Positions 1-64,000 of a DNA stretch of 64,000 bases are shown piece after piece. The notes beneath the pieces were generated by a model. That model did not search any database, was not told the DNA's origin, and saw nothing but the letters and a program-made list of their open reading frames with translations. The DNA is from Chloroflexota bacterium (GTDB lineage Bacteria; Chloroflexota; Anaerolineae; Anaerolineales; Villigracilaceae). Where the stretch lies: contig VGNE01000003.1 of assembly GCA_016866215.1 (NCBI GenBank), forward strand, positions 1 through 64,000. Direction: 5' to 3'. The position numbers and the translations under genes are program-made. Position 1 is the stretch's first letter, and every line of letters begins with the position of its first letter.

Positions 1-172
1 CGCGAAGAAAAAATTAAAATCGCGAAGGTTTTCTTAAAGATTCTTCGCTTGATTCTTTAATATCTTAAGAACTTCTTTGTGTTCTTTGCGGTCTTCGCGG
101 TAAAAAAGGTTTTTGCAGTGGAGTCATTTGTGTTACTCTAACAAAGTTCGCGCGTTCTGCGCTGGAGGATTG

Positions 173-2479
173 ATGGAAGCATATTGTATGAAGTGCAAGG
201 AAAAGCGGGAGGTAAAAGACCCTCTTGCAAGTTTCAATGCCCGAAGCTCGGCAGTAACAACCGGTATTTGTCCCGTTTGCGGCACAAAACTTTATCGCAT
301 GGGCGGGACAGAAGCCCATGCTGATTTGATTCCCCCGCCGAAACCCGAAAAGGTGGAAGTGCGCGCAGGAAAATTGGTCATCGTTGAATCGCCCGCCAAG
401 GCAAAAACGGTCGGACGTTTTCTCGGCAAAGGATACACGGTCCGCGCTTCGGTTGGACATGTGCGCGACCTCTTGAAATCACAGCTCTCTGTGGATGTGG
501 ATAATAATTTTGAGCCGAAGTATCGAGTACCCAATGAAAAGAAAGTGGTTGTAAAAGAACTCAAACTGCTGGCGAAAAAATCGGAAGAGATTTTTCTTGC
601 AACCGATCCGGACCGCGAAGGCGAGGCGATTTCATGGCATTTAATGGAAGCGGCAGAGATCGACCCGGCGCGCACTAGGCGCGTGGTCTTCCATGAAATT
701 ACTGCACCGGCCGTCGCGGAAGCGTTTTCACATCCGCGCGGGATTAATATGGATCTGGTCAATGCGCAGCAGGCGCGCCGCGTGTTGGATCGTTTGGTGG
801 GCTACAGCATCAGTCCCATTTTGTGGGAGAAGGTGCGCGGCAGACTGTCAGCGGGGAGAGTGCAATCAATGGCTCTCAGGCTGATCGTTGATCGCGAGCG
901 TGAGATCGAGGATTTTATTCCAGTCGAGTACTGGTCCATCCACGCTGAATTCAAGGCTGATCATCTCAAATCCACATTTATTACAAAACTCGCGCGGATC
1001 GACGACAAGGAGCCGGCCTTTTCCAATGAAGGCGAGGTGAAACCGGTTCTCGTGGATATGGAAACCGCTGCATACTCTGTCACAAAAGTGAAACGCGGCG
1101 AACGCAGACGAAAACCAGCGGGGCCTTTCACAACTTCCACGTTACAGCAGGACGCTTCGCGCAAACTTGGTTTCACAGCCAAGCGGACGATGGGCCTGGC
1201 GCAGGGATTATATGAAGGCCAGGATGTGGGTGAGGGCGGCACAACCGGTTTAATCACCTACATGCGCACCGATTCGATGAATGTTTCAGCCCTTGCTCAA
1301 AACGAAGCGCGCGAATATGTCACTGAAAAATACGGCACAGAATACCTTCCCGCAGAAGCGCCGGTTTACAAGACCAAGTCTGCGGGCGCACAGGAAGCGC
1401 ATGAGGCCATCCGGCCAACCTCCGCGATGCGCGACCCTGAGAAAGTAAAAGACTTTCTTGACCCCGCCATGTTCAAGTTATATCGGTTGATCTGGCAGCG
1501 TTTTGTGGCCTCTCAAATGGAATCAGCCGTTTATGATACTTTGCAGGTCGAAGTTACAGGTAAAACCAGCGAACATGAATATCTCCTGCGCGCTTCCGGT
1601 TCCACGGTGAAATTCCCCGGGTATTTGGTGGTCTACGAAGAAGCCAAAAATGAAGATATAAAAATTGACGATGACGAAGAGAATGTAAAGATACCGGCAG
1701 GTATTGCTGAGGGGCAAAAACAGGAATTGATTCGTTTGATCCCTGAACAGCATTTTACACAGCCGCCCCCGCGTTTTACAGAAGCCTCACTTGTGCAGGC
1801 GCTTGAAGAGAATGGCATTGGGCGCCCATCCACTTATGCGCCGACCATCTCCACCATTCAACAACGCGGATATGTGGAACGCGTGGACAAGCGCCTTATC
1901 CCAACCGATACGGGTCTCCAGGTCAACGACTTAATGGTGCAATATTTCCCTGAAGTTGTGGATTTGAGTTTCACAGCGCATATGGAGGAAGACCTCGATA
2001 TGATCGCAACGGGGGAAATGCTTTGGACGGATGCCATTCGTGAATTTTATACACCCTTCTCGGAAGATGTGAAAAAGGCACAGGCTGAGATGCCCGTCAC
2101 GAAATCGGGACCTGAACCGATCGGCCGCGCCTGCCCGGATTGCGGCAAGGAACTTGTGATTCGTTACGGGCGTTTTGGAAAATTCATTTCATGCAGCGGA
2201 TTCCCTGAATGTCGTTATACCGAACCCTGGCTGGAAAAGATCGACGTCTTATGCCCGACCGATCAAGGCGAACTGGTTGAACGAAAAACCCGCAAGGGGC
2301 GCACTTTCTTTGGCTGTGTCAATTACCCCAATTGTGAATTTACCTCATGGAAGCGGCCGCTCCCCAAGCCTTGCCCGAAATGCAACGGGATGCTGGTCAT
2401 TGCGAATAAACGTGAGGCCCAATGTATCAATTGTTCCCAATCCTTCCTGTTGGAAGAGATCGTGCCTGAGTTGGCATAA
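173..2479 (+). CDS. topA: DNA topoisomerase I with N-terminal zinc ribbon
   Basis: Type IA topoisomerase, which relaxes negatively supercoiled DNA by cutting and rejoining one strand. The Toprim domain starts near residue 65 (KLVIVESPAKAKTV), and the catalytic tyrosine is Y363 in GLITYMRTDS. The C-terminus (about 650-768) carries three zinc-finger repeats of the CPxC...C type. The first ~50 residues form a separate four-cysteine ribbon (CMKC and CPVC) that normal TopA lacks. The ATG at 173 is chosen because GGAGG lies just upstream (164-168); an in-frame upstream start at 113 has no such site. At 768 aa it is within the usual family range. The gene stands alone and is followed by a dispersed palindrome. 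Family assignment is certain; the role of the ribbon is unknown. Confidence 0.96.
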   Translation: MEAYCMKCKEKREVKDPLASFNARSSAVTTGICPVCGTKLYRMGGTEAHADLIPPPKPEKVEVRAGKLVIVESPAKAKTVGRFLGKGYTVRASVGHVRDLLKSQLSVDVDNNFEPKYRVPNEKKVVVKELKLLAKKSEEIFLATDPDREGEAISWHLMEAAEIDPARTRRVVFHEITAPAVAEAFSHPRGINMDLVNAQQARRVLDRLVGYSISPILWEKVRGRLSAGRVQSMALRLIVDREREIEDFIPVEYWSIHAEFKADHLKSTFITKLARIDDKEPAFSNEGEVKPVLVDMETAAYSVTKVKRGERRRKPAGPFTTSTLQQDASRKLGFTAKRTMGLAQGLYEGQDVGEGGTTGLITYMRTDSMNVSALAQNEAREYVTEKYGTEYLPAEAPVYKTKSAGAQEAHEAIRPTSAMRDPEKVKDFLDPAMFKLYRLIWQRFVASQMESAVYDTLQVEVTGKTSEHEYLLRASGSTVKFPGYLVVYEEAKNEDIKIDDDEENVKIPAGIAEGQKQELIRLIPEQHFTQPPPRFTEASLVQALEENGIGRPSTYAPTISTIQQRGYVERVDKRLIPTDTGLQVNDLMVQYFPEVVDLSFTAHMEEDLDMIATGEMLWTDAIREFYTPFSEDVKKAQAEMPVTKSGPEPIGRACPDCGKELVIRYGRFGKFISCSGFPECRYTEPWLEKIDVLCPTDQGELVERKTRKGRTFFGCVNYPNCEFTSWKRPLPKPCPKCNGMLVIANKREAQCINCSQSFLLEEIVPELA

Positions 2480-2484
2480 GCATA

Positions 2485-2517
2485 AAGTGACAGCCACCTT
2501 TAAGGTGACTGTCACTT
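2485..2517. repeat. Dispersed palindrome, copy A
   Basis: Two 16-bp arms (2485-2500 and 2502-2517) around a single T, with one mismatch. The core TGACAG(C/T)CACCTT and its complement recur at 56100-56132. It follows topA but lacks a T-run, so it is not a standard intrinsic terminator. Confidence 0.8.
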
Positions 2518-2535
2518 AGAAAATAAAGGTAACAA

Positions 2536-2718
2536 ATGCACTTTTCACCTCCTCCATATTTAGACCCCGGCTCTGGAAGTTTAATTATTCAGATCTTGAT
2601 CGCCGTCCTTTTGGGCCTCGGTGTCGCCCTGCGTACTTCATGGGGCAGAATAAAAGGATGGTTTGGAAGCAAGCCCAAAGCAGAAGAAGACGACGACCAG
2701 AATCATGACGAAAGCTGA
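2536..2718 (+). CDS. Small single-span membrane protein
   Basis: A 60-aa protein with an N-terminal YLDPGSGS motif, one hydrophobic segment (about residues 15-33, IIQILIAVLLGLGVAL) and a charged acidic tail. Small proteins with the DPGSGS motif and one membrane span are widespread in bacteria and often sit beside methyltransferase-like genes; no function is established. Its 3' end overlaps the next gene by 14 bp, so the two are probably translationally coupled. Confidence 0.75.
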   Translation: MHFSPPPYLDPGSGSLIIQILIAVLLGLGVALRTSWGRIKGWFGSKPKAEEDDDQNHDES

Positions 2719-4087
2719 GAGGCTGCCCGCCTCTTTCCGCGACCCGAGCGGGTTCTTGTTTTCTCGAAACGGAGTCTTGTTCCGACAGATTAACCGCGCC
2801 TGTGAAAATGATTATGTGCGTTTAATGGATTCGGGGCTGTATGAAAAACTGGTCAAAGCCGGGTTGTTGATTCCACATGTTGAGTCAGATCAATCCCCAG
2901 CTGAGACAGATGCGGCATTTAAAGTCATTCAACCTGAGCATGTCCCGTTTATTTCATATCCGTATGAGTGGGCGTTCAGCCAGTTAAAGGATGCCGCGCT
3001 TGTGACTCTTTCCATTCAGAAGCGCGCACTTAAACATGGCATGTCGCTCAAGGATGCGAGCGCGTATAACATTCAATTTGTGCGCGGCAGGGCGACTTTG
3101 ATAGATACCTTGTCTTTCGAGATTTATAAAGAAGGCAAACCCTGGGCGGCTTATCGCCAATTCTGTCAGCATTTCCTTGCGCCGCTGGCATTGATGAGCT
3201 GCCGCGATGTGCGTTTAAATCAATTATTGCGCCTGTATATTGACGGGGTGCCGCTTGACCTGGCCAGTGGTTTGTTGCCCATCAAAACGAAATTTAATTT
3301 TGGTTTGTTCACGCATATCCATATCCATGCCAGCGCGCAAAAAAGATTTGCCGATAGGGTGGATTCGCCGCGAGAAGGCGCGCTGGGCATGAGCCAACAT
3401 GCCATGATCGGGTTGATCGAAAGCCTGGAGGGCACGATCAGGAAATTATTATGGAAACCTTCCGGCACGGAATGGGGCACGTACTACGAATCAACAAATT
3501 ATTCCGATTCCGCGTTTGAGCACAAAAAAAAATTGGTGCGTGAGTGGTCTGCTGAACAGAACCCGGCAATGGTTTGGGACCTGGGCGGCAACACGGGTGT
3601 CTTCAGCCGCGAAACTGCTGCCACTGGCGCATTCACTGTTTCGTTCGATATTGACCCAGCGGCGGTCGAACAAAATTATCAGGTTGTAAAAAAGAACAAA
3701 GAGCAAAACCTGCTGCCTTTGGTCTTAGATCTGACAAATCCCAGCCCTGCCATTGGATGGAATAACCAGGAGCGTGACTCATTTGGCGCGCGCGGCCCTG
3801 TGGATCTGGTGCTCGCCCTGGCGGTCATTCACCATCTCGCAATTTCAAACAACCTGCCCCTGCCTCAACTCGCCGATTTTTTTGCGGCGTGTTGTAAGAC
3901 CCTGGTGATAGAATTCATCCCAAAATCCGATTCACAGGTGCAGAAACTTCTCGCGTCTCGCCAGGATATTTTTCCCGATTACACCCGCGAGGGATTTGAA
4001 TCTGCGTTTACTGAGCGTTTTAGGATACAAAAAACAGTACCCGTCCGCGATTCGGAACGCGTCCTTTATTGTATGGAAAAGCGGTAG
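2705..4087 (+). CDS. SAM-dependent methyltransferase-like protein
   Basis: A 460-aa soluble protein. The C-terminal half has a Rossmann methyltransferase signature (VWDLGGNTGVFSRE near residue 287, then SFDIDPAAV and LVLALAVIHHL), consistent with S-adenosylmethionine binding. The N-terminal ~240 residues resemble the pre-domain of nodulation-type (NoeA-like) methyltransferases, with a kinase-fold-like stretch (KDASAYNIQF). The ATG at 2705 lies inside the preceding small gene, which explains the overlap. The substrate is unknown. Pairing with the DPGSGS membrane peptide suggests a cell-envelope role, but that is inference. Confidence 0.75.
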   Translation: MTKAERLPASFRDPSGFLFSRNGVLFRQINRACENDYVRLMDSGLYEKLVKAGLLIPHVESDQSPAETDAAFKVIQPEHVPFISYPYEWAFSQLKDAALVTLSIQKRALKHGMSLKDASAYNIQFVRGRATLIDTLSFEIYKEGKPWAAYRQFCQHFLAPLALMSCRDVRLNQLLRLYIDGVPLDLASGLLPIKTKFNFGLFTHIHIHASAQKRFADRVDSPREGALGMSQHAMIGLIESLEGTIRKLLWKPSGTEWGTYYESTNYSDSAFEHKKKLVREWSAEQNPAMVWDLGGNTGVFSRETAATGAFTVSFDIDPAAVEQNYQVVKKNKEQNLLPLVLDLTNPSPAIGWNNQERDSFGARGPVDLVLALAVIHHLAISNNLPLPQLADFFAACCKTLVIEFIPKSDSQVQKLLASRQDIFPDYTREGFESAFTERFRIQKTVPVRDSERVLYCMEKR

Positions 4088-4159
4088 TCAATCTGCCTTG
4101 CAGGGGATAAAAAATAAGATGTATAATCAGATTAAAGGCTTCAAGCAAAGGAGTCCAGA

Positions 4160-5161
4160 ATGGAGTTAATTGTGACCCGGTTGAAAAAATTGCCCATCCT
4201 CCCAATCGCTCTTTTTATTGGCGGGTTGTTATTGGGATTGTTAATCGCCTGGGTTGTTGCTCCGGTGCAGTTTGTGGATGCAACCCCCTCATCCCTTCGC
4301 GCGGACTTGCAGGAGGATTATCTGCGAATGACAATAGACTCCTTCCGCCTTAACTCGAACCCGGATCTGGCAGTCCAGCGATGGCAGAATCTTGGCTCAG
4401 GCGCCCAGTCAGCCTACAACAGCATCCGGGCCAACCCGAAGGAGGCAGACCCCAGTGTCATCAAGGCTTATGGTGATTTGATAACCAGCGTTCTTTCGGC
4501 GGGTGCAGAGCAACCCGCCGCGGATGATGCTAATGGTTCATCATCATTAATCAGGACCGCGGTTATTGGCATTGGCATTGTTTTGATACTTGGTGTGGTT
4601 GCGACGGTAGGATTGTACATTTTCCGTCTGCTTGGTAATCGCAGCAGGGGCGAGGGAACCGCCGTGATGCAATCCTCGGAGATCAGCCGTAATGCTGAAA
4701 AGACCAATTTTGAAAACCTTGGGCTTGCTCCTCCCATCACTCAAACCATGACAACTTACGTACTGGGGGATGATCTGTATGATGAATCTTTCAGTATTGA
4801 TACACAGGGCGGGGAATTCATGGGCGAATATGGTGTCGGTGTTTCAGAAGCCATTGGTATCGGTGATCCGAAAAAGGTGACCGCATTGGAGATCTGGCTT
4901 TTCGATAAGAACGATATCAAGACTGCCACAAAAGTACTGATGTCACGCCATGCATTTGGTGATCCCGCGATCCGTTCCCGATTGGAGCCAAAAGGTGAGC
5001 TGGTAGTTGTTGAGCGGCACGGCCAAATCCTGCTTGAGACCGCCACCCTGCAATTGCTGGCAACCGTGGTTGCCCTTGAGTATGGCAAAGGCCCGTTGCC
5101 GCCCGATAGTTATTTTGAACGGATCACGCTTGAATTGGCGGTCTGGCCAAGACAAGGTTAA
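4160..5161 (+). CDS. Conserved membrane protein, unknown function
   Basis: A 333-aa protein with two hydrophobic segments, about residues 13-35 (near the N-terminus) and 130-152 (VIGIGIVLILGVVATVGLYIF). The ~95 residues between them may be an external helical domain (LRADLQEDYLRMTID). The ~175-residue C-terminal part, probably cytoplasmic, has beta-rich, regularly spaced acidic and hydrophobic residues and no motif I recognise. A good ribosome site (AAGGAG) precedes the ATG. The gene ends at a bidirectional terminator shared with greA. I do not recognise the family. Confidence 0.7.
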   Translation: MELIVTRLKKLPILPIALFIGGLLLGLLIAWVVAPVQFVDATPSSLRADLQEDYLRMTIDSFRLNSNPDLAVQRWQNLGSGAQSAYNSIRANPKEADPSVIKAYGDLITSVLSAGAEQPAADDANGSSSLIRTAVIGIGIVLILGVVATVGLYIFRLLGNRSRGEGTAVMQSSEISRNAEKTNFENLGLAPPITQTMTTYVLGDDLYDESFSIDTQGGEFMGEYGVGVSEAIGIGDPKKVTALEIWLFDKNDIKTATKVLMSRHAFGDPAIRSRLEPKGELVVVERHGQILLETATLQLLATVVALEYGKGPLPPDSYFERITLELAVWPRQG

Positions 5162-5163
5162 TT

Positions 5164-5198
5164 AAAAATCCCGTCCATTTTCCGGACGGGATTTTTTT
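5164..5198. terminator. Bidirectional intrinsic terminator
   Basis: A GC-rich hairpin (ATCCCGTCC and GGACGGGAT arms) is flanked by an A-run on the left and a T-run on the right, between two convergent genes. It can end transcripts from both. Confidence 0.9.
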
Positions 5199-5200
5199 GG

Positions 5201-5665
5201 CTATTCAATTTTTACGACTTTGAATTTGATCCTGCCGCCTGGAGTTTCGGCCTCTGCGAAATCGCCAACTTTCTTATCCATCAAGGCGCTTCCAATGGGG
5301 GATTCGTGTGAGATCTTTCCATTCCGTGGATCTGCCTCCGTCGGACCGACCAGGTGATAGGTTTCAGGATCGAGATTCCTTTCCTGAATGGTGACAAAAG
5401 AGCCGATCGAAACAACCCCCTTCGCCTGTGTTTTTTCAATGATCACCGAGTTGCGAAGGATGGCTTCAATCTCCTTAATGCGGCCCTCCAGGAAACCCTG
5501 GTCTTCCTTGGCTTTATGATAGTCGGCGTTCTCTGAAAGGTCGCCCATTTGGATGGCAGAGCGTAGTCTCAGCGCCAATTCGTCGCGGCGTGGTCCTTTC
5601 AGGGTTTCCAATTCGGCGATTAGTTTTTCCTTGCCTTCGGGCGTTAAATAGCTGGGTTTGGACAT
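5201..5665 (-). CDS. greA: Transcription elongation factor GreA
   Basis: GreA enters the secondary channel of RNA polymerase and stimulates cleavage of backtracked transcripts. The 154-aa sequence matches the family from end to end: N-terminal coiled coil (1-75) with the conserved tip segment GDLSENADYHKAKEDQ, and C-terminal FKBP-like domain (80-154) ending in SPIGSALMDKKVGD and a GxxxFKV-type strand. The ATG at 5665 is preceded by AAAGGAG. It is transcribed alone toward the shared terminator. Confidence 0.97.
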   Translation of the reverse strand: MSKPSYLTPEGKEKLIAELETLKGPRRDELALRLRSAIQMGDLSENADYHKAKEDQGFLEGRIKEIEAILRNSVIIEKTQAKGVVSIGSFVTIQERNLDPETYHLVGPTEADPRNGKISHESPIGSALMDKKVGDFAEAETPGGRIKFKVVKIE

Positions 5666-5758
5666 GGCTTGCTCCTTTCTGATTGTGGTAGATATAAATC
5701 TTTGGTTCCTCTATCTGGAGTGCGTTTTACAGGTGGACGTTAGAGAACGTCCTCTACA

Positions 5759-5842
5759 TGTGTAGCAGGCGCTCTCTTGCGCCGAATTTGCAGGATGACG
5801 TGTGTAGAAGGCGCTCTCTTGCGCTGAATTTGCTGGATGCAT
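5759..5842. repeat. Two tandem ~42-bp repeats
   Basis: Two copies of a unit reading TGTGTAG(C/A)AGGCGCTCTC and onward (5759-5800 and 5801-5842) stand head to tail between greA and dgt with few differences. A related partial unit (GAACGTCCTCTACATG) lies just before. No gene is visible here; the short minus-strand reading frame over the repeats is an artefact of their period. Confidence 0.7.
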
Positions 5843-5928
5843 ACAGTCACTCCATGAACAAATTTTTTTATTTTTAAAGGAAAAGGGGCAAAAGAGATGG
5901 TGTACGCCCCCTTTCAAAGTAAAACCAA

Positions 5929-7080
5929 TTAAGGTTTTTCGAAGGGATTGAATAATTTTTGATGTTCTTCTATCGCATACCGATCTGTCATTCCGGCAAT
6001 ATAATCGCAGATTGTGCGTTCCAGTCCGCGCTTTTCGATGAAGAATTGAACGTGATCGGGAAGCATGGCCGGTTCTGTGCGATAGGCGTGGAAGAGATCT
6101 GAAATAGTTCGTTCGGCTTTGACCTGCATGCGCACCACACGATAATGGCGATAAAGTTTTTTATAAAGCAAGTCTTTCAACTCACGGTTGCGGCGCTGCA
6201 TCTCTTCGCTGTAACCGATGATATTCCGCTTTAATTTTTGAATATCCAACGCGGTTTTGACTTTGCTTTCTTTGATGCGCTTCTCGGTTGCCTGGAGCAT
6301 ATCGGTGGCCATGATGCCCACGAGCTGTCGGATCATCCGATGTCTTTCCATGTCACCCAGGGTTGCACCGCGCCAGTTAAAGGTCTCGCGCAATACTTCC
6401 CATAGCGCAACACCTTCCAGCAGTTGTGGGTCGATCATGCCTGAGCGCAGACCGTCGTCAAGATCGTGTGTCGTGTAGGCGAGTTCGTCGGCCACGTTGG
6501 CAATTTGGGTTTCAAGGTTGCCGCGCAGGTCGGGGTTGAAATCGCGCGCGTCAGATATATCGTATTCAGACTCATGTTTTACCATGCCCTCCCGAACTTC
6601 CCAGGTCAGGTTCAAGCCGGGGAATTCCGGGTAGCGTTGTTCGAGTTCAGTGACAATGCGCAGGGATTGTCTGTTGTGGTCAAATCCGCCAAAGTCTTTC
6701 ATCAAACGGGCTAGTGCGATTTCTCCTGAATGTCCAAAAGGAGAGTGTCCCAAATCGTGTGCGAGGCAAATGGTTTCGACGAGGTCTTCATTCCCCCCCA
6801 AAGCGCGGGCTAATGTCCGGCCGATCTGGGCAACTTCGAGGGTGTGGGTGAGGCGGGTTCGGAAGTAGTCGCCTTCGTAATTGATAAAGACCTGAGTCTT
6901 GTATTCCAATCTGCGAAAGGCAGTGGTATGCAGGATGCGGTCGCGGTCGCGTTGAAAAGAGGTGCGGTAATCAGGCTCACCGTCCAGATAGGCGCGTCCC
7001 TTTGTATCCTTGCTGCGGGTTCCGTAAGGAGCAAGGCTTTTATCTTCGAGTTCTTCAAGCTGCTGGCGGTTAAAAAACAT
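5929..7080 (-). CDS. dgt: dGTP triphosphohydrolase-like HD protein
   Basis: A 383-aa HD-domain phosphohydrolase of the deoxyguanosinetriphosphate triphosphohydrolase-like family, which hydrolyses dNTPs to the deoxynucleoside and triphosphate. Metal-binding residues are visible: H in RLTHTLEVAQ, the HD pair in LAHDLGHSPFGHSGE, and a distal D in ADELAYTTHDLDDG. The N-terminal YRTSFQRDRDRILHTTAFRRLEYKTQV is the usual nucleotide-binding start. The length fits the short (non-E. coli) type. Physiological substrate and allostery cannot be read from the sequence. Confidence 0.93.
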   Translation of the reverse strand: MFFNRQQLEELEDKSLAPYGTRSKDTKGRAYLDGEPDYRTSFQRDRDRILHTTAFRRLEYKTQVFINYEGDYFRTRLTHTLEVAQIGRTLARALGGNEDLVETICLAHDLGHSPFGHSGEIALARLMKDFGGFDHNRQSLRIVTELEQRYPEFPGLNLTWEVREGMVKHESEYDISDARDFNPDLRGNLETQIANVADELAYTTHDLDDGLRSGMIDPQLLEGVALWEVLRETFNWRGATLGDMERHRMIRQLVGIMATDMLQATEKRIKESKVKTALDIQKLKRNIIGYSEEMQRRNRELKDLLYKKLYRHYRVVRMQVKAERTISDLFHAYRTEPAMLPDHVQFFIEKRGLERTICDYIAGMTDRYAIEEHQKLFNPFEKP

Positions 7081-7099
7081 GGCTGCCTTTTGATAAATA

Positions 7100-7139
7100 T
7101 GTCATTGCGTGTTTGAGGTTCCAAACCTGCGCAATGACA
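7100..7139. repeat. Palindrome with TGTCATTGCG ends
   Basis: Outer arms TGTCATTGCG (7100-7109) and CGCAATGACA (7130-7139) enclose an inner AGGTTnnAACCT-like hairpin. The ends resemble those of the 133-bp element at 11751-11883, so this may be a short relative. It lies between tRNA-Leu and dgt and could also form an RNA hairpin after the tRNA. Confidence 0.6.
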
Positions 7140-7144
7140 CGATG

Positions 7145-7228
7145 TGGGGCGAGAGGGGGTCGAACCCTCACGGTATCACTACCGACGGATTTTAAGTCCG
7201 TTGCGTCTGCCGATTCCGCCATCGCCCC
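7145..7228 (-). tRNA. tRNA-Leu (anticodon UAA)
   Basis: On the minus strand the 7-bp acceptor stem GGGGCGA pairs with TCGCCCC. A D-arm, an anticodon stem ACGGA/TCCGT with loop CTTAAAA (anticodon TAA), a long variable arm as expected for class II tRNAs, and a T-arm GGTTCGACCCC are all present. The discriminator base is A (7145); CCA is not encoded. Confidence 0.96.
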
Positions 7229-7403
7229 GACGAGCGTAATTCTACTATAATTTATTAATCTTTTGGGTTGTCATTGAGAATGTAGTACACTCAGATTATG
7301 TAGATTGATTTGCTTTTTACCTGAAATCGCCGCCGAGGAACGCTGTGTGAGTTATTTACCTCCGAACTTTGAGTGCTCCCCTAAATTATATGCTTGAGGA
7401 AAA

Positions 7404-7847
7404 ATGACAAAACAAACATCAAAACCTATCGAGAAAGAAATCAAAGAAAAGCCGCGTTGTGGATTATGCGGCAAAACCCGCAACCTGACCAAAACAGAAT
7501 GCTGCGGTCAGTGGATTTGCGATGACCAGCATAAATACGTTTTGTTTACCTACGCTCGCAATAGTTGCAGTCGCAACCATGATCGCTTTACATTATGCGG
7601 TCATCATTTCTCTGAGGGACATTCGGGCGATTGGAAAACCTGCGAAAAATGCCGTAATAATTTTGAGACCGAGATATATGTCTATTACGGCACGAATGAA
7701 TACAATTTTGAAAAACTTGAGAATCCGCCGAAATTCAAGCCAACGCGTTGCGCGAAATGCAAAAAAATCATCAGTCTAAGTGAAGACGGTTACTCAATGA
7801 GCGCGGGAGGATATTTCTGCATGGACTGTTCTGCTATTAAATGGTAA
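7404..7847 (+). CDS. Cysteine-rich zinc-binding-like protein
   Basis: A 147-aa protein with several CxxC pairs: CGLCGK (about 19-22), ECCGQWIC, CEKC, CAKCKK and CMDC, plus HH and H residues between them. This suggests two or three structural zinc sites. There is no membrane segment or signal peptide. The ATG follows GAGGA at a normal distance. I do not recognise the family. It stands alone, and neither neighbour gives a functional hint. Confidence 0.6.
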   Translation: MTKQTSKPIEKEIKEKPRCGLCGKTRNLTKTECCGQWICDDQHKYVLFTYARNSCSRNHDRFTLCGHHFSEGHSGDWKTCEKCRNNFETEIYVYYGTNEYNFEKLENPPKFKPTRCAKCKKIISLSEDGYSMSAGGYFCMDCSAIKW

Positions 7848-7885
7848 TCCTCAGGCTTGAGACTTCTCATGTGACGCTTGTCATT

Positions 7886-7930
7886 CACCCCTCGCGTGGA
7901 TATGTGACTCGCAATGCAAGCCTTTCGCGG
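7886..7930. repeat. Direct repeat left of RHH gene
   Basis: A ~45-bp stretch (CACCCCTCGCG...GTGACTCGCAA...GCCTTTCGCGG) returns in near-identical form at 8262-8302, on the other side of the antitoxin-like gene at 8001-8243. Confidence 0.7.
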
Positions 7931-8000
7931 ACGGGCGTCCGTTTTCTGGTTGCACAATGCAGCAAAGTTGAGCTAAAATTTTTGCAGAGAAGAAAATCCA

Positions 8001-8243
8001 ATGAAAACTATTCATATCCGTGGTATGCCTGCTGATTTATACAAACAAATTTGGCAACTTGCTCTTACCAATCATCGGTCTTTGAACGCGCAGGTGATTG
8101 TTCTGCTTTCCAAGTCGGTTGGGGATGAAGAACATCGTAATCAACAAGCCAATATTCTAAATTCGATTCAAAGCAGACGATTCAAGATTCCCGCAAATAC
8201 ACCTGCCACTCTTGAGTTGTTGCGAGAGGATCGTGGACGATAG
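8001..8243 (+). CDS. Ribbon-helix-helix (FitA-like) antitoxin, orphan
   Basis: An 80-aa protein whose first half matches the Arc/FitA ribbon-helix-helix fold. A beta strand (TIHIRGMPADLYKQI) is followed by two helices (LALTNHRSLNAQVIVLLSKSV). The C-terminal tail (ILNSIQSRRFKIPANTPATLELLREDRGR) is the type that binds a PIN toxin in FitAB/VapBC pairs. No PIN toxin frame follows; the next ~310 bases hold none. It is therefore an orphan antitoxin, perhaps a remnant of a two-gene module or a repressor in its own right. Direct repeats flank it. Confidence 0.75.
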   Translation: MKTIHIRGMPADLYKQIWQLALTNHRSLNAQVIVLLSKSVGDEEHRNQQANILNSIQSRRFKIPANTPATLELLREDRGR

Positions 8244-8555
8244 ATTGTGATAACGGACAATCACGCCCCTCGCGCGGACATGTGACTCGCAAGCCTTTCG
8301 CGAAGACATGTAGATCATTTGTCAAGGGGGAGAGTTCGAAAATTGTGCGTGATGTTGGCAGGGCAACAGTTTGGTGTGACAGTATAATGAACAATTGCAA
8401 AGGGATAAAGTTATTATTTATAAAATCAATATCGAATGGTCAACTATAGAACGCAAAGGCAAACGCAAACGGGCATACTTCAAAACAATTTCTAGAGCGC
8501 CCAGCGGTTAAAACTTCATCCTTCATAACGCACGCAAAGCGTTCATCCTTTTCCC
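8244..8555. other. Gene-free stretch with promoter-like site
   Basis: About 310 bases between the antitoxin and the amidotransferase gene. It holds the second direct repeat (8262-8302) and a TATAAT sequence near 8382 that could serve the downstream gene. I see no toxin gene, RNA gene or terminator. Confidence 0.5.
8262..8302. repeat. Direct repeat right of RHH gene
   Basis: Second copy of the repeat at 7886-7930, shortened by loss of a 4-base ATGC insertion and differing at a few bases. The pair brackets the orphan antitoxin gene. Confidence 0.7.
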
Positions 8556-9140
8556 ATGCTAGCCTTAATTGACAACTACGACTCATTCACCTACAACCTC
8601 GTCCAATACCTCGGCGAACTTGGCGCGGATACTCGCGTCTTTCGCAATGACCAAATCTCATTGAACGAGTTGATCGCCCTCAAGCCAGACCATCTCGTTA
8701 TCTCCCCAGGTCCGGGCGAACCCATCAAAGATGGTGGAGTCTCCGCGGAAGCCATAAAACACTTCACGGGCAAGATTCCCGTGCTTGGGGTCTGCCTCGG
8801 ACATCAATGCCTCGGCGCAGTCTACGGCGGCAAAGTGGATCGCGCTGGGCGTCTTATGCATGGCAAGACCTCATCCGTCATTCACAATGGACAGGGAATC
8901 TTCAAGAACATTCCCTCGCCGTTTGAAGCCATGCGCTATCACTCACTCGTGGTCTATGAGCCTGTCCCTGCTGAACTTGAGATCGTTGCGCAAACCGCCG
9001 AAGGTGAAATCATGGGGCTCAAGCACCGTCAGCATCCAACTTATGGGGGGCAATTCCATCCCGAGTCCATTCTCACCGAACACGGAAAAGCGCTGTTGAA
9101 AAATTTTCTGGATATGAAGAGCAATCCGTTGGTCGAGTAG
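8556..9140 (+). CDS. pabA: Anthranilate/aminodeoxychorismate synthase glutamine amidotransferase
   Basis: A class I glutamine amidotransferase of 194 aa (TrpG/PabA type). It supplies ammonia from glutamine to anthranilate synthase or aminodeoxychorismate synthase, or to both. The catalytic triad is C80 (GVCLGHQ), H168 and E170 (QFHPES); the oxyanion segment SPGPGEP and the MRYHSL motif are also present. No trpE or pabB partner lies next to it, so it may serve both pathways or a partner elsewhere. TrpG and PabA cannot be told apart from this sequence alone. Confidence 0.92.
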   Translation: MLALIDNYDSFTYNLVQYLGELGADTRVFRNDQISLNELIALKPDHLVISPGPGEPIKDGGVSAEAIKHFTGKIPVLGVCLGHQCLGAVYGGKVDRAGRLMHGKTSSVIHNGQGIFKNIPSPFEAMRYHSLVVYEPVPAELEIVAQTAEGEIMGLKHRQHPTYGGQFHPESILTEHGKALLKNFLDMKSNPLVE

Positions 9141-9266
9141 GCAATGCTTTCCCGCCGTACACTTTCACCACACTGCGTTCCATGGCACAGTTCGTCATGG
9201 CAGATCTAATGCAGTGCAGGCGGCGAGACCACCAGTTGATTCGAAAATGTCGGGTGGCTGTAAAAC

Positions 9267-10334
9267 TTATAGACCTTCCCTTGTCACGCCCGCGAATTGC
9301 AGAATAAAATCCGCGCCGTAGACTTTACTTGGGGTTTGAAAACCAGTTTTATAATCTGATGAAAGGATGTGCTTTATCACCTCTACAGACGTGAGCGCGG
9401 TCAGGTGATACGCTTCGGGAGTTTTTAATTTCGCGCGGACAGTTTGTTTGCCATCGCTCACTTCGGCGATCAATAAAGCGAATCCATATTCATTTTGTTT
9501 GCGTGAAGGACCGGGCGCGAGGAATTTTCCGATGAACCACTTGATGAAATTTTTTGCGGTGCGGGTGTAAAGTAAAAAACCAACATAACGCGTTACACGC
9601 ATCATGGTGATCATCGCGGCGGGGAGACCCATGTAGACGGTCACATTTGGAATGCCCGTGCTGTGATATGCCGTGCTGACATCTCCCCAGCCCACTGAAA
9701 TTACGCGTGTGGGTCCGCGTCCAAAGTCTATGTTTTTGCTGCCCCAAACATTCGGCACGCTGACGATCTTTCCCTCACGGCGGATGCGCCCTGCTCTATG
9801 ACTATTTTCAATTCCAGAACGCGCCGTGCCGCGTGAGACGCCGCTGCCGATGCTTTTTATATAAAGTTCGACGTGAGTTGCGCCTGCAAGTTTTCCCGCA
9901 ACATGCGCGATCAAACAATCCGATGGCACCACATCGAAGCCGCCGCCTGGCAGCAGCATAATGCCTGCGCGTTTCGCTTCTTCATCCATCGCAACAAGAG
10001 CTTCAAAGCCTTCGATCTCGCCGCTGATATCAACGTAATGCCGCTTGGTGCGGATGCACGCTTCCGCCATTTGACGAAACGTCAACACGAACGGGCCCGC
10101 ACAATGTAAAACTGCATCCACTTTTAGCAAAGCCGAGTCGAGCGCGGCGGTATCATCCATTGAAAAGGCGCGATATTCCAAGCCAAATTTTTCGGCTTGT
10201 GCGCGCAACTGTTTTTCATCCCGCCCCGCGAGCAGAGGCTTCAATCCCTCTTTGACCGCCTGCTCAACGATCAACTGTCCCGTATAACCGTACGAGCCGT
10301 AAATCAGAAAATTTTTCAAATTCGCTCCGTCCAT
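9267..10334 (-). CDS. Saccharopine dehydrogenase-like oxidoreductase
   Basis: A 355-aa NAD(P)-binding protein of the saccharopine dehydrogenase / trans-acting enoyl reductase family. The Rossmann start is LIYGSYGYTGQLIVEQA, followed by PLLAGRDEKQL, HCAGPF and the YVDISGE motif typical of the group. The C-terminal part (from about 210) has a moderately hydrophobic stretch (MITMMRVTRYVGFLLY). The reaction is not predictable; relatives range from lysine metabolism to lipid modification. The start codon lies inside the 3' end of the lipoate-ligase-like gene (19-bp overlap), so the two form an operon. Confidence 0.82.
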   Translation of the reverse strand: MDGANLKNFLIYGSYGYTGQLIVEQAVKEGLKPLLAGRDEKQLRAQAEKFGLEYRAFSMDDTAALDSALLKVDAVLHCAGPFVLTFRQMAEACIRTKRHYVDISGEIEGFEALVAMDEEAKRAGIMLLPGGGFDVVPSDCLIAHVAGKLAGATHVELYIKSIGSGVSRGTARSGIENSHRAGRIRREGKIVSVPNVWGSKNIDFGRGPTRVISVGWGDVSTAYHSTGIPNVTVYMGLPAAMITMMRVTRYVGFLLYTRTAKNFIKWFIGKFLAPGPSRKQNEYGFALLIAEVSDGKQTVRAKLKTPEAYHLTALTSVEVIKHILSSDYKTGFQTPSKVYGADFILQFAGVTREGL

Positions 10335-11227
10335 GCCGGGTTTGCATATTTTTCTTTGACTAATTCTTCAGCTCTTTCGGATTCGGATCGGGACATTTCG
10401 CCGCGCTGAAAGTAGATTCCCAACTGCGCTTCAAATCCTTTAACGAAAGCTTGGGCTGCTGTTTCCCAGGCAATTTCCACGCCGAGAACGGATTCGACGG
10501 TCGCCGCACGCGTCAGTAATCTTCGCGCCGCATTCTCTCTCGCGGCTTCGTCCTTGAATACCAAAGCCTGACAAATTCGCGCCAAGTCACCTTTAAGCGG
10601 AAGCGAGCCGTGCTGCAACACGCCTTCTTTCCCCCGTGCCTGCGCCGAGCCAATTAACTTTTTTCCGTCCACTGTGATCTCGTATGTGGATGGCACTTCA
10701 AAGCAAATAGGATTTATAGATAGTGCAGTTTGGCGGTCGAGTGATGTCCTGAGCGTGTCGAAGGGTAGCCCTGAGCGTTCTTGTTCTTCCCTGGCACCGC
10801 CCGCCAGGGCAGGTGTGCGAAGGGTGTATCGAGATCCATCTTTTTTTATTTCAACAGTCAATCCCAATTCGCGGATTGCAAATAACAAAGCCTGTGCGAG
10901 ACGGTTATAAGATTCCAAAACGCCGCCCGCTAAAACAGGTTCATCCGTGCTGCCTGTTACCGAATAAGTTAATTCATCGGTGTGCAGGATCGCCCGTCCG
11001 CCAGTGACGCGGCGGACAACTTCCCAGCCATGTTTTTTGACTCGGTCCATGTCCACATCTGAAAAAGACTGCGCGTGCCCCAAAGATAAGCATGGTGGAT
11101 TCCATGCAAACAAACGCAATGTAGGCTGTGATTCGCCGCGATGAATATGCTCAAGGATGGATTCGTCCACTGCCATATTCCACGCGCCGCGCGCAGGAGG
11201 TGTGTAAAGGAGTCGCCAATTTGTCAT
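10316..11227 (-). CDS. Lipoate-protein ligase / octanoyltransferase family protein
   Basis: A 303-aa member of the biotin/lipoate A/B ligase fold (LplA/LipM group), which attaches lipoyl or octanoyl groups to lipoyl domains. Diagnostic features are RRVTGGRAILHTDELTYS and the GKKLIGSAQAR loop with the conserved lysine. Between KKDG and NPICFE (about residues 130-166) lies an extra ~36-residue segment (for example SGLPFDTLRTSLDR) that family members lack. It is encoded by a dispersed-repeat-like DNA stretch at about 10731-10836. The reading frame stays open, so the protein may still work if the insert loops out. LplA and LipM cannot be separated here. Confidence 0.85.
   Translation of the reverse strand: MTNWRLLYTPPARGAWNMAVDESILEHIHRGESQPTLRLFAWNPPCLSLGHAQSFSDVDMDRVKKHGWEVVRRVTGGRAILHTDELTYSVTGSTDEPVLAGGVLESYNRLAQALLFAIRELGLTVEIKKDGSRYTLRTPALAGGAREEQERSGLPFDTLRTSLDRQTALSINPICFEVPSTYEITVDGKKLIGSAQARGKEGVLQHGSLPLKGDLARICQALVFKDEAARENAARRLLTRAATVESVLGVEIAWETAAQAFVKGFEAQLGIYFQRGEMSRSESERAEELVKEKYANPAWTERI
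10731..10836. repeat. Repeat-derived in-frame insertion in ligase gene
   Basis: The stretch contains GTCCTGAGCGTGTCGAAGGG and a second CCCTGAGCG motif, plus a GGGCAGG palindromic part (CCCGCCAGGGC). These are typical of short interspersed repeats. It lies in frame inside the lipoate-ligase-like gene at a position where relatives have no such residues. Its edges are approximate. Confidence 0.6.
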
Positions 11228-11321
11228 GGATGTATTTTACCTGATGAAAAAAGAAGGGACACGGTCCGCGAATTCCACGCAATCGGTTTATAATCTGGAT
11301 ACGAAGACATTACGCCCCCGT

Positions 11322-11633
11322 ATGCGCGCTCTTAAACTCGCCAGAGAATTTCGCAGGAGACTTATTGAGGAAGTAGGTCAGCCTGTAGATGTTATTATGT
11401 TTGGTTCCCAGGCACGCGGGGATGCGACCAAAGAATCGGATATTGACCTGTTGGTGATCCTGCCCTCGCTCGACAGCGCGATGATGAACCTTGCCTTTGG
11501 CGTGGCGTGGGAAGTGGGGCTGGATGCCGGAAAGGTTATTTCTGTGGTTCCGGCGGAGAAGAATGAATTAAAGCGGCTGGCTGCTTCGCCTTTTTATCGC
11601 GGCGTGAAGCGCGAGGGGGTCGTTGTTGGGTAG
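11322..11633 (+). CDS. MNT nucleotidyltransferase (first MNT-HEPN module)
   Basis: A minimal nucleotidyltransferase with the family signature GSQARGDATKESDIDLLV (GSxxRGxxxxxSDxD). In MNT-HEPN toxin-antitoxin pairs the MNT protein AMPylates and silences the HEPN RNase. The start is set at ATG 11322 (103 aa) because a TATAAT sequence at about 11290-11295 lies within the longer upstream frame, which would begin at 11226. The partner HEPN gene overlaps its stop but is truncated, so the module is probably dead or a lone antitoxin. Confidence 0.85.
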   Translation: MRALKLAREFRRRLIEEVGQPVDVIMFGSQARGDATKESDIDLLVILPSLDSAMMNLAFGVAWEVGLDAGKVISVVPAEKNELKRLAASPFYRGVKREGVVVG

Positions 11634-11808
11634 AGCTTCCTACGACAAGCGCGCGTTGATTCATTACCGCCTTGAACGTTCGTGTGAAGCGTTGAATGAC
11701 GCGCAGTTGATGCTTGAGCAAAATGGAAGTCCTGCTGCTCGTAAATTGATGTCGTTGCGAGCCGCCGCTCTTGCTCTTTGGCGGCGCGGCAATCTCCTTT
11801 TGAGTTGA
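11623..11808 (+). pseudogene. HEPN gene truncated by palindromic element
   Basis: The reading frame starts at a TTG (11623 or 11626) overlapping the MNT stop. It gives SYDKRALIHYRLERSCEALNDAQLMLEQ, a clear N-terminal helix of a HEPN protein. At 11751 a 133-bp palindromic element begins, and the frame runs into it and stops at 11808 after about 60 residues. A normal HEPN partner is about 125-140 residues long. Everything after the first helix, including the catalytic region, is therefore missing. Confidence 0.8.
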
Positions 11809-11883
11809 AATATCTCGTAAAACGGGAGATTGCTTCGGCACACCGTCCTGCGTTCGATGCAGGGAAGACCGCCTCGCAATGAC
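11751..11883. repeat. 133-bp palindromic mobile-like element
   Basis: The terminal inverted repeats are GTCGTTGCGAG (11751-11761) and CTCGCAATGAC (11873-11883), with one mismatch. Inner inverted repeats GGCAATCTCC and GGGAGATTGC lie on either side of a short AT-rich centre. It contains no gene and interrupts a HEPN frame, so it behaves like a miniature non-autonomous element. A smaller sequence with similar ends is at 7100-7139. Confidence 0.85.
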
Positions 11884-11957
11884 ATTTGATAAGTAGAGAA
11901 ATTCATAATATGCGTTTGGTTATAAAATAGGGTAAGATAAAGGCAGGATACTTTACT

Positions 11958-12278
11958 ATGTCTGATGGAATCAAACAGTTGTTAAAAGAATTAAAGACAG
12001 GACTTAAACAAATATATGGCAGACAATTCAAGTCTGCATATTTGTTTGGGTCGCGCGCGCGCGGCGATTATGATGCAGATTCCGATGTGGATGTCTTGAT
12101 CGTTCTTTCAGATTTCAAAAAATACGGCGCGGAATTGCGGCGCACAGGCGAATTGGTTGGAAAGTTATCGCTGGATTACGGTGAAACGGTCAGTGTGGTA
12201 TTTTCCCGTGAGCGGGAATGGAAGCACGACAACCTGCCCCTCTTGATGAATATTCGCGCAGAAAGCATTGCCGTATGA
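11958..12278 (+). CDS. MNT nucleotidyltransferase antitoxin
   Basis: A 106-aa minimal nucleotidyltransferase. The signature FGSRARGDYDADSDVDVLIV has the G-S, R-G and D-x-D elements needed for metal and nucleotide binding. The third acidic site is probably in YGETVSVVFS. In characterised MNT-HEPN pairs this protein neutralises the HEPN ribonuclease. Its stop overlaps the next start (ATGA), indicating translational coupling. It is the intact counterpart of the broken module immediately upstream. Confidence 0.9.
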   Translation: MSDGIKQLLKELKTGLKQIYGRQFKSAYLFGSRARGDYDADSDVDVLIVLSDFKKYGAELRRTGELVGKLSLDYGETVSVVFSREREWKHDNLPLLMNIRAESIAV

Positions 12279-12655
12279 AAACCAACACTGGTTTTCTTCT
12301 TGAAAAAGCGGAGCAGGCAATTGGCGCAGCTGAAACTTTATTGCGTGACGGCTACAGGGATTTTTCAGCGGGCCGCGCTTACTATGCCATGTTTTACACT
12401 GCCGAAGCCCTGCTTGCTGAAAAAGAACTGGAATTCAAGAAGCACGTTGGCGTGCACAGGTCATTTTCAGAGCATTACATTAAGACGGGGCTTTTTGAAC
12501 AAAAGTATTACTACTGGTTGATCGCAACATTCAATAGCCGTCTCGTAGGCGATTATGCGATTCGAACTGAGTTTGAAGATGATGAAGTGAAAGAATGGAT
12601 TTCACAGGCTCGTGAGTTTCTTGAGAAAGTGCGGGAATTTTTGGAAGCTCAATAG
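12275..12655 (+). CDS. HEPN-domain toxin
   Basis: A 126-aa all-helical HEPN protein, normal length for the family. The hallmark helix GRAYYAMFYTAEALLAEKEL and the following KKHVGVHRSFSEHYI are clear. I do not see a textbook RxxxxxH RNase motif at the usual place, so ribonuclease activity is assumed from the pairing, not shown. The ATG at 12275 overlaps the MNT stop. It forms an operon with the upstream MNT gene. Confidence 0.85.
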   Translation: MKTNTGFLLEKAEQAIGAAETLLRDGYRDFSAGRAYYAMFYTAEALLAEKELEFKKHVGVHRSFSEHYIKTGLFEQKYYYWLIATFNSRLVGDYAIRTEFEDDEVKEWISQAREFLEKVREFLEAQ

Positions 12656-12699
12656 TTTTTTAGCGGTGAATCTTTTTCGGTTTGTTCAAGTTTAGGGTC

Positions 12700-13614
12700 T
12701 CACCGGTTAAGCTCTTTTATTGCCTGCTCCACTAAAGCATCGTCCATCTCTTCCAGCGGCGGTTTGACTGTCCAGCGCGGCTGGTCATGGATTTTATGCA
12801 ACAGAGCTTTCAAAATTGGGGCAATCGGCGAGTATTTTTCCAACAGGTGTCTTTGCTCGGTAACCTTCGCCTGAATTTCAGAGGGGTCCTTGCCTTCCTG
12901 ATACAAATCCCATATTTCGCGCAAATCTTCCGAGATTAAATTTGCAGGGGCAGTGATGGCCCCCTGTGCATGATTTTTCAAGGCGTGGTGAAAATGTGAG
13001 TCCGTGCCGTTGAGTACGAGCAGGTCTTTGCCGAAGCGTTTGCCAAGTTCAACTGCAAAGTTTTCATCGTGTGATGAATCTTTGATGCCCGCGAATTGAG
13101 TAGGGAAAGCATCTTTCAATTGGGCGAGCAAATCCAAGGAGAAGCCAATGCCTGTCATGACCGGGATGTGATAGCCAAGTAAATATTTATTGGCTGGCAC
13201 GGCTTTCGTTATCAATTCACTAAACCAATTGAATAAACCTTCATCGGTTGCTTTGCGGAAATAATATGGAGGCAGGACAACAACGCCATCGTAACCAAGG
13301 TCGAAGGCGAGCTTGGTTAATTCAATGGTTTCGGAAAGGCTGGGTGTGCCTGTGCCAGCCAGTAATTTAAACCCTGGCAATTGTTGGCGATACACGCGGG
13401 CGGAGCGCATCAATGTCTCGCGTTCTTTGGGCGAGAAGGAGGGTCCCTCGCCCGTGGTGCCGAAGAGCAATGCGCCGTGACTTCCGCGTGCGGCCAGAAA
13501 ACGTAAAAACGTGGGAACAGATTCGAGGTCCAGTGTTGAGTCGGGTTTTATCGGAGTTACTGCCGCGGCATAGACTCCCGCGAGCGGGTGAAAGTTAGTC
13601 ATGAATTTACTCAT
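12700..13614 (-). CDS. Dihydrodipicolinate synthase family aldolase
   Basis: A 304-aa Schiff-base class I aldolase of the DapA/N-acetylneuraminate lyase superfamily. Visible are GTTGEGPSFSPKER, the tyrosine in LLGYHIPVMT and the lysine in FAGIKDSSHD that forms the Schiff base with pyruvate. Whether it makes dihydrodipicolinate for lysine or cleaves a sugar acid cannot be decided. The ATG at 13614 overlaps the stop of the upstream ParB-like gene by 8 bp, suggesting coupling; an ATG at 13602 is an alternative. Confidence 0.88.
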   Translation of the reverse strand: MSKFMTNFHPLAGVYAAAVTPIKPDSTLDLESVPTFLRFLAARGSHGALLFGTTGEGPSFSPKERETLMRSARVYRQQLPGFKLLAGTGTPSLSETIELTKLAFDLGYDGVVVLPPYYFRKATDEGLFNWFSELITKAVPANKYLLGYHIPVMTGIGFSLDLLAQLKDAFPTQFAGIKDSSHDENFAVELGKRFGKDLLVLNGTDSHFHHALKNHAQGAITAPANLISEDLREIWDLYQEGKDPSEIQAKVTEQRHLLEKYSPIAPILKALLHKIHDQPRWTVKPPLEEMDDALVEQAIKELNR

Positions 13615-14458
13615 TTTCTTCGATGAATTTTTTTGCGGCGGCCTCTGGAGGTTGAAGCGGTTGACCCTCTTCTTTTGATAAATAATGTTGGTGGTCAAGT
13701 GTCCACAAATATAGATCGCCTTCGGTCTTACGAGGAAAATCGTTCAAAATGCCGCTCTCGCGGATGACCTCAATAATGGGCATGTAAACCGTATCATACC
13801 AGTGCGCTATGGCTTCTTCTTCCGTAATATCCCGTTTGAGATCCAACCCCATAAAGTAAAGATGCACAGCAATATGCTCTAACATTCGTTCAAAGCCATC
13901 GGGAATAGTTAATTTGATATTGGCTTGCGGGCGGATATTATCCAAAGCTGTGCGTTCGAGAAAGTGAACTTTTGTGCCGAGGATCTCAAGATCTTCGGGT
14001 TTGATATCCGCTGTGATGTTCACGCGTGTGGCACATTCGCGCACTTCTGCATCTATGAACTCCTGTCCCTGCTCGCGCGCTACAGAAACACGGTGATGAC
14101 CATCCACAACGAAATATACATCGCCAACTTTATAAAGTACCACAGGCGGGAGATTAATGTCCTGATAAAAGGCACGGTCGACTTTTTGCCAGCGGCTGGC
14201 CAGTTGATCTTCCCTGGGGAGGAAGGCGCGGTCAAATTCATGATAGCGGTTCAGACTTCCCGCAACCTGATTCACATGGACGGTTTTTACTCCACGATAA
14301 ATGGGCCCGCCAATGCGTAGTTTTTCCTTAATCTCGTCGTAAGACAGCAAAGTGGTGGTGTGCTTGCCCGCAATCACAGAGAACACCTGGTTGAGGAAGG
14401 ATTTAAAACGCGCCCTGCTAAAGTCTGCGCGTGCGCGTACATTAAGTTCGTCTGACAT
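13607..14458 (-). CDS. ParB-like nuclease-domain protein
   Basis: A 283-aa protein with a ParB/sulfiredoxin-type domain around residues 50-135: PIYRGVKTVHVNQVAGS, then the VVDGHHRVSVAREQG motif seen in ParB-like ATPases and nucleases. The rest is acidic and helical with no clear motif. It lacks the helix-turn-helix of a chromosomal ParB and is not near parA. ATG 14458 is chosen; a TTG two codons upstream is the only alternative. It may be part of an operon with the aldolase. Function unknown. Confidence 0.7.
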   Translation of the reverse strand: MSDELNVRARADFSRARFKSFLNQVFSVIAGKHTTTLLSYDEIKEKLRIGGPIYRGVKTVHVNQVAGSLNRYHEFDRAFLPREDQLASRWQKVDRAFYQDINLPPVVLYKVGDVYFVVDGHHRVSVAREQGQEFIDAEVRECATRVNITADIKPEDLEILGTKVHFLERTALDNIRPQANIKLTIPDGFERMLEHIAVHLYFMGLDLKRDITEEEAIAHWYDTVYMPIIEVIRESGILNDFPRKTEGDLYLWTLDHQHYLSKEEGQPLQPPEAAAKKFIEENE

Positions 14459-14512
14459 TTCCAACTCTCTCTTCCGTTATTAATTGTTCCAATCATCAGT
14501 ACTTCGCGGAAA

Positions 14513-14578
14513 ACTCTGGAATCAGGCGGCTTGCCGCCTGAAATATGCGTTAGCAATCAGCTTGCTGATGGACTCCAG
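14513..14578. repeat. Palindromic repeat with TCTGGA/TCCAGA ends
   Basis: Outer arms TCTGGA and TCCAGA enclose two inner hairpins, CAGGCGGCTTGCCGCCTG and ATCAGCTTGCTGAT. It lies in the gap between two minus-strand genes and carries no coding sequence. Confidence 0.6.
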
Positions 14579-14598
14579 AATGGTGATCTATTGATAAT

Positions 14599-15219
14599 TT
14601 ACACTTCCAGTATTTTGTAAGGATAAACATTTATAACTTTCGTTCTGCCAACCATGCTCTCCTGGGCTTCCAGGTTGTTTTTGTAAAAATGAGTATGACC
14701 ATGAAAATGGAAGCGCGGTTGGGTAATGCGGATGAGCCAGTGCAGGGCTTTCAAGCCGTTATGCGCTGTGTCCAGGTCATCATGGATTCCGAAAGGCGGC
14801 GAATGGCTGATCAGAATGTCCATTGCGCGGCCGTGTTTGATGCGGTTCAGCAGTAATGTAGGAAGCATACGAAAGGCTCGCAGGTAGGCTTCAGACTGGG
14901 TGTATTGGTTGATCCCGTCCGGCCGGTAACGGTGACTGCCGCCAAAGCCGCTGATCAAAACATTTTTGTGGCACGCAGTTTTCAGGTCCAGGTTGGAGCC
15001 GCCTTCGGCCATTGAGTTCTTATTCGTCAAGAGAAATTGAGGGTCGTGGTTGCCTGGCACGTAGTACATCGGCATATTTAACATTGTAACGAGATATTCC
15101 AGAAATGAATAAGGTAAATCACCGCATCCCAGGATGATCTCTATTCCTTGAAAATGTCGGTTTGGCACAAGGGTGTATATGCGCTCAACGATCTGGTCGC
15201 TTACTGCTAGAATTTTCAC
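14599..15219 (-). CDS. Calcineurin-like metallophosphoesterase
   Basis: A 206-aa single-domain phosphoesterase. Metal-binding blocks are in order: an N-terminal SDQIVERIY (a D where most members have DxH), LGCGDLPYSF (GD), VPGNHDPQF (GNHD), ILISHSPPF (H) and FHGHTHFYKN (GHxH). The missing first-block histidine (DQ instead of DxH) is an unusual detail. The substrate is unknown. It is transcribed away from the kinase operon, and a TATAAT sequence near 15315 lies in the divergent promoter region. Confidence 0.85.
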   Translation of the reverse strand: MKILAVSDQIVERIYTLVPNRHFQGIEIILGCGDLPYSFLEYLVTMLNMPMYYVPGNHDPQFLLTNKNSMAEGGSNLDLKTACHKNVLISGFGGSHRYRPDGINQYTQSEAYLRAFRMLPTLLLNRIKHGRAMDILISHSPPFGIHDDLDTAHNGLKALHWLIRITQPRFHFHGHTHFYKNNLEAQESMVGRTKVINVYPYKILEV

Positions 15220-15422
15220 CGTTGTGCATTGTGCCGTAGAAAGGTGTTTCGTGCAAGTCTGTTTGCCGACAAAATTTCAATTGGCTGGCATTTGCAATTC
15301 CCCTCACAGCACACTATAATTCACATCCAGCAACACATAAGCAGGAGCTTTCTCTGGAAACAAAAAATATTACATCGCCCATTGATTCAGGATCAGAAGA
15401 TCAAGCACCCCAACGCCAGCAA

Positions 15423-17243
15423 TTGCAATCTGGTGTAACGCTAGTGGACCGATACATCATTCAGGATGTCATCGGTGTTGGCGGCATGGGGTCTGTCTAT
15501 CGCGCCCGCGACTTGCATTTTCCAAATGTCGTCAAGTTGGTGGCGGTGAAGGAAATGATCAATCGTGTTCCGGATGCGTTGGTGCGTAAGACCATTGTGC
15601 AAAATTTTGAACGTGAGGCCAACATGCTTGCCACGCTCAATCATCCGGCCATTCCTCGCATTTACGATTATTTTACACAAAACGATCGTTCTTATCTCGT
15701 TTTGGAGTTTATTCATGGGAAAGATCTTGAAACTGTGATAAGCGAGGCGAATGGATTTTTACCCGAAGACCAGGTGATCCGTTGGGCGATTGAGCTTTGT
15801 GACGTGCTGGCGTATCTTCACGGGCATAAACCCGACCCGATTATTTTCCGCGATATGAAGCCGTCCAATGTGATGATCAATCATAATGGGGATGTGGTGC
15901 TTGTGGATTTTGGCATCGCCAAGACTTTCCAATCCGGGCAAAAAGGGACCATGATCGGCACGGAAGGATACTCTCCTCCTGAACAGTATCGTGGTGAAGC
16001 CACCCCGCTCGCGGATATTTATTCGATGGGCGCGACATTACACCATGCAGTGACACACCGCGACCCGCGTCTTGAGCCGCCTTTCTCCTTTGGAGAACGC
16101 CCTGTGCGACGCATCAATTCCAATATTTCAGTGGAATTTGAGGCCGTCGTGGACAAGGCATTGCAATATGACCCCGCCGATCGATTTCCCAGCGCGTCGG
16201 CCATGAAAGGCGCACTGATGAAAGTTGCGCGTAAAACCGGGGCGCTCGCCTCTAGCATAACCTCCGGGTTGCCTGTCTCGACTGGGGAAATTAAGCCGTT
16301 GTGGACATTTAAATGTGAGGATGAGATACGCGGCACACCATTATTGTATCAGGGCAGTTTGTTTATTGGGTGTTATGACAATAACCTGTATGCCTTGAAT
16401 GCGGCTGATGGACAATTCCAGTGGAAATATCCGACGGATGGCGGCATCGTCTCCCGTCCGTTGGTTTATGACGGCAATATATTTTTCTGTTCAGAAGACC
16501 GGCGTTTGCATGTCGTCGGTGCGCGTACCGGTAAAGTGGTGTGGACTTATTTTTCAGAAGGAAAAATTTACTCATCACCCCGATTTTCGGATGGGCATAT
16601 TTTTTTCGGATCGGATGATCAAGATCTGCATGCTGTGAATGTTAATTCAGGCCGGGCAATCTGGAAATTTTCCACAGATGCACCGATCCACTCGACGCCG
16701 CTGGTCGCAAATGAAATGATTTATTTTGGAACAGAAAGCGGCGCCATGTATGCCATTGATTTTCGGGGCGAGATGAAATGGCGTTTTCAGGCAAAACGTT
16801 CGATCACATCCTCCCCAATCCATAAAGGGCAGGCTGTTTATTCTGCCTCGTTGGATGGAACGCTCTTTGCGTTGGATGCCAAGAATGGCTGGGCAATCTG
16901 GAAATTCCGCCTGGGTAAAGGTTCAGTCTCCTCACCTGCGATCGCGGAGGATTTAATTTTTATCGGCGCAGCAGACGGGTTTATTTATTGTGTGGATCTA
17001 CGCACCGCCCGGGAGGTTTGGCGTTTCCGCACAGATAATCAGGTGAGCAGTTCGCCGGTCGTTTATAAGGACTCCATTTATTGTGGGTCTGTGGATGGCA
17101 GTATGTATTGTCTTGAATATCGCACTGGCCGGTTACGCTGGAAATTTGGATCCCAGGCTGCCATCACTGGTTCGCCCATCGTACTTGACGATATGGTTTA
17201 TTTCGGTTCAACAGATCATAATGTGTATGCTCTGTCCGCATAA
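15423..17243 (+). CDS. Ser/Thr protein kinase with PQQ-type beta-propeller
   Basis: An N-terminal eukaryotic-type kinase domain has the glycine loop GVGGMGSVY, K43 (VAVKEM), R143-D144 (FRDMKPSN) and DFG at 162-164, so it is probably active. From about residue 290 to the end there are seven or so repeats of the xVYALDAxxGxxxWxF type, a beta-propeller that usually senses a ligand or partner. No transmembrane segment is visible between the domains. The TTG at 15423 has no ribosome site. A CTG at 15354 with GGAG six bases upstream would add 23 residues and may be the real start. It is the first gene of a signalling operon. Confidence 0.9.
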   Translation: MQSGVTLVDRYIIQDVIGVGGMGSVYRARDLHFPNVVKLVAVKEMINRVPDALVRKTIVQNFEREANMLATLNHPAIPRIYDYFTQNDRSYLVLEFIHGKDLETVISEANGFLPEDQVIRWAIELCDVLAYLHGHKPDPIIFRDMKPSNVMINHNGDVVLVDFGIAKTFQSGQKGTMIGTEGYSPPEQYRGEATPLADIYSMGATLHHAVTHRDPRLEPPFSFGERPVRRINSNISVEFEAVVDKALQYDPADRFPSASAMKGALMKVARKTGALASSITSGLPVSTGEIKPLWTFKCEDEIRGTPLLYQGSLFIGCYDNNLYALNAADGQFQWKYPTDGGIVSRPLVYDGNIFFCSEDRRLHVVGARTGKVVWTYFSEGKIYSSPRFSDGHIFFGSDDQDLHAVNVNSGRAIWKFSTDAPIHSTPLVANEMIYFGTESGAMYAIDFRGEMKWRFQAKRSITSSPIHKGQAVYSASLDGTLFALDAKNGWAIWKFRLGKGSVSSPAIAEDLIFIGAADGFIYCVDLRTAREVWRFRTDNQVSSSPVVYKDSIYCGSVDGSMYCLEYRTGRLRWKFGSQAAITGSPIVLDDMVYFGSTDHNVYALSA

Positions 17244-17254
17244 AAGGAGTTCAC

Positions 17255-18166
17255 GTGGCTGATTTTTTTCGAAAACTAATTGGTTCAAAGGAAGAACCCG
17301 CAAAACAGAAACAGTCCAATGCGGTCATCACTGCCCCGCTTTCAGATCATCAGATCAATGCCATTATCACAAACCAGAATTTTACCTATGAGGTTAAACA
17401 ACTGGTTGCTGCTGTGGGGCAGTCTGTTGGGAAACAGCGTGAACATAATGAAGATAGCGTGCTTGCGCTGACATCCACGGTCTCAGGAAGCGCCGATAAT
17501 GTTCCCTTCGGATTATATATTGTGGCAGATGGAATGGGGGGGCATCAGTTCGGAGAAGTGGCCAGCAATGCCGCCATTCGAATCATGGCCGGTAATATCA
17601 CTAAAAGATTTCATTCCTATTTATATAACCTGCCCACCCAGAGCCTTCAGATTTCTTTGCAGGAAGTGATGGAGTCTTCCGTTATGGAGGCTCATCAATA
17701 CGTTCAGCGCGAAGCGCCAGGCAGCGGCACGACCCTGACGGCCGCTCTAGTGTTGGGACAACAGATGACCATTGCACATGTAGGCGACAGCCGCGCTTAT
17801 TCCATTCACCCGGATGGAAGTATTGTGCCGATCACTCGCGACCATTCACTGGTCAAGCGACTGGAGGAGCTCGGACATCTCAACAAGTATGAAGCCGAAA
17901 ACTTTCCTCATCGCAATGTTTTGATCCGCGCCTTGGGTCAGGGAGAATCTCTGGAAGCTGATATATTTACCGTTCCATTTCCGAATAACGGCTATTTGAT
18001 GATCTGTAGTGATGGTCTTTGGGGTGTGATCAGCGAGAGCGACATCTTCCGCATCATCAGCCAGGCGCCGACCTTGCATCGCGCGTGTGGTAATTTGGTT
18101 GAAGCCGCCAACGCAGCCGGTGGACCCGATAATATATCAGTCATCCTCGCACAGTTGATTGGATAA
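17255..18166 (+). CDS. PP2C-family Ser/Thr phosphatase
   Basis: A 303-aa metal-dependent protein phosphatase. The metal-site motifs are VADGMGGHQFGE, HVGDSRAY, MICSDGLWG and GGPDNISVIL. The first ~60 residues (with many Q and N) precede the catalytic domain and may be a tether. It lies 11 bp after the kinase gene and is its likely antagonist. Kinase/phosphatase pairs in one operon are common in bacterial Ser/Thr signalling. Confidence 0.94.
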   Translation: MADFFRKLIGSKEEPAKQKQSNAVITAPLSDHQINAIITNQNFTYEVKQLVAAVGQSVGKQREHNEDSVLALTSTVSGSADNVPFGLYIVADGMGGHQFGEVASNAAIRIMAGNITKRFHSYLYNLPTQSLQISLQEVMESSVMEAHQYVQREAPGSGTTLTAALVLGQQMTIAHVGDSRAYSIHPDGSIVPITRDHSLVKRLEELGHLNKYEAENFPHRNVLIRALGQGESLEADIFTVPFPNNGYLMICSDGLWGVISESDIFRIISQAPTLHRACGNLVEAANAAGGPDNISVILAQLIG

Positions 18167-18168
18167 TC

Positions 18169-19650
18169 ATGCCGTCTCGTAAGCCCGATTATTACGAAAT
18201 TTTGGGTGTCTTCCGTGATGCACCCCAGGCGGATATTAAACGCGCTTACCTTGATTCGGCGCAGCGCCTGCACCCAGATAGGAATGTAGCCCCCGGTGAA
18301 ACCGAGCTATTTCTTGAAATTCAGCTGGCCTATGAAGTGCTCTCAAACCCAAAGCGTCGTAATTTATACGATGCAACCCTGCCGCCTGAAATTGAAGAGA
18401 GCGGCGTCATAAAACATGAAGTAAGTTTCAGCCGCACCAACCTTGTGCAGCTGGATGAACCGCAATTGGTTTACGCCCTTCTTGAGGTTGGCCCGCGTGA
18501 CCAAAAGGAAAAGCTTCCCTCCGCCCCCCTTAATATCTGCCTAATTTTGGATCGTTCCACATCCATGCAGGGAGACAAACTCGATTTTGTAAAAGCCACG
18601 GCCATTCATTTGTTGCGCAATTTGCGCCAGGAAGATGTATTGAGTGTGGTGGCTTTTAGTGATCGTGCTGAAGTGATTGTCCCCGCGGCGCTCAATCTCG
18701 GAAAAAAGAAACACGAAGAGAGCATTCAAATGATGCAGGCTTCTGGCGCGACCGAGATCTATAAAGGGTTGCAGGCGGGGATTAAAGAAATCCGCCGCAC
18801 TTTGGATCCCTCGCGGGTTAACCATATTATTTTACTAACGGATGGACAGACTTATGGTGATGAAAAGGCATGCTTGAAACTTGCCGAAGATGCCGCTGCT
18901 CAACATATTGGCATCACCGCCATGGGTATTGGACATGAGTGGAATGACATCTTTTTGGATGCACTTGCAGGGAAAACAGGCGGTTCGTCGGCTTACATCT
19001 CAAAACCAAGCGATATTGAGCGACTGCTGACAGACAAATTTAAGGCGCTGGCCAAATCTTTTGCAGACGAGGTTCTCCTTGAATATAAGCGGCAGGAACA
19101 TATCAGGATAAATTATGGATTTCGACTGCAACCTGAAGGCGGGTTCATTGAGGTCGAATCTCCCATCCACCTCGGACCTATTTTACAAGATACAGCATTG
19201 CATATATTATTTGAATTTCTTGTCAGCCCACAGGCGCTGGATGGAGATGTGCTGACATTACTCGATGGTTCATTAAAAACCTCAATCGTGGCCAGACCCA
19301 GACCCGTTCCTCCAGTTCGTTTAAAACTGACCCTCGATATTAAACAAAACCCATCGAAGGAAGAGGCTCCCTCTCGAATCTTGAATGCCCTATCGCATCT
19401 CAATTTATATCGTATGCAGGAACGTGCCCAGGCGGCGGCGGAAGCAGACCAATTTGATACGGCGGCGCGTTACCTGCAAAATCTTGCCACGCACCTGTTA
19501 TCGCAGGGTGAACATTCCCTGTCAAAGACCGCATTGTTCGAAGCCAAACATTTGGAAACAAAACATGCCTGGAGTCTTGCAGGCCACAAGGATATAAAAT
19601 ATAGTACCCGGGCATTATTATTAAGCGGGGATCAGGAGAAGGCAGAATGA
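18169..19650 (+). CDS. J-domain and von Willebrand factor A fusion
   Basis: A 493-aa protein. Residues 7-70 are a DnaJ J domain with the HPD triad at 35-37, which stimulates DnaK ATPase. Residues 120-300 are a VWA domain with a complete MIDAS-type metal site: DRSTS at 128-132, a downstream T (ATEIYKG) and D (LLTDGQ). The C-terminal ~190 residues are a beta-rich then helical region similar to that in other VWA proteins. It starts 2 bp after the phosphatase. The fusion suggests chaperone recruitment to a VWA-bound partner and is not a standard DnaJ. Confidence 0.85.
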   Translation: MPSRKPDYYEILGVFRDAPQADIKRAYLDSAQRLHPDRNVAPGETELFLEIQLAYEVLSNPKRRNLYDATLPPEIEESGVIKHEVSFSRTNLVQLDEPQLVYALLEVGPRDQKEKLPSAPLNICLILDRSTSMQGDKLDFVKATAIHLLRNLRQEDVLSVVAFSDRAEVIVPAALNLGKKKHEESIQMMQASGATEIYKGLQAGIKEIRRTLDPSRVNHIILLTDGQTYGDEKACLKLAEDAAAQHIGITAMGIGHEWNDIFLDALAGKTGGSSAYISKPSDIERLLTDKFKALAKSFADEVLLEYKRQEHIRINYGFRLQPEGGFIEVESPIHLGPILQDTALHILFEFLVSPQALDGDVLTLLDGSLKTSIVARPRPVPPVRLKLTLDIKQNPSKEEAPSRILNALSHLNLYRMQERAQAAAEADQFDTAARYLQNLATHLLSQGEHSLSKTALFEAKHLETKHAWSLAGHKDIKYSTRALLLSGDQEKAE

Positions 19651-20153
19651 TCGTTTGTTCCATCTGCCAACATGATAATCTGACAGGAGCTATGTTTTGC
19701 GCAGAGTGTGGCGCAAGTTTTGCCGATAATCATTCATTGATAGAGCAATTGGTCGACCCAGAAAAAAATCAATCAGTCTCTAATAAACCCTCTGATGATC
19801 CATTTCAGAAGTTTAGCAGCGGAGAACCCTGGGGGAGTCTTCACCTGGTTGATACAGGGCAGATTTTTCCGCTATCACAGCGAAATGAATTTACGATGGG
19901 ACGCATCAGCAAAGGCCAGTCCATCCGACCAGACATCGACTTTTCGCCTTATCAAGGCTATGACGCTGGCGTATCGCGCATGCACGCAGTCATCAAAAGA
20001 GATGGCGACCGCATTATCTTAATGGACCTTGGTTCATCCAACGGCACGTACTGGAATGGCATGCGGCTTTCCCCAAATGTTGAGCAAATCATCCATCATC
20101 GCGATATTGTTGCGCTCGGAAAAATGAAAATACAAATCATGGTAAAAAATTAA
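19647..20153 (+). CDS. Zinc-ribbon FHA-domain protein
   Basis: A 168-aa protein with an N-terminal zinc ribbon (CSICQHDN, CAECG) and a C-terminal FHA domain (about 65-160) with MGRISK, SRMHAVI and GSSNGTYWNG, the classic phosphothreonine-binding elements. It is the likely reader of phosphorylation by the operon's kinase. Its ATG overlaps the previous stop (ATGA), so translation is coupled. Confidence 0.9.
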   Translation: MIVCSICQHDNLTGAMFCAECGASFADNHSLIEQLVDPEKNQSVSNKPSDDPFQKFSSGEPWGSLHLVDTGQIFPLSQRNEFTMGRISKGQSIRPDIDFSPYQGYDAGVSRMHAVIKRDGDRIILMDLGSSNGTYWNGMRLSPNVEQIIHHRDIVALGKMKIQIMVKN

Positions 20154-20172
20154 CAAGGAAAGTGAGCAGAAC

Positions 20173-20415
20173 ATGACCTATTCGATTATTTTACACATTT
20201 CGGGCGAAGCCTCGGTGGCAGGAGAATTGGCTGAACTGCCCAAACCTACGGACAATTTCATCGTCGTTATGAATCCGCGCCAAAAGGATGGCAAGGATCT
20301 GCATTATATTGAAAGCAATGTCGTCAAGGTGATCTGGCCCATCAATAAGATAAACTTTATTGAGATCCTGGAAAATGCAGAAGAAGAAAAGATCATTGGA
20401 TTCGTAAGGGAGTAA
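20173..20415 (+). CDS. Small conserved-looking protein
   Basis: An 80-aa acidic protein with a beta-strand-rich start ([18 protein letters not shown]) and a segment [25 protein letters not shown]. There is no motif I recognise. It sits 19 bp after the FHA gene and 1 bp before the response regulator, so it is certainly part of the operon. Function unknown. Confidence 0.7.
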
Positions 20416-20416
20416 T

Positions 20417-21136
20417 ATGCCTGATTCTTTGGAACGCCGCCGCATTCTCGTAGTGGATGATGAAGAGCGCATGATACGCTTCATTCGGATGAACCTGGAA
20501 CATGACGGATTTCAGGTCAGCGAAGCGTTTAATGGCAAGCAAGCCATTCAAAAAATGCGTGATGTCACACCAGACCTCATCCTGCTGGACGTGATGATGC
20601 CTGATTTGGATGGTTTCGAAGTACTCGAAACCGTGCGTGAGTTCAGCAATGTGCCTGTCATCATGCTGACCGCCAAAGGCGAGGAAGATGACCGGGTGCG
20701 CGGACTTGAACACGGGGCGGATGATTACATTACCAAGCCATTCAGCCCGCGCGAGCTCGTCAGCCGTATCAAAGCTGTCCTGCGCCGCACCGAGGGAGTC
20801 AGCGGCTCGATGCACGGTTTGCTTGAAATTGATAAACGCCTCAAAATTGATTTTGACCGCCGCGAAATTTGGCTCGAAGGCAAACTTGTCAAATTACGCC
20901 CAACTGAATACCGCCTGCTCTTCCACCTGGTACAAAATGCAGGTTGGGTCGTTTCACATGACCAGCTGCTCCAAAAAGTTTGGGGGTACGAATATCGCGA
21001 CGAGCCGCATTACGTCCGTCTCTACATTAATTACCTGCGCCAGAAACTGGAGAAGGAACCAGCCGACCCCAAGTACATCCTGACTGAACGCGGGGTTGGT
21101 TATCGCTTTGTGGATTTCAAACGCGCAAAAGAATAA
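20417..21136 (+). CDS. OmpR-family response regulator
   Basis: A 239-aa regulator with a receiver domain (phospho-acceptor D58 in [11 protein letters not shown], conserved D14-D15 pair, K in YITKPFS) and a winged-helix DNA-binding domain (about 130-235, ending [15 protein letters not shown]). No histidine kinase is encoded next to it. Its position as last gene of the Ser/Thr kinase operon suggests cross-talk, or that its partner is elsewhere. A hairpin terminator follows. Confidence 0.93.
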
Positions 21137-21161
21137 TAAAAATTTCTAACAAAATGAATAT

Positions 21162-21194
21162 AAAACGCTTGCGCTTTTTTAACGCAGGCGTTTT
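21162..21194 (+). terminator. Hairpin terminator of signalling operon
   Basis: Arms AAAACGCTTGCG and CGCAGGCGTTTT (one mismatch) lie around a T-rich loop, 25 bases after the response-regulator stop. A T-run follows the arm. Confidence 0.75.
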
Positions 21195-21241
21195 AAATTA
21201 AGCGTGTAAGTCCAAATCAACCAAACCTAAAGGAGGTACCT

Positions 21242-21685
21242 ATGTCAAACTTAATTCGTTGGGAGCCTGCTCGTGAGATGATGACCTTGCGCGAAGCCAT
21301 GGATCACCTGTTCGACGACGCCTTTACGCGGCCGCTCCGCCTGGGCAACGGTCAATGGTCCATGCCCACTGTGGATATGTACCAGACCGATAACGAGATC
21401 GTGGTGAAAGCCGCCATTCCCGGCGTCAAAACCGATGATGTTCAAATCAACGTTACCGGCGAAGTGCTCACCATCAAGGGCGAAGTCAAGGAAAAGGAAG
21501 ATGTAAAGGAGAAGGCATATCACCTTCGCGAGCAGCGCTGGGGTGTTTTCGAACGCACGATTGCCCTGCCTACGGATGTGATCACTGACAAGGCCAAAGC
21601 CGAGTTCGAGAACGGGATCCTTACCATCACACTTCCCAAAGCGGAAGAAATTCGCCCCAAGTCCATTACTATCAAGACCAAGTAA
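21242..21685 (+). CDS. hsp20: Hsp20 small heat-shock protein
   Basis: A 147-aa alpha-crystallin-type chaperone. The first ~45 residues include the MMTLREAMDHLFDDAF helix typical of bacterial Hsp20. The core domain runs from about 47 to 140 and contains YHLREQRWGVFERTIALP and ENGILTITLPK, and the C-terminal IRPKSITIK extension resembles the IxI tail. A strong ribosome site AAAGGAGG precedes the ATG. A palindromic terminator follows. Confidence 0.95.
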   Translation: MSNLIRWEPAREMMTLREAMDHLFDDAFTRPLRLGNGQWSMPTVDMYQTDNEIVVKAAIPGVKTDDVQINVTGEVLTIKGEVKEKEDVKEKAYHLREQRWGVFERTIALPTDVITDKAKAEFENGILTITLPKAEEIRPKSITIKTK

Positions 21686-21695
21686 CATCAAAGCG

Positions 21696-21734
21696 CCAAA
21701 AATGGAGTCGAGGTTCAATCGACTCCATTTTTGG
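21696..21734. terminator. Perfect palindromic terminator after hsp20
   Basis: Two perfect 16-bp arms (CCAAAAATGGAGTCGA and its complement) flank a 7-base loop, with T-run ATTTTTGG on the right and A-run on the left. It can stop transcripts from either side. Confidence 0.9.
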
Positions 21735-21737
21735 TTT

Positions 21738-23063
21738 ATGATTGGGGGACTGGAGACTCATCACATAACTAGATCATTCTCATCCTTGCGCGTCAATCCC
21801 GACCGTATGCTTGCTGCGTTTAATCAACTGGCATTGATAGGTGCGACAAGCGATGGCGGCGTAGACCGTGTCACATTCAGCGAGACGCATCTCGCCGCGC
21901 GCCCCTGGTTCAAAGAAGAGATTGAAAAATCCGGCTTGGAATTTCGTACGGATGGGGCTGGAAATTATTCTGCATTTCTTTCTTCATCTGCTCCTGATGA
22001 TGGGCATCGCAAAATCCCCGTACGGGGTGACCAGACTCTTTTACTTGGTTCACATCTAGACTCCGTCCCCAACGGTGGCCGCTTCGATGGCGCGCTCGGC
22101 GTAATGGCGGCTCTTGAAGTGTTGAAAACTGTCAAAGAAAGCGGGATCAACTTGAAGTCCCGCACTGAGCTGAGTCGAAGTGTAAATCTCGAAGCGATTG
22201 ACTTCACAGATGAAGAAGGTACTTTAGTCGGTTTGCTTGGGAGTGCGGCGCTGGCTGGTCATCTCAGTCAACAAGATCTGGATTCTCCGCGTGGGGGACG
22301 CGACAAATTAGTTGAGGGAATGAAGCGGGCGGGATTATCCGATCAAAGCATGTTGAGCGCGGTGCGCCCGAAGGATTCCCTGGCGGGTTATCTTGAATTG
22401 CACATTGAACAAGGCAAAAGACTCGAACGCGCGGGAATGGATATTGGAATTGTATCCGCCATCGTTGGCATCTGGTCTTATCGTTTGGCATTCATCGGCA
22501 GGGCAGACCATGCCGGCTCAACCACAATGGACGATAGACTCGATGCTTCGTTGGGCGCGAGCGCATTTACGCTTGCGGCGCGTGAAATGGTGTTGAAGGA
22601 TTTTCCGAATTGCGTGGTGAACGTTGGCAAAATGGATTTTGCTCCTGGCGCATTCAACATCGTCCCAGCGCGTGTGGATGTTTTGCTTGAATTTCGCTCG
22701 CCTGATGAAGAGGAGTTCAAGCGGCTTGATATAGCCTTGCTTGAATTGGCACGCAGGGAAGCGGGGCATTTTGGCCTGGAATTGAATGTTGAATTTTTGG
22801 GTAAGCATTCGCCCAGCATGATGAGCGATAAAGTTCAACTAGCCTATGCAGGCGCATGTGATGATTTGAGGCTGACACATATTGCGCTTACATCGGGCGC
22901 AGGTCACGATGGGCAATCTCTTGTGGATATGTGTCCCGTGGGCATGATCTTCGTTCCATCTGTGGATGGCGCCAGCCATGCTCCGCGCGAATTTACCAAA
23001 TGGGAAGATTGCATCAACGGCGCGAATGTTTTGCTGCAGACTGTGTTAAAGTTGGCGGCGTAG
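21738..23063 (+). CDS. Zn-dependent M20 amidohydrolase (carbamoyl-amino-acid hydrolase type)
   Basis: A 441-aa member of the N-carbamoyl-L-amino-acid hydrolase / allantoate amidohydrolase family. Metal and substrate motifs are LLGSHLDSVPNGGRFDGALG, IDFTDEEG, LHIEQGKRLE and GAGHDGQSL. Family members begin shortly before RVNPDRM, so ATG 21738 is preferred to earlier in-frame codons that fall in the hsp20 terminator. A short extra stretch (RTELSRSVNL, near residue 140) lies before the DFTDEEG motif and is encoded by a repeat-like sequence. The exact substrate is unknown. A diverged copy of its 3' end reappears after the next two genes. Confidence 0.88.
   Translation: MIGGLETHHITRSFSSLRVNPDRMLAAFNQLALIGATSDGGVDRVTFSETHLAARPWFKEEIEKSGLEFRTDGAGNYSAFLSSSAPDDGHRKIPVRGDQTLLLGSHLDSVPNGGRFDGALGVMAALEVLKTVKESGINLKSRTELSRSVNLEAIDFTDEEGTLVGLLGSAALAGHLSQQDLDSPRGGRDKLVEGMKRAGLSDQSMLSAVRPKDSLAGYLELHIEQGKRLERAGMDIGIVSAIVGIWSYRLAFIGRADHAGSTTMDDRLDASLGASAFTLAAREMVLKDFPNCVVNVGKMDFAPGAFNIVPARVDVLLEFRSPDEEEFKRLDIALLELARREAGHFGLELNVEFLGKHSPSMMSDKVQLAYAGACDDLRLTHIALTSGAGHDGQSLVDMCPVGMIFVPSVDGASHAPREFTKWEDCINGANVLLQTVLKLAA
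22961..23063 (+). repeat. Tail of M20 hydrolase, direct repeat copy 1
   Basis: The last 103 bases of the hydrolase gene recur at 23811-23913 with exactly the same spacing (offset 850) and no gaps. By hand I count 18 mismatches. The similarity seems to continue past the stop codon. Confidence 0.85.
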
Positions 23064-23142
23064 GCTACGTTTTAATATGACGTCTAAATTGGATTTATAA
23101 TCAAGGGAAAAATAGTCAGGACTAAAAGAAAGCGAGAATAAA

Positions 23143-23385
23143 ATGACTCTTGATACTTTTGCAAGATTACTAAAACAAGCAGACCGCTTGACTCCCAACG
23201 AGCAACTTTTGCTTGCCGCTCGCTTGATTGAAAGAGTGAGGCAAATCCATAAACCTATGACAGGAAAAGATTTGCTGAACTCAGGTGTGGTTGGACTATG
23301 GGCAAAGAGGAAAGATATTGGAGATAGCCTGGAATATGCTCGCAAACTCCGCACCCAGGCGCAAATTCGGAGACGCGCCCAATGA
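23143..23385 (+). CDS. Putative VapB-type antitoxin
   Basis: An 80-aa protein with a helical N-terminus (TLDTFARLLKQADRLTPNEQLLLAARLIERV) and a positively charged C-terminus. No clear DNA-binding fold can be named. It is called an antitoxin because its stop overlaps the start of a PIN-domain gene (ATGA) and the pair has the usual size of a toxin-antitoxin operon. Confidence 0.7.
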   Translation: MTLDTFARLLKQADRLTPNEQLLLAARLIERVRQIHKPMTGKDLLNSGVVGLWAKRKDIGDSLEYARKLRTQAQIRRRAQ

Positions 23386-23762
23386 TATTGCTCGACACTG
23401 ACGTGATGATAGATATATTGCGTGGTTATGAACCTGCCAAAGAATGGCTGAGGTCGGCGCAGGAAATTGGCGTGCCTGGGCTAGTGGCGATGGAATTAAT
23501 CCAAAGCTGCCTAAATACCAAAGAACAAAAGCAATTAGAAAAAGCCTTGTCAGAATATCAACTTTATTGGCCCGATGAGGATGATTGCAATCGAGCATTG
23601 GCAAGTTTTTCTGCCCACCACTTAAGTGACAACATCGGTTTGCTGGACGCTTTGATTGCTGAAACCGCAGTTGGCATTAACGCCGAACTTGGGACCTTCA
23701 ATGTCAAACATTATCGAGTATTGATGAGACTCCGAAGCATACAGCCCTACGAAAGATGGTGA
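23382..23762 (+). CDS. VapC-like PIN-domain ribonuclease
   Basis: A 126-aa PIN-domain protein. The acidic residues typical of the fold are visible: D in LLDTDVMIDIL, E in ALVAMELIQ-like GLVAMELIQ, and D in NIGLLDALIAETA. A final N (FNVKHY) replaces the usual late D. VapC toxins cleave specific RNAs, often tRNA or rRNA. It is coupled to the upstream small gene. Confidence 0.88.
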   Translation: MILLDTDVMIDILRGYEPAKEWLRSAQEIGVPGLVAMELIQSCLNTKEQKQLEKALSEYQLYWPDEDDCNRALASFSAHHLSDNIGLLDALIAETAVGINAELGTFNVKHYRVLMRLRSIQPYERW

Positions 23763-23765
23763 AAC

Positions 23766-23798
23766 AGACCTCCGAGTTTTCAAAAAACTCGGAGGTCT
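23766..23798. repeat. Perfect hairpin after vapC
   Basis: 15-bp perfect arms (AGACCTCCGAGTTTT and complement) around CAA, starting 4 bases after the toxin stop. The T-run lies inside the stem, so it may be a terminator or a dispersed palindrome. Confidence 0.75.
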
Positions 23799-23810
23799 AA
23801 AATTGTAGTC

Positions 23811-23913
23811 GGCGGATGGCGCCAGCCACGCACTACGCGAATTTACAAAATGGGTGGATTGCGTCAGCGGCGCTAATGTTTTGCTGCAAATGGTGTTGAA
23901 GTTGGCCGTGTAG
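23811..23913 (+). pseudogene. Remnant 3' end of second M20 hydrolase gene
   Basis: This is in frame with a stop at 23911-23913 and encodes ADGASHALREFTKW, then SGANVLLQMVLKLAV. It matches the end of the hydrolase at 21738-23063 at the protein level despite 18 base changes in 103. Many changes are conservative, so the source was a once functional paralogue. No start or catalytic part is present. Confidence 0.8.
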
Positions 23914-23938
23914 CAGGTCACGTTTTAAACGTGACCTG
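23914..23938. repeat. Perfect 25-bp palindrome
   Basis: CAGGTCACGTTT-T-AAACGTGACCTG directly after the remnant's stop. A degenerate form (GGCTACGTTTTAATATGACG) follows copy 1 of the tail at about 23064. Thus the palindrome and the tail were duplicated together. Confidence 0.75.
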
Positions 23939-23976
23939 TGTATAAAATTAGTCAATTAATAACAATTCGGTGTCCC

Positions 23977-25008
23977 ATGAAAAATTTTGACCCAAAATAC
24001 AACGACATTCCCAAAACTGAAATTCACTGCCATCTCGAAGGCGCGATCCGCACGCAGACCATTATTGACATTGCGCGTGAGTACGATTTGAAACTGCCTG
24101 CGTATGAAGCCGGTGCATTGGAGAAATACGTCAAAGTCTATGACCAGTTGCGTGACCTGCAAGCCGTGCTGGATGCCTTTGAGATTTTTCAGAACAGCAT
24201 TACTTCGCCAGCTGTCTTCGAGCGGATTGCCTGGGAATTGTTTGAAGATTGTGCAAAACAGAATATTAAGTTGTTTGAAGTCCGCTTTTCGCCAGACTGG
24301 GCTTTTCACGGACATGATTTGAATTGGGATGCTTGTTTGGATGGTCTCTTGCGAGCCAAGGAACGCGCGGAGGGGAAGTTCGATATGGGGATAGGTATCA
24401 TTGCCATCACCTCGCGTGGCATGGGCGCGGAGTCCTGTGTCAAAACAGTGGATTGGGCGATTCGCCATAAAAAGCAGATCCAGGGCGTTGACCTTGCAGA
24501 CGGAGAACTGCTTTATCCAGTGGGTAATTTTGTAAAGCCAATGTTGAAGGCAAAGGATGCCGGCTTGAGAATCACAGTTCATTCGGGTGAGGATACACCT
24601 GCTTCCGCCGTGATGGATACGATCCACGCCTTTCAGCCTGACCGCATTGGGCATGGCATCCATATAATTGAAGACATGAACGCTGTTGAATTGGTCAAGG
24701 AACGTGGCATTACACTGGAGATCAACCCATGGAGCAACTATCTGACCAATTCCGTGCCGGCGATTGAGTCGCATCCGCTCAAAAAATTATTTGATCTTGG
24801 CGTGCGTGTAACCATTAATTCTGATGATCCTGAAGTTTTGGAAACAAACGTCAATAATGAATATCGGATTGCGCATGAAATTTTGGGAATGAGCATGGAT
24901 GAAATTTCCGTATGCAATCGCTACGCATTTGAATCTTCATTTATCCCCGAAGAATCACGGAAAAGAATATGGAATAAGTACTTTAATGAGGTATCGAATC
25001 CAAATTGA
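23977..25008 (+). CDS. add: Adenosine deaminase-family protein
   Basis: A 343-aa TIM-barrel deaminase. Metal ligands are H17 and H19 (EIHCHLEG), H in TVHSGED, and D in INSDDPEVLE; the catalytic E is in HSGEDTPAS. It may deaminate adenosine to inosine or act on a related purine such as adenine. The ATG at 23977 gives the standard N-terminus; the longer frame starts in the palindrome. Transcription from the rpmH promoter begins just after its stop. Confidence 0.92.
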   Translation: MKNFDPKYNDIPKTEIHCHLEGAIRTQTIIDIAREYDLKLPAYEAGALEKYVKVYDQLRDLQAVLDAFEIFQNSITSPAVFERIAWELFEDCAKQNIKLFEVRFSPDWAFHGHDLNWDACLDGLLRAKERAEGKFDMGIGIIAITSRGMGAESCVKTVDWAIRHKKQIQGVDLADGELLYPVGNFVKPMLKAKDAGLRITVHSGEDTPASAVMDTIHAFQPDRIGHGIHIIEDMNAVELVKERGITLEINPWSNYLTNSVPAIESHPLKKLFDLGVRVTINSDDPEVLETNVNNEYRIAHEILGMSMDEISVCNRYAFESSFIPEESRKRIWNKYFNEVSNPN

Positions 25009-25034
25009 CCGAATCAGAGCGATTGGGGTATAAT
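25005..25034 (+). promoter_or_regulatory. Sigma70-type promoter of rpmH operon
   Basis: TTGACC (25005-25010) and TATAAT (25029-25034) with an 18-base spacer; transcription probably starts near 25041. The -35 box overlaps the add stop codon. Confidence 0.75.
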
Positions 25035-25108
25035 TTTGCGCCGCTAACTGACAGCTAACTCCCTGCTCTGGGGGTTGCAATCATCATTTAAACAAGGAAG
25101 TATTTCGA

Positions 25109-25279
25109 ATGCCGAAAAGAACATACCAGCCCAAGATTCGCCGCCGCGTACGCGTACATGGTTTCCGAAAACGCATGTCCACGGCTGATGGTCGTAATGT
25201 ACTAAAACGCCGCCGTTTGCGCGGCCGCACTAGACTCACGGTTAAGTCCAACGAGCACGTCAAGAAGACTCGCTGGTAG
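25109..25279 (+). CDS. rpmH: 50S ribosomal protein L34
   Basis: A 56-aa basic protein. It starts [20 protein letters not shown] and contains [23 protein letters not shown], the conserved L34 core. The C-terminal extension (about 10 residues, [11 protein letters not shown]) makes it longer than the usual 44-46. The 5' leader of ~70 bases after the promoter contains a possible hairpin. It heads the rpmH-rnpA-yidD-yidC-jag block, conserved in bacteria. Confidence 0.95.
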
Positions 25280-25315
25280 GATATTTTTAAGAACGGGTAT
25301 CTTACTGAGGCGCAG

Positions 25316-25669
25316 GTGCAGAGAAAATTTCGGTTGACTCGATCCGAAGATTTCAAGCGGGTGCGGCGAATTGGTAAGTCCTATGCCCATCCGCTTGTCG
25401 TGCTGGTGGCACAAGCCAATGAGACTTCAACCCAGCATGTACGCGTGGGTGTTGCCGCAGGCAAAACAAGCGGGACGGCTGTCCACCGCAACCGCGCCAA
25501 GCGACTTTTACGCGAAGCCATGCGGCCATTGCTTATCTCACTCGCCTCTGGCTGGGACCTGATCCTGATCGCCAGACCCGCGCTTGTGACTGCCACTTTA
25601 GCAGATACCCGCTCGGCTCTGATCAATCTTCTTCGACGCGCTAAAATCCTCGCTGCGGATGAATCCTGA
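25316..25669 (+). CDS. rnpA: Ribonuclease P protein component
   Basis: A 117-aa basic RNA-binding protein; with the catalytic RNA it removes the 5' leader of tRNA precursors. Diagnostic elements are FRLTRSEDFKRV and the RNR-type motif HRNRAKRLLREA. It has a GTG start at 25316 with GAGG upstream. Its 3' end overlaps yidD by 11 bp. Confidence 0.95.
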   Translation: MQRKFRLTRSEDFKRVRRIGKSYAHPLVVLVAQANETSTQHVRVGVAAGKTSGTAVHRNRAKRLLREAMRPLLISLASGWDLILIARPALVTATLADTRSALINLLRRAKILAADES

Positions 25670-25955
25670 AAATCAATTCCATCTACACGATTATTCTCAT
25701 GAGCCGCAATTGCGGGATATGCCGCGCAGCTTGGCTAACTGGCCGCGTATCGCTATGCTGGCTTTGATCCGTTTGTATCAAATGGTAGTTTCACCGGGCT
25801 TGCCTGCAAATACATGCCGTTTTTATCCATCCTGTTCTCATTATGGTTACCAGGCAGTTTATAAACACGGCGCATTAAGAGGTTCGTTTATGGCGGTTTG
25901 GCGCGTTTTGCGTTGTAATCCGTTCAACCCGGGCGGATACGACCCCGTGCCCTAG
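25659..25955 (+). CDS. yidD: Membrane protein insertion efficiency factor YidD
   Basis: A 98-aa protein with the YidD signature: LIRLYQMVVSPGLPANTCRFYPSCSHYGYQAV and WRVLRCNPFNPGGYDPVP. It assists YidC-dependent insertion. The ATG is inside rnpA, so the genes are coupled. The N-terminal ~30 residues are an extension not present in most YidD proteins. Confidence 0.94.
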   Translation: MNPENQFHLHDYSHEPQLRDMPRSLANWPRIAMLALIRLYQMVVSPGLPANTCRFYPSCSHYGYQAVYKHGALRGSFMAVWRVLRCNPFNPGGYDPVP

Positions 25956-26010
25956 CAATATCCTCGTAACAGCCAACGAGGCGTTACGATTAATTAGGAG
26001 TAGTACCGAC

Positions 26011-27084
26011 TTGAATACAAAAAGATTGATGTTATTTATTCTGCTCGCCCTCGGCGTAATTTTCCTTAGCGCTTGTAGTGGGCAGCCTTTGGCAAACAAC
26101 TGGCCCGGTCTCGCTACAGACGCTGAACATGCCTATCTTGCCGCCGGCTCTTTTGTTTATGCCGTGGATTTGGAAAGCGGCGAAGAAGTATGGCGTTACC
26201 CTGCTGAAGCCGATGGCAAGTTATTGTTTTATGCAAACCCTGTTCTCACGTCCAATGGCCAACTATTGATTGGAAGCACCGGAACGGAACATCCATTTAT
26301 AAGTCTTGACCCTGCAACGGGGAAAGAGAAATGGGCCAAGTCTTTCAATGAAAATAAAGGCGCGTGGCTGGCTTCTCCGCTTGTTGTGAATGATACGATC
26401 TACGCTCCTAACACAGATGGTTTTCTGTATGTTCTTGATATGAATGGCAAAGAGTCTGCTGATCCCATTGAATTAGGCGGCGCATTATGGTCTGCTCCAT
26501 CTACAGATGGTTCGCTTCTTTACATCGCATCGCTTGACCATCAATTCCATATCATTGATCCAGCCAATGTCGGTTCAGATCAAAGCATTGACCTGGGCGG
26601 AGCGGCTCCCGGCAGTCCCGTAGTTGGAAGCGATGGTGTTTATGTCGGCTCGTTTGCCTCCACCATTGAATACATCAAATCCAATGGCGGGCATAAAGTC
26701 ATTGCCAAAACCGATAGCTGGATTTGGGGCTCGCCTTTGCTTGACGGTCAAACCCTTTATTATGCTGATTTGAGCGGTAAAGTTTATTCATTAGACCTTG
26801 CCAGTGGAAACCAAAATTGGGACACCGTGCAACCGGATGGACCCATTGTGGCGAGTCTGCTTATGGCGGGCGACCAGCTTTACGTTGCGACCGAAGCGGG
26901 CACTCTCGTCGCTTTGGATCGAGATGGGAAGACCGTCTGGGAAAAAACAGTCGGCGGTAAAATTTACACCACACCCGTTGTTTCGGGTGATTTGATTCTC
27001 GTCGCGCCCTACCAGGCTGATTTCGTCCTCGCCGCCTACGATGCGGCGGGCAAGCAAGCCTGGACCTTCGTACCCGAGAAATAA
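26011..27084 (+). CDS. Beta-propeller lipoprotein
   Basis: A 357-aa secreted lipoprotein. The signal peptide has lipobox FLSAC at about residue 20-22 and a hydrophobic core LMLFILLALGVIF. The mature part has repeated blade motifs of the VYALDxxxGxxxW type (YAVDLESGEEVW, YSLDLASGNQNW, VALDRDGKTVW), a PQQ/BamB-like propeller. It uses TTG at 26011 with AGGAG ten bases upstream. It sits between yidD and yidC, an unusual place. It may help envelope protein assembly as BamB does, but that is inference. Confidence 0.85.
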   Translation: MNTKRLMLFILLALGVIFLSACSGQPLANNWPGLATDAEHAYLAAGSFVYAVDLESGEEVWRYPAEADGKLLFYANPVLTSNGQLLIGSTGTEHPFISLDPATGKEKWAKSFNENKGAWLASPLVVNDTIYAPNTDGFLYVLDMNGKESADPIELGGALWSAPSTDGSLLYIASLDHQFHIIDPANVGSDQSIDLGGAAPGSPVVGSDGVYVGSFASTIEYIKSNGGHKVIAKTDSWIWGSPLLDGQTLYYADLSGKVYSLDLASGNQNWDTVQPDGPIVASLLMAGDQLYVATEAGTLVALDRDGKTVWEKTVGGKIYTTPVVSGDLILVAPYQADFVLAAYDAAGKQAWTFVPEK

Positions 27085-27096
27085 GGAACCTGACCC

Positions 27097-27888
27097 ATGT
27101 GGGAAACTATTATTATCCAACCGATGACCAACCTTTTATTATGGATCTATGACTTCTTGGGGCATGGTCCGCATATGTTCGGTTTGGCGATCATTTTATT
27201 TACCATCCTTATCAAATTGATTACCTGGCCCTTGAACGCCTCGCAGGTTAAGGGCGCACAAGCCATGCAGGAACTGCAGAATGATAAGGAATGGCAGGAT
27301 ATCCAAAAGAAATACGCGAAGGATAAGGAAAAGATCGCACAGGAACAAATGCGCATTTATAAGGAACGCGGCATCAACCCATTCGCCTCCTGTCTGCCGA
27401 CTCTCGTTCAATTTCCGATCATTATTGGTTTATACCAAAGCATTATACGCGCGCTTTCAGCCACACCGTATGACATGCTGAAGCTTGCCCGCACGATCTA
27501 TCCCTTCCAGAATGTGGAAGGCATCATCCCTCTCAATAGCAAATTCTTGTGGATGGATCTTGGACGTCCCGAATCGATTCAGGTCCTCGGTTTTGCATTG
27601 CCGACCCTTGCGATCATCGTGGCGTTAACCACTTATATTCAATCCAAATTGACCATGCCCGCTTCGACCAATCCCAATGATCAAAGCGCCCAGATGACAA
27701 AAATGATGAGCATTTACATGCCGCTCATGCTTGGCTGGTTCGCTTTGAATTTTGCATCGGGGATTGCGGTTTATTTCATTGTCAGCAATGTTTTGGGTGT
27801 TGTGCAATACGCTGCAACCGGCCGCGCCAACTGGAGCAATCTTTTGCCCGGTGGCGGTAAAAAAACATCTTCTGCAAAAAAGAAATAG
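27097..27888 (+). CDS. yidC: Membrane insertase YidC/Oxa1 family
   Basis: A 263-aa integral membrane protein. It has an N-terminal membrane segment (FGLAIILFTILIKLITWPLN), the cytoplasmic helical hairpin QKKYAKDKEKIAQEQMRIYKERGINP and the following membrane helices with FPIIIGLYQSI. It inserts and folds inner-membrane proteins. It is short like YidC proteins of Gram-positive and Chloroflexota bacteria and lacks the large periplasmic domain. Confidence 0.94.
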   Translation: MWETIIIQPMTNLLLWIYDFLGHGPHMFGLAIILFTILIKLITWPLNASQVKGAQAMQELQNDKEWQDIQKKYAKDKEKIAQEQMRIYKERGINPFASCLPTLVQFPIIIGLYQSIIRALSATPYDMLKLARTIYPFQNVEGIIPLNSKFLWMDLGRPESIQVLGFALPTLAIIVALTTYIQSKLTMPASTNPNDQSAQMTKMMSIYMPLMLGWFALNFASGIAVYFIVSNVLGVVQYAATGRANWSNLLPGGGKKTSSAKKK

Positions 27889-27897
27889 GGAGGCAAA

Positions 27898-28755
27898 ATG
27901 AGCGAGCGCACTACGCTTGAGATCATCGCCGCAACCGTTGAAGAAGCCCTCCAACAGGGTTTGTCACAGCTTGGCTTAACGGCTGAGGCTGTTTCTGTGG
28001 AGGTGCTAGATTCGGGTACCAAGGGATTATTCGGACTTGGGGGTCGTCAGGTGCGTGTGCGCTTGACGGTCAACCCGCCGCCCGGGGAAATTAAACCTGT
28101 GGTGGTTTCATCCATCACAGATGCAAGAGAACAATTCAAACCATCGCCTCGAACGAACCGTAAACCTGTTCCTGCAAATAGGGCAGAGTCAGCGCCGAAG
28201 GAGACGGCCGCCAGTCCGAGTCCTGCTCAAAATAAATCTGAAGATGAAGCCCCGATCCTTGCCAAAAAAGTATTGCGGACAGACCATGACCCGTTATTGG
28301 ATACGACAGAAGAACTTGTCTCGAGATTGATCCATTACCTCGGCATGAAAGCGCAGGTTACTGCAAGCTACGACCCTGCCAGCGCTGAGGACCACCGCAA
28401 TATTCAAGTGGATGTGCGCGGGGATGATCTCAGCGCTCTAATTGGCCGCCATGCAGAAACATTATCAGCGTTCCAGCATATCGCTTCATTGATCGTCGGC
28501 AAACAGACTCAGCAATGGGTGCAGTTGACCGTAGATGTTGAAGGTTATCGTTCCCGCCGTGAAAAGCAGATCCGGCAGCTGGCAAATCGCCTGGCTGATC
28601 AAGTGACGAAGATGGGCCGTAAAGCAACCATGGAACCGATGACTGCCGACGAGCGCCGTATGGTGCATATTGAGTTGCGCGGTCATCCGGCTGTGTTCAC
28701 AGAAAGTGCAGGCGAAGAACCACACCGCAAAGTTGTAATTTTTCCGAAAGAATAA
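27898..28755 (+). CDS. jag: RNA-binding protein KhpB/Jag
   Basis: A 285-aa protein in the standard Jag order: N-terminal Jag_N domain (about 1-55, with DSGTKGLFGLGGRQV), a variable linker, a KH domain (GRHAETLSAFQHIASLIVGK) and a C-terminal R3H domain (TADERRMVHIELRGHP). It binds RNA and links to cell-envelope growth. It starts 9 bp after yidC. Confidence 0.93.
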   Translation: MSERTTLEIIAATVEEALQQGLSQLGLTAEAVSVEVLDSGTKGLFGLGGRQVRVRLTVNPPPGEIKPVVVSSITDAREQFKPSPRTNRKPVPANRAESAPKETAASPSPAQNKSEDEAPILAKKVLRTDHDPLLDTTEELVSRLIHYLGMKAQVTASYDPASAEDHRNIQVDVRGDDLSALIGRHAETLSAFQHIASLIVGKQTQQWVQLTVDVEGYRSRREKQIRQLANRLADQVTKMGRKATMEPMTADERRMVHIELRGHPAVFTESAGEEPHRKVVIFPKE

Positions 28756-28775
28756 AATCACGAAATATTTCAGAA

Positions 28776-28800
28776 AGATCGCCGGGAGGCGGTCTTTTTT
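28776..28800 (+). terminator. Terminator after jag
   Basis: A hairpin AGATCGCC/GGCGGTCT (one G-U pair) followed by a T-run. It ends the rpmH-jag operon. Confidence 0.85.
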
Positions 28801-28870
28801 CTTGCCTCTTTCTTCATTGATGAGAGCAGAAAGATGAAGGAACATATTACCCCTACGGTATAATCATGCC

Positions 28871-29734
28871 ATGTTGGAACCCGCCTCTCTTGAACCCGTG
28901 GATTATTTGGTGATCGGCCATATAGCCCTGGATGTTAGTCCCACGGGCAGACAACTTGGCGGGACGGTTTCGTATTCAGCATTGACAGCCCGCGCGCTGG
29001 GTTTGCGCGTGGGAATTGTCACCTCGGCAGGGGAGGATGCGCCGTTGCAGGCTTTGGAGGACATTCAGATTGTCAATGTTCCAAGCGAGCATAGTGCAAC
29101 GTTTGAAAATATAAAAACAGAAAGCGGACGCGCTCAGATCCTGCATCATCAAGCCGCGCCAATTCTGCTCGATCATATTCCGCAGGTGTGGCGAAGTACT
29201 TCGATCATTCACCTCGCGCCGATTGCCCGTGAATTGGATGTGACTTTGGCCCTTTCAGGAAAATTATCCGCCTCATTGCTGGGAGTCACCCCGCAAGGCT
29301 GGATGCGCAAGTGGGACGAAAATGGTCGGGTGACGGCTTGTGCCTGGGACGCGTACACGAGCGAGCAGATCCTGCGTCAGGCAGGAGGCGTTGTGATGAG
29401 CGTGGAGGATATTAATCGCGACCTGGAACTGGTCGAGTTGATGGCGCACTATACGCGGGTGCTTTGTCTCACCGAGGGTGAATTAGGCGCGGTTTTACAT
29501 TGGAATGGAGATCGTCGTCGTTTTCGTCCGCCTTTGATGGAGGAAGTGGACGCGACAGGCGCGGGTGATATTTTTGCGGCGGCCCTTTTTGTGCGTTTGT
29601 TAGCAACTCATGACCCGTGGGAGGCGGCGCGGTTTGCGACGAACCTGGCGGCTCATTCCGTGACGCGTAGTGGCCTGGATGGAATTCCCACCCAGCAAGA
29701 AATTGAAAGCTGCTTGATGGAGGTTTTATCTTGA
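28871..29734 (+). CDS. PfkB-family carbohydrate kinase
   Basis: A 287-aa ribokinase-like kinase. The N-terminal pattern GGTVSYSALTARALGL and the C-terminal signature DATGAGDIFAAALF with the catalytic D are clear. The substrate is unknown; related proteins phosphorylate sugars or nucleosides. Its stop overlaps the parA start (TTGA), so it is cotranscribed with parA. Confidence 0.88.
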   Translation: MLEPASLEPVDYLVIGHIALDVSPTGRQLGGTVSYSALTARALGLRVGIVTSAGEDAPLQALEDIQIVNVPSEHSATFENIKTESGRAQILHHQAAPILLDHIPQVWRSTSIIHLAPIARELDVTLALSGKLSASLLGVTPQGWMRKWDENGRVTACAWDAYTSEQILRQAGGVVMSVEDINRDLELVELMAHYTRVLCLTEGELGAVLHWNGDRRRFRPPLMEEVDATGAGDIFAAALFVRLLATHDPWEAARFATNLAAHSVTRSGLDGIPTQQEIESCLMEVLS

Positions 29735-30504
29735 CGAAGATCTATACTTTGGCGAATCAAAAAGGCGGAGTAGGAAAGACGACTTCCGCGATCAATATTG
29801 CGGCATATCTTGCGCGGCTTGGGCAAAATGTGCTGGTTGTGGATTTGGATCCGCAAGCAAACGCCACCTCTTGTTTGGGGGTGGACAAACTGGGAGTGCT
29901 TGGCGGTACCTATGAAGCTTTACTGGGTGAAACTAATATTTTTCCGTACGTCTTATTAAATGAGCGTTTGAAATTGTCTTTGTTGCCTGCCTCGCCTGCC
30001 TTGGCCGGTGCTGAAGTGGAGTTGGTGGATGAACTGGCGCGTGAGTTTCGCATGCGGAAAACCATACTTTCGATCTCAGATCGTTATGATTATGTGCTGA
30101 TTGACTGTCCGCCTTCCCTGGGTTTGTTGACTGTGAATGGGTTGATGGCAGCCATAAATGGTGTGATCGTGCCTGTTCAATGCGAGTATCTCGCTTTGGA
30201 AGGGCTTGGCCAATTGACTCAAACCATTGAACGTGTGCGTTCCGCGTTGTTCCCTGAGCTGGCAGTACGCGGCGTGTTGTTGACCATGTTCGACAATCGC
30301 ACCAATCTTTCCAGTGATGTGGTTGCAGAAGTAAACCGTCATTTTCCAAACCAGGTATTCAAGAGTATTGTGCCGCGCAGTGTGCGTCTCGCGGAAGCGC
30401 CTTCGTATGGACTGCCGATCTCAGAATATGCGCCCGCATCATTGGGGGCGCTGGCTTATGAGGCTGTGGCGAAGGAATTGTTGAAGGGTGATAGGGCAAA
30501 GTGA
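29731..30504 (+). CDS. parA: Chromosome partitioning ATPase ParA
   Basis: A 257-aa ParA/Soj-type ATPase. It has the deviant Walker A KGGVGKTTSA near the N-terminus, DLDPQANAT and DCPPSLGLLTVNG. It separates replicated origins with ParB. It starts at TTG 29731 inside the PfkB stop. Confidence 0.95.
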   Translation: MTKIYTLANQKGGVGKTTSAINIAAYLARLGQNVLVVDLDPQANATSCLGVDKLGVLGGTYEALLGETNIFPYVLLNERLKLSLLPASPALAGAEVELVDELAREFRMRKTILSISDRYDYVLIDCPPSLGLLTVNGLMAAINGVIVPVQCEYLALEGLGQLTQTIERVRSALFPELAVRGVLLTMFDNRTNLSSDVVAEVNRHFPNQVFKSIVPRSVRLAEAPSYGLPISEYAPASLGALAYEAVAKELLKGDRAK

Positions 30505-30585
30505 TCTTTCTCTTTCGGAGGCCTGCCTTGAGGATGTTCCACTAAACCCCGAAAAAGCAGCTTGTTAGTTTTTTAAGGAGCAATT

Positions 30586-31443
30586 ATGGCTCAACGAAAA
30601 GGACTTGGCAAAGGATTGGAATCGCTCATTCCCACCGGCGGGAAAACGCCGTCAGCATCTATTGGCGCTGGCGGCGTTCAGGAATTGGCCGTGGAATTGA
30701 TCAAGCCCAATCCGCGCCAGCCGCGTTTGAAATTCCAGGAAGAAGAATTAACCGAGCTGGCGGCGTCCATTCGTGAACATGGGGTGATTCAGCCGCTCAT
30801 CGTTTTGCCGAATGGGGATGGTACTTTTATTTTGATCGCAGGGGAAAGACGCTGGCAGGCTGCGAAAAAAGCAGGCTTGCCGACCGTACCCGTCATCACG
30901 CGCCAGGCGAATAACCAGGAACTGCTTGAGATCGCTTTGATCGAAAACGTCCAACGCGAGGATTTAAATGCCATGGAGGAAGCTGAAGCCTATCGCCAAT
31001 TGGTGGAGGATTTCGGTCTTTCACATGAGGCGGTTGCCAAACGTGTGGGAAAAAGCCGTGTGGCCATAACGAATACTCTGCGCCTGCTTGGGCTTGCGGA
31101 GGTTGTCAAACAGGCTTTGGTGGACGACAAGATCACAGAAGGCCATGCGCGCGCGTTGTTGATGCTTTCCACACAAAAAGCGCAAGCCTCGGCCTTGCAG
31201 ACATTATTAAATCTTTCCTTGAGCGTCCGTCAGGCGGAAGAATTGGTGCGAAAACTTGCCGGGCAGAAACTGATCAAGTCCAGGAAACCAGTCCGCAGCG
31301 CGGATGTGAACGATGTGGAGAAACGCCTCCAAAACAGCCTCGGGACGAAAGTCGCATTAAAGCATGGGAAAAACGGCGGTACGGTCACGATCTATTATTA
31401 TTCAGATGAAGAGTTGGATGCACTGTTGGAAAAACTTGGTTAG
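30586..31443 (+). CDS. parB: Chromosome partitioning protein ParB
   Basis: A 285-aa ParB/Spo0J protein. Typical segments are RKGLGKGLESLIP at the start, PNPRQPR, the CTPase/nuclease-type motif LIAGERRWQAAKKAGL, IENVQREDLN and the helix-turn-helix LSHEAVAKRVGKSRVAITNTLRLL. A C-terminal dimerisation region ends LDALLEKLG. It follows parA by 81 bp. I found no obvious parS palindrome in the window. Confidence 0.95.
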   Translation: MAQRKGLGKGLESLIPTGGKTPSASIGAGGVQELAVELIKPNPRQPRLKFQEEELTELAASIREHGVIQPLIVLPNGDGTFILIAGERRWQAAKKAGLPTVPVITRQANNQELLEIALIENVQREDLNAMEEAEAYRQLVEDFGLSHEAVAKRVGKSRVAITNTLRLLGLAEVVKQALVDDKITEGHARALLMLSTQKAQASALQTLLNLSLSVRQAEELVRKLAGQKLIKSRKPVRSADVNDVEKRLQNSLGTKVALKHGKNGGTVTIYYYSDEELDALLEKLG

Positions 31444-31535
31444 TTACGTGGTTGTGTAGTTGAATGGTTGGGTAGTTACAATCACTATCCGACTACAAAA
31501 CTATCAAACTAACTAAACTACTAAACTACTAAACT

Positions 31536-33149
31536 ATGAAATTCCTCTACAACGCAAACATTCACACACTTGATGAATCTTGTCCAAAAGCCTCCGCGAT
31601 TTTGATCGCAGGCGGAAGGATTATTGCAGTGGGGCAGAAGAATACGTTGGAAGGCCTCGCGCATGGCAAAGTGGAAAAGCAGGATATGAAAGGCAAAACA
31701 ATTTTGCCTGGACTCACTGATGCCCACATCCATATTCAGCATTACGCCTTGGGACTAACCAAGGTGGACTGCGAAACAAAAACAAAAGGAGAATGCCTGC
31801 GGCGCGTGGCCGAACGTGTCGAACATTCCAAGCCTGGCGAATGGGTGTTGGGGCATGGCTGGAATCATAATGAATGGCTCCCCTCGCCTTCAGGGAGAGG
31901 GGCTGGGGGTGAGGGAACGTGGCCGATTGCAAGTGAACTCGATGCGATTGCCCCGCATAACCCAGTTTATCTCACTGCAAAATCCTTGCATGCCGCGTGG
32001 GCAAGCACATCTGCCTTGAATCTTGCAAACATCACCGATGATAGCCCCAATCCAAAAGACGGCGCAATACAACGCGATGCCAAAGGGCTGGCAACCGGTA
32101 TCTTGCTTGAAACTGCGATGGAGCTCGTGGCAAAAATAATTCCCGAGACCACCCTTGAAGAAATCGAACAAGCCATTCAAACTGCCCAACCCATTCTATG
32201 GAAGATGGGAATTACCGGCATTCATGATTTTGACCGCCGTGATTCTTTTATGGCCTTGCAATCCTTGCGCGCGCGTAATAAACTAAAATTACGCGTCAAT
32301 AAAAACCTTCCCGTTGAAAGCGTTCAGCAAGCCAATGAACTTGGTTTGCGCACAGGTTTCGGCGATGAATGGCTGTGGATCGGTTCCGTCAAGGCCTTCA
32401 TGGATGGCGCGCTCGGTCCGCATACCGCCGCAATGTTTCAGCCTTATGAAAATGAACCAGAGAACAAAGGTATTCTCAATATGGATGGCGAGGAACTTTT
32501 CGAACATTGCCGCAAAGCTGCCGATGTGGGCTTGAGCATGACCGTCCATGCCATTGGTGATCGCGCCAACCACGAAGTCCTCAATGCCTACGAACAGCTT
32601 CGCAAATATGAATCCGAAAAGGGATTGCCGCACTTGCGTCACCGCATTGAACACGTACAGCTCGTCCATCCCGATGATGCGCCGCGGCTTGCAAAACTCA
32701 ATGTTATCGCCTCCATGCAGCCCATTCACGCGCCCTCTGATATGTTCGCCGCAGACCGCTTCTGGGGAACTCGCTCCGCGTTCGCCTATGCCTGGCGGAC
32801 GCAACTCAAACATGGGGCGCATTTGGCTTTCGGATCGGATGCGCCTGTCGAATCACCCAATCCATTTTGGGGTATCCATGCGGCCGTTACGCGCCAAAGG
32901 GCGGACGGTTCTCCCTCCGCCGAAGGCTGGTACCCCGAACAAAAATTGACTTTGGCTGAAGCATTATCCGCCTACACTTTGGGCGCTGCCTACGCCGCCA
33001 ACGCGGAACATCGCCTTGGCAAACTTGCTGAAAATTATCTTGCTGATTTAATCGTGTTGGATCACGACCCCTTCCTAATTGAACCCAATGCACTGTTGAA
33101 ATTACATGCAACGGCAACTTTGATAAACGGCGAATGGGTATTGCAATAA
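31536..33149 (+). CDS. YtcJ-like amidohydrolase
   Basis: A 537-aa metal-dependent hydrolase of the amidohydrolase_3 (YtcJ) group. N-terminal strand and metal ligands are TDAHIHIQHY; others are HAIGDRANHEVLNAYE, HRIEHVQLV and AFGSDAPVESPNP. The substrate is unknown. Residues ~116-128 (PSPSGRGAGGEGT) come from a 36-bp repeat (31880-31915) inserted in frame where relatives have only a short loop. The upstream ~90 bases are simple repeats (ACTAAACT units). Confidence 0.88.
   Translation: MKFLYNANIHTLDESCPKASAILIAGGRIIAVGQKNTLEGLAHGKVEKQDMKGKTILPGLTDAHIHIQHYALGLTKVDCETKTKGECLRRVAERVEHSKPGEWVLGHGWNHNEWLPSPSGRGAGGEGTWPIASELDAIAPHNPVYLTAKSLHAAWASTSALNLANITDDSPNPKDGAIQRDAKGLATGILLETAMELVAKIIPETTLEEIEQAIQTAQPILWKMGITGIHDFDRRDSFMALQSLRARNKLKLRVNKNLPVESVQQANELGLRTGFGDEWLWIGSVKAFMDGALGPHTAAMFQPYENEPENKGILNMDGEELFEHCRKAADVGLSMTVHAIGDRANHEVLNAYEQLRKYESEKGLPHLRHRIEHVQLVHPDDAPRLAKLNVIASMQPIHAPSDMFAADRFWGTRSAFAYAWRTQLKHGAHLAFGSDAPVESPNPFWGIHAAVTRQRADGSPSAEGWYPEQKLTLAEALSAYTLGAAYAANAEHRLGKLAENYLADLIVLDHDPFLIEPNALLKLHATATLINGEWVLQ
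31880..31915. repeat. 36-bp repeat inserted in frame
   Basis: CCCCTCGCCTTCAGGGAGAG and onward, ending GGGGTGAGGG: an interspersed-repeat-like sequence of exactly 12 codons inside the YtcJ-like gene. It encodes a Gly/Ser/Pro-rich insert. Confidence 0.75.
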
Positions 33150-33156
33150 ATTCTAA

Positions 33157-34191
33157 ATGGAACAGACCATGGCAAAGAACCTCTCGAACCTGAGCCCTGA
33201 AATGCTAATTCCCCGCATGGGTGAATATATCGTCCAGAAAGGTTTGATCAGCGAGGCTGACCTGCAGAAGGCGCTGGCTTATCAACGGGAACAAACTTCA
33301 CAAGGGAAACCGTACCTGCTTGGTCAGGCATTGATTGACATGAATCTGTTGGATCGCACCATGCTGGATCAGGTTGTCACCGAACAGCTCATTCAGTTAC
33401 GTTCCGCATTGCAAGCCGCGAACCGCAATCTGGAGCAAAGGGTAAAAGACCGCACGGCAGAACTTAATGAAGCCCTCAACCGGCTTTCTGAACTCAGCCA
33501 GATGAAAGCAAATTTTGTGGCAAACATCTCGCATGAGCTGCGCACTCCGCTTACACATGTAAAAGGTTACCTCGAATTATTAATTACAGGATCTTTGGGG
33601 GAGGTTTCAGAGGATCAGCGTCACGCCTTGCAAGTCAGCCAGCGCGCTGCCGCAAGACTTGAAGGTTTGATCGAAGATTTGATCATGTTCTCGCTGGCCT
33701 CGCGCGGCGAGATGAGCATGAAATTGGATCTTGTGGATATTCGCCAGCTTGTCTCTCTTGCAGTTCAATCTGCTCTAAACAAAGCGGAAGAACGCAGCGT
33801 TAAATTGTTGGTGTCTGCTCCCGAGCACCTTCCTGCAGTGCAGGCTGACCCTGATAAAATTACCTGGGTGGTGAAACAGCTCCTTGACAACGGAATAAAA
33901 TTCACCCCGTCAGGTGGAAGCGTGGTTATCAATCTCAAAGAAGAAGGGCAGAACCTGATCCTCATTTCTATTATGGATACAGGCATTGGCATTCCGCCGG
34001 GCCGGTTGAAGGAAATTTTTGAACCATTCCATCAACTGGATGGTTCCTCCACCCGCCATTTTGGGGGTACCGGGCTTGGTCTTTCCCTTGTGCGCCAGAT
34101 CGTTGAAGCGCATGGTTCCTTGTTGGATGTGCAATCTGTGGAGGGGAGAGGCACCACTTTCAAATTTCCATTGATGGCTGTGTTTGATTAA
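33157..34191 (+). CDS. Sensor histidine kinase with GspE-N-like domain
   Basis: A 344-aa soluble kinase. Residues 18-80 resemble the small N-terminal domain of type II secretion ATPases (MGEYIVQKGLISEADLQKAL...LGQALIDMNLLD). A coiled coil follows to ~118. The dimerisation/phosphoacceptor helix has H126 (NISHELRTP). The ATP-binding part has N (LLDNGIKFTP), DTGIGIP and GGTGLGLSLV. There is no membrane segment, so it senses an internal signal. The next gene is a second kinase starting immediately after its stop. Confidence 0.9.
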   Translation: MEQTMAKNLSNLSPEMLIPRMGEYIVQKGLISEADLQKALAYQREQTSQGKPYLLGQALIDMNLLDRTMLDQVVTEQLIQLRSALQAANRNLEQRVKDRTAELNEALNRLSELSQMKANFVANISHELRTPLTHVKGYLELLITGSLGEVSEDQRHALQVSQRAAARLEGLIEDLIMFSLASRGEMSMKLDLVDIRQLVSLAVQSALNKAEERSVKLLVSAPEHLPAVQADPDKITWVVKQLLDNGIKFTPSGGSVVINLKEEGQNLILISIMDTGIGIPPGRLKEIFEPFHQLDGSSTRHFGGTGLGLSLVRQIVEAHGSLLDVQSVEGRGTTFKFPLMAVFD

Positions 34192-35382
34192 ATGATGGAT
34201 ATAACAACCCTTTCACTTTTACATAATATCTTTCAGGAAGTTCAAGGTAAACAGGATTGGAAAACCGCTCTGGATACTTTGTTTGGTTCTTTGCGCGGAT
34301 CCTTTGTCTTTGATAATGTTGCCATTTATCTTCTCGATCCGCAGACCAAAGGATTGGAAGTTGTATACGCGCGCGCCAAGGGACGCGGCAAGAAGGCCGA
34401 AGCCGATGCCGCGTGGGGATCGAGCACAGCAATTGATGTGCTGGCATCGGGGGAAACAATTCTGCATTTACCCTCGCAGGAAACCAAGGGTACAGACCGT
34501 GTGGCGCAGGCGTATTTACTGGGTATCCCTTTAAATATTGGATCAAAATTAAGCGGCGCGCTCGTATTCGTTCGTTTTGGCGGGCCTGAGTTTTCTGATC
34601 TGCAAATTCAAATTGGCTCTTTGCAGGCATTTTGGTCTGCGGCATTGATCGAACGCAGAGATTTACAGGAGGCGCGCACCGAATTGGATTCTGTGCAAAG
34701 GCAAATGCGCTTCCAGGAGGATGTTGTCTCCACGATCTCTCATGAACTGCGAACACCGCTTGGTTTTATTAAAGGTTATGCAACCAGTCTTTTACGGCAG
34801 GATACAATTTGGGATGAAACCACCCAGCGTGAATTCTTGAATATTATTGATGAAGAAGCCGATCAGTTAACCCGATTGATTGAAAATATGCTCGAATCTT
34901 CGCGTTTGCAAAGCAAAACTCTTCAGTTTAAATTCACTCAGGTTAGAATGGATGCGCTTGTCCGGGATGTGGCCACACGGGTGAATTCGCGCTACCCGGA
35001 GTTAAAGATCACCTTCGATGTTCAGCCCCTTCCACCCATACAGGGCGATGGTTTTCGTCTTTCACAGGTCTTTGAGAATCTATTCAGCAATGCGATAAAA
35101 TACGCGCCTGACTCTGAGATCAATATCAGTATGCGCATCAGCGATGGCAGGATCCGCATCACCTTTGCCGACAATGGGAAAGGCATCCCCGAGGACTATC
35201 TTCCCTTTATCTTTGAACGATTTTATCGTGTCCCTGGAGAGCGCACGGTCTCAGGCACAGGGCTGGGGTTGTATATTTGCAGGCAAATTGTTTTGGCACA
35301 TCATGGTAATATTTGGGTGGAATCCGCCTTAAATAAAGGCACAACCTTTTATCTTGAGTTGTCCATAACTCCGCAGCTTTGA
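34192..35382 (+). CDS. Sensor histidine kinase with GAF-like domain
   Basis: A 396-aa soluble kinase. The first ~155 residues look like a GAF sensor domain (VFDNVAIYLLDPQTKGLEVVYA, IPLNIGSKLSGALVF). A short coiled coil leads to H184 (TISHELRTPLGF). ATP-site motifs are NLFSNAIKYAPD, FADNGKGIP and GTGLGLYIC. With the preceding kinase it probably feeds the downstream regulator, giving a two-kinase/one-regulator module. Confidence 0.9.
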   Translation: MMDITTLSLLHNIFQEVQGKQDWKTALDTLFGSLRGSFVFDNVAIYLLDPQTKGLEVVYARAKGRGKKAEADAAWGSSTAIDVLASGETILHLPSQETKGTDRVAQAYLLGIPLNIGSKLSGALVFVRFGGPEFSDLQIQIGSLQAFWSAALIERRDLQEARTELDSVQRQMRFQEDVVSTISHELRTPLGFIKGYATSLLRQDTIWDETTQREFLNIIDEEADQLTRLIENMLESSRLQSKTLQFKFTQVRMDALVRDVATRVNSRYPELKITFDVQPLPPIQGDGFRLSQVFENLFSNAIKYAPDSEINISMRISDGRIRITFADNGKGIPEDYLPFIFERFYRVPGERTVSGTGLGLYICRQIVLAHHGNIWVESALNKGTTFYLELSITPQL

Positions 35383-35420
35383 CCAATGTTTTTTCAGTCT
35401 TATGAATTAAGGAGATCGTT

Positions 35421-36116
35421 ATGGCCAAGCGCATTTTGATCGTAGACGATGAACCTCGTTACCTTCGTCTTTTGGAAGCGAACTTGCGGACCGAAGGCTA
35501 TGAAGTGGCTACTGCAAAGGATGGTCTTCAGGCTCTGGAGGTGTTTTCAACTCAACCGATTGACCTGGTGTTGCTGGATGTAATGATGCCTCGTTTGGAC
35601 GGCTTTGAGACCTGTCAGCGCTTACGTGAATTCTCAAATGTGCCGATTGTGATCCTGACAGCACGAGGCGAAGCGCAGGATCGTGTCCGCGGGCTGGATC
35701 TTGGCGCTGATGATTATCTCGTAAAACCTTTTTCCGCAACGGAACTGCTTGCGCGTGTGCGGGCTGTCCTCCGTCGGGCACAGGCTCCTGTTGAAACAGG
35801 TCAGGCACGCTTTTTTACCCATGATGATTTAAAGATAGATTTTGCCCGCGCCGAAGTTTGGCGCGGCGGAAATGCGATTTCACTTTCTGCAACAGAGTAT
35901 CGACTCTTATTGCAGTTCGCGCATAATATTGGAAAAATTCTCACCTCGGAGGATTTGCTGACGAGCGTGTGGGGCGTGGAATATAAAGCCGATAAAGAGA
36001 TTTTATGGGTAAGTATTGCCCGCCTGAGACAAAAACTTGAGGAAGATCCTCACAACCCCCGTCATATTCTCACGCGATCCGGGCTGGGCTACTTGATGAC
36101 TCCAAATGAAGTGTGA
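35421..36116 (+). CDS. OmpR-family response regulator
   Basis: A 231-aa regulator. The receiver domain has D53 (LLDVMMPRLDG), the D9-D10 pair and K in YLVKPFS; a winged-helix domain is in the C-terminal half (RHILTRSGLGYLM). It sits 38 bp after the second kinase and is its likely output. The ATG follows AGGAG. Confidence 0.94.
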   Translation: MAKRILIVDDEPRYLRLLEANLRTEGYEVATAKDGLQALEVFSTQPIDLVLLDVMMPRLDGFETCQRLREFSNVPIVILTARGEAQDRVRGLDLGADDYLVKPFSATELLARVRAVLRRAQAPVETGQARFFTHDDLKIDFARAEVWRGGNAISLSATEYRLLLQFAHNIGKILTSEDLLTSVWGVEYKADKEILWVSIARLRQKLEEDPHNPRHILTRSGLGYLMTPNEV

Positions 36117-36147
36117 TGTGCATTTATAAACCTGGAAAAGGAGGTGT

Positions 36148-37302
36148 ATGATGCTTGGAAATAAGATCTTAATAATTGATGCAGATGTAGTCAGCCGAAA
36201 TTTCGTAGCTCACAACCTGACGGAGCAAAAATATGATGTGCTTCAGGCAGATTCTGGCAAGCAGGGTTTGATTTTTGCGTGGCGCGATCATCCCGACCTT
36301 GTGATCATTGACCCGACCCTTGCTGATCTCCCTGGGGAGGAGCTGGCTGTAAAACTAAGGCAGGATCCTCGGACGGCGGATATACCCCTTATTGCTCTCA
36401 GCAGCGCCTCCAGTTCGGTTCGTATTAAATCCTGTTTTGAGGCTGGTTTCAATGAATATATAACAAAGTCCGAGCAGGCGGTTTCCATTCTAAATGAAAC
36501 CATAAGCCGCTTGCTTGGGCATACGAATGCCCCCATGAAGCAGGGCGGATTGCTGACGGTTTTTCTAAGTGCGAAGGGTGGCACCGGTACCTCGTCCCTG
36601 TGCGCGAACATTGCCATGAACATCTCACAAAACAAGCCGAAGGCGCGGCTGGTCGTTGCAGACTTGGTACTGCCGATCGGTTCCATTGCTCCGATTGTCG
36701 GTTATGAAGGAGAGCAAAATATTGTCACAATTACGGATATGTCACCGGAAAATACAACCCCGGAGTTTTTTAGCAAAGAATTACCAGAGATGAAACCCTG
36801 GCGTTTTAATTTGCTGGCTGGTTCGCCAGACCCTGAAAGCAGTAACCATCTCAACGTAGGGAGAATCTGGGATATTGTGAACGCCTTGAAGGCCTCCTAT
36901 GATTATGTGCTGGTGGATATTGGCCGGGCTCTTTCGAAGATCACCTTGCCGCTCATCCAGAATGCGGATCTTGTGGCTTTAATCGTCAGCACGGATACAA
37001 GCACGGTGTCATTGACAAAGACTTTATTGGACTACTTAAAAAACAAGGGTGTCAATGTCAGTTCCATCTATGCGATCCTGAACCGTGCTGCGAGCATGGA
37101 AGGATTGAGCAAGACAGATGCAGAAAAAGCGTTAGGGAACAAGATCATGACGACCTTTCCGTATCTGGGTAGTAATTTGGCTTTTGCCAATAGCCGTCAC
37201 CGGCCGTTCTCATTGGAATTTCCGAAAAATACAGCAACCATTATTTTTCAAGATGCGGCCAGGGAAATGGAATCTTTGGCGGGTAAATTACGCCGGGTGT
37301 AA
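36148..37302 (+). CDS. CpaE/TadZ-like pilus assembly ATPase with receiver domain
   Basis: A 384-aa protein. Residues 5-125 are a receiver-like domain with D55 (VIIDPTLAD) and acidic residues D11 and D13. Residues 137-384 are a ParA/MinD-type ATPase. The P-loop is AKGGTGTSS, where the usual second lysine (KGGxGKT) is T148, so ATP hydrolysis may be impaired. CpaE positions the Tad pilus machinery. The companion CpaF is nearby, but no pilin, TadB/C or secretin is in the window. Confidence 0.85.
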   Translation: MMLGNKILIIDADVVSRNFVAHNLTEQKYDVLQADSGKQGLIFAWRDHPDLVIIDPTLADLPGEELAVKLRQDPRTADIPLIALSSASSSVRIKSCFEAGFNEYITKSEQAVSILNETISRLLGHTNAPMKQGGLLTVFLSAKGGTGTSSLCANIAMNISQNKPKARLVVADLVLPIGSIAPIVGYEGEQNIVTITDMSPENTTPEFFSKELPEMKPWRFNLLAGSPDPESSNHLNVGRIWDIVNALKASYDYVLVDIGRALSKITLPLIQNADLVALIVSTDTSTVSLTKTLLDYLKNKGVNVSSIYAILNRAASMEGLSKTDAEKALGNKIMTTFPYLGSNLAFANSRHRPFSLEFPKNTATIIFQDAAREMESLAGKLRRV

Positions 37303-37405
37303 TTTATTTTCAAACCTTAAGTACAGTTTACGTCTTGTCCACTCCGCTTAGGAGAAATGATAATATTGAGACAAGGGATTTGTAACCCATGGGAGCATTA
37401 CGATC

Positions 37406-37702
37406 ATGATTGAATATGATGAAAAGGGAAAGTTCTACACGGATGTGGTCACAAAAGTGCCCGTGCCATCCATTCTTCAAACCACAACTCATTTGATTCG
37501 CGGCCTTATTCACGTAAAAAAAGGAGCAAGATTTAAAACTGAACTGGAGGACACTGAACAATTTATCGCTGTGACCGAAGCAAATGTCTATGATGTTGAT
37601 GGGAAAATAATATACCAGAGCCCGTTTCTTGCGGTTCAAAAGAAACAAATCGTGTGGGTTATGCCTGTTGGGGAAGGTGAAAACAAGGTTGCAAAAGAAT
37701 GA
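37406..37702 (+). CDS. Small conserved-looking protein between cpaE and cpaF
   Basis: A 98-aa predicted soluble protein with alternating beta segments (GKFYTDVVTKVPVP, RFKTELEDTEQFIAVTEANVYD). It has no cysteine or membrane segment and I do not recognise it. It overlaps the cpaF-like gene by 4 bp (ATGA), so it is part of the same transcription unit and may regulate or bind the ATPase. Confidence 0.7.
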   Translation: MIEYDEKGKFYTDVVTKVPVPSILQTTTHLIRGLIHVKKGARFKTELEDTEQFIAVTEANVYDVDGKIIYQSPFLAVQKKQIVWVMPVGEGENKVAKE

Positions 37703-39018
37703 GTACCCCAAGTTCCAGTACGCCTCAAAGGCTTAGCGGCCAGGACCTGATAAAACTTAAGAAATATTTGGCTGATCATTTATTGCGCGCCATGGAACTG
37801 GAGGGGGTCGCTGCCTCGCAACGCAGTTCTTTTATCCAGCAGAATATTTCCACTGTGTATGAACAAACTCAATTAAGGCTCCCTGAAGATTTGAAAAAAG
37901 ATATATTTGACCAGGTAATAGATGACCTGCTTGGCTTAGGACCGATCCAGGTTTTGCTTGATGACCCTGAAGTTACTGAGATCATGGTGAATGGTCCTAA
38001 GAAAATTTTTATAGAAAAGAAGGGGCAACTTACCAAGAGTAATGCTGTTTTTGATGATGACGATCATGTCCTTCGCATCATAGACCGCATTATCCTGCCT
38101 CTTGGCCGCCGCGTGGATGGCGATTCCCCGACAGTGGATGCGCGTTTGCCTGATGGTTCGCGTGTGAATGCCGTCGTGCGCCCAGTTTCGATTGATGGTC
38201 CCTCGATCACGATCCGAAAGTTTCGTAAAGATAAATTACAGGTCAGTGATCTCGTGGCTTTTGGATCTCTGACACCACATATCGCGGATTTTTTGGCAGC
38301 CTGTGTTAAGGCGCGCTTGAATATCGTCATTTCTGGAGGCACCGGCTCCGGTAAAACCACATTGTTAAACGTTGTCTCCGGTTATATTCCAGAGAATGAG
38401 CGCATCATTACAATTGAGGATGCCGCGGAACTTCAACTTCAGCAGGATCACGTCATGCGCATGGAAACAAAATCCGCGAATGCGGACGGTCTCCACGCAG
38501 TCAGTATTCGTGAGCTTGTCCGGAATTCACTGCGTATGCGCCCGGACCGAATAATCGTGGGAGAGGTACGCGGCGGGGAGGCATTGGATATGCTTCAAGC
38601 CATGAATACGGGTCATGACGGGTCCTTGACCACGGTACATGCGAATACTCCGCGAGATGCGATCTCACGCATTGAAACCCTTGTGCTTATGGCAGGCATG
38701 GATTTGCCCCTTAAAGTGGTGCGCCAGCAAATATCATCCGCAGTCGATTTGATCATACAGCAAACGCGTTTGAAAGACGGCCAAAGGAAGGTGACGGCAG
38801 TCACGGAAGTTGCAGGCATGGAAGGCGAGATCATTGTGCTAACCGACGTGTTCAAATTTATTCAGACAGGCGTCGCTACGGACGGGAAAGTTCAAGGTGA
38901 ATTAAGCGCCACTGGAATACGCCCCAACTTTACGTCGCGCCTCGAAGCGGCTGGTTATAAACTTGGCGCAGAGATATTCGCGCCAAGTCCTTCTGCCAAT
39001 CAGAACTCGCGGCGCTGA
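37699..39018 (+). CDS. CpaF/TadA-type secretion ATPase
   Basis: A 439-aa type II/IV secretion ATPase. The N-terminal domain has DPEVTEIMVNGP. The ATPase core has Walker A GGTGSGKTTLLN (about 215), the Walker-B-like TIEDAAELQL, an arginine-rich LRMRPDRIIVGEVRGGEA and the HANTPRD segment. In Tad systems this ATPase powers pilus assembly. It is present here without the pilus genes, except the CpaE-like partner. Confidence 0.92.
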   Translation: MSTPSSSTPQRLSGQDLIKLKKYLADHLLRAMELEGVAASQRSSFIQQNISTVYEQTQLRLPEDLKKDIFDQVIDDLLGLGPIQVLLDDPEVTEIMVNGPKKIFIEKKGQLTKSNAVFDDDDHVLRIIDRIILPLGRRVDGDSPTVDARLPDGSRVNAVVRPVSIDGPSITIRKFRKDKLQVSDLVAFGSLTPHIADFLAACVKARLNIVISGGTGSGKTTLLNVVSGYIPENERIITIEDAAELQLQQDHVMRMETKSANADGLHAVSIRELVRNSLRMRPDRIIVGEVRGGEALDMLQAMNTGHDGSLTTVHANTPRDAISRIETLVLMAGMDLPLKVVRQQISSAVDLIIQQTRLKDGQRKVTAVTEVAGMEGEIIVLTDVFKFIQTGVATDGKVQGELSATGIRPNFTSRLEAAGYKLGAEIFAPSPSANQNSRR

Positions 39019-39062
39019 AACACTCTGCTATAATCCAGACATTCAACACCAGATGAGGAAAT

Positions 39063-39737
39063 ATGAACAACGCTCAAATCGCCATACGTGAAAAGAAACT
39101 AGGTTTGCTGATTCGAAATGCACGCATGGCAGAACGCCGCAGTATAAAAGAGTGCGCGGAGGCGATTGGTATCAAGCCAGGGTTGTTTCGCGCTTACGAA
39201 GAAGGACGCCGTTCCCCATCCCTGCCCGAACTTGAAACACTCGTTTATTTCTTAAAACTTTCGATTTCACAATTCCTGGGAAAAGAGACCTGGCCTGAAG
39301 CGGTAACTTCGCTCGAATCAGTGGACCTGCCACAATTGATCGCCTTGCGTCAGCGCATGATTGGGGCCTTAATGCGACAGGAACGGACGAGTATAAATAT
39401 GTCCATTCGTCACCTTGCTTTGGAAACAGGGATTTCACAGTCGAAATTGAAATCATATGAATTGGGTCAGCGTGCCATTTCTTTACCTGAACTCGAAAGC
39501 ATACTTGCAGTCATGGGCAGCCGCATTGAAATTTTCTTTGATCAAAGCGGCCCGGTCGGCCAGTGGATGAACAGCCAGCGCGCCATGCAGAAAATCCTTG
39601 AATTGCCTGAGGAAATGCGGGATTTTGTCTGCCAGCCGGTCAATCGACCCTACCTTGTATTGGCTATGAAACTCAATGAAATGTCCAAGGAAAAATTGCG
39701 GTCTGTTGCAGAAGGCTTGCTTGATATTACGCTTTGA
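39063..39737 (+). CDS. Two-HTH XRE-type regulator
   Basis: A 224-aa protein with two separate Cro/CI-type helix-turn-helix domains, residues ~10-70 (NARMAERRSIKECAEAIGIK) and ~100-160 (RQERTSINMSIRHLALETG). The second resembles an XRE domain more weakly. The C-terminal ~65 residues are helical. It may regulate the neighbouring pilus-ATPase genes. A TATAAT at about 39029 could be its promoter. It is followed by an overlapping TPR gene. Confidence 0.8.
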   Translation: MNNAQIAIREKKLGLLIRNARMAERRSIKECAEAIGIKPGLFRAYEEGRRSPSLPELETLVYFLKLSISQFLGKETWPEAVTSLESVDLPQLIALRQRMIGALMRQERTSINMSIRHLALETGISQSKLKSYELGQRAISLPELESILAVMGSRIEIFFDQSGPVGQWMNSQRAMQKILELPEEMRDFVCQPVNRPYLVLAMKLNEMSKEKLRSVAEGLLDITL

Positions 39738-40297
39738 TGGGTTCGAAAAAATCCCGTTTAAATCTTAGTATGAAAGTTAAACCTGCACAACTCGAAGCGC
39801 AAGGGAAAAGCGCTTACCAGAATGAAAAATTCAAAGAAGCCGCCGATCTATTCCGTCAAGCCGCGGAAGGGTACACTATGGAGCATGCTTTTTTACTGGC
39901 GGCCGAAATGAAGAACAACATGAGCGTTGCTCTCTTGCAGGCCGGCCAGCCGCAAGAGTCCCTGGACGCGGCGCTTGGCACGGATCAGATTTTCGCACGC
40001 GCAAACGAGATCAAACGCCAGGCCATGTCATTAGGGAATCAGGCTGCGGCGCTCGAGGCTCTCAAACGTTACGATGAAGCCTTTGCAAATTATGAACTTT
40101 CTGCTGAGTTATTCAGGCAGATCAATGAAGGCGACCTGCGCTCGATGGTCATGAAATCCGCCGCCGCGATAAAACTTAGAACAGGGGGGATCTCCGAATC
40201 GGCATTTAAGATGATCGGTTCAATGGGCGCAAAACAAACCCCAGGTTTTTTTGAGCGTATCCTGATTTTCTTCCTACGTCTGATCAATAGAGCATGA
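39737..40297 (+). CDS. TPR-repeat protein
   Basis: A 186-aa protein with tetratricopeptide-like helical repeats (GKSAYQNEKFKEAADLFRQAAEGY, ALLQAGQPQESLDAA, AALEALKRYDEAFANYELSAELF) and a basic, hydrophobic C-terminus (FFERILIFFLRLINRA) that may anchor it to the membrane. ATG 39737 overlaps the previous stop (TGATG). It is a probable scaffold; the partner is unknown. Confidence 0.8.
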   Translation: MGSKKSRLNLSMKVKPAQLEAQGKSAYQNEKFKEAADLFRQAAEGYTMEHAFLLAAEMKNNMSVALLQAGQPQESLDAALGTDQIFARANEIKRQAMSLGNQAAALEALKRYDEAFANYELSAELFRQINEGDLRSMVMKSAAAIKLRTGGISESAFKMIGSMGAKQTPGFFERILIFFLRLINRA

Positions 40298-41172
40298 TCA
40301 ACCTTAGCCTACAGGTTCGGCGCGCGGTACCGCAGGATCATCACCAGATTGCCAACCTTCTCTTACATGAAGCCAACACACACCGTCACTTGGATTGGCG
40401 ACCTGCGCTGGAGTGGGTCGGTTCGCAAAATTATTGGGTGATGGAAGAAGATGGGCGTATAACTGCCGCCCTGGCTTGCCCTGAAGATCCTCCGCAGGTG
40501 GCCTGGATACGCCTCTTTGCCCACCAACCGCATCTCTCTGGACTTGAAACCTGGACTGCCCTTTCGAGAGTTGCCTTCCCTGAAATTATCCGCACCGACC
40601 CGCAGGCACAAGTCGCTGCGATTGTAATGAAGCAATGGTTTCAAAACATCCTGCTCTCCCACGGTTTTGAATTAAAACAAAACATTGTTTTACTGCATTG
40701 GAGCGGCGACACGACCAGAACATTTAATACGCCTCAAGGAATTAAAATACGCCTCATGCAGCAATCGGATTTATTTGCCATCACAAAAGTTGACCTGGCT
40801 TCGTTCGGTCATTTCTGGCACAACACCTTTGATGCGCTTCAAAGAGCGTATTCTCAGGCAATCTATGCTACAATTTCCGAAGACGATTCGGGAGTGATCG
40901 GCTATCAGATCAGTACGGGGAATCCGTTTGGGGCTCACCTCGCCAGGCTTGCGGTCCAGCCTGAGGCGCAAGGCAGGGGAGTAGGCGCGGCCTTGGTAAG
41001 TGACCTGATCCAGCGCATGAACATTCATCAAAGCGCGAGGCTTTCCGTCAACACACAGGCGGATAATGCCGCATCTTTAACGCTTTATGAAAAGATGGGT
41101 TTTAAACGCACAGGCGAATATTTTCCCGTACTTGTGTTCCGCCCTGACAAGATGCCTCCATCGGCTTCGTGA
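40294..41172 (+). CDS. GNAT-family acetyltransferase
   Basis: A 292-aa protein with a C-terminal GNAT domain (from about 150). The acetyl-CoA loop is RLAVQPEAQGRGVGAALVSDL and the final segment NAASLTLYEKMGFKRTGEYF. The N-terminal half is also GNAT-like but lacks a clear acetyl-CoA motif, so this may be a tandem fold with one active half. The substrate is unknown. The ATG overlaps the TPR stop. Confidence 0.87.
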   Translation: MINLSLQVRRAVPQDHHQIANLLLHEANTHRHLDWRPALEWVGSQNYWVMEEDGRITAALACPEDPPQVAWIRLFAHQPHLSGLETWTALSRVAFPEIIRTDPQAQVAAIVMKQWFQNILLSHGFELKQNIVLLHWSGDTTRTFNTPQGIKIRLMQQSDLFAITKVDLASFGHFWHNTFDALQRAYSQAIYATISEDDSGVIGYQISTGNPFGAHLARLAVQPEAQGRGVGAALVSDLIQRMNIHQSARLSVNTQADNAASLTLYEKMGFKRTGEYFPVLVFRPDKMPPSAS

Positions 41173-41369
41173 CCTGGTCTTGTGGGATAATGCTTATCAC
41201 GAACTTCACAATGAACCCGAACAGGCTGAAGTTTTCAATACATAATACATTGGATGGATTCCCGCTTGCGGGAATAATTATTAGAGACCATTAAAGCTTT
41301 ACTGGACAAATCCATTTCAGCATGGGAAAATCAACAACAATATAATTTAAAACACAGGAGTTGGTTAGT

Positions 41370-42116
41370 ATGAGCAGCAATAAAGAAATGAGCAAGCGGC
41401 AGGTACGCCGTGATCAGATACGAAGAAAAGGACAGCGTTCGCGCCTAGTGGGTATAGGTCTTATATCCATCGGCGCATTATTTTTGGCTTTTTTATTCAT
41501 TTACCCGAATTTCAAGCCCATCGGTGACGTATTTTCTGCGCCGCTTGTTTCCCGCACGAATGTGGATTTCAACGCAGTCGGTGACCCTGAAGCCCCGATC
41601 AAGATCGAGGAATATTCTGATTTTCAATGTCCTTACTGCCGCAAATTCTTCGAGAATACGGAAGCGCAGTTACTGGAAAGATTTGTCGCCAACGGCACTG
41701 TTTATTTTGTATATCATTCCTTCGGCGACTTCATTGGCGCTGAATCTGGCAGGGCGGCGGAAGCGGCTTACTGTGCCGGCGATCAGGGTAAATTCTGGGA
41801 AATGCATGATATTATTTTAGTCAACCAGACTGGCGAAAATGTCGGCGCATACTCAGACCGCCGTCTTTTGGCATTTGCTGAAAAAATTGAATTGAACATG
41901 GACGATTTCCGCGCGTGCTTCAATGGCGGCAATTATAAAAGCCTGATCGAAGAGGATTTGAAGAACGGTATCCTTGCCGGTATTCAGGCGACTCCCTCAT
42001 TCTTGATGACCTACACTGTAAATGGAGAGGCAAAGACGGTATTGATCGAAGGCGCCCAGCCAATTGATGTCTTCCAGGAAAAGATCAATGCCGCTCTGGC
42101 CGAGATGGGTCAATAG
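41370..42116 (+). CDS. DsbA-like thiol-disulfide oxidoreductase
   Basis: A 248-aa protein with one N-terminal membrane anchor (LVGIGLISIGALFLAFLFIYP, about residues 24-44) and an extracytoplasmic thioredoxin-like domain. The active site is CPYC in FSDFQCPYCRKFF. It forms or isomerises disulfides in exported proteins. ATG 41370 is preferred over the upstream TTG at 41361. Its presence fits the Cys-rich exported protein nearby, but it is a separate transcription unit. Confidence 0.88.
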   Translation: MSSNKEMSKRQVRRDQIRRKGQRSRLVGIGLISIGALFLAFLFIYPNFKPIGDVFSAPLVSRTNVDFNAVGDPEAPIKIEEYSDFQCPYCRKFFENTEAQLLERFVANGTVYFVYHSFGDFIGAESGRAAEAAYCAGDQGKFWEMHDIILVNQTGENVGAYSDRRLLAFAEKIELNMDDFRACFNGGNYKSLIEEDLKNGILAGIQATPSFLMTYTVNGEAKTVLIEGAQPIDVFQEKINAALAEMGQ

Positions 42117-42228
42117 AGAGCGAATCCCTCCTGGATCCTGATTATGATCATTTTTGTGAGCGGAATTGCGCGCGGCTAGATCGGTAGAACATTGCCCGTG
42201 AAGAGGCGAGAGTGAAGGATAGCTGAGT

Positions 42229-42270
42229 AAAAAAAACGATGATGGATCATTTCCATCATTGCTTTTTTTG
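42229..42270. terminator. Bidirectional terminator
   Basis: A hairpin with arms GATGATGGA and TCCATCATT, flanked by an A-run and a T-run, between two convergent genes. Confidence 0.85.
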
Positions 42271-42283
42271 TTGTTTAGCTCGT

Positions 42284-43312
42284 CTATTTCCGATCCAATG
42301 CCCTGAACCTGTGAATAAGGTAAAGCGCCAGTCCGAATAGGGCAAGCGCGTTGGCTTGGTGGATCAGCGCGATCACGATGTTGACATAAGAAAGAATGGT
42401 GAGTATCCCTAGGATGATTTGCAGAGCAACCAAACCTGTCAACCATTTGAATCCATTTAGGATGTCGGCAGGGTAGTTTTGTTTCTTGACGATGTAATAC
42501 ACCACAGGCACCAGGATCATTCCCAGCCACCCAAACCAGCGGTGGATGAAAACAATCGTCTGCGGGGATTCAAACAAGTCGCTCCATGCGTTAAACAAGT
42601 TGGGTGGGATTATTTTTCCAAACATGAGAGGCCATGTATCTGAAACGTGACCTGCCTTAAGTCCAGCGGTCATTCCGCCGTAAGCGATTTGAATCAACAA
42701 AACAAGCGTTAGCCAAAAGGATAGTCTTGACGGCAGTGACCATTTTACTTTTTTCGACGCGTCAGGGAAGCCGTATTTGTGACCGAACGCCGTCCACAAT
42801 ACGATTCCGAAGAGGGAGAGCGCTAATAACAGGTGAATGGTAAGGCGGATGTGGCTGACGGCCGGGCGATCCACTAATCCGCTGGCGACCATGTACCAGC
42901 CCATAAAAGCCTGCCCGACGAAGAGCAGTCCCATCACAATATAAATGCCGAATTCCTTGAATGGGATGGTTTTCTTGAAAAGGAAATAGAACACAGGAAT
43001 CGCATAGAACAAACCTGCCAGGCGCGCGATCAGGCGGTGGACCCACTCCATGTAGAAAATGAATTGATATTCCGGGAGTGTCATGCCGGTGTTGATCTTG
43101 ATGTACTCCGGCGTGAGTTGATATTTGGCGAATTCCTCCTGCCAGGCTTGTGCACCGATGGGGGGCATTACGCCGCTGATGGGATTCCATTCGACAATGG
43201 AAAGTCCGGAGCGGGTCAGGCGGACAAATCCTCCGAAGATAACGAGGAGGGCTACCACGAAGCTAAAAATGAACAACCATTTCATGACGGCGTTGTTTTT
43301 GGTTTTTGGCAT
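42284..43312 (-). CDS. ctaA: Heme A synthase (CtaA/COX15)
   Basis: A 342-aa membrane protein with about eight hydrophobic helices. It oxidises heme O to heme A for cytochrome oxidases. Family features are EWNPISGVMPP, the histidines in MEWVHRLIARLAG, RLTIHLLLAL and VFIHRWFGWLG. ATG 43312 follows GGAG. No oxidase subunits lie next to it. Its presence implies an aa3-type or similar terminal oxidase elsewhere in the genome. Confidence 0.93.
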   Translation of the reverse strand: MPKTKNNAVMKWLFIFSFVVALLVIFGGFVRLTRSGLSIVEWNPISGVMPPIGAQAWQEEFAKYQLTPEYIKINTGMTLPEYQFIFYMEWVHRLIARLAGLFYAIPVFYFLFKKTIPFKEFGIYIVMGLLFVGQAFMGWYMVASGLVDRPAVSHIRLTIHLLLALSLFGIVLWTAFGHKYGFPDASKKVKWSLPSRLSFWLTLVLLIQIAYGGMTAGLKAGHVSDTWPLMFGKIIPPNLFNAWSDLFESPQTIVFIHRWFGWLGMILVPVVYYIVKKQNYPADILNGFKWLTGLVALQIILGILTILSYVNIVIALIHQANALALFGLALYLIHRFRALDRK

Positions 43313-43513
43313 GATGTTTCTCCAGTGTTGATGAGGTCTCTCGTCCGGCTCGACCTGCAAATCACAAGGATTATAGCACGCAGGTTTTGCAGGTTGTTAA
43401 AACTTTCGTTATGAGTGGTGGCACTCTTGGCAAGTGCATGTGGATTGGAGTTCTTTATGGAAAATTGAGGCTGAGGTCTAGGTATGGACTAAAGTTTTTC
43501 GGCAGGAAGAATG

Positions 43514-43541
43514 TTGAAAAAAGGAAAATATATGCTACAAT
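43514..43541 (+). promoter_or_regulatory. Promoter of the mau-like cassette
   Basis: TTGAAA (43514-43519) and TACAAT (43536-43541) with a 16-base spacer. The leader then has an AGAG-rich hairpin before GAGAGGAG and the ATG at 43590. Confidence 0.65.
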
Positions 43542-43589
43542 GAAAATAGGTTTGGGTTTCTCTCTTGTGTATTTGAGAGGAGAGCTTGA

Positions 43590-44231
43590 ATGGTTAATCT
43601 GATTTCCGGGGATTCTGTAGTTGAATTCAGTCTAATATTGCGGTTCATACTTGGACTAACACTCACTTTTGCCGGTACTGGAAAGTTGCATCATCTTTCT
43701 CACTTTGTTGCCGGAGTCTTAAGGTATCAGATTCTTCCAACACACCTGGCACGCTGGTATGGGCGGCTATTACCAATCGCAGAGATTGGTGTGGGTGTTT
43801 TATTATTGATTGGAATCTGGACGCGCCCAGCCGCCATCATTTCAACGGCTATGTTCGTCTCGTTTGCGATAGCTGTTGGAATCAACTTGGCGTATAAGCG
43901 CAAGATGCCTTGCTTTTGTTTCGGTGCAGATTCGTCCAATATTGGTTGGCATACAACAGTAAGAATTTCATTGCTTTTTATAATATCTTTGCTTATTGCC
44001 ATCACTCCATATGGCGGTGATGCTTTGAGAGATTATCTGTATAACCCTTCAATTGATGGCTTGATAGGCCTGTTGCCAATAATCTTGCTCACAATCTTTG
44101 GGCTTCTTGTATTGTCAATCATAGAGATTTCACCATTGGTAATGCGCGCTTGGACAGTAATGGCAAGACGGCCTGCAAATCAAGGATATAACATAGTATG
44201 GATACGTGAAAGCAAGGTAGGAGACGATTAA
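43590..44231 (+). CDS. MauE-like membrane protein
   Basis: A 213-aa protein with about four to five hydrophobic helices, of the DoxX/MauE family. Start and pattern (LRFILGLTLTFAGTGKLHH, IAEIGVGVLLLIGIWTRPAAI, KRKMPCFCFGADS) match MauE, which is needed for folding and disulfide formation of the methylamine dehydrogenase small subunit. The conserved CFCFG cysteine pair is visible. It is the first gene of a three-gene cassette in the order mauE-mauD-mauA-like. Confidence 0.85.
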   Translation: MVNLISGDSVVEFSLILRFILGLTLTFAGTGKLHHLSHFVAGVLRYQILPTHLARWYGRLLPIAEIGVGVLLLIGIWTRPAAIISTAMFVSFAIAVGINLAYKRKMPCFCFGADSSNIGWHTTVRISLLFIISLLIAITPYGGDALRDYLYNPSIDGLIGLLPIILLTIFGLLVLSIIEISPLVMRAWTVMARRPANQGYNIVWIRESKVGDD

Positions 44232-44236
44232 AGATC

Positions 44237-44833
44237 ATGAATGGGTTATGGTTGGTCAGTTACATTGCTCTATGGGTCTTGGTTATACTTTTGTCTGTAA
44301 TTGTGTTGGGATTGGCGCGTCAGTTAGGAGTAATCCACATCAGGCTGGGTCCCGAGGATAATCTAGTAAATACACGAGAAGGATTGAGCATCGGGATTAT
44401 TGCTCCGAACTTTAGCGCTGTTGATATCGTTCATGATAAAGAGATCACATTGGCTGATTTGAAGGGACGTTCCAGTATTTTTGTCTTCATTTCGCCGAAC
44501 TGCCAACCTTGTCAAGAGTTAATGCCACATTTAGTGTCTTTCCATAAACATCGGTATGCTGAAATCAATCTTATACTTTTCAGTCAGTCTGATTCACAAG
44601 CTGGTTTAGAACTAGTTAAAGAACAAAAACTAAATATTCCTCTGATTTCTGATTCGGAGGGTTCTTTATTAAAGCTATATCAAGTGCGCGCTACTCCATT
44701 TGCATACCGCCTCGATTCAAATGGCATTATTCAGCGCAGAGGTATTGTGAACAATAGAGAGGGACTTGATGAATTGCTGAACGACTCATCACAAGATGAA
44801 GTCATAGTAGATCTTCCATCGGACGAAAGTTGA
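44237..44833 (+). CDS. MauD-like thioredoxin-fold protein
   Basis: A 198-aa protein. One N-terminal anchor (LWLVSYIALWVLVILLSVIVLGL) is followed by RQLGVIHIRLGP, then a thioredoxin-like domain with CQPC in FISPNCQPCQEL. Sequence and order fit MauD, the partner of MauE in MADH small-subunit maturation. It lies 5 bp after the MauE gene. It probably introduces disulfides into the following Cys-rich protein. Confidence 0.85.
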   Translation: MNGLWLVSYIALWVLVILLSVIVLGLARQLGVIHIRLGPEDNLVNTREGLSIGIIAPNFSAVDIVHDKEITLADLKGRSSIFVFISPNCQPCQELMPHLVSFHKHRYAEINLILFSQSDSQAGLELVKEQKLNIPLISDSEGSLLKLYQVRATPFAYRLDSNGIIQRRGIVNNREGLDELLNDSSQDEVIVDLPSDES

Positions 44834-44846
44834 GGAGGTACTAACC

Positions 44847-45203
44847 ATGTCAAGCAATGAAAAGCTAACTCGAAAAATCTCAAATCGGCTATCGAGACGC
44901 GATGCACTGAAAAGTTTGGGCGCCCTCGTCGTTAGCCTCGGCATAGCATTGGTAGGTAAAGTTGAAACAGTGGAGGCCGGACCTGCCTGCTGCTCGAATC
45001 CTGAATGTTCAGGCTGTCAGAATGCTGGTTCAAATTGCCCTGTTGGGTACACCAAAATTAGCTGGACATCATGCTGTCTGAATTATTGCAAATGGACCTG
45101 TAATAAATGCAGGAGAAATTCAGACGGCTATATCTGCTACTGCTCCCATGAAGATTTTGTTAGTTGTCCAGGAGGAGTCTGCGGTAATGCCGCTCAACCT
45201 TGA
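44847..45203 (+). CDS. MauA-like Tat-exported cysteine-rich protein
   Basis: A 118-aa protein. A twin-arginine leader (SRRDALKSLG, RR at 17-18) and hydrophobic segment to ~residue 37 are followed by a mature part with 14 cysteines (C48-C112), an even number suited to seven disulfides. Residues 63-81, with NCPVGYT and SWTSCC, resemble the TTQ-forming region of the methylamine dehydrogenase light chain (recalled pattern NCPPGTKL, SWVASCYN). W73 would match the first cross-linked Trp; no clear second TTQ Trp or heavy-chain gene is present. Function is therefore uncertain. It may be a structural or electron-transfer protein derived from MauA. Confidence 0.7.
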   Translation: MSSNEKLTRKISNRLSRRDALKSLGALVVSLGIALVGKVETVEAGPACCSNPECSGCQNAGSNCPVGYTKISWTSCCLNYCKWTCNKCRRNSDGYICYCSHEDFVSCPGGVCGNAAQP

Positions 45204-45272
45204 TAATCTGTGTAGGCACTTAGGTAATCCAAAGGCGGTAATAAGGTAGGGTTACAATTTAATCAGTCATTA

Positions 45273-48182
45273 GTGCACAGACTGATTTTTGAGATCGGTA
45301 AAGTGAAACTTGTGATTGACATTGCTAAAAACCGTAGAAAGCGAGTCCTATCGTGTACGGCTATCACTTTGTTTTTTGTCATTGCCAGCGGCTGTAGCAC
45401 AAGTGGACCATCTGATTTGGCTCCTATTGTCGAAACGTCTACATCAGAGGGGATTTCTCCATCGCTTATCATCCAAACACCTGTTTCCGGTAATTTTGGC
45501 ACGTCTGAGAATCCAATTGTTGTAGGCGCTGATTATGCCAGCACTTTCTACCCGGAGATATTAAGCCAGTGGCAGGAATGGGCAAGGCGATTGGAGGAAG
45601 CCACTGGTCTTAAATTTGCTGTACAACCCCGTTCAGCAACGGAATTGGAATTATTGGAAGCCATGCGCACCGGAGAAATTCACTTGGCTTCTCTTAGTGC
45701 ACTAGCTTATGTTTTTGCGTATGATCGCGGATGGGTAGAGCCAGCGGCAAACTTTGTAGAGAATTGGAATGGACAGGACGCTAGGGGTATTATGTTCATT
45801 GCTCGTGTGGATAGTGACTTTAACCCCGGAAGCCTATCTCAAGTTCTCAAGCAATTGAAAGGCAAACGCCCATGCTACCGAGAACTTTATCCAGAGTTTC
45901 CTGGTTTGGCCCCATTGGATGAGTATATTCTCCCTTCTGGCCTATTGGCGCTACATTCAATCTCAACTAGTAATCCAGCGTTTATTGGAGATAAAAATGG
46001 ATTAGCCAGTGTGGAAGCCGGCGTTTTTTATAAATTCTGTGATTTTGCTGCTGTAGATGCGATTTCTCAAGAACAGTTTAAAAATAATTTACCGAGAGGA
46101 ATTAGCTCTTTTAGCAAGTGGTCACAGGATATGCAGATTCTCTTTACCACGCCCCCTATTAACCCAGTCGGTATGATAGCCACGTCATCTATCTTACCTC
46201 GGTCAATCCAGGCACAAATAAGACAAGCTGTGCTCTCAGTACCGGCTATAGACACCGCAACAACAAGTTTTAAAATCCCTAATATGCCGCTGTATGACGA
46301 ATTTAAACGTATAGTTGATTTTTCTGCTGTGGATATTCAGGAATATCTTGACTTGCCTATTTGGACGCCGGAACCAGCGCTTTTGGCTAACCAACAATGG
46401 ATAGCTGCCCCACAAGATATACTGGTGGCAGATGTTCCCATGCAAGGAGGCCCGCCTTTCCTTCCTTACATGAATGATCAGCCTTTGAATAGATTGGTAC
46501 TTCCAGCAATATACGCTGAATTGGTCCGTATTGATGCCGAAGGCAGCTATTTTCCTTATCTGGTCGAAAACCTCCCTACCCTACAAAATCAATTGGCGCG
46601 TTTCATAGGGGTGGGGGAAGATCGGCAGTTTGAGGTTGAGTTCCGCCTGCGCTCAAATCTGACTTGGCAGGATGGGTATCCACTTACGGCCAATGACCTG
46701 GTTTTCTCTTGGAATCTAGTGATGGATCCCGCATGGCCCGGCTCACATTACGGTCAGGCTGGGTATGCTCCTGAAATCTTCGTGTCTTCTGTTGAGGCGC
46801 TTTCTCCCAACCGTGTTGTCTACCGCTTCATGAGTCAGCGCGAACTAAGGGAAGTTATCCAATCCGGGGGTAGGCTGGGCGATCTATCGCTCTATGCTGG
46901 TTTAGCGCAGCACCTTGGACCAGTGGTTCCGCTTGATTACATGGATGTAGGGCGAAATGTTTTCCCAGAACATCTCTTAAGGAATATAGCAATAAAAGAT
47001 GTTTCTACCAGCGAATTTGCCCGCAGACCAATATTTGCGGGATCTTATAGGTTGATAGAGAGTGGTCAACCGGATAAACAGATTATCTTGGAAACTTTCG
47101 AGAATTTTACCTTGGGCAAACCTCAAATTGCGCGAGTTATATTTGGTGCTTCATACTATTCTGAAGGTGTAGTAAGTTCTTCTTTGCTACCTCCCGATTT
47201 GCTTGCGCAAGCGCTGCAGACTAAGGCCGTACAGGCTCAACTAGGCTCGCCAGGAGTCAGGTTGCGCCAGGGTGAAGATGTAGTTGCTTACGATTCTCTG
47301 TTTGCGAGAGACCTAGCAAATGTAATCTGGACGCCCAGCACAAGCTGGGAAGTTCTGGATTTCAATCTGGATAATTCTCACTTGTCTGATCTGAGAGTCC
47401 GCCAAGCTATTGCCCATGCTATAAACCGCCAGATGGTTATAAACCAAGTACTGGCTGGCCATGCGGGGATAATGAAAAGCTATTTGCCGGCCTGGCATCC
47501 GTTCTACGCGGGAGACCTTATCCTTCCTGGGTATGCTTATGATCCGGGTGAGGCGCGAATTCTTCTCAAAAAGGCTGGATATGATCTCAGTAGTTTCCCT
47601 GCTACACACCCCACTCGCGGGCCTTTGATATTACGCTTGGGTTCTATGGACGTCAATCTATACCCCCGCCCTCCAATTGCAGCTATTATCAAGGAAAATC
47701 TTGCTCAAGTGGGCATTCAGGTTGATGTGCAGTTTTATTTATGGCAAGATTTTGAGGGACAAGATTGCTCAGCAGTACGAAATGGGCGCAACTTTGATTT
47801 GGGCATGGCGGGCTGGGGAGGGGCCTCGGTTCTGTTTCCTGTTGGATGGTTGGAACAAGCAACAGCACTTGAAAACATTCCTACATCAGAAAATGGGTGT
47901 CCGTATGAAAAATCAAACTGGTCAGGTTGGCGCAATTCTCGGGCCGAAGCTATCCGAGTTCAATTGGCCGACGGGAATCTTGCGCTGGAATATCCAGACA
48001 ATTACAAGCAATTATGGGTTGAACATCAACTCCTATGGGCAACTGAACTGCCCAGTCTGCCATTATTCAATATGGAGCGTCCAGTGGTAATCGCGCCGAA
48101 TTTGGTGGGTGTGTTGCCTAGCCCTCTCGCTTTTGTAGGTGTAGAGGAGACATGGAATATTTTTGAGTGGGAACTGAAATGA
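45273..48182 (+). CDS. Lipoprotein with two fused solute-binding domains
   Basis: A 969-aa exported protein. The lipobox-type sequence VIASGCSTS is at about residues 36-44, after a basic N-terminus. Residues ~60-360 resemble a PhnD-like (phosphonate/phosphite-type) binding protein (PIVVGADYASTFYPEIL, LEAMRTGEIHLASL). From ~410 to the end the sequence is a peptide/nickel-type binding protein of the SBP_bac_5 family (RSNLTWQDGYPLTANDLVFSWNLV, VRQAIAHAINRQMV). No permease or ATPase gene is next to it. GTG 45273 is the longest start; GTG 45303 is plausible. The ligand is unknown. It follows the mau-like cassette by 69 bp. Confidence 0.8.
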   Translation: MHRLIFEIGKVKLVIDIAKNRRKRVLSCTAITLFFVIASGCSTSGPSDLAPIVETSTSEGISPSLIIQTPVSGNFGTSENPIVVGADYASTFYPEILSQWQEWARRLEEATGLKFAVQPRSATELELLEAMRTGEIHLASLSALAYVFAYDRGWVEPAANFVENWNGQDARGIMFIARVDSDFNPGSLSQVLKQLKGKRPCYRELYPEFPGLAPLDEYILPSGLLALHSISTSNPAFIGDKNGLASVEAGVFYKFCDFAAVDAISQEQFKNNLPRGISSFSKWSQDMQILFTTPPINPVGMIATSSILPRSIQAQIRQAVLSVPAIDTATTSFKIPNMPLYDEFKRIVDFSAVDIQEYLDLPIWTPEPALLANQQWIAAPQDILVADVPMQGGPPFLPYMNDQPLNRLVLPAIYAELVRIDAEGSYFPYLVENLPTLQNQLARFIGVGEDRQFEVEFRLRSNLTWQDGYPLTANDLVFSWNLVMDPAWPGSHYGQAGYAPEIFVSSVEALSPNRVVYRFMSQRELREVIQSGGRLGDLSLYAGLAQHLGPVVPLDYMDVGRNVFPEHLLRNIAIKDVSTSEFARRPIFAGSYRLIESGQPDKQIILETFENFTLGKPQIARVIFGASYYSEGVVSSSLLPPDLLAQALQTKAVQAQLGSPGVRLRQGEDVVAYDSLFARDLANVIWTPSTSWEVLDFNLDNSHLSDLRVRQAIAHAINRQMVINQVLAGHAGIMKSYLPAWHPFYAGDLILPGYAYDPGEARILLKKAGYDLSSFPATHPTRGPLILRLGSMDVNLYPRPPIAAIIKENLAQVGIQVDVQFYLWQDFEGQDCSAVRNGRNFDLGMAGWGGASVLFPVGWLEQATALENIPTSENGCPYEKSNWSGWRNSRAEAIRVQLADGNLALEYPDNYKQLWVEHQLLWATELPSLPLFNMERPVVIAPNLVGVLPSPLAFVGVEETWNIFEWELK

Positions 48183-48215
48183 GAAGAAATCCTCTGTTTG
48201 TGACAGGTATCTTCT

Positions 48216-50531
48216 TTAAGTGTTCCGCATTTGATTGAGCAGTTGACTATAGTCCTCGGCGTTGGGAGGGTTCATTAATACGATCTGGTTGATGACCTCC
48301 ATGGCTCCCTGCTTGTCCCCTTTTTGCATGAGGGTTTCAACGAGTTTATCAAGCACGGTGATCGCTTCATTTGTAAGGCCTGACCGGTGCAGTTGTGCTG
48401 CGAACGTGCGTTTTAGCAGAGGTTGATCTTCATGTTCTTCGATAAGATCCTGGAGGAAGATAATTGCCAGTTCGTTATTATGCTGGTTCTCCAGATGGTT
48501 GAGGTAGTTCTCAATTTCGCTCAAGGCTTTATCCGGCTGATTCATGCGCAGGTTGAGTTCGACCAATTGTTTACGCGCCCCATCGTCATCAGGATCGAGC
48601 GTACGTATCTGTTCATAGACACGCAAGGCTTGTTTCCAATCCAGGCGTTGCAGGTCAATATCTGCCATGCTTTGCAGGATGCGTATGTTCCATTCGCTGT
48701 TGGAATTGCCTTGTTGTACCATGCGCAGAGCGGAAGTGTAGGTCTTTCGCGCCAGATCCAACTCGGCCAGACGATAGTAGATCTCAGCCAGTTCCACATT
48801 TTCTTGGATGGCGTCATTGGTTTGCCCACGTTCCACCAGTTGATCAATGAGTCTGGTGCGTGAGTTGATGTCCATCGGTGAGAGTTGAATGATGCGGCGC
48901 AATAATTTTGTGGCTTGTAGACCCTCGCCGCGCGCGCTGTAGGATTGCGCAACAACGCTGAATTTTGTGATCGCGTCAGTTGTGCGGCCTTCCTGAACGA
49001 GCAGGTCGCCCATGAGAATGTGCAGGGGCAGGTATGTTGGCGCTTGTTGAACGGCGTCGTAGGCTTCACCCATTGCAGTGCGTAAACTTCCCATGTGCGC
49101 CAGTTGGTTGATGCGGTTCATCGAGTCAAGCACCGAACTTGATTGTGCCTGTAAAATAACATCTGCAAGCGGGGCCAGCATGTTGCCATCCTGTTTTGGC
49201 ATCTGTTCGCGTATTTTGTGAAGTTGCTCACGCCAATTCGGCCGCATGAGCAAACTATTGATGTTTTCGCACACTTTACGCAACTCTGTTTCATCATCCC
49301 TGCTCTGATAGGACTCAATCAGTGGTTCATATTGCTGGCGGATGTCATCTGATTGTTCGGCTGGGACGGTCATTGAATCGGCGAGCTTCAACGCTTCCAG
49401 ATATTCCAATACGGCTTCGCGGAAGTTGGATTTTCTCACGAACAATTGTCCAAGGAGCAGGCGGGTTCCAAGTGCATAATCAATATGTTTGACGGCATTT
49501 TGTAATAAGCGTTGCGCGCTTTCGAGCCGTTCCCCCTTGAAACGTAAAAGACCAAGGTTGAAATATAGGGACGGGTGTTTAAAGCCGGCCTCCAGCGCGC
49601 CTTCCAGTTCTTCCACCGCCTGGGTTTCGCGGCCTTTGCTTTGCGCGTCAATTGCCTGACCGAGATGCCGGATTACTTTGGTCTGCTCGGCATGTTGTAT
49701 GGATATGCCGCCTGTACTTTTCACGAATGCGGAAAGTCCGGGGCGTTCCTGCGATGAGGGGCTTTCATCGGAATATTCGAAGAGTAACTCTGCCAGCCGG
49801 GTCAATGCCTTTTGGCGAGCTTCAGATACCGGGTCCAGACCGGAGGAGGTTCGCGAAGCGTGAGACGGTTGGAGTTGTTTGACCTGTGCCATGCGGATGG
49901 GACCCGTCCCGCCTTTGCCGCGGATTGGTTGGGGAAGCAGTTGTCCGGTTTTAAGTAAAGTTTGCGCTTGTTTTACTTCGGGACTGTCTGGCAAGAGAGA
50001 CCGGGCTTTTTCCACCATCTCCTTTGTCTTTTCGGCGTTACCTGCGTGCTGAAGGATGCTTGCCACAGCAAGATACTCCGTCACCGCTTTTTGTACGTGC
50101 CCAAGTTTTTCATGCACTTGCGCTAGGCGCAAATGTGCAAAGGTATGTTGAGGATTCAAATTTGTAACGCGTACCCAGTTATCGAGCGCTTTTTGAGTGT
50201 CCCGTTGTTGTAAATAGAGATCGCCCGCGCGAAAGGCGGCGTCAATTGCATTTTTTAAGTTGCCGAGTCTTTCAGAAAGTTGCGCTACTTTTTCCATCGG
50301 CAGGGGGTCATCCGGCGAGATCTTGGCCACGCTCAAATATGTCTGTAAAGACTCTTCGAGTCTGCCAAGTTGATAAAGCGCCAACCCAAGGCTGTTGAGC
50401 GCCTTGGGTTGATCGGGAATTTCCTGCAGAGCGCGGCGATAGGCACTGACCGCCTTATCCCATTCCTGGTCCCAGGCGGCGGAGTGGCCTTCGTTCATTG
50501 CTTTTTGAAAGATATCATCTCGTTCGGGCAT
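48216..50531 (-). CDS. Large TPR-repeat protein
   Basis: A 771-aa protein made mostly of tetratricopeptide repeats from residue ~10 to the end (for example WDKAVSAYRRALQEIPDQPKALNSLGLALYQLG). There is no signal peptide, membrane helix or catalytic domain. A ~40-residue Gly/Pro-containing break lies around 200-230. It is probably a scaffold for protein complexes. It is downstream of polA on the same strand with a 134-bp gap. Confidence 0.85.
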   Translation of the reverse strand: MPERDDIFQKAMNEGHSAAWDQEWDKAVSAYRRALQEIPDQPKALNSLGLALYQLGRLEESLQTYLSVAKISPDDPLPMEKVAQLSERLGNLKNAIDAAFRAGDLYLQQRDTQKALDNWVRVTNLNPQHTFAHLRLAQVHEKLGHVQKAVTEYLAVASILQHAGNAEKTKEMVEKARSLLPDSPEVKQAQTLLKTGQLLPQPIRGKGGTGPIRMAQVKQLQPSHASRTSSGLDPVSEARQKALTRLAELLFEYSDESPSSQERPGLSAFVKSTGGISIQHAEQTKVIRHLGQAIDAQSKGRETQAVEELEGALEAGFKHPSLYFNLGLLRFKGERLESAQRLLQNAVKHIDYALGTRLLLGQLFVRKSNFREAVLEYLEALKLADSMTVPAEQSDDIRQQYEPLIESYQSRDDETELRKVCENINSLLMRPNWREQLHKIREQMPKQDGNMLAPLADVILQAQSSSVLDSMNRINQLAHMGSLRTAMGEAYDAVQQAPTYLPLHILMGDLLVQEGRTTDAITKFSVVAQSYSARGEGLQATKLLRRIIQLSPMDINSRTRLIDQLVERGQTNDAIQENVELAEIYYRLAELDLARKTYTSALRMVQQGNSNSEWNIRILQSMADIDLQRLDWKQALRVYEQIRTLDPDDDGARKQLVELNLRMNQPDKALSEIENYLNHLENQHNNELAIIFLQDLIEEHEDQPLLKRTFAAQLHRSGLTNEAITVLDKLVETLMQKGDKQGAMEVINQIVLMNPPNAEDYSQLLNQMRNT

Positions 50532-50608
50532 AATTGATATTCTGCTTTCGCAATTGCGATGATTTTTTATCGGTATTGGAATTATAACCGTGTCTGCGCA
50601 AGAGATCC

Positions 50609-50662
50609 TAAAGGTTTTTCAAGGAATTCAGGGATGAAAATTTGCAAGGAACCTTTAGGGTC
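50609..50662. repeat. Inverted repeat between TPR and polA genes
   Basis: CCTAAAGGTT and AACCTTTAGG arms lie ~34 bases apart between the two minus-strand genes. In the polA transcript it could fold as a hairpin, but no clean T-run follows. It may be a dispersed palindrome. Confidence 0.6.
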
Positions 50663-50665
50663 TGG

Positions 50666-53464
50666 TTATTTTAAAACGGTCATTTCGCCCCAATTCGCAC
50701 CCGCTCTTGCCTCTGTTTCGAGGGGGATGCTCAACGGGTAGGCATTTGCCATGGTTTCCCGCACAACTTGGGCGGTCTTTTGTATTTCACTTTGTGGACA
50801 TTCCAGAACCAGTTCGTCGTGCACTTGCAAAAGCATTTTGCCTTTCAAACCGGCGGCTTTCAAAGCGGATGGGATTTTGAGCATGGCGATCTTCATAATG
50901 TCTGCGGCCGTCCCTTGAATGGGAGCGTTGATGGCTTCACGTTCTTCGCGGTTCTTCATTTGCACATTGATCTTGCCTTGCAAGGCGGGGAAGTAGCGCC
51001 TGCGCCCGAGCAAGGTTTCCACGTAGCCGAACTCCGCGGCTTGTTTTCTCATTCCATCCAGATAATTTTTTACACCGGGGAATTTTCTAAAATAAGCTTT
51101 GACAAAATCCTCCGCTTCAGCCAATGTCAATTCGGTCGAGCGCGTCAGACCGAATGCCGACATGCCGTAGATCAACCCGAAATTGATGGCTTTTGCATGA
51201 CGGCGCATGTCTTTGTTCACCTGATCCAGTTCAATATCGTAGATGGCGGCGGCGGTGGTGGCGTGAATGTCTTCTCCCGTGCGGAAGGCGGACAGCATGG
51301 CTTCATCTTTTGCCATGTGTGCGACGATGCGTAACTCGATCTGTGAGTAATCTACTGATAGCAAGGTGTTGCCATCGTCAGCGATGAATCCGTTGCGCAC
51401 ACGGCGTCCGGTATCTGTGCGGATTGGGATATTCTGCAAATTTGGATTGTTGGAGGAGAGACGTCCGGTTACTGCGCCGATCTGGCTGTAGGAAGTATGC
51501 ACACGTCCAGTGTTTTTATCCACTGCACTGGGCAGTGCATCCACATAAGTGGATTTTAGCTTCGAGAGTTCGCGCTGTTCGAGGATCCAATCCAAAATAG
51601 GATGTTTACCGCGCATGGCCTCCAGCACGTCTGCCGAAGTGGAATAAAAGCCCGTTGCTGTTTTGCGTCCTTTGTCAGGGGGTTCGAGCCGCAGGCGATT
51701 GAAGAGAATATCCGAAAGTTGTTGCGGCGAGTTTATGTTGAAGGACTTGCCCGCCAGGTCAAAAATTTGCTTTTCAATTTCAGCGAGGCGTTTACCCATT
51801 TCCACGGACATTTTTCCGAAAAATTTTGTGTCGATCAACGCGCCTGTCATTTCCATATCTGCCAGCACGGCAGTGAGAGGCATATCAATTTCATTCAGAA
51901 TTTTTGTGCCGTTCACACGTTCCAATTCCTTTTTCAAAATTGGCATCAGGCGCAGGGTGGTCTCGGCATCAGCGGCGGCATAGTTCGCGGCGGTTTCAAT
52001 CGCCACATCCGCCATGCTGATCTGCTTTTTACCCTTGCCGATCAAATCTTCAATGTGAGTCATTTCCTCGCCAAGACGGAACGCCGCTAGATTTTTCAAC
52101 CCGAGATTACGCGAGGCAGGGTCAACAATGAATTCGGCCAGCATCGTATCGAAGGTGAGCGGGGATGTGATAAGACCATAACGCGTGAGCAGGATGTAGT
52201 CATATTTTGCGTTGTGCGCTATTTTGCCGATCTTTGCATTCGTCATGGATGGCGTCAGTGCAGAAATCACCCTGTCAATGGGAAGATTATTTCCCGAAGT
52301 ATGACCGACGGGGATGTAATAACCCTGTCCTTCCTTGATGGCAAGCGAGATGCCGACAAGTTCTGCTTTCATTTCCTCTGTGTCGGTGGCCTCTGTGTCA
52401 AATGAAATTACTTTTAATTTTGATAGTTCCTGGACGAGATCATTTAATTTATCATCTGTATCAATGGTAATAACTTCAATGTTCGATGGTTGCGGAGAAT
52501 AAACAGCCTGCGGTTGGTTGACGAACATGGTCAACTGACCGCTTTTGGTTTTTGCGGATTTGGATGCCGCTTCTGTGGACTCTGTCACGCCGCCGCTGAT
52601 GCCTGGCACTTTGCTTAGAAGCGTGCGGAATTCCATTTCCTTGAAAAAGGCTTCAAGTTTGGATGGGTCGAATGGTTTTATTGCGGCATGTTCAAGGTCC
52701 AACTTAAGATCAAGATTGATCTCAATCCGCGCCAGGTCACGACTCATGTAAGCCGCATCTTTATTCGCCTCGAGTTTTGCCTTCCAGCGATTTTCCACCT
52801 GATCTATGTTTTGATAGATCGCATCCAATGTCCCAAATTTTTCGAGCAAAGCAGTCGCAGTCTTTTCGCCGACACCTTTTACGCCGGGGATGTTATCGGA
52901 TACATCTCCCACCAGGGCTTTGTAATCGACCACCTGGTCTGGACGCACGCCCAATTTATTGATGACATCCTGATCTGTGATGTAAGTCTGGTCATCGCCG
53001 GCAAGATAAACAGCCGTGCGCTCGTTAACCAATTGTAGCAAGTCTCTGTCGCCCGTGATGATCTTGACGCCCAGTCCTTGTTCAGCTGCTATTTTCGCGA
53101 TGGAACCAAGCACGTCATCTGCTTCGAAGCCTTCCATTTCAAGGCGCGGAATATGAAAGGCATCCACCATTTCGCGGATGCGTTCGATTTGCGAACGCAA
53201 TTCATCAGGCATTTTTTCGCGTGTGGCTTTGTATTCGGGGAAGATCTCGTCGCGAAAGGTTTTTCCCACATCAAATGCCACTGCGAGATATTCAGGTTTT
53301 TCCTGTTCGAGCACTCGCACCAGTTCACGTGCAAAACCATAAATGCCCGCGGTGGGTTCGCCTTTGGAAGTCTGCCAGCGCTGACTGCTTCCGCCAGCGG
53401 TCAGGGCAAAGTACATGCGATAGGCAAGGGCATGTCCATCAATTAAATAAAGTGTAGGGGGCAT
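50666..53464 (-). CDS. polA: DNA polymerase I
   Basis: A 932-aa family A polymerase with all three domains. The N-terminal 5'-3' nuclease (about 1-290) has GVKGVGEKTA and FEADDVLGS. The 3'-5' exonuclease (about 335-520) keeps its acidic residues (FDTEATDTEE, HNAKYDY, AAADAETT), so proofreading is probable. The polymerase (about 560-932) has SNNPNLQNIPIR, LLSVDYSQIELR, the O-helix-like DMRRHAKAINFGLIYGMS and QVHDELVLECP. Function: gap repair and Okazaki fragment processing. Confidence 0.97.
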   Translation of the reverse strand: MPPTLYLIDGHALAYRMYFALTAGGSSQRWQTSKGEPTAGIYGFARELVRVLEQEKPEYLAVAFDVGKTFRDEIFPEYKATREKMPDELRSQIERIREMVDAFHIPRLEMEGFEADDVLGSIAKIAAEQGLGVKIITGDRDLLQLVNERTAVYLAGDDQTYITDQDVINKLGVRPDQVVDYKALVGDVSDNIPGVKGVGEKTATALLEKFGTLDAIYQNIDQVENRWKAKLEANKDAAYMSRDLARIEINLDLKLDLEHAAIKPFDPSKLEAFFKEMEFRTLLSKVPGISGGVTESTEAASKSAKTKSGQLTMFVNQPQAVYSPQPSNIEVITIDTDDKLNDLVQELSKLKVISFDTEATDTEEMKAELVGISLAIKEGQGYYIPVGHTSGNNLPIDRVISALTPSMTNAKIGKIAHNAKYDYILLTRYGLITSPLTFDTMLAEFIVDPASRNLGLKNLAAFRLGEEMTHIEDLIGKGKKQISMADVAIETAANYAAADAETTLRLMPILKKELERVNGTKILNEIDMPLTAVLADMEMTGALIDTKFFGKMSVEMGKRLAEIEKQIFDLAGKSFNINSPQQLSDILFNRLRLEPPDKGRKTATGFYSTSADVLEAMRGKHPILDWILEQRELSKLKSTYVDALPSAVDKNTGRVHTSYSQIGAVTGRLSSNNPNLQNIPIRTDTGRRVRNGFIADDGNTLLSVDYSQIELRIVAHMAKDEAMLSAFRTGEDIHATTAAAIYDIELDQVNKDMRRHAKAINFGLIYGMSAFGLTRSTELTLAEAEDFVKAYFRKFPGVKNYLDGMRKQAAEFGYVETLLGRRRYFPALQGKINVQMKNREEREAINAPIQGTAADIMKIAMLKIPSALKAAGLKGKMLLQVHDELVLECPQSEIQKTAQVVRETMANAYPLSIPLETEARAGANWGEMTVLK

Positions 53465-53528
53465 AGAAGGTCCAAAGATTTCGGAAGTCTGATTTTATAC
53501 CTTTTCGGGACTAAACTACCAAACGGGC

Positions 53529-53564
53529 AAAAAAATAAAGCGCAGAGTTGATTATACTCTGCGC
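53529..53564 (-). terminator. Terminator of the REC-Y1 fusion gene
   Basis: Arms GCGCAGAGT (53540-53548) and ACTCTGCGC (53556-53564) are followed on the minus strand by a T-rich run. It ends the gene at 53584-55239. Confidence 0.85.
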
Positions 53565-53583
53565 TCTGAATTTATTATTGACA

Positions 53584-55239
53584 CTAACGCGCCTGGATTG
53601 GGGTTCCATCCTGTCCCTGGCCCTGTCGTTGGCGGGTTTGGAATATGTAATCCCGCACGAGTTGTGGAGGATGGGGATATGTGCCCACCATAATAAGATA
53701 GCCCAGCGCCCAAAAATCACCGGATGGGTTTTCTTTTTTTAGGCGGGTAAACTCATTAAAAATTTTATCTGATGTTTGTTGGCGCATGATGTCCATGAGA
53801 TAAGCTGGGGAGGTGGTTGGTGGCACATCGACCACCCATTGCAGATACTCAGGGCGCACTGCCAAAAATTCCATCCGCCATCCAAAGGCAATACAGATAT
53901 TTGGCAGCCATTTACCAAGATTTTCTGCCAGGTCACCGATAAGGTAATGTGTTGGAAATCTCGGAACGATCAGACATGCGTAACTAAGATGGTACAAACC
54001 CTCTGTTATTGGTTCCAAAATAAGTTGGCGCGCTGCTTCAGTTGTCGGGCTTGCGCGGGTAACATCCAAACCACCAAGTGGAGGCTTGGCAATTGGAGTT
54101 TCAGGTTTTTGCTTTGAATGAGTTGGCGCGGAGACATTCAATGTATTCAAAGATGTTCGGGATTCTGCATTCAAGTCCTGAACAGGAGGTTGATCTGTCA
54201 TAATCAGATTGTTTAATTTGACAACTGGAGGCTCTTCGCCAGTGGAAACTGGAGCATTTGAAGGAGCGTTTGACATGTGAATTTGGTCAGTGTCAATTTT
54301 TTCTTTCTGATTAGGAAGATCCAAGTCATGGGTGGATGCGGGTTCGGGATCAGGAGAAGGGATGTTGATGAGAATGTTTGAAATTGGGGCAATTTTCAGC
54401 GCGTCGCCTTCATCCATAACGCTGGAAATATCAATATCTTGTTGTTGCGCGGGTTCAGGAGGTTTTTGAGATTCGATTTGTTCTCTCCCAAAGTTATTGA
54501 CGAGTTGACTCGCTTGAGCGCGGATGGTGCCGAAGGGAGTTTCTGCATCGAAAACAAATGCAAGCACAGTCTCAGCAGTCAGGCGGGTAGCGTAGAGCAT
54601 GTGCTCAGCTTTTGTACTTTCAAGGCGGATAAATCTGAGCAGGTCTGAACCTTTTTGTCCATCCCAATTGCGTGAGACGGTTTGAGCCACTTCCATTGCA
54701 GCGTTCTGTGAAAGGCCGCCAGCATACGCCCATAAATCATTTTTGAGTGTAATCAAAGCGGCTTGAGCGGATGATTCCAAAGTCAGGCGGGTGAGGTGTT
54801 GTGCGGCTTTGGTAACATCACTGAGCCAAAGCGGGCTGGGCTCTGCGCCAACTTGAGGAGTGGTTACGGGTTCGGGAGGATTAATTGCGGTCATAAAATT
54901 TGACACACTAAATGGCTTGCGGACGAGAATCCATGGGCGCAAATAATAGATGGGAGCAGGAGTTGCTTTGTCATCAAAAAGGATGATGAGTTTTATGCCT
55001 TGGCGGATGGTGCGTAGGGCATAGCCGATTTCATTTACCCAGTCCTCGCCAAGAGCAAAATCAAGCATTACAAAGGAAGCGTCAATCTCTCCTACGCGTA
55101 AAATGGCAGACGACTTATTGTTAACCACATGGATACGGTAAAGGCCCGTCTCTTCTAATGTGCGACGAATCGTATCTCCAAGGCTGGATGAGGGGGTAAC
55201 GACAAGAATATCCGTTGGCATTTTTAAGAAGTTTATCAC
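53584..55239 (-). CDS. REC-Roadblock-Y1-transposase-like fusion protein
   Basis: A 551-aa protein of unusual make-up. Residues 9-120 are a receiver-like domain: D60 (FVMLDFALG) and K108-P109 (VRKPF) are kept, but the acidic pair is replaced by TPSS. Residues 135-250 resemble Roadblock/LC7 (QAALITLKNDLWAYAGGL, VLAFVFDAETPFGTIR). Residues 255-405 are a Pro/Ser/Asp-rich linker, likely disordered. Residues 411-540 resemble an IS200/IS605 TnpA domain (TEGLYHLSYACL, DVPPTTSPAYLMDIM, YIFQTR). The HUH site reads EYLQ, so both histidines are gone, while Y531 (catalytic tyrosine place) remains. It is probably not a transposase. An alternative start is M7 (55221). Confidence 0.75.
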   Translation of the reverse strand: MINFLKMPTDILVVTPSSSLGDTIRRTLEETGLYRIHVVNNKSSAILRVGEIDASFVMLDFALGEDWVNEIGYALRTIRQGIKLIILFDDKATPAPIYYLRPWILVRKPFSVSNFMTAINPPEPVTTPQVGAEPSPLWLSDVTKAAQHLTRLTLESSAQAALITLKNDLWAYAGGLSQNAAMEVAQTVSRNWDGQKGSDLLRFIRLESTKAEHMLYATRLTAETVLAFVFDAETPFGTIRAQASQLVNNFGREQIESQKPPEPAQQQDIDISSVMDEGDALKIAPISNILINIPSPDPEPASTHDLDLPNQKEKIDTDQIHMSNAPSNAPVSTGEEPPVVKLNNLIMTDQPPVQDLNAESRTSLNTLNVSAPTHSKQKPETPIAKPPLGGLDVTRASPTTEAARQLILEPITEGLYHLSYACLIVPRFPTHYLIGDLAENLGKWLPNICIAFGWRMEFLAVRPEYLQWVVDVPPTTSPAYLMDIMRQQTSDKIFNEFTRLKKENPSGDFWALGYLIMVGTYPHPPQLVRDYIFQTRQRQGQGQDGTPIQAR

Positions 55240-55524
55240 TTATAACAGGCTGAATCAAGTTGCACAATGGGAAAAAACATGGCGTTCTTATCAAGCCAGA
55301 ATAAGGTCATTTACATGATGGTAATCCTGCCTTTCCTTTGACATCCCATTCCATAGCAGATGAGCTCCAAAGGAAAAAGCGGACTATGTAAGGCAGCAGT
55401 CTTCAGTATATTAAGAGTCTTTAATTAGGTTGTTGAGATGTTCCAGGGCGTATCCACCCTGGCGGACGTTGCCAGGGCAACCCGCCATTCAGTATGACAG
55501 ACACCATTTTTGAAAATCCACCTT
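55240..55524. other. Gene-free stretch with small palindrome
   Basis: 285 bases between two minus-strand genes. It contains a hairpin-like segment (GGCGGACGTTGCCAGGGCAACCCGCC, split by a loop) near 55465-55490 and otherwise no coding or RNA gene that I can see. Confidence 0.4.
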
Positions 55525-56085
55525 TCACAGGGTGTCATAATCCGATTGCAATTCTTTAATGCCTAACAATGCCATTAACACTTCTGGCGAGATTTCTGCA
55601 TCAGGCAGGTCTGTTTTGTAAAGTTGTTCATTTTCAGCACGTTCACGCAAAGAGCGCCATAGCATCTGGCGTTCGTCGCCGGCTACAACAAGGTCATTAA
55701 TCGTTTTTGCATGTAGTAAATACTCACCGGTGGAATATAAAAAGGTCAACCGCTTCCATTTGTCTGCATTGATGGGTTCCTTTAATTTCTCTAAACTGCC
55801 AATTTGGATTTTGTAATATTCTTCCTTGGCGCGTGAATGATCTGCTTCATCCCGCAGTAGCTCGCCGCGAGTAGTCAGTTCATGCCCGTGGACTGGCGCA
55901 ACGAATTCAATTTTCCCGCCGCGCTCGCCAAATGCCGAAGGCTGGTAAAAAGCCAGATAGTCCACGGCCACAACTTTGGGCGCGGTGCGAAGCGGGATGC
56001 GATACCATCCTAGTAGGCGTGCGATTTCCATGTCGCGAGGAGTAGGAAGCAGGCAGACGAGGATTAAATCGGTTGGTTTGAGCAT
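55525..56085 (-). CDS. Unrecognised soluble protein
   Basis: A 186-aa protein. The N-terminal part (DLILVCLLPTPRDMEIARLLGWYRIPLRTAPKVVAVDYLAFYQPSAFG, written here in pieces of the same segment) looks like alternating strands and helices, followed by a charged middle (DEADHSRAKEEYYKI) and helical C-terminus. No catalytic motif or membrane segment is seen. It is transcribed toward the REC-Y1 fusion gene, with a 285-bp gap. I do not recognise it. Confidence 0.65.
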   Translation of the reverse strand: MLKPTDLILVCLLPTPRDMEIARLLGWYRIPLRTAPKVVAVDYLAFYQPSAFGERGGKIEFVAPVHGHELTTRGELLRDEADHSRAKEEYYKIQIGSLEKLKEPINADKWKRLTFLYSTGEYLLHAKTINDLVVAGDERQMLWRSLRERAENEQLYKTDLPDAEISPEVLMALLGIKELQSDYDTL

Positions 56086-56099
56086 GAGCTAATTATAAA

Positions 56100-56132
56100 A
56101 CATGACAGTCACCTTAAAGGTGACTGTCATGT
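56100..56132. repeat. Dispersed palindrome, copy B
   Basis: Perfect 16-bp arms (ACATGACAGTCACCTT and complement) around a single A. It is the same family as 2485-2517 and lies between two minus-strand genes. Confidence 0.85.
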
Positions 56133-56135
56133 GAT

Positions 56136-57602
56136 TTAAGAAATCCCAACTTCCTTGTTGAATTCCATGATTAGTTCATCAATTTCATCGGCTTGTTTTT
56201 GTACGTCGGTCCAGTAGTGTGGCTGGTACCATTGCTGCTCGATCTCTTCGTAGGTTTTGCCTTGCTGTTCGACCCAGGTATAGTATTTCAGGTTATGCAC
56301 ACGGCGGCGTTCGGGATAAGTCAACTCGAGCATGTTGTCTGTGGACTGGCCGTGCAGGTAGCGGGCGAAATCTGCGGCGGCGTCGCGCTCGCTGTATTCG
56401 CCGAATTCCTGATGCATTTCGTGCAGGCGTGAGCGATAGAGTTCCATCGAGTCGGTGAGGACGGTGATCATCACATCGTTTTCGTCCATCTCATAATACT
56501 TGGCGACCTTGATGCAGGAGAGCACATTCGAGATGCCAGAGAAGCCGAGCAGAGCGAGGTTGGAGATTAGAGATTCGGGGACGCCTTTCCCTGCGAGGTA
56601 GGCGCGTCCGTTTTCTTCGTTGAACAAACGCGCAATGTTGACCACTGCGGTATCGTCAATTGCGGTGACAAAGTCCGTGTTCTTTGTGTTGTGCACCCAC
56701 GGCACGTGCTTGTCACCGATGCCTTCGATGCGATGCGAGCCGAATCCATTTTCCAAAAGCGTCGGGCATTGCAATGCTTCGCTTGCCACGATCTTGCTTT
56801 CGGGGAAGATCTGCTTGAGATAATCGCCGCTGGCAATTGTGCCTGCTGAACCCGTCGCAGATGCCATGCCGCGGAAGCGATCGTTCTTGCCCATTATCTG
56901 CTTGAGCGCTTCTTCCATGGCGTGACCTGTCACTTCGTAATGCCAGAGGTAATTGCCAAACTCGTCGAACTGATTAAAGATCATCAGATCCTGACCAGAA
57001 TTTCTTAATTCCCAGCACTTGTCGAAAATTTCCTTCACGTTGGATTCTGAGCCGGGGGTCTTGATCGTTTCGCCAGCCACTTTTTCCAGCCATTCGAATC
57101 TTTCCTTCGACATGCCTTCGGGCAAAATGGCAATGGACTCACATCCAAGCAAAGCGGAATCATACGCGCCGCCGCGACAGTAATTGCCTGTGGACGGCCA
57201 GACTGCTTTTTGAGTCGTCGGGTCAAACTGACCTGTGACCAGTCTCGGCACGAGACAGCTAAATGCGGCGCCGACTTTATGTGCGCCCGTCGGGAACCAT
57301 TTGCCAACGATGACAATGATGCGCGCGCGGACTCCTGTCAGCGAAGACAGAAGCTCAAGGTAGTTGACTCCGCCAAAGGTCCCGCCTGAAGCGGATGGTT
57401 GATTGTGCCAGTTGATGCGGAACAGATTGCGCGGGTGAATGTCCCAGAGTCCGATACTCTTCAATTCCTCTTTAACTTTCGCAGGAATTTTAGAAGGGTC
57501 TTTCATTTGGGCATAGGTGGGGATGATGATGTTACGTTCTTTTGCGCGTTGAATGGCGCGGGTGCGGCGGTCTTTGTGAATGGTAAGGTCAATGGTGGTC
57601 AT
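56136..57602 (-). CDS. Fold-type II PLP-dependent enzyme
   Basis: A 488-aa pyridoxal-phosphate enzyme of the cysteine synthase/threonine synthase superfamily. The lysine that binds PLP is in FPTGAHKVGAAF, and the glycine-rich phosphate loop is ATGSAGTIASGDY. The substrate is unknown; at this length it is larger than O-acetylserine sulfhydrylase (about 310 aa). ATG 57602 follows AGGAG. A TATAAT-type -10 box and a 15-bp palindrome lie upstream. Confidence 0.85.
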   Translation of the reverse strand: MTTIDLTIHKDRRTRAIQRAKERNIIIPTYAQMKDPSKIPAKVKEELKSIGLWDIHPRNLFRINWHNQPSASGGTFGGVNYLELLSSLTGVRARIIVIVGKWFPTGAHKVGAAFSCLVPRLVTGQFDPTTQKAVWPSTGNYCRGGAYDSALLGCESIAILPEGMSKERFEWLEKVAGETIKTPGSESNVKEIFDKCWELRNSGQDLMIFNQFDEFGNYLWHYEVTGHAMEEALKQIMGKNDRFRGMASATGSAGTIASGDYLKQIFPESKIVASEALQCPTLLENGFGSHRIEGIGDKHVPWVHNTKNTDFVTAIDDTAVVNIARLFNEENGRAYLAGKGVPESLISNLALLGFSGISNVLSCIKVAKYYEMDENDVMITVLTDSMELYRSRLHEMHQEFGEYSERDAAADFARYLHGQSTDNMLELTYPERRRVHNLKYYTWVEQQGKTYEEIEQQWYQPHYWTDVQKQADEIDELIMEFNKEVGIS

Positions 57603-58024
57603 GGGATTCTCCTGATTTTAGTTGTCAGACAACTTTATTATAGCGCACATCAGTATAAACGGAATAATGTTTATGGTGAGCCCGTCTGGTGAAATGTTGG
57701 TGACGAAACTTTTGAATAATTTAATTTTCTGCGCAAATTCCAATGACTCAAGAAAGATGAAGCCTGTTTCTTCCTGAGCCTGAATTTGTTCTTCTAGTGC
57801 GGCTCTTTCCTCTCTTTGAATTGACCCTGTAAAACACGACTCATTTGGCGCCATCAATTTTTTATGATTAGTAATTTATGCATTCGCGGGTCTTTTACTA
57901 ATAAAAAGTTACTTTTGTAATCGTATAAAAATTACACATCGAAGTTGACATTCAAGGGAGAAAAACTGTAAAATGTAATTGACAATAAACGAACGCTCGT
58001 TCATTTATTGTAAGGAGCATTATC
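57603..58024. promoter_or_regulatory. Divergent promoter region
   Basis: 422 bases between the PLP enzyme gene (leftward) and the activase-like gene (rightward). On the left, a minus-strand TATAAT (57637-57642) is followed by a perfect palindrome AGTTGTC-A-GACAACT (57620-57634). On the right, TTGACA (57945-57950) and TAAAAT (57969-57974) are followed by a 30-base palindromic operator. No convincing gene is visible between; a 79-residue minus-strand frame (57618-57857) overlaps the promoter. Confidence 0.7.
57982..58011. promoter_or_regulatory. Operator O1 upstream of the activase-like gene
   Basis: A 30-base inverted repeat with GAACG-CT-CGTTC centre and arms extending to ACAATAAA/TTTATTGT, with a single mismatched pair. 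It lies just after the -10 box (57969-57974), at the predicted transcription start, a typical repressor position. A similar site lies before the TetR gene (62360-62379). Confidence 0.8.
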
Positions 58025-61000
58025 ATGTCCAACCTCAGATTGGGAATTGATATTGGTTCCACTACTGCCAAAGCGGTGATTCTGAACGGGGGAAAAGATT
58101 TGCTTTTCTCTTCATATCGCCGGCACAATGCTGAGACGCTGCAAACTGTACAGGCAATGCTTGCCGATGCAAAAGAAAAACTTGGCGATGTGGAAGTGGA
58201 TGTGTTGATAACTGGTTCTGCGGGGATGGGAGTATGCGAAAGGTTCAGTCTGCCCTTTATTCAGGAAGTGATCGCTTCGGCTGAGGTGGTGCGGCAGCTA
58301 TATCCGCAAGTAAAAACATTAATTGATATTGGCGGTGAAGATGCCAAGATGATCTTCTTCAAAGACGAAGGCATGCCCGACATCCGCATGAACGGTTCCT
58401 GCGCGGGCGGGACGGGCGCATTCATTGATGAGATGGCAAGTTTGTTGAATGTGCCCATCGCCGATCTGGATGCGCTTGCCAGCAAACACACGACGATCTA
58501 CCCGATGGCTTCGCGCTGCGGCGTGTTCGCGAAGACGGATCTGCAAAATTTATTGAGCCGTGATATTCCGCGTGAGGATATTTCCGCTTCTGTCTTTCAC
58601 GCAGTTGTACTGCAAACACTGGCGACCCTGGCGCGCGGATATACGTCCAAGCCGTTGATCCTGTTCTGCGGCGGACCGCTGACATTTTTACCCGCGTTGA
58701 AAAAATCTTTTATGGAAGTCCTGCGCCTCACCCCCGACGATGTGCTGGATGTGGACAACGCGCAATTTCTTCCTGCGATTGGTGCGGCTCTCGTTAAATC
58801 ATCCACAAGTGAAGCATTCACACTGACATCTTTAATGGAACAGCTCGATACTGAACAGATACATGCAACCGCCAATCAAAACCGATTGCCCGCATTGTTC
58901 AAAGACCAGGCGGACTATCAGGCATGGGAAGCGGCGCGGATGCGTCACAGAATCGAGCGCGTGGATATTGCGCAACTTAATGGCGATAAATTATTCCTCG
59001 GCGTTGACTCAGGTTCGACCACGACAAAGACCGTGTTGATCGATGGGCAGGGCAGGGTGGCGTTTGAGTATTACGTCAATAACAAAGGGGATGCTATTCA
59101 TGCTGTTCAGCAGGGATTGAGTGAAATCCAGCAACGTTTTGCAGAACATGGCAAGGCTCCGCACATCACGCGCAGCATGGTTACAGGCTATGGCGAGGAC
59201 TTAATCCGCGCGGCGTTTGGTTTGGATGATGGCATGGTGGAAACGCTGGCGCACTTCCGCGCGGCGAAGGCGTTTGACAAAGACGTCAGCTTCATCATGG
59301 ACATCGGCGGGCAGGATATGAAAGCCATTTTTGTAAAAGATGGTTTCATTCAGGATATCAAAATCAACGAAGCCTGTTCTTCGGGCTGCGGCTCATTCAT
59401 CGAATCCTTTGCGCGTAACATGGGGTATACCGCCGCCGATTTTGCGAAGGAAGCCACCAAAGGCGAAGCGCCATGCGATCTCGGCACGCGCTGTACGGTG
59501 TTCATGAATTCAAAGGTCAAGCAGTCGTTGCGTGAGGGCGCTTCTATTAATGATATTTCTGCGGGGCTGGCGTATTCAGTCATCAAGAATGCGCTGCATA
59601 AAGTTTTGAAGGTCACCAACACAGATTTACTTGGTGAACATATTGTTGTGCAGGGCGGCACGTTCCGCAACCCCGCTGTGCAAAAGGCGCTTGAACATCT
59701 TTTGGGGCGCGAGGTCGTTTGCCCTGATATGGCGGAATTGATGGGCGCGTATGGCGCGGCGTTGACTGCGCTCGATTTTTGGAATGGAACGGCTTGCCGT
59801 TCCAATACCCAGCAGCAAGCTACTGGATTCCAAATTGGGGTCGTGGGCAATTACGCGAAGAAAACCATCCATTGTCATGGCTGTGAAAACAAATGTGCCG
59901 TTACGAAGATGACTTTCCCGAATGGAAATATTTTTTATTCGGGCAATCGCTGTGAAAAAATTTATACGAACGGAGGCAGGGCGGAGCGGCGCGGAATCAA
60001 CCTGCCTGCAATCAAATGTGATTTACTCTTCGACAGAAAAACCGCGCCCGACTCAACCCCGAGGCTGGTCATCGGTATTCCCAGGGTTTTGAATCAGTTC
60101 GAGAATTTCCCCTTCTGGAATACTCTGCTGGTGGAAAGCGGAATCAAAGTGCAACTCTCCGCGCCTTCAAGCAATGCGGTCTTCCAAAAAGGGACGGGGC
60201 ATATCATGTCCGATAACCTGTGCTTCCCTGGGAAACTTGTCAGCGGGCATATTATGAACCTGATCGAAATGGGCGTGGATCGAATCTTTTACCCGATGGT
60301 CTTCTATGAAGAGAGCGGCTTTAGCGATGCGGCGAATAGTTTTAACTGTCCCATTGTTTCAGGTTATGCGGATGTGGTGCGGAATGTCATTAACCCAGAG
60401 GGGAAATATAAAATCCAATTGGATATGCCGCCAGTCAACTTTAATGATAAGAAGCTGTTGAGGAAGACCTGCCTCGATTATCTTGCGAGTCTCGGCGTGC
60501 CGCATGGGATTGCTGTTCGGGCGTTTGACAAGGCCCAGGAATCGCAGAAACAGTTCAAAGGTCAGGTTCGAAGCGCGGCGGCGGAGATTTTGGAAAATGC
60601 AAAAGAGGAAGGTCGCCCCGTCATTTTGTTGTTGGGACGCCCGTATCATATCGATCCGCTGATCAATCATAAAGTTCCAGACATCCTGATAAATTTTGGG
60701 CTGGATGTCATTACCGAAGATTCCATCCCGCTCGAGGATGGGCAGACGCTGGAGAATCGACACGTGATGACGCAATGGGAATATCTCAATCGTTATTTTC
60801 ACGCCGCGCGCTGGGCGGGACAAACTGACGGCGTGGAAGTGGTGCAGTTGAATTCTTTTGGCTGTGGACCCGACCCGTTTATTCTGGATGAGGTCAACGC
60901 GATTTTGGGCGAGTATGGAAAAAGCCCGACAGTCATTCGTATTGATGAAATTGAAAGTGTGGGTTCCACGAAGTTAAGATTGCGCTCCATGCTTGAGTCT

Positions 61001-62293
61001 ATGCGGCATTTGAAACCGATGGGGAAAATTTATAAAGCGCGCAAGACGACGCGCACGTATCAACACGAAGATCGAAGCAGGACTTTGATCGTGCCTGATT
61101 TTTCACCGTTTTGTTCGCCGCCCATTGTTCGTCCCTTTATGGATGCGGGCTATGACATCGTCTGGCTTCCGCCCGCGGATCGCGCATCTGTGGATGTTGG
61201 ACTCAAATATACCAACAACGAAATTTGTTATCCTGGCATCGTCACGGTGGGTGATCTGGTGAAGGCGCTGCAATCGGGGAATTATGATCTTTCAAAGACC
61301 GCGATCGGATTTTCGCAAACAGGCGGACAATGCCGCGCCTCGAGTTATGTTGGCATGATCAAGAAGGCGCTCATTGCGGCGGGGTTCGGCGGTGTGCCCG
61401 TGGTTGCGCTTTCCACAAGTTTGCGGGCTTTGAATGAGCAGCCAGGCTTTGAGTTTAATGCGACCGCGTTCATGTACAAAGCCATCATCAGCATGGCGTT
61501 CACCGATGCGCTCTCGGATATGTATTACTCCACTGTAATCCGCGAAAATATAAAAGGGGAGGCGCAGCGAGTTGCAGATCGATATCTAAATGAGTTTATG
61601 GAAGGGGAAATTCCTGCCGAGCAAAAAGCATTGCTGCGTGCGTTGGAAAATGCCGTGGTGGATTTCAATGCGATTGAGGTTAACGACAGGCAGTATCCCA
61701 AAACGGGAATCGTCGGTGAGATCTACGTCAAGTACAACGCCTTCTCCAATAATCATGCGGCGCAATGGCTGATGGACCAGGGATTGGAAGTGGTGATGCC
61801 TTCGTTTTTGGAATTCTTCGCGGGCGGGATCATCCATGTTAATCAAAAAGTGAAGACCAATCTGGCGCGGCGCGATGTGTTGTGGTTGTTGTCTTTTCTG
61901 GGGAAGAAAATTCTCCGTGATTACTTGGGTGAAGTTCATGAGGTGATGAAGAGCTATCGGCGTTTCCATCACCACACCGCTATCGAACAAATTGCGAAGA
62001 ACGCGCAGGAGATCCTCAGCCTGAATCATCAATACGGGGAAGGCTGGCTGCTCGCAGGCGAGGTTGCCACTTTTGTAAAAGATGGAATTCCCAACGTGCT
62101 GTGTTTGCAGCCGTTTGGCTGTATCGCCAATCACATCATCGCCAAGGGGGCGGAGAAGAAGATGAAGGAAATGTATCCGCAGTTGAATTTACTCTTCCTG
62201 GATGCGGACGCGGGCATCAGTGAAGTGAATTTCTTCAATCGGATGCACTTTTTTGTCAATCATGCGAAGGAGGGGATGGGCGTTGCAGTTTAA
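58025..62293 (+). CDS. Giant 2-hydroxyacyl-CoA dehydratase activase-like protein
   Basis: A 1422-aa protein of the large BadF/BadG/HgdC-type family. Two ATPase modules lie in tandem: residues 5-255 (GIDIGSTTAKAV, GGEDAKMIF, GSCAGGTGAFIDE) and 320-570 (GVDSGSTTTKTV, GGQDMKAIF, ACSSGCGSFIES). In known activases such cysteine motifs bind a bridging [4Fe-4S] cluster. The middle and C-terminal parts have further cysteines (CHGCENKCAV, NEICYPGIV, GGQCRASSY) and resemble the dehydratase-subunit-like part of large fusions. It drives low-potential electron transfer in anaerobic reactions of related systems; the substrate here is unknown. Probably TetR-controlled. Confidence 0.85.
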   Translation: MSNLRLGIDIGSTTAKAVILNGGKDLLFSSYRRHNAETLQTVQAMLADAKEKLGDVEVDVLITGSAGMGVCERFSLPFIQEVIASAEVVRQLYPQVKTLIDIGGEDAKMIFFKDEGMPDIRMNGSCAGGTGAFIDEMASLLNVPIADLDALASKHTTIYPMASRCGVFAKTDLQNLLSRDIPREDISASVFHAVVLQTLATLARGYTSKPLILFCGGPLTFLPALKKSFMEVLRLTPDDVLDVDNAQFLPAIGAALVKSSTSEAFTLTSLMEQLDTEQIHATANQNRLPALFKDQADYQAWEAARMRHRIERVDIAQLNGDKLFLGVDSGSTTTKTVLIDGQGRVAFEYYVNNKGDAIHAVQQGLSEIQQRFAEHGKAPHITRSMVTGYGEDLIRAAFGLDDGMVETLAHFRAAKAFDKDVSFIMDIGGQDMKAIFVKDGFIQDIKINEACSSGCGSFIESFARNMGYTAADFAKEATKGEAPCDLGTRCTVFMNSKVKQSLREGASINDISAGLAYSVIKNALHKVLKVTNTDLLGEHIVVQGGTFRNPAVQKALEHLLGREVVCPDMAELMGAYGAALTALDFWNGTACRSNTQQQATGFQIGVVGNYAKKTIHCHGCENKCAVTKMTFPNGNIFYSGNRCEKIYTNGGRAERRGINLPAIKCDLLFDRKTAPDSTPRLVIGIPRVLNQFENFPFWNTLLVESGIKVQLSAPSSNAVFQKGTGHIMSDNLCFPGKLVSGHIMNLIEMGVDRIFYPMVFYEESGFSDAANSFNCPIVSGYADVVRNVINPEGKYKIQLDMPPVNFNDKKLLRKTCLDYLASLGVPHGIAVRAFDKAQESQKQFKGQVRSAAAEILENAKEEGRPVILLLGRPYHIDPLINHKVPDILINFGLDVITEDSIPLEDGQTLENRHVMTQWEYLNRYFHAARWAGQTDGVEVVQLNSFGCGPDPFILDEVNAILGEYGKSPTVIRIDEIESVGSTKLRLRSMLESMRHLKPMGKIYKARKTTRTYQHEDRSRTLIVPDFSPFCSPPIVRPFMDAGYDIVWLPPADRASVDVGLKYTNNEICYPGIVTVGDLVKALQSGNYDLSKTAIGFSQTGGQCRASSYVGMIKKALIAAGFGGVPVVALSTSLRALNEQPGFEFNATAFMYKAIISMAFTDALSDMYYSTVIRENIKGEAQRVADRYLNEFMEGEIPAEQKALLRALENAVVDFNAIEVNDRQYPKTGIVGEIYVKYNAFSNNHAAQWLMDQGLEVVMPSFLEFFAGGIIHVNQKVKTNLARRDVLWLLSFLGKKILRDYLGEVHEVMKSYRRFHHHTAIEQIAKNAQEILSLNHQYGEGWLLAGEVATFVKDGIPNVLCLQPFGCIANHIIAKGAEKKMKEMYPQLNLLFLDADAGISEVNFFNRMHFFVNHAKEGMGVAV

Positions 62294-62359
62294 TTGAACC
62301 CCGTCCATTCAAAGAGGCTTTTTCATCTTGACAAAAGTTTTTCGTTTCGTTTAGAATAA

Positions 62360-62379
62360 AAATGAACGTTCGTTCGTTT
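62360..62379. promoter_or_regulatory. Operator O2 at the TetR promoter
   Basis: An inverted repeat around GAACG-TT-CGTTC with AAA/TTT outer bases (one mismatched pair). TTGACA (62328-62333) and TAGAAT (62352-62357), 18 bases apart, lie just before it. It sits at the start site, as does O1, so the TetR protein probably represses itself. Confidence 0.8.
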
Positions 62380-62397
62380 CTGTAAAAGAAGGAAATC

Positions 62398-63018
62398 ATG
62401 CCCGCTAAATCGAAAGACACACCGAAGAAAGGCGAGACCACCCGTCTTGCGATTGAAGACGCCGCGGTGGAACTCTTCATGGAGCAAGGCTATCATGCCA
62501 CATCCATGCGCCAGATCGCGGAACGCGCCGAACTGGCGCTGGGCGGCATCTACAACCACTTCAAAAGCAAGGAGGAGATTTTTGAAGCGATCATCATAGA
62601 CAAACACCCCTACAAGAAGGTTTTGCCCGCCATTCTCGAAGCGCAAGGGGAGACGGCGGAAGACTTTATGAAGAACGCGGCGCAAATCAGCATGATTGAA
62701 TTGAAGAAACAGCCTTATTACCTGAATTTGATGTTTATCGAGTTCGTGGAATTCAACGGCAAACACGGCGCGTTGCTTTTGCGCAAGATCGCTCCCAAAG
62801 TATTGCCCATCTTTGAAAAACTTGTCAAGTCGAGGAAGGAATTGCGAATCACCAACCCCGCCATGCTCGTTCGCTCTTTCTTTGGATTGATCATCTCTTT
62901 TATGCTTACCGAAATGATTATCGGGCATTCCCACCTGAACGCGCTGATGCCCAAAAATCCCATGGATGCCTATGTGGATATTTACCTGCACGGCATCCTC
63001 AAACCCGCCGATTTGTAA
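62398..63018 (+). CDS. TetR-family transcriptional repressor
   Basis: A 206-aa regulator. The N-terminal helix-turn-helix (AVELFMEQGYHATSMRQIAERAELALGGIYNHF, given as one conserved region) is typical TetR. The C-terminal ligand-binding part is unassigned. It lies directly after the activase-like gene and shares an operator type with it (O1, O2), so it probably senses a metabolite of that pathway or a related stress. Confidence 0.93.
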   Translation: MPAKSKDTPKKGETTRLAIEDAAVELFMEQGYHATSMRQIAERAELALGGIYNHFKSKEEIFEAIIIDKHPYKKVLPAILEAQGETAEDFMKNAAQISMIELKKQPYYLNLMFIEFVEFNGKHGALLLRKIAPKVLPIFEKLVKSRKELRITNPAMLVRSFFGLIISFMLTEMIIGHSHLNALMPKNPMDAYVDIYLHGILKPADL

Positions 63019-63060
63019 ATACACGTACACAGGTACACAAGTAAACAAGTAAATACACCC
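63017..63060. repeat. Short tandem repeat tract
   Basis: ACAC/GTAAAC-type units repeat several times (ACACAGGTACACAAGTAAAC) just after the TetR stop. Confidence 0.55.
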
Positions 63061-63084
63061 ATCACTCAAACGGAACACGGGTCT

Positions 63085-63135
63085 CGATACGCCTCTCTAA
63101 AACCATTCGGGGCTACTCGACCACCAAACACGCAA
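63085..63135. repeat. Dispersed-repeat-like sequence
   Basis: GGGTCTCGATACGCC and GGCTACTCGACCACC lie on either side of a short spacer. This pattern is common as a short interspersed repeat in bacterial genomes; edges are approximate. Confidence 0.5.
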
Positions 63136-63204
63136 CACTTACCACGCCCTTTATCGCTTCGACTTTGCTCAACGCAAGCCTTCATCCTTCCCCAAGGAGA
63201 CCGC

Positions 63205-64000
63205 ATGAACTCACGTTTAATATCCATGATCCGCAAGGAATTCATCCAGATCTTCCGCGACGTGCGGACGCTGGCCATGATCCTGGTCATCCCGATCATG
63301 CAGTTGTTCCTGCTCGGGTATTCGGCCACGAACGATGTGCGCAACATCCCGCTTGCAGTTTTGGACCAGAGCCGCAGCGCCGAATCCCGCGCCCTGCTGG
63401 ATGCCTACCGCGCCGCGGATTACTTCCGCATCGCCTATAGCGTTGATTCAGAGGCAGAGATCGAAACGCTCATTGCGTCAGGCGACGCGCGCGCCGCAGT
63501 CATCATCCCGCCCGATTATGCCCAGCGCCTCAATGACGGTAACGCGCAAGTCGCTTTTATCCTCGATGGCTCGGACCCGACCTCCGCATCCACCGCGCTG
63601 TCTGCGGCATTGCTCATCAGCCAGGCGCATTCCACGGAAATCCTCACCCAGCGTTTTTCGCGCAGCGGTTCGACCCTGCGCGTACAGCCGCCCGTTCAAG
63701 TCCGCACGACGGTTTGGTACAACCCCGATATGATCAGCGCCCATTTCATGATTCCCGGCGTGATCGGCATGATCCTGTATGCCATCGCCGCCATCCTCAC
63801 CGCCACATCGGTTGTGCGCGAGCGCGAGCGCGGCACCATCGAACAACTCATCGTCACGCCGATCCGTTCGTGGGAATTGATCGTCGGCAAACTCATGCCT
63901 TACGTCATCCTCGGCTTTTTCAACACCATCGAAGTGCTGGCAGTGGGGCACTGGTGGTTCGGGATGCCGATTCGCGGCGACCTCGGGCTCATTCTCATCC
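63205..64000 (+). CDS. ABC-2 type permease (partial)
   Basis: Starts at ATG 63205 after AAGGAG and runs off the window end, so only 265 residues are seen. The N-terminus (MIRKEFIQIFRDVRTLAMI) and first membrane helix, a ~140-residue external domain, then GMILYAIAAILTATSVVRERERGTIEQLIVTPI match the YhhJ/ABC-2 permease group. Its ATPase partner is not in the window. It may be an efflux system under the TetR protein. Confidence 0.9.
   Translation, partial: MNSRLISMIRKEFIQIFRDVRTLAMILVIPIMQLFLLGYSATNDVRNIPLAVLDQSRSAESRALLDAYRAADYFRIAYSVDSEAEIETLIASGDARAAVIIPPDYAQRLNDGNAQVAFILDGSDPTSASTALSAALLISQAHSTEILTQRFSRSGSTLRVQPPVQVRTTVWYNPDMISAHFMIPGVIGMILYAIAAILTATSVVRERERGTIEQLIVTPIRSWELIVGKLMPYVILGFFNTIEVLAVGHWWFGMPIRGDLGLILI

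Follow-up and report, generated by a model that had tools for sequence, protein, structure and literature searches.

The TnpA transposases of the IS200/IS605 family, such as those of ISDra2 and IS608 and the Sulfolobus TnpA, share both fold and sequence with the C-terminal Y1 domain of the protein described here, which we call RRY (Receiver-Roadblock-Y1). In contrast to these enzymes, RRY has no HUH motif, has no third ligand in its close relatives and has lost several basic residues; furthermore, its Y1 domain is fused to signalling domains and the protein gives no sign of mobility. Y1 domains that were domesticated outside a classical insertion sequence are already represented by the TnpA_REP/RAYT proteins (PMC6006769), of which the solved structure 4er8 is a weaker structural match to the RRY Y1 domain (Foldseek, E 3.6e-4). 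According to the accessible text of that study, the HuH/Y core is common to all TnpA_REP/RAYT members, and a few proteins longer than expected were discarded (PMC6006769), whereas the HUH motif is intact in 0 of 69 fused RRY relatives. The terms 'response regulator' and 'roadblock' are absent from the main text of PMC6006769.

The signalling half of RRY has described counterparts as well. Response_reg-Robl_LC7 fusions, with a receiver and a Roadblock domain in one chain as in RRY, have been reported (PMC4316618); a transposase domain goes unmentioned in the available portion of that report. The original prediction spoke of a new type of protein: receiver-Roadblock fusions are already known (PMC4316618), and what we did not find in the accessible portions of the literature is the addition of a dead transposase. 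Among the matches listed in our open-literature search, in the portions of text that these offered, no Y1 domain joined with a Roadblock or receiver domain was found. The likely working analogy is that of Myxococcus, where the Roadblock and receiver modules of MglB/MglC and RomR act on a small GTPase; unlike in RRY, these are separate proteins, and the accessible accounts do not mention a Y1 domain. As to evolutionary fate, the RNA-guided transcription factors TldR resemble the RRY Y1 domain, in that, in the accounts accessible to us, a mobile-element enzyme turned regulator after losing catalysis. TldR reportedly derives from nuclease-dead TnpB, unlike the TnpA-derived Y1 domain of RRY.

The conserved RRY locus unites three areas that are usually apart, namely transposases, receiver/Roadblock GTPase signalling and DNA polymerase I, and through RRY small-GTPase regulation of DNA polymerase I in bacteria becomes testable.

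The RRY gene and its three domains

The RRY gene occupies 53584..55221 on the minus strand of the window, by which we mean the whole 64,000-nucleotide stretch of DNA that was analysed. Its listed open reading frame begins at a GTG six codons upstream of an ATG. This ATG, at 55221, is the conserved start: orthologues open with MPAD, and in two of 45 loci (L024, L031) stop codons just before the ATG block any start upstream. Because the ATG and not the GTG is the start, the protein has 545 amino acids and earlier residue numbers are six too high. In this protein a receiver, a Roadblock and a dead Y1 domain are combined in one chain, an observation that we confirmed; the set of aligned orthologues used below has 38 rows (the window and 37 of the 45 loci), and the chance level for the domain calls is covered by their E-values. 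All three domain assignments of the original prediction hold, Y1 and the receiver by profiles and all three by Foldseek, and the Y1 and Roadblock folds were both predicted.

The C-terminal domain (residues 404-536; 53614..54012, minus strand) has an IS200-type Y1 transposase fold from which the catalytic metal site is absent. Pfam Y1_Tnp, the sole Pfam model to match RRY over its cut-off, does so at 1.9e-9, and is found in 38/38 aligned orthologues (E <= 0.1); the NCBIfam IS200 model matches at 3.9e-12, which is under its cut-off. When compared with the PDB, the 38-orthologue profile retrieved six distinct solved IS200-type transposase sequences (E 4.3e-9 to 2.4e-6, best 2ec2), and hhalign of the dead Y1 domain against canonical TnpA gave a probability of 99.4 (E 1.1e-21). 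AlphaFold2 with the 38 close orthologues alone left most of the Y1 part unmodelled (pLDDT about 30-50). A second model, built on an alignment of 36 family rows and 56 canonical TnpAs from viral contigs, reached pLDDT 92 and pTM 0.85; in a Foldseek search with this model IS200/IS605-type transposases fill the top 29 rows, with a TM-score of 0.81/0.84 for 2fyx. The confident model leans on the homology under test, and the sequence evidence is independent of it. Together, Pfam, profile-to-PDB, hhalign and Foldseek comparisons bear out the assignment of the C-terminal ~130 residues to the Y1 TnpA fold.

At the N-terminus (residues 1-115; 54877..55221, minus strand) the profile matched response regulators in the PDB (best 4lzl, E 1.4e-4), and Response_reg was found in 8/38 aligned orthologues (E <= 0.1). 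AlphaFold2 on the 38-row alignment modelled residues 1-115 and about 131-249 well, and Foldseek on this model returned MglB, LAMTOR/Ragulator subunits and receivers, the first two rows being Rag-GTPase complex chains with low TM-scores. Asp54 and Lys102 are present in 46/46 genus rows and, among order-level rows, in 13/14 and 9/14, respectively. Residues 9-10, which we take to be the place of the acidic residues in receivers, read Thr-Pro, and an Asp stands at position 9 in 7/8 receiver-Roadblock-only relatives. Judged by these positions, the RRY receiver is degenerate, as was originally proposed: the acidic pair is replaced, and Asp54 and Lys102 are kept.

The middle domain (residues 130-248; 54478..54834, minus strand) is modelled with good confidence by AlphaFold2 as alpha-beta-beta-alpha-beta-beta-beta-alpha, a Roadblock/LC7 (MglB-like) arrangement. 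For a profile of the Roadblock domain alone (21 diverse members), the top eight solved sequences in the PDB are all MglB (best E 4.6e-4). Pfam Robl_LC7 matches one of the 21 members, and hhalign of the RRY Roadblock domain against two Roadblock proteins of the same genome gave no match. Sequence-level homology of this domain is weak, and the proposed Roadblock/LC7 identity is upheld by the predicted fold, the Foldseek matches to MglB and LAMTOR/Ragulator and the profile-to-PDB match. For MglB it is established that Roadblock domains form dimers and bind Ras-like GTPases. A candidate partner encoded in the genome is a small GTPase of 179 aa that matches the TIGR00231 and Ras models above their cut-offs; its gene adjoins that of a DUF4388 protein.

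Between Roadblock and Y1 lies the anticipated disordered linker (residues 249-403; 54013..54477, minus strand; pLDDT < 50). It carries motifs that are conserved in the orthologues, e.g. ISNIL, DPNQTRVS, RPETP and DVTRES, and are partly altered in the window copy.

Catalytic residues and selection on the Y1 domain

Catalytic residues were scored on an HMM alignment of 69 fused relatives (46 close, 17 order-level and 6 class-level; 15 duplicate rows dropped). The HUH motif is intact in none of them (0/46, 0/17 and 0/6, respectively). At its place the window copy has Tyr459-Leu460-Gln461 (53839..53847, minus strand; EYLQ with the preceding residue), and Tyr-x-Gln is found in 46/46 close relatives; one histidine is left in 7/17 order-level relatives. 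The Gln that acts as third ligand, four residues after the catalytic Tyr, is absent in 63/69 (present in 0/46 close, 4/17 order-level and 2/6 class-level relatives), and its place in the window copy is taken by Thr. The catalytic tyrosine place itself is occupied by Tyr525 (53647..53649, minus strand; 531 in the earlier numbering) and by Tyr in 46/46 close, 3/17 order-level (14 Phe) and 1/6 class-level relatives (4 Phe, 1 Leu). For comparison, 56 viral TnpAs retain HUH in 54/56, Tyr in 56/56 and Gln in 53/56 cases, the other three being gaps. Among the 21 standalone relatives discussed below, one (L118) reads HLH, but without the Gln and with Phe in place of Tyr.

Going by these residues, the Y1 domain of RRY looks catalytically dead. 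The replacement of the HUH histidines, first read from the window copy, extends to all 69 fused relatives, none of which keeps the active HUH motif that the original prediction had named as the contrary outcome. Its claim of a Tyr at the catalytic place fared less well: the residue is there in the window and in all close relatives, but since order-level relatives carry Phe in 14/17 cases and a full metal site in none, Tyr525 is probably a leftover and not catalytic.

Over the eight closest orthologue pairs, which share sequences, dN/dS (Nei-Gojobori) ranged from 0.017 to 0.098 in Y1, from 0 to 0.082 in Roadblock, from 0.061 to 0.222 in the receiver and from 0.089 to 0.437 in the linker. The window's own pair (with L003) is at the top of the range for Y1, receiver and linker. 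The dead Y1 domain is under strong purifying selection and is not decaying. At 53 positions of the domain one residue is present in at least 95% of 36 close relatives and shared by fewer than 20% of the 56 TnpAs (five of the 53 fall in TnpA gaps); these family-specific residues include Trp438, Trp448, Arg449, Tyr459, Gln461, Trp462 and Phe503. With these substitutions the dead Y1 domain reads as a rebuilt surface and no relic. A single-stranded DNA transposase fold has apparently been kept long after the loss of its cutting residues.

The window's genome holds one full-length RRY copy, and RRY, mostly syntenic with polA, is not a mobile multicopy element. We rejected the reading of the gene as an insertion-sequence remnant on account of a match in 36/37 genomes of the genus and purifying selection on Y1. 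A scan of viral contigs with the dead-Y1 profile yielded no relative that was recognised by its two peptide patterns. There is a warning for annotation here: transposase models hit RRY genes, which may then be mislabelled as mobile elements despite their fixed chromosomal place.

The polA neighbourhood and possible roles of RRY

The usual downstream neighbour of RRY is polA, encoding DNA polymerase I (50666..53464, minus strand; NCBIfam equivalog and Pfam over cut-off). With starts taken from the longest ORF, polA is found downstream in the same orientation, either overlapping or no more than 400 bp away, in 60 of 77 loci (40/45 of the genus set, 14/20 order-level and 6/12 other loci). These loci were chosen by match, without random sampling; L091 and L092 are contig pieces of a single gene, and eight loci encode receiver and Roadblock only, four of these eight with polA adjacent. 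In the remaining 17/77, some of them at contig ends, polA is not within 400 bp. RRY and polA overlap or nearly touch in several order-level loci, and a receiver-Roadblock gene without Y1 (L143:3681-4448) has a 4-bp overlap with the polA ORF. The next gene downstream of polA encodes a TPR protein (48216..50531, minus strand), and this order, polA and then a TPR gene, recurs in many loci. Upstream of RRY is the gene of a 186-aa protein without a Pfam match (55525..56085, minus strand), homologues of which occur in 29/45 near loci. Further along the window (45273-48182) a 969-aa protein combines phosphonate-binding-type (PF12974) and family-5 solute-binding-type (PF00496) modules in one chain.

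The gap between RRY and polA contains a conserved, terminator-like palindrome (53537..53567, minus strand) of the form AGAGCGCAGAGT-loop-ACTCTGCGCTTT, with TATAAT at the loop and a T tail, which is possibly also a promoter or operator. Its core is present with <= 2 stem mismatches in 37/44 loci besides the window, the stem being conserved and the loop mostly so. The exact pattern occurs in 14/37 genomes (14/23 of the genus and 0/14 others of the order), in one copy in 13 of these 14 and in two copies in one; in G011, one of the 14, the palindrome copy and RRY are on different contigs. As a conserved GGTTATAATT is also present in the gap between polA and the TPR gene (19/29 loci), the TATAAT is probably a promoter element, and the palindrome may combine the functions of terminator, promoter and operator. 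A promoter scan found no consensus promoter, and Rfam gave nothing at gathering threshold over 48000-58100. We rejected the reading of this palindrome as a REP-like repeat, since 13 of the 14 genomes with the exact pattern have it just once. A simple operon of RRY and polA is not evident in the window, where the terminator-like palindrome with its TATAAT intervenes.

We consider it likely that RRY is a GTPase-linked scaffold tied to DNA polymerase I, in which the Y1 domain serves for interaction and no longer for catalysis, and that it arose by capture. In Anaerolineae, a receiver-Roadblock protein with its gene upstream of polA would have captured an IS200/IS605-type Y1 domain, presumably in a single event followed by vertical inheritance, and the domain would then have lost its cleavage chemistry and stayed on as a non-catalytic interaction module. 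The Roadblock domain would dimerise and bind a small Ras-like GTPase, for which the genome offers one candidate; the receiver, with Asp54 and Lys102 kept, and the linker, the Thr-Arg motifs of which could be phosphorylated, would supply the input. The dead Y1 domain would pass this state to a DNA replication or repair partner by protein contact and not by DNA cutting, the likeliest candidates being DNA polymerase I and the TPR protein encoded next to it. Counting against the polA link is the terminator-like palindrome that separates the two genes in the window, and the placement next to polA could be inherited gene order.

If polA is incidental, RRY could instead be an MglB/RomR-type GTPase regulator of polarity or motility, with Y1 as a mere dimer-forming or localising tail, a reading that we regard as rather unlikely. 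The Foldseek match to MglB and the small GTPase in the genome agree with it, as does the joint action of receiver and Roadblock proteins (RomR, MglB) on MglA in Myxococcus, in the accounts accessible to us; however, the adjacency to polA is kept in loci of many families, and Y1 is about as constrained as Roadblock, beyond the need of an inert tail.

Another reading is that the dead Y1 domain has kept TnpA's binding of structured single-stranded DNA or of RNA hairpins, and either brings DNA polymerase I to these or controls polA via the palindrome beside the gene. The accessible text on IS608 and ISDra2 describes TnpA as recognising secondary structures and working on the lagging strand, and IS608 TnpA as thought to touch the sliding clamp (PMC6006769); near RRY there is the hairpin conserved in 37/44 loci, and Mrr-type nuclease genes are found beside standalone relatives. 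Of the positions with a basic residue in at least 98% of TnpAs, the dead Y1 domain retains 421 and 480 but has lost 423, 424, 488 and 497; six new basic positions are conserved (449, 456, 486, 493, 496 and 532). The mean net charge of fused Y1 domains (+2.3 in the genus, +1.0 in the order and -4.5 in the class; +0.1 in standalone ones) is below that of TnpAs (+7.6 for the 56 viral ones; +5.6 and +10.0 for two sets of five from related genomes). Because of the lower net charge and the loss of four nearly invariant basic positions, we demoted a plain DNA-binding role, and the original suggestion of a DNA/RNA-binding module has this evidence against it; charge and basic-residue counts speak against the old binding mode and are compatible with a new one. 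The palindrome, moreover, is absent as an exact pattern from the 14 order-level genomes searched, its T tail is terminator-like, and its TATAAT fits a polA promoter. In sum, we hold hairpin binding to be unlikely.

That RRY is an active transposase, with Y-x-Q standing in for H-x-H in an altered metal site, is suggested by the invariant Tyr525 of close relatives, but is so improbable that we rejected it, given Phe at this place in 14/17 order-level relatives, the third ligand gone in 46/46 close ones, the other lost catalytic residues, purifying selection, and a gene that the window's genome has in full length just once and that mostly stays in one place beside polA.

Distribution, origin and standalone relatives

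An RRY match is found in 55 of 61 genomes, among them the 36/37 of the genus (one, G012, with a fragment only). Wider searches used domain profiles because a full-length profile drew ordinary receivers in 150/150 class genomes. Over the class, the dead-Y1 profile matched 19/150 genomes at 1e-6, 14 with the fused form (one without receiver) and five with TnpA-like singles only; over the phylum, the Roadblock profile matched 13/151 genomes at 1e-8, 12 from the window's family and one from its order. A PADLOC scan of the RRY protein found nothing.

Variant forms occur. A class-level form of 1004 aa (L128:4767-7781) has a long disordered-looking part with repeated TRIFDDE and TRTLDDD-type motifs, which to us recall phosphothreonine/FHA sites; the proteins of L129 and L130 are 994 and 948 aa long. 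Within the same family as the window, L141:4049-5308 (G175) is a Roadblock-Y1 ORF in which a receiver was not found, possibly owing to a frameshift, with polA 340 bp downstream.

We built an unrooted Y1 tree of 69 rows and 132 columns, which takes in 13 of 46 genus rows and has several long branches. In this tree 12 TnpA-like rows, eight with intact HUH, are split by a 100/98 branch from the fused and genus-standalone domains, a topology that agrees with one capture. The 21 genus-standalone domains form one clade (98/90) within a 100/100 group that includes the fused ones. Since the standalone clade is nested with fused domains, the standalone dead-Y1 domains most likely derive from the fused protein; the dead Y1 domain apparently then spread as a separate module. 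In an unrooted receiver-Roadblock tree, forms without Y1 appear in three places, which may reflect losses or repeated gain.

The standalone genes have neighbours of their own. In 9/20 loci a standalone dead-Y1 gene lies directly before an Mrr-type nuclease gene, and in two more there is one gene between. These loci include L127:2446-4363, which is in the window's own genome (G000:C4), as well as L109-L114, L122 and L126. The nuclease is identified by Mrr_cat in L127 and by PADLOC PDC-S02 in both loci tested. A third gene follows the dead-Y1 and nuclease pair, with TPR in the two longer forms tested. This set is possibly a new defence cassette.

A broader idea, which we put forward as speculative and think rather doubtful, is that dead TnpA serves as a general recruiting module in Anaerolineae, the form fused to the GTPase-linked scaffold for DNA polymerase I and the standalone form for Mrr-type nucleases and others, with an altered DNA, RNA or protein target for its rebuilt surface. 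If true, lagging-strand DNA synthesis or repair would receive a signalling input, to which we know of no counterpart.

In L117-L120 the standalone dead-Y1 gene adjoins a gene of ~310 aa (with a DUF1521 match in L118). A chemoreceptor gene (4HB_MCP, HAMP) is nearby in L118, and similar genes are found near L117, L120 and L125.
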